From assembly GCA_018105865.1 (NCBI GenBank), contig JACLAT010000047.1:523001-587000 (forward strand): 64,000 nt of DNA, written 5' to 3'. The position numbers and the translations under genes are program-made. This document shows positions 1 to 64,000 of this stretch, piece by piece (the first letter of the stretch is position 1; every line of letters begins with the position of its first letter). The notes beneath the pieces were generated by a model. The model saw only the letters and a program-made list of their open reading frames with translations, made no database searches and was not told where the DNA came from. Origin of the DNA: Metaphire vulgaris (taxonomy: Eukaryota > Annelida > Clitellata > Crassiclitellata > Megascolecidae).

Positions 1-431
1 GAATACTTGGATGCCCACTCTATCGGTCTCTTTCTCTGTTCAGCTGTCAGTAGGGGTTTCTTCCTTGTCTTGCAGCCTTGCAGACCATACTCCAAGCATC
101 GTCTCCTCACAGTTGAAGCGCAGACATTGAATAGACACTTCTCCTTGCATTCCCGCAGAAGATCAAGGGAAGTTAGCTTGCGGTTGCCAAGGGATGTTAT
201 TATCAAGACTCTATCATCCTTCGTACACTGTAGTCGACTTCCTATAGGTCGACCGCTACGGTCCCGATCCTTGGTGCTTCTGGTCTCCCTGTACTTCTGC
301 AAAATGCGGACAACCGTACTTTGACTGCAGCCAACCTTTGCTGCAATTGTAGGGCTGGAATTGCCCTCCTCCAACAAAACCACAACTCGGACTCGTTCAT
401 CACTTGACAAAAACTACATCCTCCTCGCCAT
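1..431 (-). pseudogene. Tc1/mariner transposase, N-terminal fragment
   Basis: Read on the minus strand from an ATG at 431-429, the translation is a typical paired-type DNA-binding region of a Tc1-like transposase. The first helix-turn-helix contains SPTIAAKVGCSQSTVVRILQ, followed by a GRP hinge motif (GRPIGSRL) and a second helix-turn-helix (LTSLDLLREC). A TAG at 416-414 lies five codons after the ATG, so the copy is probably dead or uses a later start. The catalytic DDE domain would lie off the left edge of the window. Tc1 transposases cut and paste DNA in the nucleus at TA sites. The family call is firm; activity is unlikely. Confidence 0.82.
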
Positions 432-779
432 GTCTAAATTCTGAATGAATAAAGCAGACAATCCATAAAAAATTTATACTCCGCGCGCTGCAGAACTACT
501 GTGCTTTGTACTCTTTATGTAGATTGGCCACAAAGTACGAAGTCTTATTTGTCGGGAAAGTATAACTTTTCATTGAATAAGTACGATTCAAATTTACCGC
601 ACAATCCTGCTGATGGTGCTTGGGGTTCATCTCCCCATGAGAAATCAACTCAAATGCAAGAAAAAGCAGCACCATGCACAGACATTTGTGCAGAATTAAA
701 TTTTCAATAAAACGGTATATAATACACTGTAAGCCAGCATTGTGTAAGGGGATTTGGCGAGACTATCAGTCTAATGTAA
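432..779. other. No recognisable feature
   Basis: AT-rich sequence between the Tc1 fragment and the first LINE. A 69-codon open frame at 501-710 has no recognisable motif and I do not regard it as a gene. Confidence 0.5.
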
Positions 780-1215
780 AAAATAGCTAAATCGTGCAGC
801 CTATGCAGTACTTTTTCAAACCACTGTAGTTTTACTATTATATTGTCTCGACTCACTATTGTCCTTTTCATCACTCTCAACATTTGGTTTCCTTTTTTGC
901 TGTCTCCATGCATTGGTGAGATGGATTCATACTTCTTATGACGATTACCCCAAAGTCTCTTTCTTTTTCTGTTGTGGTTAGAACCTTACCCCTAAATAAT
1001 ATAAGAATATTCATTGCCATTATTAGATTTCCCAACATGCATTACAGAACATTTATCGATATTGACAAGCATCTGCCAGTCCCAGACCACTGAAACAATT
1101 TTCTTAGATGCTCCTGTAAATATTAGCATCATCCTCCGAGCTCCGAGTCGGTATTTCCGCACATTTTTGTATCATCGGCAACATTTGAAATTTTCGATAG
1201 TAATTTTTCATCGAT

Positions 1216-1259
<44 letters not shown>

Positions 1260-1830
1260 ATATAAGAAAGAGCAATAACCCAAGCACTGAGCACTGAGAA
1301 ATTCCACTAAAAACTCTTGCCCATTGCAGAATGGCCTCTCCAATGCCAACCTTCTGTCTTCTTCCTTCAACCAATTTTGAATCCATCTTAGAATATTCTC
1401 CTTATTCCACAAGACTTCAGTTTGGCAGCTAGCCTCATGTGTGGGGCACTTTATCAAAAGCTCTGGCAAAATTTAAATATAGTATGTCTACTACCTTGCC
1501 CTCATCTAGGTTATCAAAAACTTTCTCCAGAAAGTCCAACAGGTTGGTCTGGCATGAACGCCCCTCGTTAAATCTGTGCTGACTATCTTTAACAATTTTA
1601 TGCCTAGTCAAATGTTTCAAAATGCTCTAGTTCAGTATTTTTCCATAACTTTACAGATTACAGAAGTTAGGCTCACTGGTCAGAAATTGCTTGGTTCACT
1701 TCGTTTTCCCTTCTTGAACAGTGGGCTGACTAACGCATCTCTCCAGTCTTGTTGTACTTTTCCTGGTCTGAGTGATTCATCGATTAACAATTCAATTGCG
1801 TGTCCTTTTTCATTTCTAACTTCGTAAAGA
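780..1830 (-). pseudogene. CR1-like LINE fragment, reverse transcriptase and 3' part
   Basis: The minus strand carries remnants of a non-LTR reverse transcriptase in several frames. About 1830-1620 has a WRDALVSPLFKKG-like stretch and a PVSLTSVICKVMEK motif. The segment 1620-1435 has HRFNEGRSCQTNLLDFLEKV and ARAFDKVPHT, the family's first catalytic-Asp block. The segment 1000-780 matches, base for base over long runs, the copy at 41690-41870 (ERDLG, MNPSHQCMEA, KKGNQMLGMVKRTIVSR). A (TA)n run replaces the YADD block. The element is dead. It is the same family as 16376-16675 and 41640-42372. Confidence 0.85.
1218..1256. repeat. (TA)n microsatellite
   Basis: About 19 uninterrupted TA units inside the LINE fragment. 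They create a false IYIYIY open frame on both strands. Confidence 0.95.
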
Positions 1831-2504
1831 CATGTAGTAGATTGGAATTGTAGTTATAAATAACCAGGGGCGAACCTTAGTAGTAGCCTTCGTAATCATC
1901 ATCATTCACTTCTCTTTATGACTAGTGGATCACTGTTAGCATAATGTTTATAATCAGTACTAGTCACTCTTAATTGGATAGGCCTAATGCCTGTCACATA
2001 TTAGAGCATATGGATTGGTCGCATGATATTCTCTGATTTGCTATTGGATATTGTCTTATAATAAAGGACCGTGTACCGGGCAACTGGTCGGCTCTCTCTG
2101 GACGTTCGCTCATACAGCAGAACATTAAGAATATCATAGCGTCCGGAGGGTAGCATAGTAAACCGGACAGTCATAACTATCAATAAGCGTTTCATAATCA
2201 TCTATAGTTCCCCAGTAGTGGGCCAGACTCAATATCTGGTCTACTACAGAAACTTCGGATGTAAGCCATCTAAACCTGGGCCTTTGTCTGTCTTTATATT
2301 GGTCAATACCTTGATAACACATTCGTGATTCTTTTGTAGGCACTATATCTGTTAATATATAGTGCCCACTTTCTTCTTCGCTTCATCGCTGTTAGCATTT
2401 CTACTTTGCCGTCGTACAAAGAACATCATAAAATACTAAAATAGGAAACATTTTACAATGAAAGAGAGTTTGACGAAACTGCATTAAATGACAAAATGAC
2501 AGCT
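1831..2504. other. No recognisable feature
   Basis: No coding motif or clear repeat seen. A TAGGCCTA octamer occurs near 1980, and a short imperfect palindrome around 2340-2365 carries the self-complementary core TATATCTG/TAATATATA. Confidence 0.4.
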
Positions 2505-3131
2505 CAGTGCGGGTGTCCTGCCATAAAGTGTCCTACGCGAAAAATGTTCGGGCGGACAATTAATTGCAACCACAAAGTGTCCGGCGGACGGTTTATAGTG
2601 CCATAAAATGAACCCAGAAAATGTCCGTGTTGCCAAATGGTGTCCTGTTCATTCTAACCAAATCTGCGACAAATTTCAACGTCAAAGAGACAATGTTGGC
2701 AAAGCAGTGGACTGTTGGTGCACAGTAGTTGCTAGCTTTATGGTGCTAAATGGACATAGAATTCACCTTGCACAGCGATCAAATCCAACTCCCATTTTGA
2801 ACCGCTGTGCAAGTGGTAAACGTTCTTTGACAGACGTTATCGTGTAGAACGTTTTGTAGTTTGCATAAGTCCATTTTTGGAATATATCAAAGGTTATATG
2901 TTCATTTATTTTTATTCCTCTGCCTAGCATGACTCGCTAGACTGACCACAATCAATAATTATATTAAGATAATCACATCAATCAAATCTATCTCCTGTTC
3001 AATTTTTCCCGGACTTTATATTGCAAGTAAATTGCCCCGGACATTTTTTCGACGGGTCGGACACTTTGTGGCTGCAAGGAAATGTCCGACAGAGCGCTTT
3101 ATGGCAGTGGACACTTTATGGCATGACACTG
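2505..3131. mobile_element. Inverted-repeat element (CCATAAAGTGTCC family)
   Basis: The left end (2505-2604) and right end (3033-3131) are inverted copies. Both contain CAGTG, then GCCATAAAGTGTCC, then a block with CACAAAGTGTCCG. The interior has an open frame of 79 codons at 2608-2847 without a known motif. I did not find matching target-site duplications, so the exact ends are uncertain. A further lone copy of the same end lies at 3891-3946. Probably a non-autonomous DNA transposon. Confidence 0.6.
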
Positions 3132-3140
3132 ACCCACTTT

Positions 3141-3321
3141 CAGTGTTTATTCTAGGCCTTCTTTGGGAAGGGGGAATTTTTTCCCAAAGTTTTAAAATTC
3201 TTCCACATTTTTGTATGTTTCCTGGGGAATGAAAATCCCCCCAAAAAGTGTGACTTTCTAGACTTTGTCCCCCAAACATTTCAAAATCCCCCCATTGTCA
3301 AGGTGGCTAGAATAAACACCG
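3141..3321. mobile_element. hAT-type MITE, family 1, copy 1
   Basis: Terminal inverted repeats CAGTGTTTATTCTAG at the left and, in reverse complement, CGGTGTTTATTCTAG at the right. It is flanked by 8-bp duplications CCCACTTT (3133-3140) and CCCACTTA (3322-3329), matching at 7 of 8 bases. The interior is rich in runs of G or C next to AAATTT blocks. Related copies lie at 14842-15033 and 55932-56122. An 8-bp duplication and CAGTG ends are hallmarks of the hAT superfamily. Confidence 0.85.
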
Positions 3322-3329
3322 CCCACTTA

Positions 3330-4192
3330 CCCACTTGAAGCTACATTAGTTCTGTCTTAAAATCCGAAAATGCATAGCATTATATATAAGCACAGGCTTA
3401 TAAACCACTTTAAATCACATTATTATATTATTATTATAAGCAATGTAATATTCAGAGTTAGATTTTTAATTGTTCGACATTCCCTTCACTAAGTATGAAT
3501 TTTAAATTAAATTTCTAAAATAAAGTCTCTTTAGAGAGAGAGGAAAGAAGCAAATGAAGTCTTCATTGTTGAAGTCTTTAGCAGAGAAGAAACAATGACG
3601 TCGCCTCATGAGTCGCTGCAAATAACAACGCAGTTGCAATATCTCAATATTAGCCTACTTGTTACGGTTTTTAATGCACAAGGTTGTCTAAGTTGTCATC
3701 TCTCAACGGATAGCCAGAGTAGCGAGAATTCTGAATCTGGAAAATTATAAATTGAAAAAAATATCTGAAGATATCCAACAGTGAAAATTCTTTCCGAAAT
3801 CTGGAAAATTCCAGATAACATAAAACCATGCTAATTTTATATTATACTATATAGGCTATTTATTAATATAAAATAAATATTGTATTATATCGACCGGGCA
3901 CTTTATGGCAGCGGACAGTTTATGGCATGACACGGACAATAGGCGTCCCACTGAATACCTGAGTTGGCGTCTTCGGCTGTATCTCCTCAGGGATATCTCA
4001 GGCATGAAGTGCAACATGCGGCTCTAATACCAGGGTTGTCGCAGATCGCCTTTGACAGCGGCATCGTAGCACACGTCGGGTTCTTATCCCCGAACTCGCA
4101 TTCTTGAAACAGACACACGATTTTAGAGATGACAATGGGATAATGCGTCATTGGTCATGGGTCAAATTGATCGCCAATACAATACTTGATGG
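3330..4192. other. Intergenic; LINE tail and lone element end
   Basis: 3389-3440 matches the 3' tail of the CR1-like LINE at about 42320-42372 (ACAGGCTTA, then AAACCACTTTAAATCACATT and an ATT-rich tail). 3891-3946 is a lone end of the CCATAAAGTGTCC element. Nothing else recognised. Confidence 0.55.
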
Positions 4193-4200
4193 ATCTCGAC

Positions 4201-6014
4201 CAGTGTTCCCTCTAAGCTGCGCTGTGCGCTGTTAGCGCACAAGAAATCCCAGAATTTTGGTATTTTGCGCACAGAGATTTGCGGTTGCGCACGGGTAATT
4301 ATCAAACTTTGCGCACGCAAGTTGTGATTTGCAATAATGTTAATAATAATGTCACGTGCAACAGTCAGTGCCGTTTGTAAGTTTGTCTGTAGGCGATAAA
4401 ATTTTGCGCTATAACAATTGCTCGGCGACCTTCTTTAAATTTCTTTATCATATTAAAACCTCTATGCGATAATGCGATTTTGACAAAATTCTTTCTATTT
4501 TATGTTTCCGTCGCGTCGCGTAATCAACCTGAAAGCAAACGTTAGCCATTTTCGTATGATCAATAATTAAATCCGCTATTAAAGTAATTTTGCGTTGAAC
4601 ATTTAAAAGAATGTCCAAGCGTAAAGCCGAAGACTCCTTAAGCAACACGGCAAAGAAAGGTCTTTTTAAATTAGAATGGCTCACATCTTGCGCAATTGAA
4701 ACCGAAATGCCGCAAGAGTCCGACAACAACCGAAAGTCCGTCTTATTGGGTGACATATTTAGCTTCTCGGAAGCCGCAGGTGTGAAATGTAAGATCTGCG
4801 CGGAAGCTAAGTTGAGCGATGAATGGACCAAAGGATAAAAGTGGAGCGACTATAAAATCGACTATTTGAAACGAAATGTCACTCATGCTACACACCGTGA
4901 AGCAGTAAGAAAACTGAAGAACTTTCACAAAGGTCCATTGCAAAAAATGTTAACCGATTCGGAGAAAGATAAAGAACTGAGACAGGAACTGAAACTGCGG
5001 CAAAAATCAAACCCAGACGCGATAAAGGCGTTACTGAAGAATATCGTGTGTACTATTGAAATGAATAGTTCAATGCTTTCAGTTCAAATTATCCACAAAC
5101 GCGTTGCAGAAGTAGAGGTGTTACCAGATGCGTGGCGCAGTAAGAATTATGCATATGAATTCCTGAAATATATCAGTTCCACCATAAAAAATAGAAATTT
5201 TTGAGGAAATTAGGCAATCACGTTTTCACACATTGATTGTTGATGAATCTACTGATATTTCCATAAACAAAATGCTGATTTTGTATATAAAATATCGAGA
5301 GCCAACAGGTGCATTTTATAAAACGGCATTTGCAGGAATAGTGCAGTTAACAGGATGTGACAGTTTATCCATTTTAAATGCTATCAAGAGTTTTTACAAT
5401 CAAAATGAATTAAATATGAATAAAATGGTGATGTTCACATCAGATGGTGCATCAGTAATGCTTGGAAAAAAGAAGGGGGTCGCAGTGCTGTTGCAGAGAT
5501 GTATTCCTCACTTATTGGAACAACACTGTGTGGCACACAGGGAAGATCTTGGTTTAGATGATGCCTGGAAAAAGATACCCCTGATGGTAGAAATTGAGAA
5601 TTTAATGAAAACGGTGTATGCAATATTTTGCAGATCATCTGTTAGTTGAAAATTTCAGACAGTGTCTGGTATTCTGCCACAATTGTTCTTGGCCTTAATA
5701 TTTGTAGTTTCTTGATGTCTTTCTTTCTGCGATTATGCATGTTGGTGGAAAACACCGGTAACCTTAACACATTTTTAATTGAATATGTTATCAAAATATC
5801 AAGTTATCAATTTATCACCTATTAAAGGAATAATGATATATTCGTATTTCATACTTGTAACGTTGTAATTTGTCTTTAACATGGTTTGAAAACAAACTTG
5901 AAATCTTGTTCACTGTTCACTGTGCTCAGTGCTCACAGGACTTGGGCCGAAGTTATTTATGCTCACGAGACTCTATTTTTGCTCACGCAAGGTCATTTCT
6001 TAGAGGGAACATTG
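4201..6014 (+). mobile_element. hAT transposon, internally decayed
   Basis: The ends are CAGTGTTCCCTCTAAG at the left and its slightly altered inverse (ending in GAACATTG) at the right. They are flanked by perfect 8-bp duplications ATCTCGAC (4193-4200 and 6015-6022). The element carries a hAT transposase remnant (4611-5649) but lacks the C-terminal dimerisation region. Subterminal repeats of a GCGCAC or GCTCAC type are visible near both ends. Ends and duplication make the hAT call secure. Confidence 0.93.
4611..5649 (+). pseudogene. hAT transposase, broken and C-terminally truncated
   Basis: The N-terminus starts MSKRKAEDSL and reaches a BED-like zinc finger start (CKICAEAKLSDEW). A TAA at 4836-4838 and a frameshift near 5200 interrupt the frame. 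After it comes the RNase H-like core: VDESTDIS (first catalytic Asp), then MFTSDGASVMLGKKKGV and the CVAH block of hAT transposases. Reading stops at a TGA after CRSSVS, and I see no C-terminal hAT dimerisation domain before the element's right end. This resembles the ZBED5-like hAT family. Not functional. Confidence 0.9.
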
Positions 6015-6139
6015 ATCTCGACCCGTGACACATCAAACATTTGACTGCGGGTGCAGTTATGCAGCGCATGGATTTTCAAGCTCAAGTTCATTGACAAATA
6101 AATACTTGAAATGCAATTTTTGCATCTACTCTATGGTAA

Positions 6140-6290
6140 TGAGGGACGGGTAAATGGCAGAGAGGCAATACGCTAGAAGGGAATGTGATCGAGTCCCACT
6201 GGAGCAACAAGGTCGACTCAGATTTACTCACCAGTGAGCGATGGTGAAAATAAAGAGCCTAGCTAAGTTGCGAGGTAATACGTGGGTCTG
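6140..6290 (+). repeat. Possible tRNA-derived SINE head
   Basis: A possible RNA polymerase III A box (TGGCAGAGAGG, 6155-6165) is followed about 21 bases later by a B-box-like GATCGAGTCCC (6187-6197). The downstream part runs into GTGAAAATAAAGAGCC. There is no second copy in the window to confirm it. Confidence 0.4.
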
Positions 6291-7058
6291 GAGAAAGTAA
6301 CTCGAGTACTCGACGTATCTTTGCCTTATCTATGATAGTTACGTCATAAAAGTAGCACTGTCTTATGTTCGATCGATAGTCAGCATTACTTTTGATATGG
6401 TTAGATTAACGGCTTTGAAAACCATGATAAATATTTTGATTTCCAGGACCCATATGCCTCGAGTTCCATGGATCGAATGGGCCGTGGGTCCTTTTGGGAA
6501 ACCCATTGCCATGTCTACAACATTTTGACATACGACGGCATATTTGATAGCTCTGCCCATCATTTCGACATATTGTTAGAGAGGTGGAAGTGAACTTCCA
6601 CTTAAGAATCTTGTAAAACTAATTTCAACAGGAGAATTTCGATTATTCTCTCCGCTTGCGTAGGCCTATTTCACGAAAGTGAGAGGTGAAACGTGATTAG
6701 ACAAGAGTCAGAACTGCCTCAGAGGCAAACATCTTCTTTTTTAGAACATAACTTTGACTTTGAAAATCGTCTAGATTCTCTGTCGATTATTTTAAAAAAA
6801 TTAACAAAATTGAAGATACCGAGATTTCTGCGATCTACAATTCTTTGCCTATAACCGCGTAAGCATAAAAAGACATATTCTATGAACTTAATGTACATGT
6901 ATGATTGTATGTGCAAAAATGGCGGAAGGCGGAAGGATCGGATATTTGACATGTTTAAATCGTTTTGCGAACCTCGAGTTCCATACATTTACATCTGCAC
7001 TAATAAATCGCCTTAAAATGTAGTATCAGCCACTCGCCGAGTATATACAGCGGTTTAC
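6291..7058. other. No recognisable feature; probable intron flank
   Basis: No coding motif or repeat recognised. It includes a TAGGCCTA at 6659. The region lies downstream of the splice donor of the minus-strand exon at 7059-7298 and may be intronic. Confidence 0.4.
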
Positions 7059-7298
7059 CTGCGCGGTGCGTCTTGAAGATCTCGCAGGATTTACAACATG
7101 TGGCCCCATTGTTGTAGCACTGCTCCTGGGGCACGCCAAAACACCATGACGCCCTGTCGCCGTACTCGCACCCGGGAACGTTCACTCTCACTCGCGCACA
7201 AGAAGCGCAACAGGCATCGGCGAACACCGATTGGTAACAGTTGGAGCTCTTAGGATTATTCTGACAGAAAGTCGGATCACTATCTCTGTAAGGACAGC
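7059..7298 (-). CDS. Internal exon with two cysteine-rich extracellular modules
   Basis: The minus strand reads an 80-codon exon. Its acceptor is preceded by TTGAATTTCAG and its donor is GCAG|GTAAAC. Both borders are phase 1, so the exon is symmetrical (class 1-1), typical of shuffled extracellular modules. The protein contains two similar units. The first runs GCPYRDSDPTFC to ADACCASC and the second GCEYGDRASWCFG to ATCCKSC. Each has the pattern C-x-Y-x-D, then C, C-Y, C-C-x-x-C. The CxYGD..WC..CY..CC.SC arrangement recalls C-terminal modules of secreted ADAMTS- or papilin-like matrix proteins, but I cannot name the gene. No partner exon was identified in the window. Confidence 0.62.
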
Positions 7299-7694
7299 CT
7301 GAAATTCAACAGGATTTTCTTTAAAGCGGGAAAATCTTTGCGTTACCACATAAGTTATCGAATTAATGCACCACATCGAAACATCAAATCGATGAGCGAG
7401 CATTGATTGACGTCAAGAGCATTACTGAAATCGCGCGATATATATAAGTTCAACGAAAATGATAAGAATTTTCCATCTGATTTTATTCTGATTTTGCCTT
7501 CGATTTGCCATCTGATTTTACCAATATTTAACAGACGTTCCACAGCCATGCAGACATACAACAACGACGCTCCATTCAGTAGGGCCTAAAGAGTGTCCAA
7601 AGTTAAGGTATAGCGAGCTTTGAACTGATTACAGTGAAAAGGACATGGTTTGACAGAAACCAACGCTTATCGATTTCCTCACCTGACTAGCTAT
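7299..7694. other. No recognisable feature; probable intron upstream of the exon
   Basis: AT-rich, with short open frames on both strands that lack known motifs. Confidence 0.4.
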
Positions 7695-8182
7695 CTAAAT
7701 TAACAGTTCAGAATAACCACTTCTTTTTAATGTGCGGTCCTCTATCGGATGGTTGACAGCCATTTCCCTCCAATTCTCTTTATCTTCTGCTGCTCTTTTT
7801 AGGGCTCCACGGTTCCTTGTTTTTGTCCATTCGTCCATCCAGCTTCTCGTTCGCCCCTTTCCTATTGTTCTTTCTATTCTGCCTTCCATTGTTATCAATA
7901 GAAAGTCTCCGGCCGAAACCTCTCATGATGTGGCCAGCGTTGGACATTTTTCATCGTATTATTTCTCGTATCAACTGTATGTTGCTGTCTTTCCAGGACT
8001 CTGTTGTTTGTTATCTTGTCCATCCAGCTGATTGTCAAGATCCTTCTGTAGCACCATAACTCAAAGGCCGTGATCGTTTTCATAAACTTCCTGTTCATTG
8101 TCCATTGTCCGCAATAAGAATAACCACATGATCCTTTATAGAAACATTGACCGCTCAACTTAATTTGCAAATATATATACAA
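7695..8182 (-). pseudogene. LINE reverse transcriptase, C-terminal end
   Basis: The minus strand has the typical post-RT block WTMNRKFMKTITAFELWCYR, then RRILTISWMDKITNN. A frameshift near 7900 leads into EGRIERTIGKGRTRSWMDEW and KENWREMA, which end this type of endonuclease/reverse-transcriptase protein. It is 5'-truncated. The fragment at 51000-51456 has the same kind of tail but is clearly a different copy. Confidence 0.82.
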
Positions 8183-8398
8183 TATTCTCTAATATATTTA
8201 CATCTATAAAATTTTTATGATGATTAGAATATTTGAAGTTTGCTGTTAGAATAGATGGCTGATATTCATAAGGTCTTATTGTACATTAATACACTTTTCA
8301 TTTTGGTTATAAGAATATTTATACGTATATAAGGATAGTTTTGAGGCTACAACTGCAGGAATTTTAAATATTTAGAGAGAAAGGGTTCTGACTCCTGG

Positions 8399-8610
8399 TT
8401 AACCTATGGGTTGGGTTGGGTTGGATCGGGTTGGGTTGGATCAGACTTTTGCATAATAATGGTTTGTTGGGTTAATGGGTCAGAAAATAAGTCATGGTTT
8501 TACTGTATTACGGTGGGTTGGGTCAAGTAACACTATTACCGGCATAGGTTGGGTTGGGTTGAGATTTTGTGGGTTGGGTTGGATTGGGTTCTAAAAAATG
8601 GACCCATGGA
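8399..8610 (+). repeat. GGGTT/GGATT-rich dispersed repeat, copy 1
   Basis: Runs of GGGTTGGGTTGG alternate with unique sequence. An inverted relative lies at 11455-11720. Both share an ordered core (ATTACGGTGGGTTG, then GTCAAGTAAC), so this is a repeat family rather than simple sequence. Confidence 0.7.
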
Positions 8611-9332
8611 AAACTTTTGTGGTGGCATCGGTGAACTTTGCGGTTTTACAGTGATCGCGTTAAATTAATTATCTCCTCAAAGCATTGAAATTTTTAAAAA
8701 TTTTCTGTTTCAACAATCATTTTCTCCGTAACTAAAGCCACCCAGTCTCGCTGCCCTATGAATGTAAGCCTGTCGACTTCTCCTGTATTACGCGCTACAT
8801 CTTGACTATAGCCATGTTTGCGATGGATTAAGTTAAGTACCTGCGTGTGAGCAGCTACTAAGGAGTTCAAATGCTTAAATTTAGCAGTTATTTGGAAATT
8901 TATGGCACTATGACGAAGGCGGTATATAAATTCACAAGATTTTACATATTTAGATAAACAGTTTAAATATGTAAGTTACCTAGCTGGGCAAGGCTGTAGT
9001 CTGCCAAAAGTAATACAGACAACAAAATAGCGGGAATACAAACGGAGGTCTTTGCAACCGCGATCATGTTCAGTAAATGGTGTCAGACTTTGAGGTCTAT
9101 AGAGTTCAGCACAGGAATAATTCCAAACTATCCAAAACATGGCTGAAATCTCTCTTATTTATAAGCGCCAATAGGCAAACACGATGAATAATAATTTTGG
9201 AAATGCCAAAACGAGAAATTCGACACGATAGTAATTAGGCTACATTTTACATTTTTGGACGCAGCTATAATGGCGTAAGATGAAATCGGACGAGATGTAT
9301 AATTGTATGTGGGTGCTTGCAGCGTTTATTGC
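8611..9332. other. No recognisable feature
   Basis: AT-rich sequence with no motif, repeat or splice pattern that I can support. Confidence 0.4.

Positions 9333-9407
<75 letters not shown>
9333..9407. repeat. (AAT)n microsatellite
   Basis: About 25 AAT units without interruption. They give a false poly-isoleucine frame. Confidence 0.97.
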
Positions 9408-9618
9408 CAGTGCATTATTAATCTGCATTACGGTCGATTGAACATTAGAGTGATAAAATAGACGAAGCGTAAAAAGCCAGAGTGTGAATCGATCAAAACC
9501 AGCGACGCATTTAATTGAATTAATCACGGGCCATGAGAAGCTAATCGAAAAAGTTCATCCGAGCAGCGAAGTGATGGAATCGCTTACTTCATCTCCAGCA
9601 TCGCAATCATAGAAGGAA

Positions 9619-9619
9619 C

Positions 9620-9716
<97 letters not shown>

Positions 9717-9717
9717 T

Positions 9718-9816
<99 letters not shown>

Positions 9817-9843
9817 GTATTAGTATTAGTATTAGTATTAGTA
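9619..9843. repeat. Compound microsatellite (ATT, AGT, ATT, TTAGTA)
   Basis: Four adjacent simple arrays: ATT (9619-9660), AGT (9661-9715), TTA (9717-9815) and a TTAGTA hexamer (9816-9843). The order suggests growth of the 3' tail of the minus-strand SINE that begins at about 10002. Confidence 0.95.
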
Positions 9844-10003
9844 TTACTGTACGTGGTTGTTGTTGCACATTAAGTCTTCACGAATTGTGGAGTAAGTCGG
9901 TGGGAAACAATTTGCCCAAGGTCACCAAGGTTAGGGTCAGATTCGAAGCCGCTAACCTCCGGTTGCGTGACAACAATCCTACTGCTAATCCACCGCGCCC
10001 CCG
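9844..10003 (-). repeat. tRNA-derived SINE
   Basis: On the minus strand the 5' part starts GGGGGCGCGGTGGATTAG. An A-box-like GGTGGATTAGCAGT (9994-9981) is followed by a B box GGCTTCGAATCT (9950-9939). Downstream, GGTGACCTTGGGCAAATT (9926-9909) resembles the conserved tail seen in several ancient SINE superfamilies. The 3' end runs into the compound trinucleotide array. Transcription would be by RNA polymerase III, with mobilisation by a LINE in trans. Confidence 0.72.
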
Positions 10004-10435
10004 TCTTCAAACGTCCAACTGATATAGGCCTACATCTAATTCAAAACAACGAGAAAAAGCGAAATGGACAAAATATCACTGACAATTGGCAAAATTACAA
10101 TCGATTCACAGCATTCTGTCCAAAACCAGTAAGATAATAACACTGCAAATGCAGTTTACAACAATATTATAATTAAACGCGCTAAAAGGTTGAGTAATGA
10201 TGAGTAGAACACATAATAACATAATGACTATTAGCTATGACAGAAATTCTGTTTTCCATCCATATTCTTCTTTACTAAGAGATTCAGTAGCATGCGAGAC
10301 CAGATGTAACAGATACGCAGAGCGATAAATACCATTTGAAACACGAGACATTATTTAATTTATTGTTTCATTACAGCACCTTTCTTTAATATAATTTACA
10401 AATTACAACATAACATTAATTTGAGAACGGCCCCC
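10004..10435. other. No recognisable feature
   Basis: AT-rich, no motif seen apart from a TAGGCCTA near 10026. Confidence 0.4.
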
Positions 10436-10610
10436 ATTGATTGTCGAAACTATATGTTGGGTTTTCACCGTCCCATCCCATTAACAGTCAAAATATTTGT
10501 GAGTTTTCAAAGTTCCTTCCATTAATGGTCGAAATTCTCTTGGGTTTTCACCGCCCCATCCCATTAATGGTCGAAATATTACTCGGTTTTCACCGTCTCA
10601 TCCCCAAACA
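10436..10610. repeat. Tandem repeat, unit about 42 bp, four units
   Basis: Four imperfect units each contain CATTAATGGTCGAAAT (first units diverged) and GGGTTTTCACCG, then CCCATCC. Period is about 40 to 45 bases. Confidence 0.8.
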
Positions 10611-11343
10611 ACACTAGTGGTCGAGGTTGTAACAACTATGGAGCAAATGATTTAAGAAAGAGGAAGGATTTAAGCTTAGACCTGAAGACTTGAGAAGATA
10701 AAGCGAGAGTTATAGGAAAAGAGGATTAAGATTTTATTGTTTGAAAGTGTCCAATTCTGCGGGGGAAGCAGGGATTGAGTTTCAAAGTTCAGGAGCAGCG
10801 TATGAGAAGGCACAGTTGCAAATTTTCAGGGATGACTGATTCAGCGGGCGTGACAGAGTGAGATGAGATGACGAACGTGTGGGTCGAAGAGGCTGAGGGG
10901 TTAATAGTGCCTCCAAGTCAGTGACGATGATGATGATGATGATGATAATTTATTTAATTATAGTCATAATCATAGTCCTCGCACCAGTGGCGGCACTTGA
11001 AAGAAGTAGGCCAACTAGCATCGGAATTGGCATTGCTGCTACTATTATGACATTGGTACCATCATTTTTACCATTTTAATTACCATTATAACTATTGGTA
11101 ATGCTATAATTATGAATACTGAGCTCTCTCAATTGCTATTTCGTCGTTCGTTAGGCCTACTATCTAAAAATTCATACTTGGTGACGGGAATGTCGAACAA
11201 TTGAAAATCTACAGTGTAAATCTAGATATAATTTTACTTGCATAAAGACCAGTATATTTTCTGACATTAATAAAGTTTTGCTAGTTTGATGCAGTCAACT
11301 ACGCATCAGTTTGTGTTTGGACAATTGTTAAACATAAAATGAC

Positions 11344-11380
<37 letters not shown>

Positions 11381-11454
11381 AATTAATAGTGAACGGTTGA
11401 TTTTACGACGGCATTAAGGAAGCCCAGACACGGACATTGATCCATGTTTTAAAA
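10611..11454. other. No gene; simple repeats
   Basis: It includes a (GAT)n patch near 10925-10945 and a (GA)n run at about 11347-11376. No coding signal recognised. Confidence 0.45.
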
Positions 11455-11720
11455 CCCAGCCAAATCTAACCCACCATGATTCAGACCCAACCCAACCCAC
11501 AAAACCAATAGGGTTACTTGACCTAATCATTCCAACAACCCACCGTAATGCATTAAATTACTCAAACCAGTAATTGACCGTAGAAAATTGATCAACACAA
11601 TATGCTCTGTGGCCAACCCAACCCACCATAAATATGGATTTTTGTGACCCAACCCAATCCATACCAACCCAACCCAATCAAACCCATGGGTAGACCAACC
11701 CATGCTCGTGTCCGGGGTAC
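11455..11720 (-). repeat. GGGTT/GGATT-rich dispersed repeat, copy 2 (inverted)
   Basis: On the minus strand it matches the family at 8399-8610: GGTTGGGTTGG tracts, ATTACGGTGGGTTG and GGTCAAGTAACCCTATT in the same order. Confidence 0.7.
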
Positions 11721-12986
11721 CAAATAGCGGGCACAGGGGCCTGACCCTTGTTGATGCTAGGACACGCCGTGGGATTTGCGCATAATTATCAATGAGAACA
11801 TTTTTCCTGACAGGGAGTTTGACGATTGTCAAAAAATGAATTTGCTTTGCTGCAACACAGATTTAGCCACTCAATAACGACTCACAGTTACAATATTTAA
11901 ACATGCGCCAAGACTCACGGTTCAATTCAATTATTACTCAAAATAAACCGCGACTGCGTTCAGATCCAGGCCCTGCTGTTACTGGGAGTGACAAACACAA
12001 TGGTGACGGTTAATATAGTTTCTCAAGACATTCAATTCTACATGTAAAGTTATTAGTTAAAGTTAAATTTCTCACTTTGTGTATCAGTAGTGTTTCTGTG
12101 TTAAAATACTGGTTAAGAGCTAAACTATAATTAGTTAAATATGGATTTGCATTTTCCAGAAGAGGCAAGTGCCCCACTAGCCCCAATGTATGGGCGCCCA
12201 TGGCTGTTGTGCCTTAATAAAGCCATCTAGTGAAGTGTTGGGCTGGGTGGTCAGCCCGCAGCCTACGGGTAAGCCTTTTAGTTCATGTGCTTATTTTAAT
12301 AACATAGTCAATAATTAATTATTACTTAAAATGCTGCTTCATTATAACAGTAGCCCGTTAGTAGTTACTACCATTGTATGACCGCAGTGATTGCCACAAC
12401 TGTTGAAAACAATGTATAAAGGGCAACAAAACCATGCAGCGCTCCGCATGTTGATCGACATTTATGATGCTCCCCCTTGTATCAAAATTTTGGCCGCCCT
12501 TCCTTGCTCTAAGATTTCTATCTCATAGCAATATGCTTCCAAGATATTCAAACTGCTCGAGAGTTTCCAGCCGTGAGTCCAAACGCAATACCGACATGCA
12601 TATTGAATGGGTGTCAACTGGTACGGATATTTCCCACTTCGAGACAAGCGGAGCCTATTGATCGATACGAGAATATATTTGGACAGTAAGCTACTTTATG
12701 CGACCATCTGGCGCACAAAACGCTATCGACTCCCTATAAGTTATCGACACGCTTCAACGAATACTTTACCCTGAATTGACTCTGAAACTGTCGTACGCAA
12801 GGTGATATTTGTGCATGAGTCCAGTCCATTTGTTATTTGCTTTACTATCACTAGTAAGTTAATAAAATAAGCTAACGACATCACGAAGTAGCGACCAAAA
12901 ATTTCACTTTTCACATACCACTGTCTGTAGTTATTGAATCCGATAAATGTCCCGAATGTGATAATGAGAAATTTTGCAGACTGAAT
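11721..12986. other. No supported gene
   Basis: No reliable coding motif. A minus-strand stretch near 12570 reads LEQFEYLGSIL, which recalls a reverse-transcriptase segment, but it is too short and isolated to annotate. Confidence 0.35.
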
Positions 12987-13573
12987 TTATGTGACTAGTA
13001 AAGAGAGGGAAAAGTCAAATATTACACCAAGGTTGCGAGCAGAAGTACTTCTAGGGACAACGGTGGAATCTCCTAGTACTAAAGATTTCAGAGATTCAAA
13101 TCTGGTCAATTGAGCTGGAGTACCTATTAGCAAGAACTCAGTTTTTGATGAATTCAAAAGAAGCTTATTTGAATCCATCCATGACTGAATATTAGTGAAG
13201 GCAGTGGATAGAGTCTCAAGGGATGAGTTTGAAGAAGATGATCAAAAGAGATGAGAATTTGAGTACCGTCAGCATAAAGATGATAAGCCACTTGATGTTC
13301 ATCAAGAAGTGAACCCAGGGGGGTTGTATAGAGAGTAAATAACAGAGGTCCAAGGGCCGAGCCTTGAGGAACACCACAAGACAGATCAGTGGGAGTTGCG
13401 AGATTCTCATTTATTATCACTGATTGAATGCGGGGATGTAAATATGAAGAAAACCATTGTAAAGCAATGTCAGAGATTCCAAACCAATGTTCAAGACGAT
13501 GAAGAAGAATAGAATGATCAACAGTATCAAAGGCGGCAGATAGATATGCTACTAATACCACCAAAATTGACAT
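12987..13573 (-). pseudogene. LINE reverse transcriptase fragment
   Basis: The minus strand gives LSAAFDTVDHSILLHRLE (first Asp block), LSCGVPQGSALGPLLF and HLYADGTQIL. The YADD box reads YADG, which removes one catalytic Asp. A frameshift near 13170 leads to MDSNKLLLNSSKTEFLLIGT and STSARNLGVIFD. The fragment belongs to the CR1/L2/Jockey-like group. 5' and 3' parts are missing. Confidence 0.88.
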
Positions 13574-13830
13574 GAAGCCAAATGTATGTGAAGCTATAGA
13601 TATTTAGGCCTGTCATGCTGCGACTGAGTAGTAAAAATCGAAGTTTGACTTTGATATCTCACAAATGGCCCCCTTAGAAGCAAATGAGATGAAAATTGGC
13701 AGAAAGGTGGGGAAATATGTGTTGCACAAGTGTGGCAATTTTGATAAAAATATATTTAGGAACTTTTAAGAAATCAAAGTTTTCCTGCTGGGGTTTTTTT
13801 TTCGTAGACACCCTGTAGTATTAGAACTGG
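13574..13830. repeat. Dispersed repeat, copy 1
   Basis: It aligns with 24778-25030: both contain GACTGAGTAGTAAAAATCGA, GATATCTCACAA, GCAAATGAGATGAAAAT and GCAGAAAGGTGG in the same order. No ends or coding capacity recognised. Confidence 0.85.
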
Positions 13831-14785
13831 TGCCAACGATGTGTCTTATTATTATATTTATATAGAAGACGATTTGAAAACTTACACAAAATACTTCGTT
13901 AATAGTGATGATTGAGAGCAGTTCGAAAAACTAAGAAATGCGAAATGCGAAAAATTCCTTTGCCAATAACACAAAATGGCGCCGAACAAAATTTATCGCA
14001 AATGAACTCTAAGTGCGTGACGTCATTTATGAACAGCCCCAATATCAGGTATATATCAGGTTTTATTTATACTGAAAGTGTGAACTGCCGTGAAGTCACT
14101 TTGGTCCTTACCCCTCCCCCTATCACAAACTGTCACACTTTCTTAGACACCTCCCCTCCTCGAGCGTGACGTACTTTATGGATGACCCCGTTAGCTCTAT
14201 TGAACTATTCTTTTAGTCAATTCAAACCCTGTCTCTGTGCTGTAAAACATCGATGATTTACTCGCGACATCTAACGAATAAGTAAAATTACGCTTTTCAG
14301 GATATATCAACTCCAAATTGTTCGATTCACTTACAGTGTTCTTAATTTTCTTATCTTTTGGCTTAGTGATATAGAACAAGATGTGAGATTTCATGTGTAA
14401 TGTAATTCTTTGCAGAATTTAAACAAAAGATCTAATTTAAAAATTCCTCAACTAAAAACGTATGGGTTCCTTTATAAAGCTTGCCTATAGCAATATTTAT
14501 GATATTTGAGATAGAAGCACTGCCTCCAAACTCGAATCAGCATTCAGAAACTTATATTTTTGTCGCGAATATTTGTCAATATTCGCAAGATAGACAATGT
14601 TAAGCCAAATCTTGGAATGCGAATGGCTCGGACAAGGAAAGTAGCGTCTGCAGTTACTTAAACTTATACGTAGACTATTATTTAGTGCATATTAAACTAT
14701 TTGGCTAATCGCATTCTTTATATTTATATTCACGGTCATTAAGCGCAATATTACTAGTCCCCTATATTCGATTTTATTTACAAAT
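13831..14785. other. No gene; two lone MITE ends and a hairpin
   Basis: 14017-14040 and 14164-14191 are ends of the GGGGNCGTCCATAAATGACGT family (GTGACGTCATTTATGAACAG and GTGACGTACTTTATGGATG). 14566-14590 is one copy of the GCGAATATT hairpin. No coding region recognised. Confidence 0.5.
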
Positions 14786-15331
14786 GGGGTCGTCCATAAA
14801 TGACGTAACGCGATTTTGGCAGTCTTTTGACTCCCTCCTTCCAGAGTTTAATCTAGGCCGTTTCCGGGGGGAATTGCCCTTCCACTCCGGAAATTTCAAA
14901 TCCCCCCGGAAATTTTGGCATACTACATGAACTAACAGAAGCCCCCTAGAAAATTTCTCTCCGGTTTTGTTAGTTCCCCCTCCCAAGGCTTTTTCAGTTC
15001 CCCCCGGAGTCCATGAGTCTAGATTAAACACTGCCTCCTTCCCCCTACGTAACGCGACGTAACAAAAAGTCAGACCCCTAAAATATGACGTAACAACGGG
15101 CCGACCCCTTTTCGTCTTCCGAAAAGTCTTGACAAGCAAAAAAAGGTCATTCATCCTTCTATTTTTCCGTCTCCAAACATACTGACAAGCAGAAAAAGGT
15201 CACATAAAAATTGTGTGTTGCGTTACGTCACATTTACAGAACTCCCCTCGTCACACTTCGTAACAAATGCCCGGACCCCTCCCCCAGGCGCGCCTCTCCC
15301 AGGCGCGTTACGTCATTTGTGGACGACCCCA
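14786..15331. mobile_element. MITE with GGGGTCGTCCATAAATGACG ends
   Basis: The left end GGGGTCGTCCATAAATGACG (14786-14805) is mirrored at the right by GTCATTTGTGGACGACCCC (15312-15330). It is interrupted by a hAT MITE at 14842-15033 and abutted by another at 15335. Partial ends of the same family occur at 14017, 14164, 35099, 54779 and 62603. No coding capacity. Superfamily not assigned. Confidence 0.82.
14842..15033. mobile_element. hAT-type MITE, family 1, copy 2
   Basis: Ends CAGAGTTTAATCTAG and, inverted, CAGTGTTTAATCTAG. Perfect 8-bp duplications CCTCCTTC at 14834-14841 and 15034-15041. It sits inside the MITE at 14786-15331 and is therefore younger. The interior shares CCCGGAAATTTTGGCATACT with the copy at 55932. 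Confidence 0.93.
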
Positions 15332-15334
15332 TAG

Positions 15335-15535
15335 CAGTGGCGGCTCTAGGATTTGGCAAGTGGGGGCCGTTGGGGTGGCAACTTCTAATCATGGGGGCCA
15401 ACCATTTGTTGTTTAATGTATGTAGCATTAAGTATAGGGTCCCAACTGGGGGCACTGGGGGGCACGCACTCAATAGGGGGGGCACGGGCCCCTCCACCCT
15501 GCCCCCCTCGGTGGAGCCGCCACTGCCCCATAACC
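15335..15535. mobile_element. hAT-type MITE, family 2 (CAGTGGCGGCTC), copy 1
   Basis: Ends CAGTGGCGGCTCTAGGATT and, inverted, CAGTGGCGGCTCCACC. Duplications CCCCATAG (15327-15334) and CCCCATAA (15536-15543) match at 7 of 8. The G/C-rich interior shares AACCATTTGTTGTTTAATG with 54317 and 59906. Confidence 0.93.
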
Positions 15536-15543
15536 ATTGTAGC

Positions 15544-16375
15544 GTACCAGTGATCAAGCACCTCGACTTGTTTTTTATTCGTTTTAAAGCTGTGTTCCTC
15601 CTAACAGGACGACATAAAGCCTAAAGCATGTTATGCTATTCCATCTGATCAGTCTGCGTTAATGTTTGAAAGCAACGGACGAACACACATTCTTTTAGAC
15701 TACATTACTTGCAACAGAATGAAAGTTCTGCCGAATATCTAGTGGAATGGGTAGTAAGCCAACAGGGGGACGAGGCCACGAGCCATGTCTTAAGAAATCT
15801 GCTTCATTGTTTTTAGGCAACATAAACATAATTTATAATTAAATCATTGTGTGTCATTCTTGTGAAGTTCGAAGAAATTTTTAAAGTTCGTAAAAGTTCA
15901 AGAAAAAATAAAGTTCGGAGAAGTTATAAAAGTTCGAATTTTCAATTTAGTCCTCGTAAGGTGACTCGGTCCCCGAAGACCAATCGATGTATTGATCGGC
16001 ATCGCAGATGTTTTCGATCTTATCCACCAGTTGTAAGTTACAATGCACTTTGACAATCTTCTCAACTGTCTTACATGCGAGTCTGCTGCGTTTTTGGTAG
16101 GTATGCATTCAAATGCTGACCAATTTCTCTCACACGACCCGACTTTTGCAGTGATAATTCAAATTGAACTTTATGAACTACGAAGGCTTATCAATAAACA
16201 GTTCTAACAATAATATGGTTCAAAACGCTTGAACGTCACAACTATGCTGTGTACGAGGAGCCAATATAACCCCGATATATGCAGCATATGTAACTCAAGA
16301 ACCCCACACATGGTACCTTTTCTCCCAGCGGGTCATAATTGTCTAGTAATAATAGTAGTAGTAATAATAATTATA
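15544..16375. other. No gene recognised
   Basis: 15865-15940 is a degenerate AAGTTCG repeat (GAAGTTCGAAG, AAAGTTCGTAAAAGTTC). An ORF at 15847-16053 is largely made of it and is not supported as a gene. Confidence 0.45.
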
Positions 16376-16675
16376 GTGTGCCAATGTAAAGAATCGATCA
16401 TATGGCACATCTACTTTCCCAGTCATTATTTTGCATGTTTATATCAAATCCCCCCTCTCTCTTCTCTTTTCTAATGTTGCCAGTCCACAATATTGGAGTA
16501 TTTTTTCTTAGCTTAAATTATGGCACCCATTGACCATCTTCGTTGCTCGTCTTTGCACTTTTCCTAAAAGCTCTAGGCTATATTTTTCAAGAATGGATTC
16601 CATGCCTGAACACAGCATTCTAGATGAGTTCTTACTACTCAGTATTCTTGACGAGGCCTTACTTACCTACTACGT
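16376..16675 (-). pseudogene. CR1-like LINE fragment
   Basis: Its reverse complement aligns closely with 41850-42120: CTGTGTTCAGGCATGGAATC, AAAGTGCAAAGACGAGCAAC, ATGGTCAATGGGTGCC and GGGGGGATTTGATATAAAC. The protein equivalent is the C-terminal region with VQAWNPFLK and VQRRATKMVNG. A short insertion near 16650 and frame breaks make it a relic. Confidence 0.9.
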
Positions 16676-17268
16676 TTTAAACATTTTTAGGCCTTACATA
16701 TTATAGTAATTCAAGTACTGTAGGCCTAGTAAGATATTCATGTGACAGGGCCTCCTCTGATCGCTATAAATCCTTAACTACAAAATGCAGTAGAATATTA
16801 TTAATATAAGAAAACAAAGAATGCATGAATGCATGTGTGTGCGAGTGTGCGTGCGGGTTTCTGCGAGTGAATGTGTGTGTGTGTTTGTATGTGCGTGTAC
16901 ACGAGCCGGTAGCTCGACTTTGAATTTCCACGTCTGATAGTTACTGTCTGGTATTCAGTTTCGTGATCCTTAGAGATGAGTACGCCAAGTGAAAAACTTT
17001 AACTGTCGCAAAAGAACGTAGACACAATTACCAGTTCTGCATCATTGATTGGAGAAGCCGGTGGTAATCACGACAGCACATGAGCAGATGGGAATTGTAG
17101 GCTAATGTCTTGCAATAGTAGGCCTATAACAATAGCAATACATACTATACACAGGGAAGGCACGATCTCCGACGGTGACAAGAAGGATACGCAACGTAGT
17201 CGTTAACGATCTAAGTCGCTTGCGGCCCGCGAGGTCAGAAACGCTGAGAAACTCTTGTATGTGATTTT
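16676..17268. other. No recognisable gene
   Basis: A GT-rich patch (16825-16890) and two TAGGCCTA octamers (16723, 17123). Nothing else seen. Confidence 0.4.
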
Positions 17269-18494
17269 TCATTTCTCATTTTTCTGTCCATACAGAGGGC
17301 ATGTCGCATGAACTACTTTACAAAAGTGTAAAGTAGGTCGTGTGGCGTGCTCTCTAGAAATCTACTGTACAGAGATTTGCCAAATCAAACACTGGTTGAT
17401 GCACTGTTAATGTAATCATTCTCTTGCGACTTCTTAACTCGATCTGCAACGTTCACCACTACGGAATATGGATTTTTCCCAGATTCTGTGTTTGTGAATA
17501 AGCTGGAACACTGCGCCAAGCTCACGGGAAGCGCTATAGAAATTTTCTTCCACTGATAACATCGACTCATTGATGGTGAATACTGGCGCCACCTTTCGAG
17601 TTATTGGTTATGGCTATTCTTTTCAAAGAAATATCAATAAATAATTCTAGATTTGCTTGTAGCATTATCCTTCATATTCATTTATTGAAAAGAAATTAGC
17701 TTTTTCAGTTTATTCTACGAAGAATCTTATTGAATAAACTTGAATGAAGAATTTAGACCAAACTTTTCTTAAAAGTAATCAAAAAAATGTCATACCCTTT
17801 TAAAGCTGTATTAATATTCTTTTTATATTATTTCATCAAAATATTTGTCGCTAACCCGTTCTATGGAACGTTATATAAATGTTTGTCGCGAATATTCTGC
17901 AATATTCGCTAAATTCACAAATATTAATCTAAGTGTTGTTCGAATTTGCTTATGTCAATCACTATCAGTAAATGGTACTGTGACAAATACAACATCTATA
18001 TTATTCATTGTCAGAGTTGTCATTCGGTTAAAAAAACAAGATTGGTCTCTGATATTTGCCGATAGACAAGCAACAAACCTCCCAATGATGTAATTTAAGT
18101 GGCAAATAAAGTCCAGTTGGTCTCGAATTTATCGATTTTCGCTATATTAAATATCAAAATTCGTCGAGTTTGATTTTTTAAAGATTAAAAATGTATTTCA
18201 GTTTATTTTTCAAGAAATTATGGAATCTTGAGACACGCTTCGAGAACGATAAATTGCGACAAAATATCTAGATATCCACGTCTGAGGTTCCACAAGATGA
18301 CCCCTAATCGGGCCAAATGGAGTGTGCATGTGTGTGTGTGTGTCTGTGTGTGTATGTCTTGTCTTGATCCCTATTATTGCACCCAGAAGAGGAACATTTG
18401 CATCGGGAGCCATCTGAACTGGCCTAACTCAGTGGAGATATTCTTGTATAAACATTAAGAAAATCTTATCAACTGGAGATAAGGTGATCTCAGA

Positions 18495-19045
18495 ATAGTA
18501 TAATAATATAATATAAAATAACAAGGCTTAATTAAAGTGGTTCAGTAGGGACTGCCCTGTGAGAGAACCACTGTTGTTCCCGTCCAATCTAATATCCTAA
18601 ACTACTGAGGTTTATCTTGAACTCGTTAACAGTTGTAGCCCTTACTATCCCCTCATCCAGTTCATTCCATCTGTCCACCACTCTTGCACTAAAAAGTGCT
18701 GTTTGTGTCTCCCAACCATAGGCGGATTTTATTAAAGGCTACGGTAGGCTTAAGCCTTCCCAACTAATTCCACCAAACAAACAAAATGTTTTTTTCATCA
18801 ACACCAGGTCTGTCGCCTGCTGGATGGCACACGTGCTGGATGGCACCCGTGCTGGATGGCACGCGTGCTGGATGGCACCCGTGTTGGATGGCACCCTCAG
18901 ACCCCCATGCTAGCCTACCCAAATATTAAACTCTAAATCTGCCTATGCTCCCAACCCGTTTCTTGAACAGTTTCATGCTCTGTCCTCTGGTTCGATCATA
19001 CTGCTTCATTGTAAAAATACCATTCTCTTGGAATAGTTGTCATAT
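18495..19045 (-). pseudogene. CR1-like LINE 3' end inside repeat A
   Basis: The minus strand reads FQENGIFTMKQYDRTRGQSM, then KLFKKRVG, is interrupted by the 230-bp MITE at 18718-18947, and resumes with GWETQTALFSARVVDRWNEL and VNEFKINLSSLGY followed by a stop. It is the C-terminus of a CR1-type reverse-transcriptase protein, related to LFKQRVG...FFSVRVVDKWNSL at 42150-42230. The 3' untranslated tail is AT-rich. Confidence 0.87.
18718..18947. mobile_element. MITE with internal 16-bp minisatellite (copy in A)
   Basis: Ends ATAGGCGGATTT and, inverted, ATAGGCAGATTT are flanked by a perfect 9-bp duplication CTCCCAACC (18709-18717 and 18948-18956). Excising it restores a continuous LINE reading frame (KKRVG before, GWETQT after). 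It carries about five units of GTGCTGGATGGCACCC (about 18824-18895). The copy in repeat B has about nine units. Confidence 0.9.
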
Positions 19046-20035
19046 CGCCTGCAAATATTTTCCCAAAGATCAGGATTCGAATCTACTATAATAATGTAGG
19101 CCTACTATAACATTGGAGACAGCTAAAGCGCAGTCCAAGATCCCATTGGGTAAAATATTTACCTCTAAAACATTTTAAAGTAATGCGATTGTCCATATGC
19201 TAGCACATAACCTGAAATAGCCTATACAGATATGCAGCTCATCTCAATATGTGAATTTAATATAAGGTCTTCCTTGAAATTGTTTGTTTGTGGCTCCGCC
19301 GTAAATCCTCTTCGGGGAACTTATAACGCTCCCTCAAAGCCCCTAGTGGGAACTCAAAATGTCGGTCTGTGTAGGCCTATGCCTTGCTGCCGCCCACTTC
19401 CGTGACCCTTGCTACGCCACTCTATCTCACTGACAATGCTGTCGAATGAAACACTGGTCTCTGCGCCGTTTCTCATTGATGAGTGATACTCTTGCCATCT
19501 ATCGAATGAATGGAAATAGCAATTTAAAGAATTACGAACATAATTAATTTGCCTCTTTTTATGGAGAAATACCTTACTGTTTTTTTTATTGTAAATAGAA
19601 CTGTCTGTGGTTTTATTAATTTCATATTAAATCTTATTAATTTAGGTTTTTTCATAATAGCTTAAACTAATTGTCTTACATACCGTTTTAAATTGCTTCT
19701 CAGGCCAATTTATGGAATATGTGAAGATCACTAATGACGTTTTATATATGTATAGCGAAATATAAATTTTTGTCGCGAATATTGGTAAATATTCGCAATA
19801 TACGCAATATAAAACTAAGCGTATTTCATATTTACTATTTCGCTAACATTCAACAAACGTCCATAGTTCAGTAGCAAACAAAACTTGGCGAAGCTACGAG
19901 TAGTCCCTCTATGGGCTGGGGATCAGTGGTGGGACTTGCGCAAAACACCGATGAGAAAATTTTTCGGAGCGGGATGAGGGTGGAGATTGAGTGATTGTCA
20001 ACAGAATCGATGTTTGCAGTGGTATTAGTCTTTAA

Positions 20036-20445
20036 AATATACATTAGAACTCAACTTTTATCATTATAATTAATACTGAAAATCATCTTCGACTGTGGGA
20101 TTTCACGACGCTCCGCCAAACACCATAGTCAGACATAATGACCTGTGTGTGCGTGTCTGTCTGTCTTCAATATTAAGCCTATACCCATCTTTTATCTAAT
20201 ATCTAACCTAAATATATATATTCGCAATTCGCGGAATAGGCCTACAAGAGTATTAAGAAATGCATCTCATTGCTGAGTAGAAGCAAGAGTTAACGATTCA
20301 ACGGGTCATCCATCTAGCGAGCCTAAAGCGATCAAGCACAAGAAGTCCTTTAACGATTAATTTTCATAATCTCTTGAGATGTGCGTTGGGAAACACTGAC
20401 CTAGATATTTGATCAGCAATATTTCATATTTGCCAGCGTCTAGAG
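20036..20445. other. No recognisable feature
   Basis: AT-rich, no motif seen except a TAGGCCTA near 20238. Confidence 0.4.
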
Positions 20446-21128
20446 GAGTGTTTCTCAACCCGTGTGAAGCGGCACACTACTAGTGTGCCGCGCGAGATCA
20501 TCAGGTGTGCCGTGGGAATTTTTGGGATATTGTAATAAATTAGTATTTAGATGTGTTAAATGTCACAGATCACCGACTGGGCTTCTTAATAACCTCCTTG
20601 AGGTTACATTCTCTGGCACTTTTCCATGCAGAAAGCGTTCCGTGCTTTCCTTACAATGCTTCCGAAGGAACGTCCCATCTGTCACACTAATCAGCGGCAA
20701 ACAATGGTTCGCTCCTTTGGGCGAATTGCATTGGATATTGGAATGCAATAATTGGCTCAGGGTGTCCACTAAGAATACCTCGTGTGACACAGACCGCGGC
20801 TCCATTTGGTTGGGCGTGTCACCAAAGCAATTAAGTGGGTGGTCACCTCCTGCTCCTGCAGCTGCACCTTCTCCACTGGAGACGTAGACAAAAGACGACC
20901 GTTAGCCGTCCTTAACGCTATTAGTTTCAGAATTCTCCGACGACCGCAACTCGTCGTTAACGCTAGGTGATGAGCCTTTGTATTTCGTCCCATTGCCTTC
21001 GGTCAGGGGCAGAAATTGTGACTTCGCCGTAAAGACTACGCTGAGCCATGTACGCCTAAGCCACTAAAACATTGCTGTTGCGCTATTTCTTGTGAGCCGC
21101 AAGACAAAAGAGTCTCTGAGAAACACTG
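20446..21128. mobile_element. Non-autonomous hAT element
   Basis: Ends GAGTGTTTCTCAACC and, inverted, CAGTGTTTCTCAGAG. Flanking 8-mers GTCTAGAG (20438-20445) and GCCTAAAG (21129-21136) match at 6 of 8. The start (TTTCTCAACCCGTG followed by a GTGTGCCG palindrome) is typical of hAT non-autonomous elements. A 134-codon frame across it has no transposase motif. Confidence 0.72.
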
Positions 21129-21136
21129 GCCTAAAG

Positions 21137-21398
21137 TCTAGAGTCTAGACGAAGCGAATGAAAACCTGCACCGGTCCTATTATGCAAATGAATAATCGAG
21201 CGGATCTGTGCGCTACAAAGAAGTAGCCTCCTTGGCTATAAAATGGAAGCCAATGCTTTATGCCGCTAGGGAAAGAATTTGATGGTAGGTCGGTGAAGAT
21301 AACCACGATCGGTATCGAAACAACTAGGAATTTTCAGAAATGGTTATCACTTCGCATGGTTGTGGTTATAGGTACATTAGTCGCTCCAAAGCCAGTCC
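21137..21398. other. No recognisable feature
   Basis: Short spacer between two hAT elements. Confidence 0.4.
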
Positions 21399-21570
21399 CA
21401 GTGGCGGTTCCAGGAATTCTTGTTGGGACCCTATACTTAATACTACATACCTAAAAACAATTGGTTGACCCCTCTTGATTAGAAGTTGCCACCCCAACGC
21501 CCCCCCGCCACTTGCCAAAACCTGGAGCCGCCACTGATCCCCAGTCATCAACATGGTGGAACCGCCACTG
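21399..21570. mobile_element. hAT-type MITE, family 2, copy 2 (inverted)
   Basis: Perfect duplications GCCAGTCC at 21391-21398 and 21571-21578. Orientation is opposite to 15335. The right end is doubled: a normal terminal repeat (GGAGCCGCCACTG) is followed by about 35 extra bases and a second terminal repeat (GGAACCGCCACTG). Confidence 0.92.
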
Positions 21571-21578
21571 GCCAGTCC

Positions 21579-22027
21579 TTTGGCTGATGATGTTTAAAGT
21601 CTAGACAAAATCACGCTACAAATTCCAACCAATCAGAGTTAATATTCTTCGTAGAATAAAGAGGTGGGGAGTCTTTATTACACGTAGAAAAATGACTGGG
21701 GGATTCATCTTTCGGGGGATTCATTTTAATTCATTATACCGGCTCCAATTTTGGCGATGCTGTCGATCGATAGTTACGCGAGATATTTTATTACTAGAAA
21801 GATGCTCGCTTCGCTCGCATTGCAGGATAATACTAAAACCCAATCACTGAATTTATGCTGAACAACATTTCAATGATGTACTGTACAGTGTACATACGCC
21901 ATCTAGCCAAGCTCTGCGCCACGTAATAATTAGGCCTATGTACTTAAAAATCACGCAACTGTGACCATTTGTGACGCAGTACACGTATTTTTGTGTACGT
22001 TAAAATTGCGCAACTTCCTCAAGCTAC
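21579..22027. other. No recognisable gene
   Basis: No coding motif or repeat assigned. It contains the phrase GCTCGCTTCGCTCGCA near 21805 and a TAGGCCTA near 21941. Confidence 0.4.
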
Positions 22028-22600
22028 GCCCACCAACGCATCGCGACACATTATGACGCTGCAATGAACAATTGAACGTACGCTTCGTCAAACGCTTCTT
22101 CGACTAAACCGTTTGGTTACCAATAGCAACGTCGTCTTCGAATATCGCCCACCAACGCATCGCGACGTTGACAGAACAATCAAACCAGTGGTTCTTAACC
22201 TTTTTACGATTGCCTACCCCTGAAACAAGTATACGAGAATAAAGTACTCCCTATCAGCGTACCTTATCCTAGGACAACAGTTTTTGCTCTGCAATATATT
22301 GAAAATAATCATAAACCACAAAAACATATGCCACAGATTATGCTCATGCCAGAAAGTGGGATTTTTCTTTAGAATTTCTAATTTAGTACAAAATTTCTAC
22401 AGTACTTGTATACTATACAGGATAAATTGTAGTAAAGGTCTTTAAACAGACCTTATTTCCGGATTTTTCAGTACCCCCAAAATGTTTTCAAGTACCCCCA
22501 AGAGGTACAAGTACCCCTGGTTAAGAACCACTGAATTAAACGTACGCTTCGTCAAACGCTCGCCCACCAACGCATCGCGACGTAAGGACTAAACCGTCTA
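22028..22600. repeat. Tandem repeat, about 119-bp unit, split by a hAT MITE
   Basis: The phrase CGCCCACCAACGCATCGCGA recurs at 22028, 22147 and 22560. CGTACGCTTCGTCAAACGCT recurs at 22077 and 22542. The spacing is about 119 bases once the inserted MITE (22186-22533) is removed. Confidence 0.85.
22186..22533. mobile_element. hAT-type MITE, family 3 (CAGTGGTTCTTAACC)
   Basis: Ends CAGTGGTTCTTAACC and, inverted, CAGTGGTTCTTAACC are perfect over 15 bases. Duplications AATCAAAC (22178-22185) and AATTAAAC (22534-22541) match at 7 of 8. Inserted into a tandem repeat. Confidence 0.94.
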
Positions 22601-23041
22601 CCAATAGTCAACCAATCAGAACGCTTGAAGGTAACAGAGAGACATACAGAGCAAGGATCTTAATATTATAGATAATGAGGTCTCGGCGGTGCCTGACTTG
22701 CCTGTTAGACGCCGCTGGAGCAGTGGGCTTTCAGCTGCTGATTACGCAAGAGGAGCAGGGCCAGTGGCCTAGCCAAGAGGGGTGGTTATATTTCGAGATT
22801 TTCCATTTGCGCATGAATTGCAATTCGATTATTAAAGTCATACGTTTCAGACGAATTGAAGGACATATACTGGCGTCCATTTTGAAACTCTTCGTATAGG
22901 CCCAAAGTAAGTATGTGAATAATCAAAATCTCGTAATAAGTGACGAATTGAAGGACATATACTGGCGTCCATTTGAAAGATTATGAAACTCGTCGCTTAG
23001 CAACGTATTAGTTGCCCTTGTCATTTTAATAATAATAATAA

Positions 23042-23110
<69 letters not shown>

Positions 23111-24777
23111 CTGCAGACTAGGTTTGAATGCTTGATTTTCATCATCGGCATCATCATCATCGCCATTATGAAATTTCTTCAGTGTCACTTCATAAGGCAT
23201 ATAAACATCAGCCAGTGAGATGTCAAATCAAATTCACTCAAGATCGGGTCAAATCTAGTATACAGGGATATTTTACACCCCTTAGCACTCCCACAACACC
23301 CCTCCCCCCATTTGAGGTCGACACCCGCAAAATTTGTGAATGTGACAATGGTAAGTATACAAAAAGCATTTTAATTAGCCCTGGACACCCCCACATAGAG
23401 AAAAACACATTTCTACCCCTCCAACTTTAGCCTGCGATGACCTTTCTTTCCTCGTCAGACTTTATTGTGACCTGATAACGTTTTTTTGCTTGTGAGACCT
23501 TTTCGGTAGAGACTTCGAGACTTTCAAACTCCGACTCCCCAGATTTTTCCAACACCCCCAAGTTCACAACCCTACAATTACAGAAAATAACCACATCCCA
23601 GATTTTCCCGACACCCCTCCCCCAAATTCACAATCCTAGAAATAACCATGCTAGTATATCCGGTCTGACAATATAACCTTTCAGTATAACCAGGCGACAC
23701 GATTTATATGTGAAAGTATTGATTCTAGAGGTGCGGGTACTGGTGGTGGTTGTGGTGGTTATGAGGCACGGTCGCCAGCCGAAGTCCGCCGATCAATGCA
23801 CGCTGTCGTCATTGAAAGCGATGCTCGATGCTAGGGAGGGACAAGTGGACGATTCGCTCAGCGCTGTCCCAAGGCGAGTAATCGCTTCGACCGATAAAAG
23901 GACCACCGCTGCCTCTTCGTCTGTGTTTCATTGGCCGACACTGATAGTAGTGGTGGTGGTGGTGGTGGTGATGGTCGGTAGCCGTGTTCTCTGTCTGGAC
24001 GCCTGAATCGAGACTGGTGGCGGAGGGTTCTGTGGAAAGAGTCATTTGGAAAACGAGTGCGCGGTCTGTGAATTTAAATTTCTTTTAATTTACAGTATAC
24101 GCCGTTTGGAAAATTGTTGAGATCGCATTGAGGCCGCGCCAAGGCCGACCTTAGGCACTAGTAAAGCAGACAGTTTCATAGGGCGCCAAGATCAAAGGGG
24201 TGCCAATCTGAGCCATTTTTACCAAGAAATTTAATTATAATGCGTATTTTCATTTAAATTAAAAAGGTTTGCTTATGGAACAGATCAATTAATAGTTATT
24301 GCTTGATTTATTTGCACCTTTTCAAGTTATTCCGATTCAATTAGTATCGATCTTTGTAGTAGTAGGCCTAAGTATGTCAATATTACATTAGTTGCAGATT
24401 CTCTAACTGAGAAATGTATCCGTGTTTTATGTATAAGCCAATTTCAGTGGGCATGGGGTTATCTGACCAAACGTTGTAGTTAATCTTTGCTTGCTAAGTG
24501 TAATTTAAAATATAAATAACAATTTTAAAAACTTCAAATTAAGTCAAACTCGAGCTGCATGATGAGACCTTTTAAAGCCAAAGGTTATCAGGTGCTCAAT
24601 CTCCTTGGAAAAGAAGACAGACAGAAGAGAGCGTCAAAAAGGCAAAGGGTTGGTTTTCCAACTGTTTAAAGCAAACTAACATTACTCTAGCTCAGTGGCT
24701 CTCAACTGCCTTCGCCTCACGGACCACTTTTGAAGTTCAAACCTACTACTACTAGGGCCTACTAACAAACTACCAAC
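22601..24777. other. No gene; microsatellite and short repeats
   Basis: It contains an (AAT)n array (23027-23110) and a direct repeat of GACGAATTGAAGGACATATA at 22851 and 22941. There are CACCCC-rich stretches (23270-23640) and GTG-rich stretches near 23735 and 23945 that make false Val/His frames. A lone hAT-like end CAGTGGCTCTCAACTG lies at 24693. No coding motif recognised. Confidence 0.5.
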
Positions 24778-25030
24778 ATTGACATGAAACCAAATTTATG
24801 TGAAGCTACATATTTAGGCATGTCATGCGGCGACTGAGTAGTAAAAATCGAAGTTTGACTTTGATATCTCACAATATGACCACCTTACATGCAAATGAGA
24901 TGAAAATAAGCAGAAAGGTGGCGAAATATGTGCGGTAGAAGTGTTAAAAATTTGATATAAATATATTTCGGAATTTTTAAGAAATCGTAGTTTTTCTGAT
25001 TTTTTTCAGAGACACTTACAAGTTAGAACT
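24778..25030. repeat. Dispersed repeat, copy 2
   Basis: Same family and orientation as 13574-13830, clearly diverged (several indels). No coding capacity. Confidence 0.85.
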
Positions 25031-25586
25031 ACTATCCTCGTTTGAATTGTCGCATATTTTTCACGCGAGCATTGATAAAGTCTTGAGTTAATAAATATCT
25101 ATTAGCCGAGTCTTGTTTTCTCTTTAGTCGACGAGTTCATACTTAACCATACACGTGAAACTTCTTTCAAGCGACATCACTATAAACGGACGTATTTCAT
25201 TATCTTGAAGAGAAGAGGACGCCCATGATGACAGAATTTGATGCAATGCAAGGTTAACTACGATTTGATCTGTGCTCAGAGACGCTTCTGGTTGCTCGTC
25301 CGTAATAAATGTCTTGATGTAAATCTACTGTAGCCGCTGTTGTAGCGGCTCGGTTATAAAGTACTGTAGGCTACTGTGTACTCGGTTACAAAATATCGCG
25401 ATGTACGGCCCCGTGTGGTGCGTTACCGAATTGGATGGAATTGAATATAACGTACCTCCTCGAATGTAACGTTCTAATTTTACATACCTGCTAGAACGAA
25501 GTTCTACTGCGTGTGAATATACGGATTTTACACTTTATTTTGAGAAACGTTGGAATATAGGCTATAGACATATTATGGCTTCGGGC
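25031..25586. other. No recognisable feature
   Basis: Nothing beyond a short palindromic GCCGCTGTTGTAGCGGC near 25333. Confidence 0.4.
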
Positions 25587-25890
25587 CAGTGGCGGTTCTA
25601 CGTGGGGGATGAGTGGGGACTTCCGGGGTTACTTTTTTGCTTGTGAAACCTAGTTTTGGGTAAAAGTCTAGTAAAACTGCGGGGGAAAAACTGCGGATGA
25701 TCTTTTTTTCTTGGCAATTTAATTTTTGCGGTAAAAGTGTAGAAAAATAATTATTAGTGATAAAATTTAACATTCCCTTTTGTCATCCATTTTGGGTAAA
25801 GTTCATTGATTTTTTACATCTATTTTCAGCCACACCAACTTCCTATGCATTCATTTAATCTCCCCACCAAAAATCCTGGAACCCCCACTG
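25587..25890. mobile_element. hAT-type MITE, family 4
   Basis: Ends CAGTGGCGGTTCTACG and, inverted, CAGTGGGGGTTCCAGG. Flanking 8-mers CTTCGGGC (25579-25586) and CTTCAGAC (25891-25898) match at 6 of 8. Its interior differs from family 2. Confidence 0.78.
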
Positions 25891-25898
25891 CTTCAGAC

Positions 25899-26423
25899 AG
25901 AATTTCGTTATTATAACTCTGAGATTAAGCACCATTGGTACGTAGATGGATGACCTTCCTTGAGCACAGCCTTGGTTCCGTCGGCCAATTCAATGGTTCG
26001 TCACCTGGGTTTAGATAATTATATGAAAGGCAGCACAGAGCTGCAAGTCTAAACTTGGTCTTTGAGAAAATCCCATTATTGGGAACTGAGGATGACATGA
26101 CACCTATTTTTCTGGGACAAATATCGGATAACCAATGACATGACCAATGAAAAGGAAACAAACTGTTTTCTTTTCGATATGATCAGTTTTCCGTGAAAAC
26201 CCGGATGAACATTTAATGAGCCCAGCCTAAGACGCTGCAACAATTAGGCCTAAGTCAGTTTACAATTTACTAAAATTGTTTCATCCATATCAGGACAGGT
26301 CATTGTATTAATATACAATTATAGATTATAATCATAGGTTTATTCTAATTGTTATTATGAGACTTGAACGAGATTACTTTGCCTATTGAAATTTATTAAA
26401 AACATAACTGACTATTACGCAGT
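25899..26423. other. No recognisable feature
   Basis: No motif, repeat or splice signal that I can support. Confidence 0.4.
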
Positions 26424-27430
26424 CAGTCTGGTGCAACGGAGAAATGTCACCGATGGGAAACGTCCAACAAGGTGTCCTACAAGGTTCGGTCCTGGAACCC
26501 CTGCTTTTTATTATTTATGTGGCGGACATTGGGACAATTGTGAAGTCCTTCGGGCTGTCATTTCATGCATACGCGGATGACGGGCAAATTTATTCATCTT
26601 GTTTCCCGTCAGAGTCAGAGAAGCTCCGGAAGTCTTTCGATAGCTGCCTCTCCGCTGTTACCGCCTGGACACGGGAAAACCGTCTCGCACTAAACCTAGA
26701 CAAGACGGCATTTATGTGGATCAGCACCCCCGGCAGAAGAAGGCTGCTGAGCCGAGATCATTTCGTGGTCGGCAATGTCTCCACCGCACCTTCAGAAGCC
26801 TGTGTCTTCTAGGAGTGATATTGGACGAAAGTGTCACGAAACTCTGACACTGGAAGCCCATGTGAACAGTGTAGTTCGATGATGCCACTATCAGATGCGC
26901 AGAGTCAAGCAGGTCCGACGCTACCTTACAGTGAGTACTGCGATACAGCTGGACCAGGCGGTTGTACTGTCAAGGTTGGATTACTGTAACAGTGTCCTGC
27001 TTGGCCTACGTGCGTGTCATCTTCGTGTGCCGTTGGAGTGATCACATCTCACCTTTGCTGCGGGACTGCCTCCACTGGCTCCGTGTTCGACAGCGGATTG
27101 TCTTCAAACGCTGTTGGTTCACTTACCGCATACTTCACGACCTGTTCTGTTCGGATTTCGGAATACCTCACTACACAGGTCCAGCGAACAGCCACGAATG
27201 AGTGGAGATCACAACTCCGGTCGGGCCAACGAATGAGATGGATCGTCCCCCGCCATCGAAGACCCCCGTGTTCGGTGAGAGGTCATTTTCCAAAGCTAAC
27301 CCGATACTATGGAACGAGTTACCTATGTCGTGACTGAGGCAGCCTCAGCTGAATCTTTCCGCAAAAACCTAAAAACATATTTATTTAAGATAGGGTTTGA
27401 CTCGACTTGTTAAGCGCTCTTGTCTTGGAC
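26424..27430 (+). pseudogene. LINE reverse transcriptase, 5'-truncated
   Basis: The frame holds VLQGSVLEPLLFIIYVADIG, HAYADDGQIY (intact YADD box) and ENRLALNLDKTAFMW. It then shifts frame near 26810, and later pieces continue with SPLLRDCLHWLRVRQRIVFK and RCWFTYRILHDLFC. The 3' end contains TGTTAAGCGCT and runs into a (TTA)n array. It is the same family as the minus-strand copy at 27488-28690, lying tail to tail. Confidence 0.92.
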
Positions 27431-27431
27431 C

Positions 27432-27487
<56 letters not shown>
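27431..27487. repeat. (TTA)n microsatellite between two LINE tails
   Basis: About 19 TTA units shared as the 3' tail of the two convergent LINEs. Confidence 0.95.
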
Positions 27488-28690
27488 GAGACAATTTATA
27501 GAGCGCAGTAAGCATAGTGAAGACTAAAGTCAAAAGCGCTTAACAATGAACATTATAAGATAAATTAAACATATGCGTCTTAAGGCACTTAATAAACAAA
27601 TCAGGGGAGGTCACAATTGTCACGTTCTTCGGCAGAGAGTTCCACAGACTCGGATTGCCCCTCCGGAAGGATCTGTCACCGAAACAGCCGTCTTAGATGG
27701 AGGAGGAACCACCAATTGACAGTTGCTTGAGCGAAGCCGCGATCGCCGATCGACCGCCGTAAACTTGATGACCAGGCCCGATAAGTAGCTGGGGCAAAAG
27801 GGGTCATACAGCGCCCGAAATGTTAGCCAACAACGCTTGAAGGCTATGCGCTCCGGAATCCTGAGCCAGTGAAGATTATCACGTAGAAACGATGTCATGT
27901 GCTCATTCCAACTCGAGCCAAAGATCAGACGAGCTGAGACGTTTAGCACCGACTGAAGACGATTTAGTTGGTTGACAGGAAGTCCGAGCAGAACGCTATT
28001 ACAATAATCTACTCGAGCTAAGAAGAGGGCACGGACGAGATTGACGACGACAGGCACCGGCAGGTATCGACGGATCTCCCTGATCCTTCGCAGCTGAAAG
28101 AAACAAGTACGAATGACGTTGTCCAAATGTCCGACAAACGAGAGTGTCTCGTCAAAAAGAACTCCAAAAAGACGCAGTTCTGTGCTCGGAGTGACATCAA
28201 CATCACCGATTGGAAGCGTATTCCGGCATATAAGATGCCACCTCCGAGGAGTGCTTAACCAGAGGAGTTCGGTCTTCCCCGGGTTCAGCGATAGTCGATT
28301 TTCATCAGTCCACCTCTGGGCTGAGGAGATGCAATCCGTAATAGAGAACGCAAACATTCAACCTCAGATGGAGGGCAGGAGGCGTAAACCTGAACGTCAT
28401 CAGCGTAGGCATGATGGGCAAGCCCACACGTTTCAATGATACGACCAATGTCAGCCACATAGAGTATAAACAATAGTGGACCGAGTACAGATCCTTGTGG
28501 CACTCCACTAAGAACACGGCTTGGAGCCGACGTGTGTCCATTCCAGCTAACAGACTGAAACCTGTCGGCCAAGTAGCTCCGAATCAAAGACAGAGCCAGC
28601 CCTTTTAGACCAAAAGTGGATTCAAGTCGGCGAATGAGGATGTCATGGTCCACGGTATCGAAAGCAGCCTTAGTCTTGTTTGTTGCGCTG
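27488..28690 (-). pseudogene. LINE reverse transcriptase, 5'-truncated
   Basis: The minus strand has KAAFDTVDHDILIRRLES, LSGVPQGSVLGPLLFILYVA and HHAYADDVQVYASC with an intact YADD box. A frameshift near 28300-28350 follows. The long 245-codon frame then has DENRLSLNPGKTELLWLSTP, VLFDETLSF, ARVDYCNSVLLGLP, LHWLRIPERIAFKRCWLTF and a C-terminal tail. It ends in a TTAAGCGCTTTTGACTTTAG-type 3' end. The 5' junction lies just upstream of KAAFDTVDH. Dead through truncation and frameshift. Confidence 0.93.
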
Positions 28691-29220
28691 AAGAAATTGT
28701 CTGGTAACAACAATAATAATAATAATAATTACGAAAATCCTAATTAATTAGCCATTAATTATTTACACTTTTTGTTAAGATCAAAAGCACTTTGTGAAAT
28801 GTGCAAAGCAACGGGAGACAATGGAACATCCGCTAGAGAAGAAACAAGATGAAAGTGACGAGAATCAAAGGGCAAAAATTTTGAAGTTGTTGTTAACCTT
28901 CAAGTAAGTATGCAACATTGTAGTCCTTTTAAAATAGAAAATTAGTATTAAAAAGGAAAACATTACACATTTCCGAGAATTTTGGGTGAGCTCGAAGGTT
29001 GAAAATGTCACAAGCGTTGTCGGCAGGAATAACTCAAGGATAATTTACAGTATACTGCATTTCAAATTTAGGCCAAGGGATTTACTTGAAGTGTAAGCCT
29101 TAATCAATCAGAGGCGGATTAATCGGGCTCATTGGTGCAATTGGAACGTACAAATCTTGCTTAGTCTGCTTAATGGTTAATACGTCACTAAAAATATGGG
29201 AAGCTAACCGACTTGTACAG
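28691..29220. other. No recognisable feature
   Basis: A short ATA-rich patch next to the LINE's 5' junction, then unassigned AT-rich sequence. Confidence 0.4.
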
Positions 29221-29531
29221 TAGAGTGGAGTGAAAAGTACGAAATTTTTAAAAATTTCAGAATTTAAAATTCTAATAGCGGGGGAAAGTTGTGCAATGTA
29301 TCAGTGATTTGTTCAGTGAAAATTTTGAATTTTTAAATGAACGTTAAGAGCCTCCCCAGAGACGATGAAGTTTGGGCATTTTGTACAATTAATGCATTTT
29401 GGCGTATAGACCTTATACATTTACGTACAATTGTGTTATTTTAATAATGCAAGCAACTCAATTATCCAAAACTGCTTTGTAAAGAGGTAAAAAGAATTTC
29501 TAACATTTTCTATTACGACTTACATAAGCAT

Positions 29532-31895
29532 TAGGGTGGAGTGAAAAAAACTTTTTTTGGAATTTTTAATTCCAATAGTGATCAAAAGTTGCCTATGATA
29601 GCGCACAAGTACTGCAAGAAATTTGGCAGTCTCGTGTTGACGTCTTCTGTCCTCTACCGGACGATTTAAAGACGCCATATTGATTTTTTGAAATTTTAAG
29701 CCATTTTTGGTTGCAACATTTCATATTGACATTACATAAGTCTATTTTTACTACTGTGCATTAGCCACGATTTTGCAAATATACGTCGCGCAAGACTACA
29801 GTGGCCTTGTTGAAGACGATGCCCTGATAATTATTGTTTTTATCAGTAAATGCGGAATTATTATGGCTGAAAGTAGTCGGAGAAAAGCGCCGGACTGTCT
29901 AATAATTGCAGTTTCAAGCTGCAGAAAGATATCGAATATCTGATAGAGCTGCAGCAGACATTGCATCAAGCATACTTACAGACTTTGGAATGGTAACACC
30001 TGGCGATAAACCTGAAGTTATTGACCGATCAAAACCTCGAAGAGAAAGAAAACGGCTGCATGAAGATCTGATCGCGGAGTCTGCAAAGCAGAACCACGAA
30101 TCTTCGTGGTTTGTCCTTTGATGGCAGAAAAGACAAGACCCTAATGCAGAAAGAGGTTGGAGGTAAGCTGCATCGCAGGACTGTTTTTGAAGAGCACACA
30201 GTGCTGATTGAAGAACCCAACTCAAACTATCTGGGACATATTGCTCCAGTGCGTGGCAATGATGCGTGTATACAGAAGGGCATGTCAGATTTCTTAGAAG
30301 AAAGATAAGCATCCAATCGTTGGCAGCCATAGGTTGCGATGGAACGGCAGTTAACACAGGACATAAGGGTGGTATCATCCGATTGTTAGAAGTAGATCTG
30401 AAGCGTCCACTACACTGGTTCATATGCCTATTGCATGGCAACGAGCTGCCACTACGTCACCTGTTCGAGCATCTTGACGGCACTACTACAGGACCATGCA
30501 GTTTTTCAGGCCCGCTTGGACAACAACTTCAACGATGTGAGAATATGCCAATGGTTCAGTTCAAGGAATTTGAATGCGATTTACAAGTGCTACCTGACTC
30601 TGTTTTGCAAGATCTCAGCACAGATCAGAGAAACTTGTACGACATGTGTCGAGCTCTCAATAGTGGTTCGTGCGATGAAGCACTGTTGAATCAGAGTCCG
30701 GGAAAACTCGTAATGTCTCGTTGGTTGACTCTAGCTAACAGAGTACTACGCCTGTACATAGCCACCAAGGAACCAAGCAAGTCTCTCTCGACAATCACAG
30801 AGTACGTATTGAAGGTCTACATCCCTGTTTGGTTTGCAGTAAAGTGCAAGCCGTCCTGCTAAGATGGTGCAAAGCATCTGTGGATGCTCGTTAACAAATC
30901 GCGATATTTGCCTGATGATTTGAAGTCGATAGTCGAACCGGTCGTTGAGAGAAACGCCTTCTATGCTCATCCTGAAAATTTACTTCTCTCAATGATCGTG
31001 GATGAGCGAAAAGCAATTCGAGAATTGGATCTGAGACGAATAATGAAGGCTCGATCGTGCAATAAGCCAGAGAGAGGAGTTCGAATATTTCAACCTCCTA
31101 GTCTGCGATTTAATGCATCCGATTATACGGAATTAATTGATTGACAGTCATGTGAAATTACTGAGCCGCCTCTAACGAAAGTCATAAGTGATGACGAACT
31201 GGAACTGATGTTGTTCAACAATTCCGACAAATCAGCAATTGAATTCCGTCGCTTTCCTTGCCATACTCAAGCAGTCGAGAGGTCTGTTAAGGCCGTTAGG
31301 CCTACAGAGTCAGCATTGACGGTTGTTGGACAACATGCAAGAGACGGATTAGTCCGAGCAAAATTTGAATCTGGAAAGACAATGTCCGCATTCACAAGAA
31401 AGCCTGATTTCGTTACTAAATTTCATTTCCAATGCAAATTAATGTGAATATTCTGAATATAACTTTGGTCCAGCGCTATCTGTGATTACAGTGAATAGAC
31501 CACACCAATTTACAAAGCTGAAGTATTACAATAAGTATTAATGTTGTTCAGTGTTCACGTTCACTCTTGGTAGATATATAAAAAATCTTACTTTCGCATA
31601 TTAATAATGTAACTGACTCGGTAGAGGGTAGAAGATGTATACATATCAAGCTCATATTTGTCACTTTTATCTATATGTTGTTATGCAACTTTTGTTAGGT
31701 ATTGGATTCCTTAATTACAATTTTTATATTTTTCTCAATACTTTCACTACATCCGTCTTTAAATCGTCCGGTAGAGGGCAGAAGACGTCAACATGAGACT
31801 GCCAAATTTCTTGCAGTACTTGTGCGCCATCATAGGCAACTTTTGATCGCTATTAGAATTAAAAATTCCAAAAGAAGTTTTTTTCACTCCACCCT
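29532..31895 (+). mobile_element. Near-complete DNA transposon, TAGGGTGGAGTG ends, hAT-like
   Basis: Terminal inverted repeats of about 142 bases (29532-29674 and 31754-31895) start TAGGGTGGAGTGAAAA and match at most positions. The flanking duplication ATAAGCAT is perfect (29524-29531 and 31896-31903). The Y-A-R-N-G start of the ends and the 8-bp duplication fit the hAT superfamily. The element encodes an unusual transposase (29863-31447). A diverged TAGAGTGGAGTGAAAAG at 29221 looks like a lone end of a relative. A second, diverged copy of the subterminal region lies at 31617-31690. Confidence 0.94.
29863..31447 (+). pseudogene. Transposase of the TAGGGTGGAGTG transposon
   Basis: Start MAESSRRKAPD at 29863. 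The protein, in order, has YRISDRAAADIASSILTDFG, FDGRKDKTLM, a core block GCDGTAVNTGHKGGIIRLLE, then CLLHGNELPLRHLFEHLDG, LSTDQRNLYDMC, SRWLTLANRVLRLY, KVYIPVWF and RFPCHTQAVERSVK. The CDG..V.TG..GG block followed by C-x2-H-x3-L parallels the SDGASVMLG...CVAH region of hAT transposases, so I infer an RNase H-like fold. Frameshifts near 29915, 30105 and 30290 and in-frame stops at 30860-30862 and 31142-31144 inactivate it. I know similar hypothetical proteins in many animals but no agreed name. Confidence 0.8.
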
Positions 31896-32009
31896 AATAA
31901 GCATAGGCCTATAGTGTTGTGGTAAAGTTCGTTATGTCTCATTATATGTTAAGTACAGTCCACACCGGATCAATAATACACAATAAGCGCTTTATTGCAA
32001 ACCAAAATT

Positions 32010-33120
32010 TTAGTTGCTTTTCGTGAAGTCTGATTTTGTGTTAAAATATGGCATGAGCCTGCGAGATTCCTGCTTTGATTTGATGTGTCCTTCTCTTGCA
32101 ATTGGGCCACATACTGCAGCACTGGCTTCAGCTACTAGCTTCACACATCTCTCAGTTGCCTGAGAATGGCACGGAAATCTCTGAAAGCTTAACTGGTGAT
32201 CCGTGCTCTTTATCAAGGAAGAAATGTCCTGGCCTGAGAGGTTAGAAAACAAAGGAGGAGCTGATAGTTGTTTCTGGTTCCAGTTAATTAAGTCAATATA
32301 ACTGGCAGTATCAAAGTTGAGCACTGGAATTTCGAATTTTCGAATTCGTGTATTATCTGAAGTACGTCTAGCTTTCAATATTCTTCATAGCGCTAGCTCT
32401 CTGATATGTTGCTGTGCATCTGATAACATTGCCAGCAGTAGATTCTCTTCATTCACAAAGAAACCGTTTCTCTGGATTGTCGGATCAACTGCCAATTTAA
32501 GTTCTACAGGAAGGTATCGTGATAATGAAATTGTCTTCCAAAGGTGGCGCCCTCCATCCTTGCAAGATGGTTTCATTTTGATATCAAACCAGACTGGAGT
32601 ATAAACTTTGCTAACATAAGTTGCTAGTATTTTCAAATTTTCGGTTAGGTTGACCGTCCATACATATAAACGTAAGATTCGATTAGCTGTCGTAAGCCAT
32701 CTTGAATGTGCGAGTTTCCCTGGGTTGCGTAATGCAGACCGTCACCAATTGTTACAGCTTTCCAAATGACCAGCAGATAAGTCTGATCTGTACTTAAGTC
32801 TTCACATGTTACACTGGGAATCTCTCCTTCAATGACATCGAAACCAACAACAGGAAAGTTCTGACAAGTTTGTGGGAAATTGTAGCTGCTGACCAAGTGG
32901 ACCAGAAATTCCTTTAGGTCCTGTAGTTGACCCATCGAGATATTCAAACAAACGTCTAAGTGGAAGCTCATTTGCATGAAGCTGGCAAATAAGCCACTGC
33001 AAAGTTCTCCCTACTTCTTCTAACAACCTGATAACACCTCCTGATTTCACAGTATTAATTACAGTACCATCGCAACCAATAGCAACCAGTTTCTCTAAGT
33101 CAGCTCTTTTCTCTTTTAAT
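32010..33120 (-). pseudogene. Degraded relative of the same transposase, inverted
   Basis: The minus strand gives SGGVIRLLEEVGRTLQWLIC, LHANELPLRRLFEYLDGSTT, CEDLSTDQTYLL, KVYTPVWFDIKMKPSCKDGG, LSRYLPVELKLAVDPTIQRN and RFPCHSQATERCVK. At least two frameshifts (about 32640 and 32850) and a TGA near 32383 break it. The N-terminal part beyond about 33120 is missing. I found no TAGGGTGG ends around it. It is diverged from 29863-31447 at many positions, so it is an older or different subfamily. Confidence 0.85.
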
Positions 33121-33389
33121 GATTATTTTACACAAAAATTCATTCCAAATATGCATCCCATCATATTTTATGTACCCATAGTTATTATAAACATAATTAT
33201 GGGAGTTTCCATGGTGGATTATTCAAATTTTACAATGGTCACTTGGCATCACTTTGATAAAAGTGCTGATAATATGTTGTGCTCTAATCCTCACCACGGG
33301 GCCAGGATTGAAATAATGTGACCAGAAAATTGTGAATTTCTCGCTTTGCCGTTTAATTGTTTCAAAAACCCTAACCCAATTTGGACGCA
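33121..33389. other. No recognisable feature
   Basis: AT-rich spacer. Confidence 0.4.
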
Positions 33390-33950
33390 CTCATCTCGTG
33401 GATGCCCCCTATATGGTGGATGCTCCCATCTGGTGGGTTGATGCCCCATCTGGTGGGTGGATGCCCATCTGGTGGGTGGATGTCCCCAGGTGTTGGGTGG
33501 ATGCCCCATCTGGTGGATGCACCCATCTGATAGAGGTCGCATTTAATGGATGCTCCCATTTGGTGGTTTCACCATGTTGTGGATCCCCATTCTGGCGTAT
33601 ATCCCATCTGGTGGGTAGATGTCCATCTGGTTGGTGGATGTTCCCAGGTGGTTGGTGGGTGCCCCATCTGGTGGATGCACCCATCTGATAGAGGTCGCAT
33701 CTAATGGATGCTCCCATTTGGTGGTTGCTCATCTAGTGGATGCCCATTCTGGCGTATACCCCATCTGGTGGGTGGATGTCTCATCTGGTGGATGCCCCCA
33801 TTTGGTGAATGCCGCATCTGGTGAATGCCCCATTTGGTGGATGACCCATCTTGTTGGCAGATGCCCCCATCTGGTGGATGCTCATCTGGTGGATGCACCC
33901 ATCTGATGGAGGCCCCCATCTGGTAGGTGCCCCATCTGGTGGATGCCAGG
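33390..33950. repeat. CATCTGGTGGATGCCC minisatellite with 158-bp higher order
   Basis: About 35 degenerate copies of a 15- to 16-base unit (CCCATCTGGTGGATG). A longer block beginning TGATAGAGGTCGCAT occurs at 33528 and 33687, giving a higher-order period near 158 bases. Because unit lengths are often multiples of three, false open frames of over 100 codons appear on both strands (HLVDAP and HQMGAS types). These are not genes. Confidence 0.95.
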
Positions 33951-34107
33951 GGCCACCACTTCTCACTCATGCCCTTCCCTCTCTGGACGCTACTGGTCAG
34001 AGGGCTGTGCGTAGAACGTGTGCTGCACAGCTAGTCAAGGAAAGTCGTTAGCTGCGTTCTTTGCTTGAAATAGTGTGTCTGAATTTAATTTTTATATGTG
34101 ACCTATT

Positions 34108-34317
34108 AGTAACGCTAGAACATTCAAGATCAAAGCTACGGCGCTACAAAATGTGGCAATAACTAACACATAAAGATGTGATGAATTAAATAATCTTGAT
34201 TTGCCAATCATAACTTGAATAAAAATTGTTGGGTTTACAACTAGTTATGCATGTATAGCTGTAGCGGTCAAATTGACCGCTGCCGTCCTAGGTAGGGCGA
34301 ATTCTCCGTCCTTCTAG
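34108..34317. mobile_element. Possible piggyBac-like MITE
   Basis: The right end reads CTTCTAGTG|TTAA (TTAA at 34318-34321), and the left has TAACGCTAGAAC, a plausible decayed partner. Just inside the right end is a perfect palindrome GCGGTCAAATTGACCGC (34264-34280). The structure resembles the piggyBac at 59742-61736, which has CCCTAGAA ends and GGGGTCA/TGACCCC palindromes. Left end uncertain. Confidence 0.42.
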
Positions 34318-34321
34318 TGTT

Positions 34322-34574
34322 AATGACGTGTAATTAAAACACCCATTCGGTAGGCACATACACAGACGATGCAGGTTTTCTGGTCTTTGGACTTGTCTGA
34401 AGTTGTCCCCCGTGAGTGAGTCTGATCTCTGATGTTAGCCACCCAACATAGCGTTTCTGTTGATCAAAGCGGTAACTACCGCTTTGATCGATGGAAAACC
34501 TGGTATAGCCAAACAATTCAGTGAGGTAATTTGAGAAGGTAGTAAATAGCAGTGTACAATGCATACGTATTTGT

Positions 34575-34611
<37 letters not shown>

Positions 34612-35454
34612 CATGACACTGTTTGTTGCCAGTTATCAGGGTCCGCGGATAATCCGCGTCCACCGGTTATTTGATACTTTGGTCTGCCGAGGTCCACGGA
34701 TCCATTAAATCCTTGCGGATCTGAATCCGCCTGCGGATCTATCCGCGATCCGCACATCCCTGTGGTTACAAGCGGTTCAGGACAGGGCGATCACTATTCA
34801 TACTGACCAATCACGCCGAACACTATTTTTAGTTCTACGCCGGGAGAAACCAGGTTGCGTGTTGAAATTGAAAAGCCGGGAAAGAGGTCAAACACGATGT
34901 GTGACGAGGAGGAGGGGGGTGTCCCACAAATGTGACGTCACGCATCATAAAAAATAACTCATGTTTTTAATACAAATTCATTAAATATCTATGTTCTTTA
35001 AGATTTTGACTGACAACAGTTATTCTAAGATTTGTAAACTCTCGAAGATTTTAAACGCTTGTGACGTCGTGTGATGAAAGGGGAGGGGTCAAAAATGGTG
35101 TCAAAGTCGCGTCACGTCATTTATGGACGGCCCCTAAGCAGTATAAGGGTAACAATTGGTCCAATTTGGGATGAACCTGAATTTTGGAGAGGACCGAGCG
35201 GAGCCTCCTCTCCACTAAACAATACTTTAGGACCTTACACTTTACCTTACATTAATTAAATTAATAGATTTAAAAAATAGACGAGAATCATGTGTAGTTA
35301 TTCCATAGGTTATATTAACACAAGCAAGTAACAAAATATAAGATAGTCGCTAATTTCGAACTCAAAAGGAACATATCAGTTAGTAATACCTGAATAATAG
35401 TAGCTACATCAAACTGTAAATACTTAATAAACAATTTCATTTGTAAGAGATTAG
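34322..35454. other. No gene; simple repeats and a lone MITE end
   Basis: A (GT)n run lies at 34577-34610. A block rich in GCGGATC (34640-34760) has CAGGG at both ends. A stretch at 34910-35125 is bounded on the right by GTCATTTATGGACGGCCCC, an end of the 14786 MITE family. No coding motif. Confidence 0.5.
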
Positions 35455-35761
35455 CAGAGGCGTCATTTGAGGGGGGCTGGGGGTGCCGTGGCCCCCCCCA
35501 AGGAAATGAAAATATTAATTTACAATGTATTAATGTGCAAAAAAACAAAAACAGGGACGTCATTTGCGTTTGGGGGGCAAAAAAATTCAGTATAGGAGTG
35601 CTTGATGTCAAGAAAAGAAAAAAAAGGTCGTCAACTTTTTGGGAAACTCGTCAAGTCGAAAAATGTTTCTTGGAAAAAAATTTTTTTTTAATATTAAAAA
35701 GAAAAATTTTAAAAAATTTCTGCCCCCCCCCCCCCAAGAAAAGTGTGAAATGACGCCACTG
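35455..35761. mobile_element. hAT-type MITE, family 5 (CAGWGGCGTCATTT)
   Basis: Ends CAGAGGCGTCATTTGAGGGG and, inverted, CAGTGGCGTCATTTC. Perfect 8-bp duplication GAGATTAG (35447-35454 and 35762-35769). An extra internal end-like phrase CAGGGACGTCATTTGCG at 35551 suggests a nested or duplicated end. Confidence 0.92.
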
Positions 35762-35769
35762 GAGATTAG

Positions 35770-36278
35770 TACAATGTTTGTTTTTAATCTTGAGACGATG
35801 AGTTCTATTATTAAAGAAATATGTCAAAATCAAAGAAAAGAAATCCAAGAGGGCATAGGAGCAATGACAAGGCAGGAATGGCAAAGGATAAAAGCAGTCA
35901 ACAGAATCCTCTCCGAGAACAGTCATTAATTCCATCAGTCTGTTCAGTTAAACTCATCAGCTTTTAAGCAATTGGATTTAACAGTGCCTAATAATGCCGT
36001 TAACTTCAATACAGTCTGTAGTATAAAGGCTACGACGAAGAGAAGAAGTAATGCTAAGAACTGAACTGGGAACTAGCCACGGCACTGGGCTTTGGGCTAA
36101 ACGTATTTACCAAAAAGGTCCTACCGCAGACCTGCACAGCTCCCTATTTATGCCTTTGTTGAAATCAGCCTAAAGAAAATGTCCAACTGTCATATTTGCT
36201 AAGTTAAGAAACATAACCGCAATAAGAAAGGGCAGTAACAGACAGCATCGAAAATGGCAATAGTTATTTCTAACCAGC
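35770..36278. other. No recognisable feature
   Basis: Sequence downstream (3') of the minus-strand MULE gene. It may include its 3' untranslated region. Confidence 0.4.
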
Positions 36279-39200
36279 TTAGTAACTATGTTCGAAATCG
36301 ACAATTTGACCAGTGCACACGTCATAGTCATGGTCTGTATCTCGCCTGTCTTGAGATATTACTTCAATAGTTCCTTCAAGAGACTCCAAAAGAAAGGTTT
36401 TTTCCATTTTGCTAGGCTTACTCAGGTTCAAATCAGGCTTCCTCTTCTTCAGTTTACTTCTAGTGGACATGAATTGGCGTTGCTGAGTCGCAAATTTATT
36501 TGCCGGTTCACGTTGCGATGCCTGGGAGACAGAAGGCAATTGTGGCCTTGCTTTCAAAGCTGAACATAAGGCTCGGACCCTGCGAAGCTCTTGGCAGATG
36601 GTCGGTACAATTTCAGGATTCAGGAGCAGTTCGGATCTGATGCTGTGCATGTGTTCGTCTACTAATGACAAAGATGTTTCATGTTGCTGCTTATTGGTAA
36701 TCCCAAGAATGGCTGCTGTCTCACTTTGAATAGGCATAGGATCTTCGGAACTGGCTATAGACTCTTCGGTATTGTAGTGCGGAGCAACTTCATAACCGCT
36801 TAAATCACATTGGGTTGTGACTTGCGAGTCCTCCACCGCCTCCACGTCTGTGCAGCCGTCTGTTATACTTGCTATATGAGAAATCTCCGGTGTTGCAGCC
36901 CGCATTACAAGATGAACATGCTTGCATATGGTGTTTCGCAACCCCGAATCGAGGCAGCTGCACGAAAAGTAATGAACGCAGATATTACAATCACTGCAGT
37001 GTATGGGACACAGACGTTCACTATGTGGCAAGAGGTCCTTTGCTTCTACACGGTACCCAGAGCTGTAGGCGTTTGCACCTACACTATACACCCTGTTTGG
37101 AATGACAGTGAACCAAACCATTGTCCAAACATGTGCTGCGTCTATGTCTTGTCCGAATGCCACTCACGTGCCTTGTCCACTTGCCTTTGTGTAGTTTCAA
37201 AATTCGGTCGTACATTTTCCGACGCATGAGCTTAGTTAGGGCAAACAAGCTCTTGTCCATCCTCTTGACTCTACGTCCCTGCATGTGCACATGCTTGATG
37301 ACACGGTGAAGTGCCTCAAGATGCATGTTGTGGTTTACGTGCAGACCAAGTCGCCTGCTGAATGACCATAATTCAACTCTGTCCGCATACTCATTTTCAA
37401 AGTACACTGCAAAGTCTATGGTTTTCGCATCGCTTTTGGCTGTTGCGAGGAAGAGTTTCAATTTATTATCAAACTCATGCCTGTCTGGTATTTCCATAAG
37501 TGCACGTATTGTTTTGTATATAGTTGTTTTTAGTTGTTTGTCGCCTCGGATCTTTGGTAAATTTTTCCTCCAAGCGCGATCTACGTGCCAAGTGCACAAC
37601 AGTCTGTGTGCTGGTTGTCCCATGACTTTGCACCATGCTTTGTAATAGACTTCCGTGTCATCTGTCATTAAAATTACGTCGGCCATAGTCTGCAAAAGAC
37701 GTTCAGTGATTGACATATAAAGTTATAAAGTAATCAGCAGAATGAATCAAAAACCTTGATTGCCATGATGGACTACAGAACGTAACTATATGTTATAACT
37801 CCACTAGTAAAAACTGCTGAGGTGCGGTGTTAGGGTCATAGTTTCTCAGACGACAGTTGTCGTCAGTAATTATTTTTGTAGTTTTCCAATAGACACCTCC
37901 AGGAGGGTGAGGGATAGTTGGGCAATGAAAAGTGTGTGGCATTTCTAGCTTCTCTAAGCCTTTCCAAACCATTCTTATTGTAAGTGTAACAACGAGGTCT
38001 AGAGTTATATTAAAACATTGTTAATTAGTTTGCTAGAGATACTATACCTGACCCAACGCTTCGCGACATTTCTCAAGGAACACAGTCATTGCTGTTTCAT
38101 CAACTCGGTTAGAGTAACAGAATGCCTCCGGAAACCCTTCACCGTGTTCGTCAATAACCAGTAAGGTTGTTAATTGGAAGTCGTAGGCGTTGGTGCCATG
38201 TGTCGAATCAAGAGCAACCTCTTTCCCGCGCCCGCCAAATTGCCGTAATCCAGCGACCTGAGCTGCACTCATGATCACAAGCATGAAATCATTCGCGTGT
38301 AAACGTCTGTCTCCTGTTTCGCCTTGGAATTTAGAATAACGGACAATGCTTGCGTTTCCGCTAGCTCGATCACGCACAATCCATGCTGCCACGCTGTCAG
38401 CATCATTGTTGTGTTGGATATCACCTGTGCATGCATACATCTAGGCATAAATATGTTTTCAAAACAAGAGGCGTTTCTATGACTGAATAAAAATATGTTT
38501 TTGCCATAACAGCTAAGCTACCAATCAAACAATGCAAAACTGATTGAAAATTGCGAAAAGACAAATTATGAAACAATTATCATTGTACCGATCACAGACA
38601 GGGTTATCTTGGTATGACACCTTTAGTTTTGTCTCATATATATTTACAACAAGAATTAATACAATACTTTAAAACACCATCGTACAACATATTTCTACCT
38701 TTGTTGATGTTGAAATCACGCATAATGTTTTTCAGGTCACTCTTGGTTAGAAAGTGAAGGCTGGTCAACTTGGTGTCCTTTGATTGAACCTGATCAATGA
38801 CATCATCCATAGGAAGTCCAGCAGCCAACATGTCAGCGATCTGCAAGCGGTGTCTACGTGGTAACGGCAAATGGGCAAAGTCACATTGATGCCCTTTATG
38901 GTCAGACCTGTACGTTACCGTCACTTGTCCTACAATATCATCAGTATAAATGACTGGCACAAAGTGACCATAGATGAAGAGTAATCCGTTGTAGACATGT
39001 CAATTAAGGAGGAAACTTAAAGGTCTGCTAAGCAAGTTTACTTAATTTGAAGACAGGGACGATCAAGGATTGCTTGGATCGACAACATCGTGAAGTGGAC
39101 TGGACTTTCTGGCTTACACCTAATCCGCGCCACACATGATATGTAACGCTGGAAAACACTTATCCATTCTTCGAGCAAACCGTAGTCAAGCGATGATTGC

Positions 39201-40796
39201 GTATTGACTTAACATAACCAAGCGACAACTTCAGGCAGATATACAAACTATGAAATGCATCAGTGCCTAACAAACACAGCACTTGCTGCTTTTATTTACT
39301 ATGCATTAATTGTCAACATATCTTCACTGATTCTATTAAAGCTTAGCTTATTAGAGAAATGAACAGCTCACCTTCAGTTGATATGAGCATTTTCATAAAT
39401 GTCGGACATTTATAACCAATCTTGTTCGACCCCTGAACTTTCAAGTGGCGTACTGCCCGACCGCGTGATTTGTACCTTCCACTGCGATGGCATGCCAAAT
39501 ACCTTCGAATACATCCATCACTTCTAACACAGTCTTTGCTTTGTTTAACAAATCGAGAACATGTTTCCTCTTCTTCCTTTGATTTCCATTCCATAAAGTC
39601 TGTAGCACAATCAACATTGCAGCAATGGAACTCAATGTTTGACCTAATATCTAACGCACATGTCAACAATCATTTATGTCAAAGGACAGCCCTTTAATAG
39701 ACCTTTCAAGTCCGTGTCCTGGTAGAATTTATAAAGGAAGTCAACTGTCCTTTATTGAGGCTTCAGTATAACAATCGCATATGGCGCTTTGGCGAGTTAA
39801 CGTCTCGATGCCCGGTTTAGCAACTTGTTGCAAAACCTTAAGAGGCAACTAAAGCTTTTACATTTTTCTATACTCGAAAGTAACCCATTTGTAATACATA
39901 TTCTCTTCAAGTAGTCCCTTGAGTGAAATTGGTAACAGTCAATTTATATATTACCAATTGAACACTGACAGGTCCATCTGCAAAGTGCTTGAGAACAACA
40001 AATTCCATTTGATTTGTGTTTAGCAAAAACTGATAACAACTTAAGGAAATCGATAACACCAATTTTTTAAGGAACTACGAAACTTGCTACAGTTGTTTTG
40101 TTTACCGGCGACAGAGGCAAATGTCTTCACCGTAACATTGGCTGGTTCTGCCAAGAGATGGTGTTGGTCACCTACAGTGTACAAATGGCAGCATAGTTAG
40201 CATTTAAAAAGTGCATGCGACAACATCACTTATAAACCTTTTTGACTACCTGAATATGTAGCAGATTATGAATAATTAGGTTGGCCATGATAAAAAATTT
40301 ACTGCTTATATTATAAGTAATAAATCCTCTTCTTTTGCTTTCGCTAACCCAAACGTAATACTACTTTGTAAATGTACAACCATATTTGTAACCAACCTTC
40401 AGTGTTGGCTGGTAATGGCGCAGACGGGTTAACGGACAGAATGGCAGTAGGTAGGAGCTGCTCTGCTGCACTAGGATTATCAGTGATTTCTGCATCGCGG
40501 TGCTCTGCTGCACTAGGATTATCAGTGATTTCCGCGTCGCGGTGTTTGTCACGCATGTGTCTGTCAACACTTTTCTTCTTCGTGAAAGATCGCGAGCACA
40601 CACTGCATGAAAAAGACAGATCCGATTCGGCGACTTTACGACCTCGCCGCTTTACGCCTTGAAGACTACATTCTCCATGAATGTTTCTCACGTGTCTACG
40701 CAAACTACAATTGTTTACAAAAACTTTGGTACACAAATTACAAGCGAATTTGGCTTTAATTCCTTCCCTCATATCGGCCATTTTGCATGTCAACAC
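36279..40796 (-). CDS. Mutator-like (MULE) transposase gene with C2H2 and SWIM fingers
   Basis: Five exons are inferred on the minus strand: about 40796-40397, 39645-39372, 38952-38699, 38440-38048 and 37689-36279. Donors include AAG|GTGAGC, AAAG|GTAGAA and CAG|GTATAG; acceptors include TTTTGCAG|ACTATGG and TGCCTAG|ATG. Exon 1 has two C2H2 fingers (CNLCTKVFVNNCSLRRHVRN and CSVCSRSFTKKKSVDRHMRD). Exon 4 has LDSTHGTNAYDFQLTTLLVI, the first Asp of the DDE core. Exon 5 has VILMTDDTEVYYKAW and LLCTWHVDRAW, the second Asp and C-x2-H block. The C-terminus has a SWIM finger (CSCLDSGLRNTICKHVH). One frameshift between about 37100 and 37163 splits exon 5, so it is a decayed copy, a recent break or a sequencing error. 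Domesticated versions act as DNA-binding proteins; I cannot tell which applies. Confidence 0.82.
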
Positions 40797-40843
40797 AGAT
40801 CTATAATTAGTCCGGGTAGAACTAAATATAGTGTTCGACGTGA

Positions 40844-41107
40844 TTGGTCAGTATGAATTGTGATCGCCTTGTCCTGAACCGCTTGTCTGTGGTTAAACGC
40901 AGGGAAAATTTGGCATGGAATTTGGAATTTCCTTGCGAAAATCATCGCGTATTTTCCAAGGATACGGCTTTGATATCTATCGAAATATTACACGCCCTAG
41001 CTATTCCTTTTAAAGACGAAAAGGACATTGAAGATCTGTACAGCTCAACAACAGGAGGTGCTATATTTGTAATTTTGAATGCAGATTGCATATACGGTGT
41101 ACAGTAA
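40844..41107 (+). other. Open frame with a partial second copy at 43110-43190; coding uncertain
   Basis: The frame includes WNLEFPCENHRVFSKDTALI and DEKDIEDLYSSTTGGAIFVI. The last third is matched at 43110-43190, where the translation EDLYSSYTTEGVIFEM is recognisable although the flanks differ. The conservation pattern (phrases kept, ends variable) suggests a duplicated coding exon or a repeat. No known family recognised. Confidence 0.4.
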
Positions 41108-41348
41108 TGTGAGCGAACATTGCGTTCAACGGAAGGATCAGTTAAAGCTAGTTAGTATCTCTTATACTGGTGCCTCGTCCATTTAAGAAAATACGCTTAA
41201 TAGCGAACATAATTATAATTAGTGCAATGTAATTTCTCCCAAATTCTTTTAGCACTCGTTGTTTGATTTCTAAGAATTAGAATTATCGTCAGCTCATTTT
41301 CTCGTCAAAATTCTTTGTTCTCCTGGCCTGTATTTCTGTGACTAACGC

Positions 41349-42593
41349 GGTGCTAGGTCAATTCGGACCCGGCGATATCGGACCGGACAATAGGGGCCGG
41401 CGAATTCGGATTAAGCAAATTGGGACCGGCGAATTCGGACCGAAAGACCGGTTAATAGGGGCCGGCGAATTGGGCCTGACTTAGCTTGCGCCTATATGGA
41501 TTTAACTTCATATCAATAACACAGATAATGACAGATTTGCTTTTATTGTTGTCCTCAGCTACTTTCTCGTGCTTTTATATGTTAAAATAGTTATTCTGCG
41601 TTTTGAAAAGTGCTTTTATCTCTTAAAAAGTTTGTATAGGCCTACTGTACGTCTTAAAAGTACTTTTATATTTTAAGGGGGGAAGGTTCTAACCACAACA
41701 GAAAAAGAAAGAGACTTGGGGATAATCATCCATAGAAGTATGAATCCATCTCACCAATGCATGGAGGCAGCAAAAAAGGGAAACCAAATGTTGGGAATGG
41801 TGAAAAGGACAATTGTGAGTCGTGACAAAGAGATAATCATTAAACTTTATAAGTCATTAGTAAGGCCTCACCTAGAATACTGTGTTCAAGCTTGGAATCC
41901 ATTCTTGAAAAAAGATATAGAACTTTTAGAAAAAGTGCAAAGACGAGCAACGAAGATGGTCAATGGGTGCCATAATTTAAGCTACGAAAAAAGACTTCAA
42001 TATTGTGGACTGACAACATTAGAAAGGAGAAGAGAGAGGGGGGATTTGATAGAAACATACAAAATAATGACTGGGAAAGTAGATGTGCCATATGATCGAT
42101 TCTTTACATTGGCACACTATAGCAGCACAAGAGGCCACAAGTGCAAATTATTTAAGCAGAGGGTTGGTCCAAGAAAGAAAACTTTTTTTAGTGTAAGGGT
42201 TGTGGACAAATGGAACAGTTTGGACGAGGTGGGAGTAACAGTTGAAACAGTAAACGGATTCAAAGGCTATCTAGATAAACTAGGTTATTGAATGCGGATG
42301 GTTGCATCAGTGGTTTTCACACAGGCTTACTTAGCCTCCTAAACCACTTAAAATCACATTATTATTATTATAAAAAGTTATACGCTTTCATAAGTGATTT
42401 GATAATTTTAATTTTTTATAACTTTTACAATAGGTCATTTATTTATTTACAAAAAATTCCGGTTTCTGATTTGACCTACCACCGGTCATTATTACATTCG
42501 TCTCACAGCACCGATGCGCCGAATTCGCCGGTCCGAATTCGCCGGCCCCTTTTGTCCGGTCCGATATCGCCGGGACCGAATTCGCCGGACACC
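41349..42593. mobile_element. Inverted-repeat element with GGCGAATTCGG tracts, nested LINE
   Basis: The left end (GGTGCTAGGTCAATTCGG, then CCCGGCGATATCGGACCGGA) and the right end, inverted (GGTGTCCGGCGAATTCGG, then the same CCCGGCGATATCGGACCGGA), extend over about 90 to 110 bases. They are made of tandem GACCGGCGAATTCGG-like units. The duplication GACTAACGC (9 bases) flanks it at 41340-41348 and 42594-42602. It contains a LINE copy (about 41640-42372), so the original element was about 0.5 kb. No transposase. Superfamily unknown; 9-bp duplications would fit a Mutator-like mobiliser. Confidence 0.88.
41640..42372 (+). pseudogene. CR1-like LINE 3' end, best-preserved copy
   Basis: A 191-codon frame at 41716-42291 covers the C-terminal part of the reverse-transcriptase protein: SMNPSHQCMEAAKKGNQMLG, SLVRPHLEYCVQAWNPFLKK, VQRRATKMVNGCHNLSYEKR, STRGHKCKLFKQRVG, FFSVRVVDKWNSLDEVGV and a natural end LDKLGY-stop. 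The 3' untranslated part ends CACTTAAAATCACATTATTA. Only the 3' fifth of a full LINE is present, as expected from incomplete reverse transcription. It is the youngest-looking member of the family that includes 780-1830 and 16376-16675. Confidence 0.93.
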
Positions 42594-42601
42594 GACTAAC
42601 G

Positions 42602-42909
42602 CAGTGGTGTAGCTAGGATTTCCGGAAGGGAGATTTTGGTTTTTGGTTTTTACCGTGACCCACTTTGAAAAATTCTTGACAAGCAAAAAAACCTTATCGC
42701 CTCTAGTTTTTTACGTGACAAGCAAAAAGCGTGACAAGCAAAAATGTCCTCGCCTCTTACTTAAACCGTTGAAGTCTAGGGCCAAGGGGAGTGCGTTGAC
42801 CCCGAAAGTCGCGTCAAAAAATTAAAAATGTATGGGAACTCATTAAAATATTTTGTTTTCGTCAGCCATGGTGGTTTAACACCCAAAACCCTTCTTGATT
42901 ACGCCACTG
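42602..42909. mobile_element. hAT-type MITE, family 6 (CAGTGGYGTA)
   Basis: Ends CAGTGGTGTAGCTAGGATTT and, inverted, CAGTGGCGTAATCAAG. Flanking 8-mers GACTAACG (42594-42601) and GACCAACG (42910-42917) match at 7 of 8. The element at 41349-42593 inserted exactly at its left border. Confidence 0.85.
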
Positions 42910-42917
42910 GACCAACG

Positions 42918-43388
42918 GATTGGTCCAGCCTTTGTGCGACTGTTTGTCATGTAATTATCATAGTGGCTATTCTGGTTATTGCGTTGCAAATAAAAGCACA
43001 GCGAAACTTGATATTCTTCGCACCGCTCTGATTTTTTTCCGTGCTGGTGCACATTTGATTAAGAAATAGAATCGCCAGCCGCCTAGATTTTGACTCCGAC
43101 ATACTCGTTTGAAGACGAAAAGTAAAGAAGATCGAAGATCTGTACAGTTCGTACACAACAGAAGGTGTTATATTTGAAATGATCCAGCAAAAGCATGACG
43201 TCCTTTGTCATTAATGCCGTTGCTGAATCCTATGAGCGTGTTGATATTTCCATTTTGATATTTCAATTTCGATTTTTGCGTTTTCGATCTGTCATTCTCG
43301 CGGCGAATATACAATTTGTGACAATCTTGTTAATTTTTTTAAAGTGTTTAACAACAAATCCGGTTGCTCCGCCCACTGGTGGGCAGAA
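42918..43388. other. No gene supported; repeat of the 41011-41075 segment
   Basis: 43110-43190 repeats part of the 40844-41107 frame. Otherwise unassigned. Confidence 0.45.
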
Positions 43389-43420
43389 GCCATTGACGTC
43401 TATTAATAGACGCCAATGGC
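43389..43420. repeat. 32-bp near-perfect palindrome
   Basis: The left arm GCCATTGACGTCTATT pairs with the right arm AATAGACGCCAATGGC with one mismatch per arm and no spacer. Confidence 0.93.
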
Positions 43421-43435
43421 AGAAGCAGATTTCTT

Positions 43436-43470
43436 GCTCACCAGCATAGATACCGGCTATGCTGGTGGGC
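43436..43470. repeat. Stem-loop, 14-bp stem
   Basis: GCTCACCAGCATAG (43436-43449) pairs with CTATGCTGGTGGGC (43457-43470) except for one mismatch, with a 7-base loop. It lies 15 bases after the palindrome. Confidence 0.88.
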
Positions 43471-44048
43471 ATAGAGAGGGTTCTGGATACTGAAATAGCG
43501 GTTAACTGAAAATAACGAATCAGTTGACTGTAACTGTACAGTGTAGGCCTATCTGAATAATGGAACTGTATCTGAAAAATGTTTAATTAAATATAACTGT
43601 ATTATACTGAAATTGAATAAGTTGAATAAAAAAATTAACGTACAAATTTAATGACTTAAACAGGTAAACAAACATGCACAGCCTATCCGGGAATCCCCTT
43701 GCCAGTGCTGTTTACATGTATGCCATCTTTTAACATAACCATTAACCAGTATCGCAGCTAAAGTTATGTTTGCTAAATACCATAGTCCTGACAGAACGTC
43801 AATTGTCATTCAACTAAAAATTTGTCCTGCCGTAAAAATGATATATTGCAATTTTGTCTTATTCGCCGAGCATCATTTTCTCGCTCCTTTTAAAAACAAA
43901 TCCAAAAATAATTAAAATAATTACGGCATAATTTTCACTGAGATGATTTATTACTATGTCAGGACTAAAATGAGTTTATTTTTTTTAATTGATGATTATT
44001 TACTAGTGTTTTATCATTTGCGCAAGGAGACGCGTTTTAACCGGACAT

Positions 44049-44093
<45 letters not shown>

Positions 44094-44116
44094 GCTGTGC
44101 TAATAAACACATATAG
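43471..44116. other. Upstream region of the ankyrin-cGLR gene; (TA)n array
   Basis: AT-rich, with a (TA)n run at 44050-44091 and a TAGGCCTA near 43543. A promoter would be expected here, but I cannot single out a start site. Confidence 0.45.
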
Positions 44117-44257
44117 TCTATATTTGAAAATCTAGAGATTATTGGACAGAACTTATTTTGCAACAGAGCAGTTGAAAACGATGTCACTGAAGCAGTCAAA
44201 ACCTATCTGACTCCAGAAGAATCCAATTTCGAAGTTATATATTGTCGGGCAGAGAAC
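44117..44257 (+). other. In-frame open segment just upstream of the ankyrin-cGLR start
   Basis: These 47 codons are in the same frame as the ORF starting at 44297. They read coding-like, with LFCNRAVENDVTEAVKTYLT and a charged, helix-prone composition. A TAG at 44258-44260 separates them from the main frame. They could be a lost N-terminal extension, an exon joined by splicing around the TAG, or chance. Confidence 0.4.
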
Positions 44258-44296
44258 TAGGTTCTTACTGATCATCAAGAACATAATTCTGAGCAA

Positions 44297-47200
44297 ATGG
44301 AAATGCAATTTCATGATGATGATAATCCGCGACTCCCGCGACTCTCGCGACTCCCACGGTTGAGATTCAATGCTGGAATTGAAGAAACAATCGCCCCAAA
44401 AGATTCTATAATTGGTTCGGTTTTGTTGGAGGCTGTTAAAATGGCAGAAAGTCACAACCTGTTTATTCACGGATTTAATGAGGATGGGCAAGAAGAATAC
44501 TTGGCAGCCGATATTTTATCCGGAAATTTCAAAACACCTAAAATTTTCTTAAAATCCGAGGAATTCAATGCATGCGTATTGAATTTGCAGAATGAGACCA
44601 TTTTTGAAATCATTTGCAAAATAAGAACCGGATACGGCTGCGAAATAGACGTTCTTCTTCCGATACTTTTCCAAAATGGGATTGACTTAAATGGCAGAAA
44701 CAAAAACGGAGAAACATTCTTGATGCATGCAAGCAAAAATAAACGCTATGACATTGTTCGCAGTTTATTAGATTTGACTTCACATGGATTTGATCTTGAC
44801 ATCGACACAGTCGATAATTCTGGTGAAACGGCTTTAATGAAAGCAAAACGAAATAAAGATTCAAGAATTGTTGCTGCTTTATTTGGAAAGAAATTCATCT
44901 CAGCAGTTGAAGATGAAAACGAAGACGCAATGATGAAATATTATCATTTTCTTCTCGGATTTAATGAACACGAGTTGACTTATTTTTATGAAATGGTGGC
45001 AACATATTTGGGAAATGAAATTAAGTCAAAAAAGGTGAAAACGATTGACATTTTATTGAAATCTTGGAAATTGAATGCAAATGTTTTAGATTTGAAGAAG
45101 AGGACCATTTTTGAATTCATTTGTGAATTAATGACTGGATACCTTTGCGATAGAGGTGATCTTATTTCGATACTTCTCCAAAATCAGATTGATTTAAATG
45201 GCAGAAACAAAAACGGAGAAACTTTATTGATGTTTGCATGCAAAAATAAACGCTATGACATGGTTCAATGTTTATTAGATTTGGTTTCACATGGATGTGT
45301 TCTTGACATAAGGGCTGTTGATAATTCTGGTGAAACGGCTTTAATGAAAGCGAAAGAAAATATGAATTCAGAAACAGTTGCTGCTTTGTTGATATTGAAA
45401 CTGAAAGATGCACTGGAAGATAAAAATGAAGGCATTGTCAGATCGGTGCTAAACGAATTCAATAATAGGCCTACCACAGATATCTTTGCGAAATCGTGGA
45501 ACTCGAATCAAGACCTCAAATGGGAAGCAAAATCAACAAGCAAAAGGCCGACAAAATCTGATGTTTGGTTAGCTGCCATGTACATAGCAATGGAAAATGA
45601 TACAAAACATTCTGAAGAAATTCTGAAACTTCTTTTGGATTGTGAAATTATTTTTGAGCAACAAATTTCATTTGATAAAATTATGCAAAGTCAAAAGCTT
45701 TCATTTGATCCAATTGAAGAACTCACTCACCAAAGTAAAGTCGATGATAAAACAATGCGTCTAATTGAACTGCTTTTAAAATCTGGAAAAATCAATGTGA
45801 GCAACTACGGTAGAACAGCGTTTCATCTGACTAAAGATGAAAAGTTAATTTCATTACTCATTCGTTATGGCGCAGATATCAATGAAAAAGACAGAGAGGG
45901 GAAAACACCGTTAATGTCAGATATAGTAGCGTGTGGCAATGAAAGATTTCCGGTTTTTCGGACACTATTGGAAGAGGCGGGAACGTTGGATAATCTGAAC
46001 GCTGTGGATTCTGATGGTCGAACGGCCTTAATGCATCGGGTAATGAAGAATCGTTCGCAGCATGTTGAATTGCTCCTAAATAAAGGCGCATCAGTCAATT
46101 TATCTGATCATCTTGGGTTCACTGTCCTCCATCATGTTTTATATGAGGATAGTTCGCAATGTGTACAATTTCCGCGAAATTTTGAAGAATTACAGAAAAT
46201 AACAGAAATGGCCCTTTTATACGATGATGCAGGATGCAAAGATTCTTTACGGAGGAGAGAATGGGAAGAGAGAATGAAAATAGCTGAAATGTTGTTGCAG
46301 AGACCAGATATAGATGTGAATTTATTAAGCATTCAAATGTTTTCGCCATTGGATATAGCTGAAGGACAGATTCCAGAAATTCCGTCATCAATTAAAAGCG
46401 CTTTGATAAAGAAAGGAGCGGTTTTAAACGTTTTAAAACAGACAGAATCACCGTCAACAAGTGATTGTCATCTGGATTTTAGATTGAAGCTGATTTTAAA
46501 AGCAATCGATAGATTTGCAGATATGTTTAATACCGAATATTTAAGCGTCTTTAAAGAGAAATGGTTGGCTTTAGTCGATACATTTAAGGAGCTAAAAATC
46601 TCAAGCAAAGACCAACAGGGAAGAACAGCTTTGCATTTGTTTGCCATTTATTCTTATAATCTGCGAAGCGATAACGATTTCGTAAGCGATTTGGTGAATA
46701 CAATTGTGGATAAGTTGATACCACTCGGATGCAGTGTCAATAAAACTGACATTTACGGGCGCACCCCTTTACATTACGCTAACACAATGCTATGGAAATT
46801 GCTCATATCTAAAGGAGCTGATGCATCAATTGAAGATAAAGACGGAAATATTGCGTCACGGCCTATTTCAACTGAAAAATCACGGGAGTCTTCAACTGAA
46901 CCCTCTGATATAGCTAGTGAAGTCAATAATCGAAATGATGAAACCTACATACTTCGTCTTATGAATAATAAGCAAATGGAAATAATTTTTCAGCGTGTTG
47001 ATTATCAAGATAAAGTATCCGACAGTAGCGACGTTGATAGCGAAATTTATAACGATAGGCCTATAGATACAGAATCTGGTGATAGCAATGAATTTTGGCG
47101 GAGGGAAGTCAATCTTAAAACCGCTCCTAGCAGCGACGGTGATAGCGATACAGATACAGAATCTGACGAAAAGGAAACAAATATTGATTCTCGAGTTAAC

Positions 47201-48493
47201 GACAACGAAGAAGCTCCTGAAATTTGGCCGCAAAAAGTGAATACTGAAACTGATCCCATGTTTCTATGGGAAGAAGGCAAGTATGCATTTCGTCATCCTT
47301 TAGTTAAGCAAATCACTAAAGAAGTGAAAGAATTGATGGACGCCATTGCCAAAGAGATTGAAAGACTGGATCCGAGATTTGAAATTAGACCTGAGTTTGT
47401 CGGAAGCTCTAATGAAGGAACAAAACTTGACAAACCAGATGAATTCGATTTTTGTTTTGTTCTTACAAAGATCAGTGAACTTTGCGAAGTTTCTCAATCT
47501 CCAGAACTTCCCACTGGATTTGTTCGTCTAAAACGAAGGTCAATAAAAGTGGGCGAAACAAGTGATTTTGACAGTTTCTTTGGAGAAGACGGAATATTGA
47601 ATACTGTAAAACTTAATTGGCAATTTGCAACCATATTAAGTAACACAATGGATAATGTTGAAAGGCAACAGCGTTTCGAGTGGATTTTGAACTTTCCGAT
47701 CAGATTTAAGCCTATTTCTGATAAAATAGAGAAAGTTGTTAACATTTCTATGATTAAGCCTCTAAATTTCTTTACTGCGAATAGCATTTCAATTGATATT
47801 GTTCCTTGTATTCATGTTGATAACTGGTGGCCGGATGAAGCCATATCCAATGTGAACGATGAAATTAAGAAGTTCGGTTGCAATTTGGTCTTTGATGGTC
47901 CTCAAGAACTATATCCCTGGGTTCCATTTTCAGAATCTTGCGCCAGGATTTCATTTGCCAAAGCTGAGAGCGATATGATTAAGAAAAGTTGTGACAATGC
48001 AAAGGAAGCTTATATGATTGCGAAGACGATTGAGAAGTATGATTTGGATTATTATGGTTCCAAATACATTACGAAGAATTGTGTATTGTATTGCATTGAA
48101 GCATTATCACCATCTTCTGAGAAAGCATCTAAACTGGGATTAAGTCTTGAAGAAATGAAATGCAAATTCCATCAAATGGATCGTTATTTGTGGTTGAAGT
48201 GTCTTTTGAAATGCCGTCTTGAGTTTGTTGCACAGGATTTCTGTCCGTGTTACCTTCTGCCGAATTTCAGTTCTCCAATTGATAAACGTTATTTTAAAGG
48301 CATTTCCTTTGATTGGATTGCTAATGACAACTGCTCCTTTCCCGTGGCATGTATAAATACTTGGAAGCTTTATCGTTGCACATCAAATGATATTTCCGAG
48401 TCTGCATACCAGTTACCAGCTCCCGATCCACTCTGGGAGCGTTTTGATCGAAAACAATTGATCGCAAGACTGCGTGAGATCGCATACAAGTAA
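44297..48493 (+). CDS. Ankyrin-repeat cGAS-like receptor (Mab-21/cGLR nucleotidyltransferase)
   Basis: One uninterrupted frame of 1398 codons, no introns. Residues about 10-20 are a short Arg-Leu-Pro repeat. Degenerate ankyrin repeats follow at about 133-200, 300-366, 500-615 and 772-860, with phrases such as NKNGETFLMHASKNKRYDIV, DSDGRTALMHRVMKN and DIYGRTPLHYANTM. Residues about 880-1005 are a Ser/Asp/Glu-rich linker. The C-terminal third is a Mab-21/cGAS-like nucleotidyltransferase: G1036-S1037 followed by DEFDF with E1049 and D1051, and D1167 in SISIDIVPCIHVDNWWP. Then come SCARISFAKAESDMIKKSC and YLWLKCLLKC. All three metal-binding acids are present, so it may be catalytically active. 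Known family members make cyclic dinucleotides on sensing nucleic acids and signal through STING. Ligand and product here are unknown. I see no cGAS-type zinc thumb. The start is the first ATG after an in-frame TAG at 44258; an alternative ATG is two codons later. Confidence 0.9.
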   Translation: MEMQFHDDDNPRLPRLSRLPRLRFNAGIEETIAPKDSIIGSVLLEAVKMAESHNLFIHGFNEDGQEEYLAADILSGNFKTPKIFLKSEEFNACVLNLQNETIFEIICKIRTGYGCEIDVLLPILFQNGIDLNGRNKNGETFLMHASKNKRYDIVRSLLDLTSHGFDLDIDTVDNSGETALMKAKRNKDSRIVAALFGKKFISAVEDENEDAMMKYYHFLLGFNEHELTYFYEMVATYLGNEIKSKKVKTIDILLKSWKLNANVLDLKKRTIFEFICELMTGYLCDRGDLISILLQNQIDLNGRNKNGETLLMFACKNKRYDMVQCLLDLVSHGCVLDIRAVDNSGETALMKAKENMNSETVAALLILKLKDALEDKNEGIVRSVLNEFNNRPTTDIFAKSWNSNQDLKWEAKSTSKRPTKSDVWLAAMYIAMENDTKHSEEILKLLLDCEIIFEQQISFDKIMQSQKLSFDPIEELTHQSKVDDKTMRLIELLLKSGKINVSNYGRTAFHLTKDEKLISLLIRYGADINEKDREGKTPLMSDIVACGNERFPVFRTLLEEAGTLDNLNAVDSDGRTALMHRVMKNRSQHVELLLNKGASVNLSDHLGFTVLHHVLYEDSSQCVQFPRNFEELQKITEMALLYDDAGCKDSLRRREWEERMKIAEMLLQRPDIDVNLLSIQMFSPLDIAEGQIPEIPSSIKSALIKKGAVLNVLKQTESPSTSDCHLDFRLKLILKAIDRFADMFNTEYLSVFKEKWLALVDTFKELKISSKDQQGRTALHLFAIYSYNLRSDNDFVSDLVNTIVDKLIPLGCSVNKTDIYGRTPLHYANTMLWKLLISKGADASIEDKDGNIASRPISTEKSRESSTEPSDIASEVNNRNDETYILRLMNNKQMEIIFQRVDYQDKVSDSSDVDSEIYNDRPIDTESGDSNEFWRREVNLKTAPSSDGDSDTDTESDEKETNIDSRVNDNEEAPEIWPQKVNTETDPMFLWEEGKYAFRHPLVKQITKEVKELMDAIAKEIERLDPRFEIRPEFVGSSNEGTKLDKPDEFDFCFVLTKISELCEVSQSPELPTGFVRLKRRSIKVGETSDFDSFFGEDGILNTVKLNWQFATILSNTMDNVERQQRFEWILNFPIRFKPISDKIEKVVNISMIKPLNFFTANSISIDIVPCIHVDNWWPDEAISNVNDEIKKFGCNLVFDGPQELYPWVPFSESCARISFAKAESDMIKKSCDNAKEAYMIAKTIEKYDLDYYGSKYITKNCVLYCIEALSPSSEKASKLGLSLEEMKCKFHQMDRYLWLKCLLKCRLEFVAQDFCPCYLLPNFSSPIDKRYFKGISFDWIANDNCSFPVACINTWKLYRCTSNDISESAYQLPAPDPLWERFDRKQLIARLREIAYK

Positions 48494-49320
48494 TTAAAAA
48501 ACACTCACATGCCGAGATATTTGATTGCAAGTACGGCGAATATTTATGCTTATTTCACATTGAGAACTTCAGTTCAAAAGACATGAGTTTAGCAAGAGTG
48601 AACATGTATGTGAAGAGAATGCAGGTTATGGTAAATCCAGGCTTTTTAAGGCGAAGAGGGATAAGTTTTAATTTAAGATGTGTTTTACTGTTAATTGACC
48701 GTGTTATTCATCGTAATAGTTAGCGACATCTAGGGACGCCGTCGCGCCGAGAGGGGCAATTGCAGAGGGACCCGGCGGCCTGCAGGGGACCCGGGCCCGC
48801 TGATATTGTTTAACAATAACACTGGTCAACAAGGTTTTTGTTTCTTGTGCAATTTCTGGTGTTCCAGGTAGATTTTGTCATGCTGATTACAGGAATAATT
48901 TTGAAATTATCCTATCACGTAAGTTTTTTGAGAAAAAGCTGATTTAATATTTTAAAATTATAAGAATTTTAAAATCGTGGTCTTCGAGAGTTATCTGAGT
49001 TACGATACAAGTTACAATACAATTACAGTTACAATACGCATTGTCCTTCTTGTCCAGATACGTATTCTAGTGACTTATTGAGTTATGGGTATTCAGGTTA
49101 GGCAAGTATCTTATGTGGCCGCCATAACAGATGTAATATGCACAGCTGGCTCACTTAACTACATGGATTTTGAATATTAGTATAATTAGGCATGTCCAGA
49201 CATGCCCAGACGCGCCCAAACCTGTCTTCAAGACTACATGCCTAGCATGTATTGTTGCTATGGTTACGCAGTCCTATATAAATACCAAGCAGCACTAGGA
49301 AGCAGCTGCAGTCTTTCTAT
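48494..49320. other. Downstream of the ankyrin-cGLR gene; nothing further recognised
   Basis: A GC-rich patch at 48725-48800 contains GGGACCCGGCGGCCTGC. No clear AATAAA close to the stop. A TATATAAATA at 49274 lies about 120 bases before the next broken gene's likely first ATG and could be its TATA box. Confidence 0.4.
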
Positions 49321-49392
49321 TTGATGAGATATAACTGTTTAGTTAAAGGCTGTGAATTGAATATATTAACTAATTTAATTAAAGTTTCTGAA

Positions 49393-50362
49393 ATGTCGCG
49401 TCGATGTCGCAATAGCAGTGACACGTTCTGCTACATCTGTGGAGAGTTTACGTTGAAATCACAGAAGCGGAGTATGACAGCAATCATAAAGAAAGAATAT
49501 GAGTTATACTTTGGATGCAAAATTGGCGACCAGGACAAAGTATGGGCATCTCATATATGTTGTTCATCGTATGCTACCAGTCTGCGAGCTTGGCTTGCAG
49601 GTAAGCGTCCATCCATGCCATTCGCCATACCAATGATATGGAGGGAGCAGAATAATCATGTAACGGATTGCTATTTCTGCATGACGAATGTTACAGGATT
49701 TTCTTCAAAGAATAGGAAGTCTATTGAGTATCCTAACCTTGCCTCGGCAATGAGACCAGTTCCACACGACGAGAGTCTTCCTGTTCCAAACCCCCCTCGA
49801 GTTTTGGACACTGAAGGACGAGGACGATCATGCAGAGACAGATGATATGCTGCAGATAGTTGATGATTCAGCTACGGAAGACCCAGAGTTTGAGCCATCG
49901 ACATCCAGCAATCCTCATTTGATTTCTCAGGCAGAGCTCAATGATCTTGATCAGAGACTTAGATTTGTCAAAAACTCAAGCAGAATTGCTTGGATCTAGG
50001 TTGCAAGGATGGAATCTGCTCTCTCCAGGTACAAAAAGTTTCAGTATTTCGTAAACGGCATGAAGATTTGACTCGAATCTTCAAAAAATCGACAGTCTTC
50101 CTTTTTGCATTGACATTGATGGATTGCTTTCTGCTTTCGGCTGTAAGCACAATCCATCCGAATGGCGCCTTTTTGTTGACTCTTCGCTATTAAAGGCTGT
50201 TTTGCTGCACAATGGCAATTCATACCCTTCAGTACCCATTGGACATGCTGCTTACATGAAGGAAACATATGAGAACATGCAGCTGCTATTGAAACACATA
50301 GAATACTCGAGATACAACTGGAATATATGTGGAGATCTGAAAGTTGTTGCAATTCTACTCGG
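49393..50362 (+). pseudogene. Unrecognised cysteine-containing protein gene, truncated by repeat B
   Basis: From MSRRCRNSSDTFCYICGEFT the frame runs through two C-x2-C pairs (CYIC; CYFC) and a CC pair (SHICCSS), with phrases GDQDKVWASH, FAIPMIWREQNNHVTDC and YPNLASAMRPVPHDESLPVP. A frameshift near 49820 leads into an acidic stretch DDSATEDPEFEPSTSSNP. Further breaks follow, and the last recognisable part is NPSEWRLFVDSSLLKAVLLH, YPSVPIGHAAYMKETYENMQ and NWNICGDLKVVAILLG. Reading then enters repeat B at 50363. I recall similar hypothetical proteins in invertebrates, often in repetitive contexts, but no function. The spaced cysteines may bind zinc. Confidence 0.65.
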
Positions 50363-50999
50363 TCATTTCTCATTTTTCTGTTCATATAAGAGCGCAAGTC
50401 GCATGAACTACTTTATAAAAGTGTAAAGTAGGTCGTGTGGCGTGCTCTCTAGAAATCTACTGTACAGAGATTTGCCAAATCAAGCACTGGTTGAAGCACT
50501 GTTAATGTAATCATTCTCTTGCGACTGCTTATCCAGATCTGCAACGTTCACCACTACGGAATATAGATTGTTACCAGCTTGTGTGTTCGTGAATAAGCTG
50601 GAACAATGTGCCAAGCTCACGGGAAACACTACAGAAATTTTCTTCCACTGATCGACTCATTGACGGTGAATACTGGCGCTACCTTCCGAATTAGTGGTTA
50701 TTGTCATTCTTTTCAAAGAAATATCAATAAATAATTCTAGATTTGCTTGTAGCAGTATCCGTTATATTCATTTATTGAAAATAAATTCGATTTTTTTCTT
50801 TTTATTCTACGGAGAATCTTATTGAATAAACTTGAATGAAGAATTTAGACCAAACTTTTCTTAAAAGTGTTCAAAAAAATTTTCATATAACATACCCTTT
50901 AAAGCTGTATTAATATTCTTTTTATATTATTTCATCAAAATATTAATCGCTAACGCGTTCTATGGAACGTTATATAAATTTTTGTCGCGAATATTCTGT

Positions 51000-51456
51000 C
51001 ATCATCATCTTCTCCTTGTTCCTTCATGAACTGAAGTTAAGATGACAGCATGAATTTCTTTCCTCCAACCATGTCGATCCTCTGTCTTCTTGACTGCTGC
51101 TGACATTTTCATTCCTGTCCACTCTTCCACGTCATCCGCCCATCTTCGACCTGGTCGCCCTCTTCGTCTAGTTCCCAACATCATTCCTTGCTGGATTGTC
51201 CTCTCCAATGTTGACCTAGTGTCGCTGTTCCGCTGTACGTGTCCGAAGTATTGCAGCTTCCTTCTTTTGCACATGTTGAGGAAACGTCTTTCCGTGCCTG
51301 ACATTTTTAAAACCTCTTCATTGGTTTTCCTATCTCTCCAGCTTATGCTTTGCATGGTACGTAATGAGTACATTTCAAAAGCTTCTATTCTTCTCTGTAT
51401 TTTTCTTTTCAGAGTCCAACTTTCACATCCATATGATGAATTATCATGAATATCAT
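51000..51456 (-). mobile_element. 5'-truncated LINE inserted in repeat B
   Basis: It is flanked by a perfect 11-bp duplication GAATATTCTGT (50989-50999 and 51457-51467) and absent from copy A. The minus strand encodes the C-terminus of a LINE protein: RTMQSISWRDRKTNEEVLKM, RRKLQYFGHVQRN, GTRRRGRPGRRWADDVEEWT and HGWRKEIHA, with a natural stop. Its 3' end is a GATGATGATGA tail at 51000-51010. The reading frame is intact over 122 codons, so the insertion is fairly young. Confidence 0.94.
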
Positions 51457-52068
51457 GAATATTCTGTAATATTCGCTAAATTCACAAATATTACTCTGAG
51501 CGTTGTTCGAATTTGCTTATGTCGATCACTACCAGTAAATGGTACTGTGACAAATGCAATAGCTACATGTATATTATTCATTGTCAGAGTTGTCACTCGG
51601 TTAAAAAAAGATTGTTCTCTGATATTTGACGATAGACAAGCAACAAACCTCCCAATGATGTAATTTAAGTGGCAAATAAAGTCCAGTTGGTCTCGAATTT
51701 ATCGATTTTCGCAATATTAAATATCAAAATTCGTTAAGTTTGAATTTTTAAAGATTAAAAATGTATTTCAGTTTATTTTTCAAGAAATTATGGAATCTTG
51801 AGACACGGCTTCGAGAACGATAAATTGCGACAAAAATCATATCTAGATATCCACGTCTGAGGTTCCACAAGATAACCCCTAATCGGGCCAAATGGAGTGT
51901 GCATGTGTGTGTGTGTGTGTCTGTCTTGTCTTGATCCTTAGGCTATTATTGCACCCAGAAGAGGAACATTTGCATCAGGAGCCATCTGGACTGGCCTAAC
52001 TCAGTGGAGATATTCTTGTATAAACATTAAGAAAATCTTATCAACTGGAGATAAGGTGATCTCAGAAT

Positions 52069-52690
52069 AGTATAATAATATAATATAAAATAACAAGGCT
52101 TAATTAAAGTGGTTCAGTAGGGACTGCCCTGTGAGAGAACCACTGTTGTTCCCGTCCAATCTAATATCCTAAACTACTGAGGTTTATCTTGAACTCGTTA
52201 ACAGTTGTAGCCCTTACTATCCCCTCATCCAGTTCATTCCATCTGTCCACCACTCTTGCACTAAAAAGTGCTGTTTGTGTCTCCCAACCATAGGCGGATT
52301 TTATTAAAGGCTACGGTAGGCTTAAGCCTTCCCAACTAATCCCACCAAACAAACAAAATGTTTTTTTCATCAACACCAGGTCTGTCGCCTGCTGGATGGC
52401 ACACGTGCTGGATGGCACCCGTGCTGGATGGCACCCGTGCTGGATGGCACGTGTGCTGGATGACACCCGTGCTGGATGGCACGTGTGCTGGATGGCACGC
52501 GTTCTGGATGGCACGCGTTCTGGATGGCACCCTCAGACCCCCATGCTAGCCTACCCAAATATTAAACTCTAAATCTGCCTATGCTTCCAACCCGTTTCTT
52601 GAACAGTTTCATGCTCTGTCATCTGGTTCGATCATACTGCTTCATTGTAAAAATACCATTCTCTTGGAATAGTTGTCATATCGCCTGCAA
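52069..52690 (-). pseudogene. CR1-like LINE 3' end inside repeat B
   Basis: Same fragment as 18495-19045, with the same MITE inserted at the same codon. This shows that both insertions predate the A/B duplication. Confidence 0.87.
52290..52583. mobile_element. MITE with internal 16-bp minisatellite (copy in B)
   Basis: Same ends as 18718-18947 and the same 9-bp duplication (CTCCCAACC at 52281-52289; CTTCCAACC at 52584-52592, one change). About nine units of GTGCTGGATGGCACCC variants at about 52390-52532. Apparent ORFs over this stretch are artefacts. Confidence 0.9.
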
Positions 52691-53761
52691 ATATTTTCCC
52701 AAAGATCAGGATTCGAATCTACTATAATAATATAGGCCTGCTATAACATCGGAGACAGCTAAAGCGCAGTCCAAGACCCCATGCACTGGGTAAAATATTT
52801 AGGCCTACCTCTAAAACATTTTAAAGTAATGAGATTGTCCATATGCTAGCACATAACCTGAAATAGCCTATACAGATATGCATCTCATCTGAAGATATGA
52901 ATTTAATATAAGGTCTTCCTTGAAACTGTTTGTGGCTCCGCCGTAGATCCTCTTCGGGGAACTTATAACGCTCCCTCAAAGCCCCTAGTGGGAACTCAAA
53001 ATGTCGGTCTGTGTAGGCCTACGCCTTGCTGCCACCCACTTCCATAACCCTTGCTACGCCACTCTATCTCACACTGACAATGTTGTCAAATAAAACACTG
53101 GTCTCTGCACTGTTTATCGTTGATGAGTGATACTCCCGCCATCTATCGAATGAATGGAAATAGCAATTTTAAAGAATTACGAACATAATTAATTTGCCTC
53201 TTTTTATGGAGAAATACCTTTCTGTTGTTTATTGTAAATAGAACTGTCTGTGGTTTTACTAATTTCATATTAAATCTTATTAATTTAGGTTTTTTCATAA
53301 TAGCTTAAACTAATTATTTTACAAACCGTTTTACAATTGTTTCTCAGGCCAATTTATGGAATTTGTGAAGATCACTAATGACGTTTTATATATGTATAGC
53401 GAACTATAAATTTTTTTTCGCGAATATTGGTAAATATTCGCAAAATACGCATTATAAAGCTAAGCGTAGTTCATATTTACTATTTCGCTAGCATTCAACC
53501 AGCGTCCATAGTTCAGTAGCAAACAAAACTTGGCGAAGCTACGAAAGGAGATTTCCAGCTCAGTAGTCCCCCTTTGGGGCTGGGGATCGGTGGTGGGACT
53601 TGCGCAAAAAACCGATGAGAAAAATTTTCGGAGCGAGATGAGGGTGGGGATTGAGTGATTGTCAACAGAATCGATGTTTGCAGTGGTATTAGTCTTTAAT
53701 GAACCAACTGTGTTGCAGTCAAAAATTACAATGCTTGGAACATTCAGCGGCCACGAAATAT

Positions 53762-53998
53762 TTAACGAGGATTTGTGGCTTGTAAACTGCTGATTGCTAT
53801 ACTGTCTCCGAACACTCCAATATCATGTGTACTTCCTAGAAAACTAATTACTAGAAATTCCCGTATTTTATGTATGGTATATGCACTGTTCACTGCACAG
53901 TTTGCATTTAAACATTTCAGGATTTTCCCTTTTACTCGAGAAACAGACGCCAGTATTTCAAGGCGATTCGAATATGCAGATTTAATTCCAATTGGCAA
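53762..53998 (-). pseudogene. Possible Harbinger/PIF-type transposase fragment
   Basis: The minus-strand frame contains SFLGSTHDIGVFGDS, which resembles the G-S-x-H-D-x-x-x-F block of Harbinger-type DDE nucleases, preceded by a plausible upstream strand (NCAVNSAYTIHKIREFLVIS). Only about 78 codons, no other motif and no ends seen. Could be chance. Confidence 0.38.
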
Positions 53999-54316
53999 TT
54001 AGTACGCTGTGTTGCGAGCGGACGAATTCAGAATTTCAGAATTTCAGATGATGTTTAATTGCGCGCGATAATTTTGCTTTGTGCATCCGGTAACCATGAT
54101 AAAAGCCACAGCCTAATAGGGATAACGGATAATATGCTGTTGTATATTTGTCCGTAATTAAGACCCGATTATATAGTATGCTGTTGGATACTGGGTAGGC
54201 CAAGTAAAAGCCGAATACAATCATTATGACATGATAAACAGTGATATGACATGACATGGAGATGGTGCCGCATTCTATTCAATCAGCGAGTAAACTGAGA
54301 ACATGTTATATCACGG

Positions 54317-54493
54317 CAGTGGCGGCTCTAGGATTTGGCAAGTGGGGGCGTTGGGGGGCAACTTCTAATCATGGGGCCAACCATTTGTTGTTTAATGTAT
54401 GTAGCATTAAGTATAGGGTCCCAACTGGGGCCACTGGGGGCCAGGCAGTCAATAGAGGGCACGCCCCCTGGCCCCCCGGTGAAGCCGCCACTG
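54317..54493. mobile_element. hAT-type MITE, family 2, copy 3
   Basis: Perfect duplication TATCACGG (54309-54316 and 54494-54501). Ends CAGTGGCGGCTCTAGG and, inverted, CAGTGGCGGCTTCACC. Confidence 0.95.
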
Positions 54494-54501
54494 TATCACG
54501 G

Positions 54502-54883
54502 GGAAGCGATCTAAATATCATTTACTGTATGCTGTAGGCCTATTTCTAGCAATAAAGATGCGAGATAGGACTAAATGGGAGGACGAATCACCACATGCCT
54601 TGGTGTAATTCAGGATGATAGCCGTTGATGTAATTGCCCTATAGGCCGTGCATTGGTGGGATGTTGAAATTTCCAAGCCCGTCAGTCCCACGAGCAGGCG
54701 CTTCTGTAACGAAATGGCCTTCAGGCGGTTAGCATGAATCATAAACTAGTTATTACTGAACACTAAATTGACTTTTGGGGCTGTCCATAAATGACGCACT
54801 TAGGGAGGGGGGTTCGAACATTTGTGACGAAGTGTGGCGACGGGTGGAGGGGGTTTCCAGAAATTTCACATAATACTAAATGT
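54502..54883. other. No gene; lone MITE end
   Basis: 54779-54800 (GGGGCTGTCCATAAATGACG) is a left end of the 14786 MITE family. The partner end was not found. Confidence 0.5.
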
Positions 54884-55320
54884 TCCGGGTTGAGGTTACA
54901 ACTACACTTGATCTGGCCCCAATCACGGAATTCTCGCTGCGAAAATTAGCTCCTGTGGTCCGTACTATGAGGCTGAGTGCAGGAAAGCGAGGCGGGAAGC
55001 AAGGCGCCGCGAAAGAGCGTTTCGGAGACCTGAAGAGTCCGCAGCTCGAGAGGCAGAGCATGCTGAGTGGCGCCTTGCCCCGAAGAACAGTCGGGCCCTG
55101 GTGCGGAGGAAGGACAGGCGGTATTGGAGAAATGCCATTGAATTCGCCAATGGAGATGTTTTCACGACCTGGAAGTATTTGTGGGGGGGAGTGTTCTCGG
55201 CAATGATACCATAAGTTGCACGCGTCAGTCTAGCTTCTCTGCATCCGACTACCACCAGTTTCTGGATTGGAGGGTGGCAGACATCAGGAGCAGAACAACG
55301 GGAGCCGGTGTCGTATAAAT
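54884..55320 (+). pseudogene. LINE fragment, linker between endonuclease and reverse transcriptase
   Basis: One frame reads EAECRKARREARRRERAFRR, RALVRRKDRRYWRNAIEFAN and FTTWKYLWG, the basic linker found between endonuclease and reverse transcriptase in many non-LTR elements. After a shift near 55210 it continues with DYHQFLDWRVADIRSRTTGA. Neither catalytic domain is present. Confidence 0.78.
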
Positions 55321-55818
55321 TTATTTAAATTTATAAATTTATCTTCGGTATGAAATGTTGCCGCCAACTTGGAGACAGATGCAGTCCACCGAGCCATGAT
55401 CCTGTTGTTCCTCGCTGTTCTCCAGAACACACATGCGTATGCGATAATCCATATAATAAACTAATCTGCCTTTGCAAATTGCCTTGAGTTGCCGATCGCC
55501 GACTGTCTCTGCGTCAACTCCACAGGAACAGGAACGATGCATGAAGTTGATGATCTCAGTCGCAAGCAGCAAAATAAATTCTTGTAAATTCTAAATGAAT
55601 TCATCAGTAAATTTTCCTCGAAATATTAAATAAAGAGCATTGCATTCAACTGGTTTTCAGAGTAATCTGCAGCAATTTAAAAGGTCTCATCCAATGCCTT
55701 GCTTCACAAATTGGTTGCCTATTAAGGCTTAAGTAAGTAAGTAAAATCTCGTGAATTTCTATAACGCATTTGAAACAAATACCGTAGTTGCTGCTTATTC
55801 CTAGACTCTTAATCTAGT
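55321..55818. other. No recognisable feature
   Basis: A minus-strand 77-codon frame (55339-55572) has several cysteines but no pattern I recognise. Confidence 0.4.
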
Positions 55819-55898
55819 TTAACCCCTTAACTGTGTATTTAACTGTGACTCAATGTAAAATGGACGGATATATCTGGGGTTCCCAGTTAAGGGGTTAA
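55819..55898. mobile_element. 80-bp TTAA MITE, copy 1
   Basis: TTAACCCCTTAACTG at the left is mirrored exactly by CAGTTAAGGGGTTAA at the right. The core contains CAATGTAAAATGGACGGATA. Other copies at 59442-59526 and, split by a piggyBac, at 59730-59741 plus 61737-61798. TTAA at both borders suggests piggyBac-type mobilisation. Confidence 0.88.
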
Positions 55899-55931
55899 AA
55901 AGCTGTAGCCGTAGCTTAGAGGTCAGCCGGT

Positions 55932-56122
55932 CAGTGTTTAATATAGGCCGTTTCCGGGGGGGGGATTGCCCTTTTTCCTCCTGGAAATTTCAATTTTTCC
56001 CGGAAATTTTGGCATACTACATGGACTAACAGCAGCCCCTATCAGAATTTCTCCCGGCTTTGTCAGTTCCCCCCGGCTTTTTCAGTTTCCCCTTGGAGTC
56101 CAGGAGTCTAGATTAAACACTG
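55932..56122. mobile_element. hAT-type MITE, family 1, copy 3
   Basis: Ends CAGTGTTTAATATAG and, inverted, CAGTGTTTAATCTAG. Flanking 8-mers CAGCCGGT (55924-55931) and CAGTCGGG (56123-56130) match at 6 of 8. Confidence 0.88.
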
Positions 56123-56130
56123 CAGTCGGG

Positions 56131-56476
56131 CAAATTCAACTCATAGAGAGGGAGCAGGGAGGCAGCAAAACAGAAAATGGAAAAGGGAAATAGAAAGAGG
56201 CTTACAACTGCCCTCAAGCAAAATTCAGTTTTTCTCCGATGACATCCAATTCGCGACCTGAAGAAATTGTTGAAATTCTTAAAAATCGAGGACTAGAATA
56301 ATGATAATAATTCGCGTTATAATCACTACGAAGAATTTTTACATCTTTATTTCTTTCTCCATAATTTCTCCACAGTTTCCATAAAGATAAACAGAATAAC
56401 ATATACATAAGCCTATATACTTATCTAATAATAGCATAGTATCGAATTTCTTGCATGTCTGCCACTGGTCTGTTTG
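56131..56476. other. No recognisable feature
   Basis: AT-rich spacer with no motif seen. Confidence 0.4.
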
Positions 56477-56797
56477 TCAATTAGTGATTGTAGGGTTTTG
56501 GGGTTCGATGGCGAGGTCAGATGATTCAATGTCTTCACAAAAGGTGCCTATGTCAATTTTATTGAGACGCCGGAATGAGTAGGTACCACGAGGTGGAGGG
56601 GGTGGTGGGCAGACGTTTAGGGTAGTGAAAATGGGGAAATGATCCGATGGAGAGCATGGACTGACTGATGAACAAGGAGATAGTGATGAAGAAGATAGGG
56701 TGATTAATAGGTCTAAGGTGTGGCCAAAAGTGTGAGTTGGAAAGGAATTGTGCTGTGTGAGGTACATTATGGGCAGTCTTTCAAACATCCATTCTCT
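56477..56797 (-). pseudogene. LINE endonuclease, C-terminal fragment
   Basis: The minus strand reads PTHTFGHTLDLLITLSSSSL, SPSDHFPIFTTLNV and SFRRLNKIDIGTFCEDI. The T-LDL and SDH motifs are the end of an APE-type endonuclease, followed by the usual linker. It lies next to, and upstream in its own sense is cut by, the hAT MITE at 56806. Confidence 0.84.
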
Positions 56798-56805
56798 GTC
56801 AAATG

Positions 56806-56995
56806 CAGTGGCGTAGCCACGGGGGGTGGGGGTTAACCCCTCTTGGGCGGCGGGAACAAAATTTTTGGGATGTATTCCAATGCAATTTTTATTTTTTTGT
56901 GGCGATTTTTGGGGTGAAACCCCCCCCCCTTTTTGGCGGTTATCGACGAATTTTTTTTCAAAACCCCCCTTCCGGAAATCCTGGCTACGCCGCTG
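56806..56995. mobile_element. hAT-type MITE, family 6-related (CAGTGGCGTAGCCA)
   Basis: Ends CAGTGGCGTAGCCACGG and, inverted, CAGCGGCGTAGCCAGGATTT. Perfect duplication GTCAAATG (56798-56805 and 56996-57003). Confidence 0.95.
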
Positions 56996-57048
56996 GTCAA
57001 ATGGCTATAAAGTCGATCGAAACCATATTTTCTTGAGCTTCCATCTTC

Positions 57049-57600
57049 ATCAACGTTGACCACCACGGACTACGGATTGCGGAATTATGGACGTTATGTA
57101 TTTATCCAGATTCAGAGTTCGTGAATAAGCTGGTAGACCTCGCCAAGCTCTCGGGCAGCGATATAGAAATATTATTCACTGATAGCATTTACTGGCGCCA
57201 TCTTTCGAGTTGGTGGAAATTACCATTTTTTCAAAGAAATATCAATCAATAACTCTAAATTGCTTATAGGATTATCCTTCATTTTCATTTATTGAAAATG
57301 CATTTACTTTAATTAAATTTAATCTAGAATCTCAATGAACCAACTATAATGAATAGTTTAAACTGATCTTTTCCTTAAGGTAATAAAACAAAAAAAATGA
57401 AATAACATACCCTTTTAAAGCTGTAATAAAATTCGTCAAAAGTGAGTCCATCTACTCGATAAACGGGAATCCGGCTCGTGGAACTCGTTACCGAATAAAT
57501 TTTTGTCGCGAATATTTCTACAATATTCGCTAAATTCACAAATATCAATCTCAGCGTAGCTCGCATTTCGCATTTAAGTCGATTTGACATTTATTTCTGT
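57049..57600. repeat. Partial third copy of the left part of repeat A/B
   Basis: It matches A from about 17450 to 17960: CACCACGGACTACGGAT, GTGAATAAGCTGGTAGA, TACTGGCGCCATCTTTCGAG, TCAAAGAAATATCAATCAAT and the hairpin at 57504. It diverges more from A and B than they do from each other. Confidence 0.85.
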
Positions 57601-59441
57601 TAATAATATCGGATTCTTTGACGATGATTAAACCAAAAAGCTTGAGAAGCGAAAATGGTCATCGCCTTTTGCGTGACCTTCTACCCACTATCTTTCATAT
57701 CAACGCAAAACTGGTATCTGTGTTGTGGTGACATTGATGATTAAAACTATCGCCATCTATCGAATCAGTTATAAATAACTAGCTGTTAACCCGTCAAAAC
57801 TGACGGAAGAGACTGGCTATTTATATTGCCTCGATTTATTGCAAAAGTTTAAATGATTACATATGAATGTCTAAAATATGAAAATGTTAAGTGAATGCGT
57901 GATTAAATTTTAAAATTTTCCTACGGCCTCACATGGTGGTCTTGCCACCACCACAGGGGAATGCTCACCATAACGGAACCCACGATCAACCATGGTTGGA
58001 GCCTAAGCCCCTGGATATTAGATACAAGAAGGGATAGGCCTAATAGTAGAAAAATAATTCAGGTTCTAGAGTAGGATGAAGTCTATTGAAGTTAGGAATT
58101 ATGAATGCTCTCGCTGCCCATAGTTTGTGAGTAGCGAGTCACGTGTTCCAATGAGACAGTTGGAAATCCCCGTAAAGTTGTTAGGCGTACAATTCTAAGA
58201 TTAGGCAACCGACACGGGATACGATAAGACCATCGAATAAACCATACTGAAGAAAAACACGCTTCTAACTCTCGTTATGATGTTGGAAAGCAATTGACGC
58301 CCATGAAAAGGGAAGGGATGACACTAATATAGGCCCAATGTATGACTCTGAAACGGATACAGCCGAAGAATACACACGTATAAATAGATTCTTTTCGTAA
58401 GTAGGCCTAATGAAAGCATGGAAAGTGGGGTGCGTATAGGACACACAGCTATTAAACGGGAAAATTTAGATTTGTTATTTCAAAGCGCTCAATCTATTCC
58501 ATAGGCCTAATACAAGAGGTTTGTTGGTGTGGGTTTTCTCGTCGAAGAGTAGCAAGTTCAATGGGCCTCCTACCCATTGTTGCCCCAAGCAGGCCCGCCG
58601 AGTGAAATACCGGACCCCGAGGAAGAGCAGACACGGACCACTAAAAATTTTTAAAGTTTATATTTTTAAGAAAAAATTTGTCTTCAGCAATTCAAAGTTT
58701 TTCACAAAAATACAGATCAAGTGTGTGAAAAACTGAAAAGTGGTGACCTTTTTAAAAATTTCAATTGTCAGACTTTTCATATCGTTAAAACTTCAAGCAA
58801 TGCCTTCGACGCCATCTCCCTCAACCGCTTTCGCCGTCTTCATAATAATAAATAGTATAGATTAAGACAACATTTTGCCGAACCGCCCGGCCCCTTAACG
58901 ATCGCCGGGCCCCTGACATTGGCCCCTCCCCATCCGTTCCCTCTTTCAGCTGCCCCGACCCCAGGTTCTCGAGGAGTGAAGTTACAGACCTGGCTAAAGA
59001 CTCAGCAACAATCAGAAAATAGTGTATTTTGATAGATTTGAGCATTATTGTGTCATCTCTCTCTGGATCATGCATCATGGGCGTCAACAACTATAATGTA
59101 TTTGAAACATGTAAATCAAATAAAATAATAAGTTGATGCGAAACACACACACACACAAGGAGAGACGACATAATAATTACGATAGAAGCAGAGGACGACA
59201 ACCTAATTCCCTTTCGCTGAACCCTGTCACTTTCGCAGTGTTACCATTGCTACGCAGTTTGATGTTACAACCGCCCTCTAGCGAATAAGGCTGATTCGAC
59301 CTTAGGAGCTCTTACGGGGATTGAACCGTTAGCGTGCCTACCCAGGGTGTAACAAATTCTGCCATCATTCCCGCCGCGAGAAAACGACGCAGGGCGGCCG
59401 TCGCTTGTCGGCGGACGATACGAACGGTTCGCGCGGCTATT
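57601..59441. other. No gene supported
   Basis: Long AT-rich stretch. It has CGCCATCTATCGAAT (57757), also present at 19500 and 53140 inside repeats A and B, three TAGGCCTA octamers (58037, 58403, 58503) and a C-rich patch at 58880-58970. Short open frames lack recognisable motifs. Confidence 0.45.
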
Positions 59442-59526
59442 TTAACCCATTAACTCTGTAGGCTATTTAACTGTAATTCAATGTAAAATGGACGGATACA
59501 TCCGGGATCCCCAGTTTAGGGGTTAA
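59442..59526. mobile_element. 80-bp TTAA MITE, copy 2
   Basis: TTAACCCATTAACTC at the left and CAGTTTAGGGGTTAA at the right around the shared core AATGTAAAATGGACGGATA. Confidence 0.85.
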
Positions 59527-59905
59527 CCTCGTAGAGACGACGGCGTATACGACGACGCCGGACGTCGGATGCCCGACGACGATCGCCGACCACCAATGCT
59601 CTCCTCGCCGCCGCCGCTGAACGAGGGGTGAACGGGACAGGTAGCCTACCCGGTGGTGGAGCTGCACTGCGCTTCGTCTTAGTTGGACAGCTAAAATTTC
59701 ATATCGTTGAATGCATCGATTACTGTATATTAACCCCTTAACCCTAGAATTACCGGAAAAATTGTTATCCATTGAGTACCGATGGGGTCAGAAATGACCC
59801 CATAGCAATAGTTGCTATATTTCACTCCATACTGATGAAGTACACAATCAAAAACCAACAAAAGTTGTTAAATTTAAAGTCATAAGCAACAATTTCACAT
59901 TGTTC

Positions 59906-60081
59906 CAGTGGCGGCTCCAGGATTTGGAAAGTGGGGGGCCGTTGGGGTGGCAACTTCCAATCATGAAGGAGCCAACCATTTGTTGTTAGGTATGTAGTAT
60001 TATAAGTATAGGGTCTCAACATGGGGCCACTGGGGGGCCAGGCACTCAATAGGGGCACGGCCCCCTGTGGAGCCGCCACTG
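59906..60081. mobile_element. hAT-type MITE, family 2, copy 4
   Basis: Perfect duplication CATTGTTC (59898-59905 and 60082-60089). Ends CAGTGGCGGCTCCAGG and, inverted, CAGTGGCGGCTCCACAGG. Inserted in the piggyBac downstream of its transposase. Confidence 0.95.
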
Positions 60082-60169
60082 CATTGTTCCAATCAGTTAC
60101 AGAGCTACAAACATCCACTTATGTCCAGCTTATAACGTAAACACTGCACATGCAACTTTCTTTATAATC

Positions 60170-61341
60170 TCACTCGTAGCTGTTGCAGATAGGTTTTGAA
60201 TGTTCTTTGCAAACGTTTCGCTTGCAAGAAGAGCAGGTGATGTTGCTCTTCTTGTCTTTCTCTCGTCCGCAGCAGTGACATCTTGCCCGCTTCTTAGGAG
60301 GTTCACCAACGGTCAAATTCTGGTCAGCTTCTTTCTCGTTTGCAGTAGGTGCAATACAAGTTCCGCCTTGAATGAGCTGCTTTACCAACTCCAACAGGAA
60401 AATGCTACGCCGATGTTTGGCTTTGTTCTTCCATTCTGGATTGAGTGACACCCATATAGGCTAATGAAAGCATTTAGGGCGCTGATGTCAAGCATTTTAT
60501 AGAATATAGTCATTGACCATCTTCTTGTCATTCATTTGGTGGAATACATGCTCAGCGTATGATCAGCAGTGTCAACGCCACCTTTTGTAGAATTATCATC
60601 AAGAATGATTTGTGGTTTTCGTTTCGGAAGTGTCTGAACCACTTATGGTTGATTATCGTGCCCAGCAGTGTCATTTTCCTATCTAGTAATTTCTGTGCAA
60701 GACTAAGGCTGCAAAAGAAATGATCTGTTGTTGAATTTCTGCCAGAACCTGTCATTTCTTCAGCTAATTGCATAACAACTCGTTCACCCTGATTCTGTTC
60801 TAGAACCAGTCCTTGCTCTGCCAGTGTGAACCTGAAGGCGAAGAATATGCGATTTTGCACTGTCACACAACATCCACAGCTTGATGCCATATTTGCCTGG
60901 TTTGCTTCGAATAAACTGTTTGAAGGGGCAATACCCACGGTAGGTGAGAAGCTGTTCATCAACTGTTGCATTCTCGCCTGGAACAAATGAATCATTCAGT
61001 GTCTTTCCCCACATATCAAACACTTTTCTAATTGGTGCAAACTTGTCAGCAATACGGTGCTCTCGTCTATTAGCTGCATCATCAAATCTAATGGAATGCG
61101 AAAGTTGTTCAGAAAGAGCACGGGCCATGCTTCTGCCGAAAATAGCACGTCCATCTTCCAGGTTCCATAGCTGGATGATAGATTCACTTCTTGACTTGTA
61201 CACGCCAGACAGAATAAGAAGACCAAGAAGGCACATAAACTCGTCTTCTGTCGTGTCCTTCCAATTCGCACCACAAATGCCTTTGCCTTCTGTGAGCAGC
61301 AGAATATTGATGCTGTGACATTGTTGTCTAAAATCAAACAT
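60170..61341 (-). pseudogene. piggyBac transposase, frameshifted
   Basis: The minus strand gives MCLLGLLILSGVYKSRSE, ATVDEQLLTYRGYCPFKQFI and SKPGKYGIKLWMLCDSAK. These include the first two catalytic Asp (TVDEQ, CDSA). A frameshift near 60790 leads to GSGRNSTTDHFFCSLSLAQK and LLDRKMTLLGTI. A second shift near 60600 exposes STKGGVDTAD, the third Asp, and a third shift leads to MSLNPEWKNKAKHRRSIFLL. The C-terminal cysteine-rich zinc domain (CHCCGREKDKKSNITCSSCK) is intact. The N-terminal region before the DDE domain is not evident. All catalytic blocks survive, so inactivation looks recent. Confidence 0.92.
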
Positions 61342-61798
61342 GCCGAATCACAGGGTTACTTGCATGCAAGTTTATTACATAATTGTAAATAAAATACACT
61401 AAAATAAATATAAAATAATTAGTCAAGAATAATTACCTTTGTATACGTAGCAAATGATTGTCAGTGATCACGATTTTTGAAAGCAGCAATGAGTCACAGC
61501 CTCGATTTGTAATGGGGTCAAAAATGACCCCACCGGTACTCAGTGCTAGACTGTGTTACTGGCGCCCTCTGGTGGTTTATAAAAAATATCTGATAGGTGC
61601 ATCATGTTGATCAGTTTGAAACATGAAATGTCTTAAAGTAATACTATTCTGATGCATCTGGTTCCTAAGCTACACAAGACGAAAGTCTCGCTGGGGTCAC
61701 TTTTGACCCCAGCGGTACTTCTAGGGTTAACCGTGTATTTAACTGTAACTCAATGTAAAATGGACGGATATATCTGGGATCCCCAGTTAAGGGGTTAA

Positions 61799-62102
61799 GG
61801 AATACGAGAATAGGTGACATTGCTCTGGAGTGGATTCGACAATGCTGACTGCGTGCACCAAATTAATGGTGTCCTGCTCTTCAAATAGAGTCATGGGAAT
61901 AAACTGAATAGAGTGGATGCTGCCTTTTCACTGTGTCGACGATGAAACCAGAACCTGCACGGTGTGTGTGTGCCTCTGCTCGCTTGTATGTTTGACTTGT
62001 ATGTCGGCCTGGAGCCCATCGGGTGTCTCGCATAACTTTGGTGCAACAGTGACCCAGGTTCCGTGACTGTTTGTGCACCGGCTAGACCCGTGAGAATTAT
62101 TA
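61799..62102. other. No recognisable feature
   Basis: Spacer between the TTAA MITE and the microsatellite. Confidence 0.4.
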
Positions 62103-62282
<180 letters not shown>

Positions 62283-64000
62283 GTCCCTATCCTACAGAAG
62301 GGAAACTTGTAATTTGGAAACTTTTTTCTATGGTGGTGGTGGTGGTCTTTCTCTCAAGACAGCCCTCGTTCAATAGCAAGTTCAATAGCAAGAGTTCTGG
62401 CGAACAAAAAACTTCACTCGTCAAAGACCAGAGAAAGTACATCGCGGGAAATGTTTTACGATCTTCAACGAAGTTTAAACACTGCGCGATGTCTAAAGGG
62501 GGTCCGATGCTTTTAGGGGAAGAAACCGAAATTTGTGACGTACTTTTAGGGTTGAACGACCGAGATTTGTTACAGGATATGGTTCAAAATGGCCAAAAAT
62601 AGCGTGACGTACTTTATGGACGGCCCCTTTCGTATCAACTCCATTATGGTTAATCTTCTTTGGTAATTATATTTTTAGTTTTTATTATTCTAAGAGAATT
62701 TCTAGCTGATCTAGCGCAATGTTTCGTTTCTCAATTAACTTCGGTGGATGACTGTGACGATCATAAACAATTATGATCTATTCTACGCTTTCTTTAATAT
62801 TTTGAATTTTGCGAATATTTTCCAATATTCGCGACAAAAACTAAGATAAAATACCATATATTTCGAATTTTTTGATTTCGTTTAAGTGTTATAGAATCTT
62901 ATAAATATATATATTGGATTCAGTTATAGAAAGGTATGTAATTTCATAGATTAGACGCTTTTAAAAATGGCTTAGCCTAGATTTTCATTGAATCAGATTC
63001 AAGATGGAATTGATAAATCCACAATAGACATGTATTCACTAACTCAATCAGAGAAAATAATCGTGTAAGTGAAACGAATAATTATCAATCATATTCAATT
63101 GAAGCCTAATATTTCGTCATTCGAAAGATGGCGAAAGTATCAATCACCATTGTCGTACAGCGCAGAGATCACTTTTGCGTCGACATATTTATCGAAAGGT
63201 TCTAAAGTGGTTTAGAAGGCTAAATAAGTCTGTGCGAAAAGTTCAGGGGTCAACCTTGCTCTTAATTGGTAAACAGAAATCCTCTTAATAAGATTACCAC
63301 AACAGGCTTAAACACACACAATCTTATTCTTCCAGCGAATCCTACGACCCAATGCAAGTCCTATATAAAATTATGTAGGGTTGCCATCCGTCCCGTATAT
63401 ACTGTCACCGTATTTCACTACTGAGTCCTGTAATAGTATGCGTCCCGTTTTTGGAAAGCAGAATTCCTCTTAATATGACACCACAACATGGCACATCAGG
63501 CTTAAACATAGACAGTCTTATTCTTCTAGCGGATCCTATGACCCACTACAAGTCCTATATAATGCCAACAGTTTTTTTCAAGGATACGAGTCCAGCTCTG
63601 TATGCTACAATATGAAATATTCCGATCGACGCCATTTTATCTGAAGGACAAAATAATTTTTATGTTTAGATAAATGCTCTGATTTTCACTTTTGGCTAAA
63701 TTTTCAGTAAAATTTAGTTATCGACCGTAAGTATTGTGATTTTTGATATTAAATGGGTAATTGGATAGCTTAGCGTCCCTAATTAATCGTGACTTCATCG
63801 ATATAAATGTATAAGTAGCAGTTATAGGCCCTAAGTCATAAAATCTTAGTTATAAGTTGCAAAACCCATCAAAGAAATGACACTATGAGAAGTTGTACAT
63901 ACTATCCAGCTGTTAAGCGGTTGTCAGTTGCCTGCTTTATTAGTTCAATTCTCCGAAGTTGCGATGGATACAGTTGATCATGTCGGTACTATATTTAATT
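62283..64000. other. No gene; lone MITE end and hairpin
   Basis: 62603-62627 is an end of the 14786 MITE family (GTGACGTACTTTATGGACG). 62812-62838 is an inverted copy of the GCGAATATT hairpin. CGAAAGATGGCG at 63122 may mark a remnant of repeat A in reverse. A direct repeat (AATCCTACGACCCA near 63339; GATCCTATGACCCA near 63532, each followed by CAAGTCCTATATAA) is visible. No coding motif. Confidence 0.5.

What the first reader, a model, noticed from the sequence alone, without database searches (positions are those of the whole stretch)
44297..48493. Single-exon ankyrin-repeat cGAS-like receptor with intact catalytic triad
Seen: a 1398-codon uninterrupted frame with ankyrin-type repeats at the N-terminus and a Mab-21/cGAS-like nucleotidyltransferase at the C-terminus (GS at 1036-1037, E1049, D1051, D1167). 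Known: metazoan cGLRs make cyclic di- or oligonucleotide signals after sensing pathogen ligands, and lineage-specific expansions occur in invertebrates. Inference: the ankyrin array may act as a ligand- or effector-binding sensor domain in place of a cGAS-type zinc thumb, which I do not see. The lack of introns suggests a retrocopy or transferred origin. This is the best candidate for a new defence component here.
Basis: partly seen in the sequence, partly recalled or inferred. Interest (0 to 1): 0.88.

Follow-up and report, generated by a model that had tools for sequence, protein, structure and literature searches.

The report
Earthworm ankyrin cGAS-like receptor gene family
The gene is a real, intron-free fusion of ankyrin repeats to a cGAS-like enzyme domain, one of dozens of such copies in what is probably an earthworm genome, hinting at a large set of intracellular sensors feeding a short downstream pathway.

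Summary

"Retrocopy or transferred" is not supported. The window lies in a 728 Mb animal genome, probably the earthworm Metaphire vulgaris (inferred), with at least 125 places of this kind: 70 on contigs C1-C41, 55 on small contigs that include haplotigs. Of 20 loci read at 10 kb, 15 are one continuous frame.

The domain is acidic (median pI 5.5 in 40 loci), unlike nucleic-acid-sensing cGLRs. STING exons were found at two loci, one beside a TIR exon. Best explanation: a diversified intracellular receptor family whose ankyrin arrays gate second-messenger synthesis; none of this was tested biochemically.

Ankyrin-cGLRs and >200-gene expansions are already published; the acidic, single-exon, clustered, probably annelid version is the new part. 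This copy is 5'-truncated relative to its closest relatives.

The parts
44297..48493 (+). Single-exon ANK-Mab-21 open frame, 1398 aa plus stop
44297..46876 (+). Ankyrin-repeat region, residues 1-860 (residues 1-100 modelled with low confidence)
   Evidence: Pfam Ank_2/Ank_4/Ank/Ank_5/Ank_3; AlphaFold2 model of residues 1-985 mostly helix pairs, mean pLDDT 61.6, many ankyrin blocks 70-90
44497..44796 (+). Internal duplication, copy 1
   Evidence: 300 nt, 76% identical to 45004-45303
45004..45303 (+). Internal duplication, copy 2
46877..47251 (+). Acidic linker, residues 861-985, pI 4.12, predicted disordered
   Evidence: pI; pLDDT below 50 at 858-985
47252..48490 (+). cGAS-like nucleotidyltransferase domain, residues 986-1398
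47402..47407 (+). GS of the activation loop, residues 1036-1037
   Evidence: invariant in 22 of 22 paralogues
47441..47443 (+). First catalytic acid, E1049
   Evidence: invariant in 22 of 22; aligned with the E of cGAS and cGLR1 chains
47447..47449 (+). Second catalytic acid, D1051
   Evidence: invariant in 22 of 22; E in one further locus, L042
47795..47797 (+). Third catalytic acid, D1167
   Evidence: invariant in 22 of 22; aligned with the D of 'ISVDI' in cGAS chains 7lz3 and 7kxs, in a stretch that scores near zero on its own
44126..44257 (+). In-frame remnant of ankyrin coding sequence upstream of the ATG, closed by TAG at 44258-44260
   Evidence: tblastn 57-61% identity to paralogues L012, L026 and L027; 1 of 50 shuffled queries gave a hit at E<0.01; homology to the long L012 frame starts at 44126
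48498..48676 (+). Conserved 3' flank
   Evidence: 80% nucleotide identity to the L017 flank; 79% to L026 over a shifted stretch; no long poly(A) run seen in the sequence

Best explanation
The frame is one member, 5'-truncated but open, of a duplicated and clustered family of single-exon proteins in which a long ankyrin array (and here an acidic, predicted-disordered linker) precedes a cGAS-like nucleotidyltransferase. SHOWN by sequence and model: architecture, fold, conserved catalytic residues, family size and clustering, STING exons in the same genome. INFERRED: the ankyrin array binds a protein ligand (a pathogen effector, or a host protein that it disturbs) inside the cell; binding lifts inhibition of the C-terminal enzyme; the enzyme makes a cyclic di- or oligonucleotide; and the many receptors converge on the few STING proteins, at least one of which appears joined to TIR. 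The genome is inferred to be the earthworm Metaphire vulgaris.
For: Fold and closest solved structures. G1036, S1037, E1049, D1051 and D1167 are all among the 67 invariant columns of 22 paralogues, and 15 of 15 further paralogues keep GS, an acid pair and the third D, one with E for the second acid. Family size: 103 matches at 99 places with 99 of 253 candidates scored; 150 of 442 PF03281 candidates scored; union of this kind 125 places. Long frames kept open while paralogues diverge: median dN/dS 0.53 in the enzyme part and 0.63 in the ankyrin part over 78 pairs of 13 genes on C42. Acidic domain, median pI 5.5 in 40 loci, whereas dsDNA/dsRNA-sensing cGLRs are reported with pI above 8.5 (PMC9980059, passage). 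STING_LBD matches at two loci with a TIR_2 exon beside one.
Against: No expression, ligand, product or phenotype data. Acid 2 to acid 3 spacing is 115 residues here by subtraction (113-156 in the 37 of 40 loci where the regular expression matched), outside the X50-90 used in PMC9980059, and V rather than Q/T precedes GS. Variation in the ankyrin repeats is raised at DARPin-like binding positions (0.265 vs 0.181) but is as high at some other exposed positions. The ankyrin part evolves only slightly faster than the enzyme part and below dN/dS 1. This copy has lost N-terminal sequence and has an in-frame stop just upstream; 5 of 20 loci read at 10 kb are split over several frames. PMC12928593 (abstract read) reports shrimp Mab21 proteins that made no cGAMP in response to ISD or poly(I:C) and act by binding a kinase.
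Confidence: 0.5

Rival explanations
1. Catalysis-independent adaptor: the proteins work as scaffolds that bring kinases or other partners together, and the enzyme fold is kept for structure.
For: Shrimp Mab21 proteins bind IKK-epsilon and made no cGAMP in response to ISD or poly(I:C) (PMC12928593, abstract). Ankyrin arrays are general protein binders (established knowledge).
Against: The GS and three acids are invariant in 22 of 22 paralogues and kept in 15 of 15 more, one with E for D, while domain identity between paralogues falls to 41%.
Confidence: 0.2
2. Direct nucleic-acid sensor like cGAS or Drosophila cGLR1: the nucleotidyltransferase itself binds DNA or RNA and the ankyrin array only localises it.
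For: Same fold as cGAS and cGLRs.
Against: Domain pI 4.8-8.6, median 5.5, in 40 loci; no zinc-thumb pattern. Nucleic-acid-sensing cGLRs are reported with pI above 8.5 (PMC9980059, passage). No surface charge was computed on the model, and the pI programs differ.
Confidence: 0.12
3. The window copy itself is a decaying paralogue of a functional family (this does not exclude the best explanation for the family).
For: Upstream ankyrin remnant closed by a TAG; the related long frames of L012 and L027 run on upstream where the window does not. Of the 103 rows, 9 list internal stops, so decayed members exist.
Against: 1398 codons open with every catalytic residue kept and PF03281 above cut-off.
Confidence: 0.35
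4. Retrocopy or horizontally transferred gene.
For: No introns within 4.2 kb.
Against: One continuous frame in 15 of 20 family loci read at about 10 kb; clustering, all 16 C42 rows on the minus strand; alignable 3' flank; no confirmed relatives in viral contigs (single sequence) or genome contigs (profile A3). Two of four Mab21L1/2-type loci of this genome are also single frames of 374 and 363 codons (L001, L002).
Confidence: 0.04
5. Developmental, non-immune Mab-21 role.
For: Mab21L1-related proteins have a developmental role (PMC9980059, section 5).
Against: Profile A3 matches solved cGLR1 chains (5.8e-12, 2.6e-8) better than mab-21-like 1 (5.2e-4); separate Mab21L1/2-like loci exist (by eye); the family is large and fast-evolving.
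Confidence: 0.05

Closest known systems
Ankyrin-fused cGLRs (Li et al. 2023, PMC9980059; Stylophora pistillata and others)
   Same: cGAS-like domain joined to ankyrin repeats; the paper says some cGLRs carry ankyrin modules and that 3 S. [quoted passage not shown]
   Different: Here tens of copies; frames up to 2199 codons counted from a methionine (L013); acidic domain; longer spacing between acid 2 and acid 3. The paper's supplementary tables were not read, so how far its ankyrin-cGLRs share these features is unknown.
cGAS (vertebrate) and Cv-cGLR1 (oyster)
   Different: No zinc-thumb pattern, acidic pI, ankyrin array; 17% and 16% identity in the structural alignments
Extreme cGLR expansions of bivalves (Dreissena polymorpha, Crassostrea virginica; more than 200 proteins, PMC9980059 section 5)
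   Same: Very large copy number in one genome
   Different: Annelid host (inferred); a large part is ankyrin-fused here
MAB21L1/2
   Same: PF03281 domain; some members single-frame
   Different: Separate loci L001-L004 in this genome (by eye); weaker profile match

Membership tests
Mab-21/cGLR superfamily (PF03281) | PF03281 match above curated cut-off | tested here: met
   49.6 bits, cut-off 24.1
Mab-21/cGLR superfamily (PF03281) | cGAS-like fold over nucleotidyltransferase core and C-terminal helical part | tested here: met
Mab-21/cGLR superfamily (PF03281) | Mab-21_C domain PF20266 | tested here: inconclusive
   No PF20266 match in P0001 or in L012, L014, L017; the structure match nevertheless spans this part
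Mab-21/cGLR superfamily (PF03281) | Falls inside the cGLR clade of a broad CD-NTase tree | not tested
   only a tree of this family and its near relatives was built
cGLR as curated by Li et al. 2023 | GS plus [DE]h[DE] plus a third acid | tested here: met
   GS1036, E1049, D1051, D1167
cGLR as curated by Li et al. 2023 | Strict motif h[QT]GS ... X50-90 before the third acid | tested here: not met
   V before GS; 115 residues between acids 2 and 3, 113-156 in 37 of 40 loci. Solved cGLR1 chains also lack Q/T there as printed (K in 8gjy, S in 8gjw). The claim here is therefore: superfamily member that probably works like a cGLR, not a curated cGLR.
cGLR as curated by Li et al. 2023 | Makes a nucleotide second messenger | not testable with these tools
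   needs an enzyme assay
Vertebrate cGAS | Zinc thumb | tested here: not met
   pattern H..CC..C (recalled) absent from the domain in 40 of 40 loci
cGLR-STING pathway | STING in the same genome | tested here: met
   PF15009 at C8 and C14, 3 matches over cut-off, 9 of 9 candidates scored

The most novel reading that the evidence does not exclude
An invertebrate has evolved an NLR-like repertoire out of cGAS-like enzymes: tens to over a hundred ankyrin-armed nucleotidyltransferases with diversified protein-sensing arrays, all converging through cyclic nucleotides on one or two (TIR-)STING effectors. It would be protein or effector sensing by the cGLR branch rather than nucleic-acid sensing.
Probability: 0.3. 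Interest if true: 0.85.

Novelty: new variant of a known kind. Interest (0 to 1): 0.58.

Why it matters
cGAS-like enzymes are known mainly as nucleic-acid sensors; some acidic ones have no known ligand (PMC9980059, passage). A large family in which the likely sensing part is a visible, separable ankyrin array gives a concrete system for asking what acidic cGLRs detect and how many receptors share few STING proteins. It would also extend cGLR immunity to annelids, if the host inference is right.

Tried and rejected
Retrocopy or transfer: rejected for the reasons given under rivals. Zinc thumb: pattern absent. Viral or prokaryotic origin: the viral-contig scan with the single domain sequence gave 3 pattern stretches and no confirmed relative; the genome-contig scan with profile A3 gave 20 stretches and none; both scans find only what shares short patterns. 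Rfam and tRNA scans of the window were empty. The DARPin-position test of ankyrin variation was not specific. The profiles were too long because of badly cut slices (P0005); the residue survey, the counts and the tree use profile A3. The 15-of-20 continuity count rests. Three of 40 loci (L010, L016, L028) missed the strict third-acid regular expression, but the D is invariant in all three in the alignment. Rows left out before counts: L006 and L025 (same places as L009 and L005) throughout; L001-L004 and L007 (other Mab-21 kinds) and L044-L045 in the residue surveys; L049, L050, L054, L055 and L056, of which L049, L050 and L055 repeat other places while L054 and L056 are distinct places left out without need. 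Five Mab21L rows were set apart from the 150. A COX1 search to name the host and a TIR search did not complete.
Full report
OBSERVATION. The frame 44297-48493 (+) is present as described: 1398 aa from ATG to stop, against 294 codons for the next longest stop-free run in the window and a chance of about 3e-40 for so long a run at this base composition. Pfam finds five ankyrin models and Mab-21 PF03281 at 49.6 bits (cut-off 24.1), residues 1039-1229. GS1036-1037, E1049, D1051 and D1167 are at the stated places. The frame holds two 300-nt direct copies, 76% identical, 507 nt apart.

THE GENOME. The window is G000:C47:523001-587000; G000 has 728,303,522 bases in 246 contigs. Metaphire vulgaris was published as 728,570,957 bp in 280 scaffolds, with 41 chromosomes of 11.0-50.2 Mb (PMC7666815, passages); C40 here is 11.3 Mb and C42 is 0.8 Mb. 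The species name is an inference from these numbers; the idea came from recall, and the contig counts differ. A related earthworm, Amynthas aspergillum, is 758.86 Mb with 43 chromosomes (PMC12130307, abstract), which fits less well.

THE FAMILY. PF03281 gave 150 matches with 150 of 442 candidates scored. I divided the rows by profile coverage: 5 Mab21L-type rows, 89 of the full-length kind to which the window gene belongs, and 56 of a second kind with frames of median 680 aa. A search with the window's own domain gave 103 matches at 99 distinct places, 99 of 253 candidates scored; 9 of the 103 rows list internal stops. The union of the two lists for the first kind is 125 places: 70 on C1-C41 and 55 on higher-numbered contigs. 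Membership of the union was judged by match, and ankyrin repeats were confirmed by Pfam in P0001, L012 and L014 and weakly in L017, not in all 125. Two pairs tested between small contigs and C18 were 99.3% and 98.7% identical over 600 nt, so some of the 55 are haplotigs, as the M. vulgaris paper also reports for unplaced scaffolds. The best non-self match of the window domain is 73% identical, so no near-identical partner of it was among those scored. C42 carries 16 rows, all on the minus strand, with frames from 529 to 2422 codons. Of the 20 loci read at about 10 kb, 15 show the match in one frame, while L011, L023, L025, L026 and L028 are split over two or three frames; whether by introns, decay or assembly error was not settled.

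CONSTRAINT. Among 22 paralogues (window plus 21 loci, identities 41-80%) the domain has 67 invariant columns, which include G1036, S1037, E1049, D1051 and D1167. All 15 further loci of this kind that were read, L029-L043, keep GS, an acid pair and the third D, with E for the second acid in L042. Pairwise dN/dS over 78 pairs of 13 C42 genes has medians of 0.63 (ankyrin part) and 0.53 (enzyme part): constrained but fast. Ankyrin positions that bind ligands in DARPins (recalled) vary more (0.265) than the rest (0.181), but some other exposed positions vary as much (9 repeats, 9 genes), so this does not by itself show a ligand-driven pattern.

THIS COPY. The long frames of L012 and L027 match the window from 44126 or 44141 onwards and run on further upstream where the window does not. 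The stretch 44126-44257 is a remnant in the same frame, closed by TAG 44258-44260. One of 50 shuffled queries also gave a hit at E<0.01. So this member is 5'-truncated; whether it is expressed is unknown. The 3' flank is alignable to L017 and L026 for about 170-180 bp, which fits DNA-level duplication.

ORIGIN OF THE FUSION. In a FastTree of 54 domains rooted on P0007, genome loci fall in more than one clade together with proteins from other sources: L033 and L038 with P0005, P0006 and P0010-P0013 (support 0.91), and the window clade with P0002 (1.0). This suggests the fusion is older than the local expansion; the root is arbitrary and the organisms behind those proteins are unnamed. P0008, from a Logan contig, is 97.5% identical to L029.

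CHARGE AND PATHWAY. The domain pI is 4.8-8.6, median 5.5, over 40 loci; whole-protein pI of the window member is 5.17. Li et al. report pI above 8.5 for dsDNA- and dsRNA-sensing cGLRs, and acidic auto-active ones thought to respond to a ligand other than nucleic acid (passages). The pI programs differ. STING_LBD matches occur at C8 and C14, 9 of 9 candidates scored, 3 matches over cut-off. On C8 a TIR_2 match (35.8 bits, cut-off 28) lies 5' of the STING exons; on C14 a piece aligns with the end of that TIR exon, 31% over 45 residues. That TIR and STING form one transcript is inferred. Eukaryotic TIR-STINGs are described as rare, with oyster as the example (PMC10732462, passages).

KNOWN WORK. 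Ankyrin-cGLR fusions and more than 200 cGLRs in some bivalves are published (PMC9980059, section 5 and passages). Literature searches listed no paper that, from its title and abstract start, treats annelid ankyrin-cGLRs; the library is open-access only, and the supplementary tables of Li et al. were not seen. The M. vulgaris paper's main text has no 'mab-21', 'cgas' or 'ankyrin', nor has the Amynthas paper.

VERDICT. A real gene of a known superfamily, in a variant that stands out by its long single-exon frames, clusters, acidic enzyme domain and few STING partners. The sensing mechanism is a hypothesis. The confidences of the rivals do not sum to one because decay of this copy does not exclude the family explanation.

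Noticed in passing
G000 C8:18362515 (L046) and C14:944608 (L047, L048): Two STING ligand-binding loci; at C8 a TIR_2 exon lies 5' of the STING exons, suggesting a TIR-STING, and the C14 locus has a piece resembling the end of that TIR exon.
   Followed up: partly
L007, L044, L045; contigs C21, C32, C1: A second Mab-21 kind: 56 of 150 rows, frames of median 680 aa, PF03281 plus Mab-21_C in the three read, with GS, DhD and a third D visible by eye in the translations.
   Followed up: partly
L001-L004 (C40, C16, C33, C38): Four Mab21L1/2-type loci (judged by eye from the translations), which would fit the whole-genome duplication reported for M. vulgaris.
   Followed up: no
window 60784-61347 (-), 38042-38440 (-), 5188-5649 (+): Transposon-like fragments: DDE_Tnp_1_7 (111.9 bits), a sub-cut-off MULE match, a sub-cut-off DUF4371 match.
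   Followed up: partly
window 41677-42291 (+): Looks by eye like the end of a LINE reverse-transcriptase frame; no Pfam match.
   Followed up: no
L017, G000 C42:186467-196330: A 2422-codon stop-free frame whose first methionine leaves 706 codons, with Mab-21 at 2062-2250 and only weak ankyrin matches: most of the frame is unexplained.
   Followed up: no
C58 vs C18:6.956 Mb; C53 vs C18:7.822 Mb: Unplaced contigs hold near-identical second copies (99.3% and 98.7% over 600 nt), so counts that include them are inflated.
   Followed up: yes
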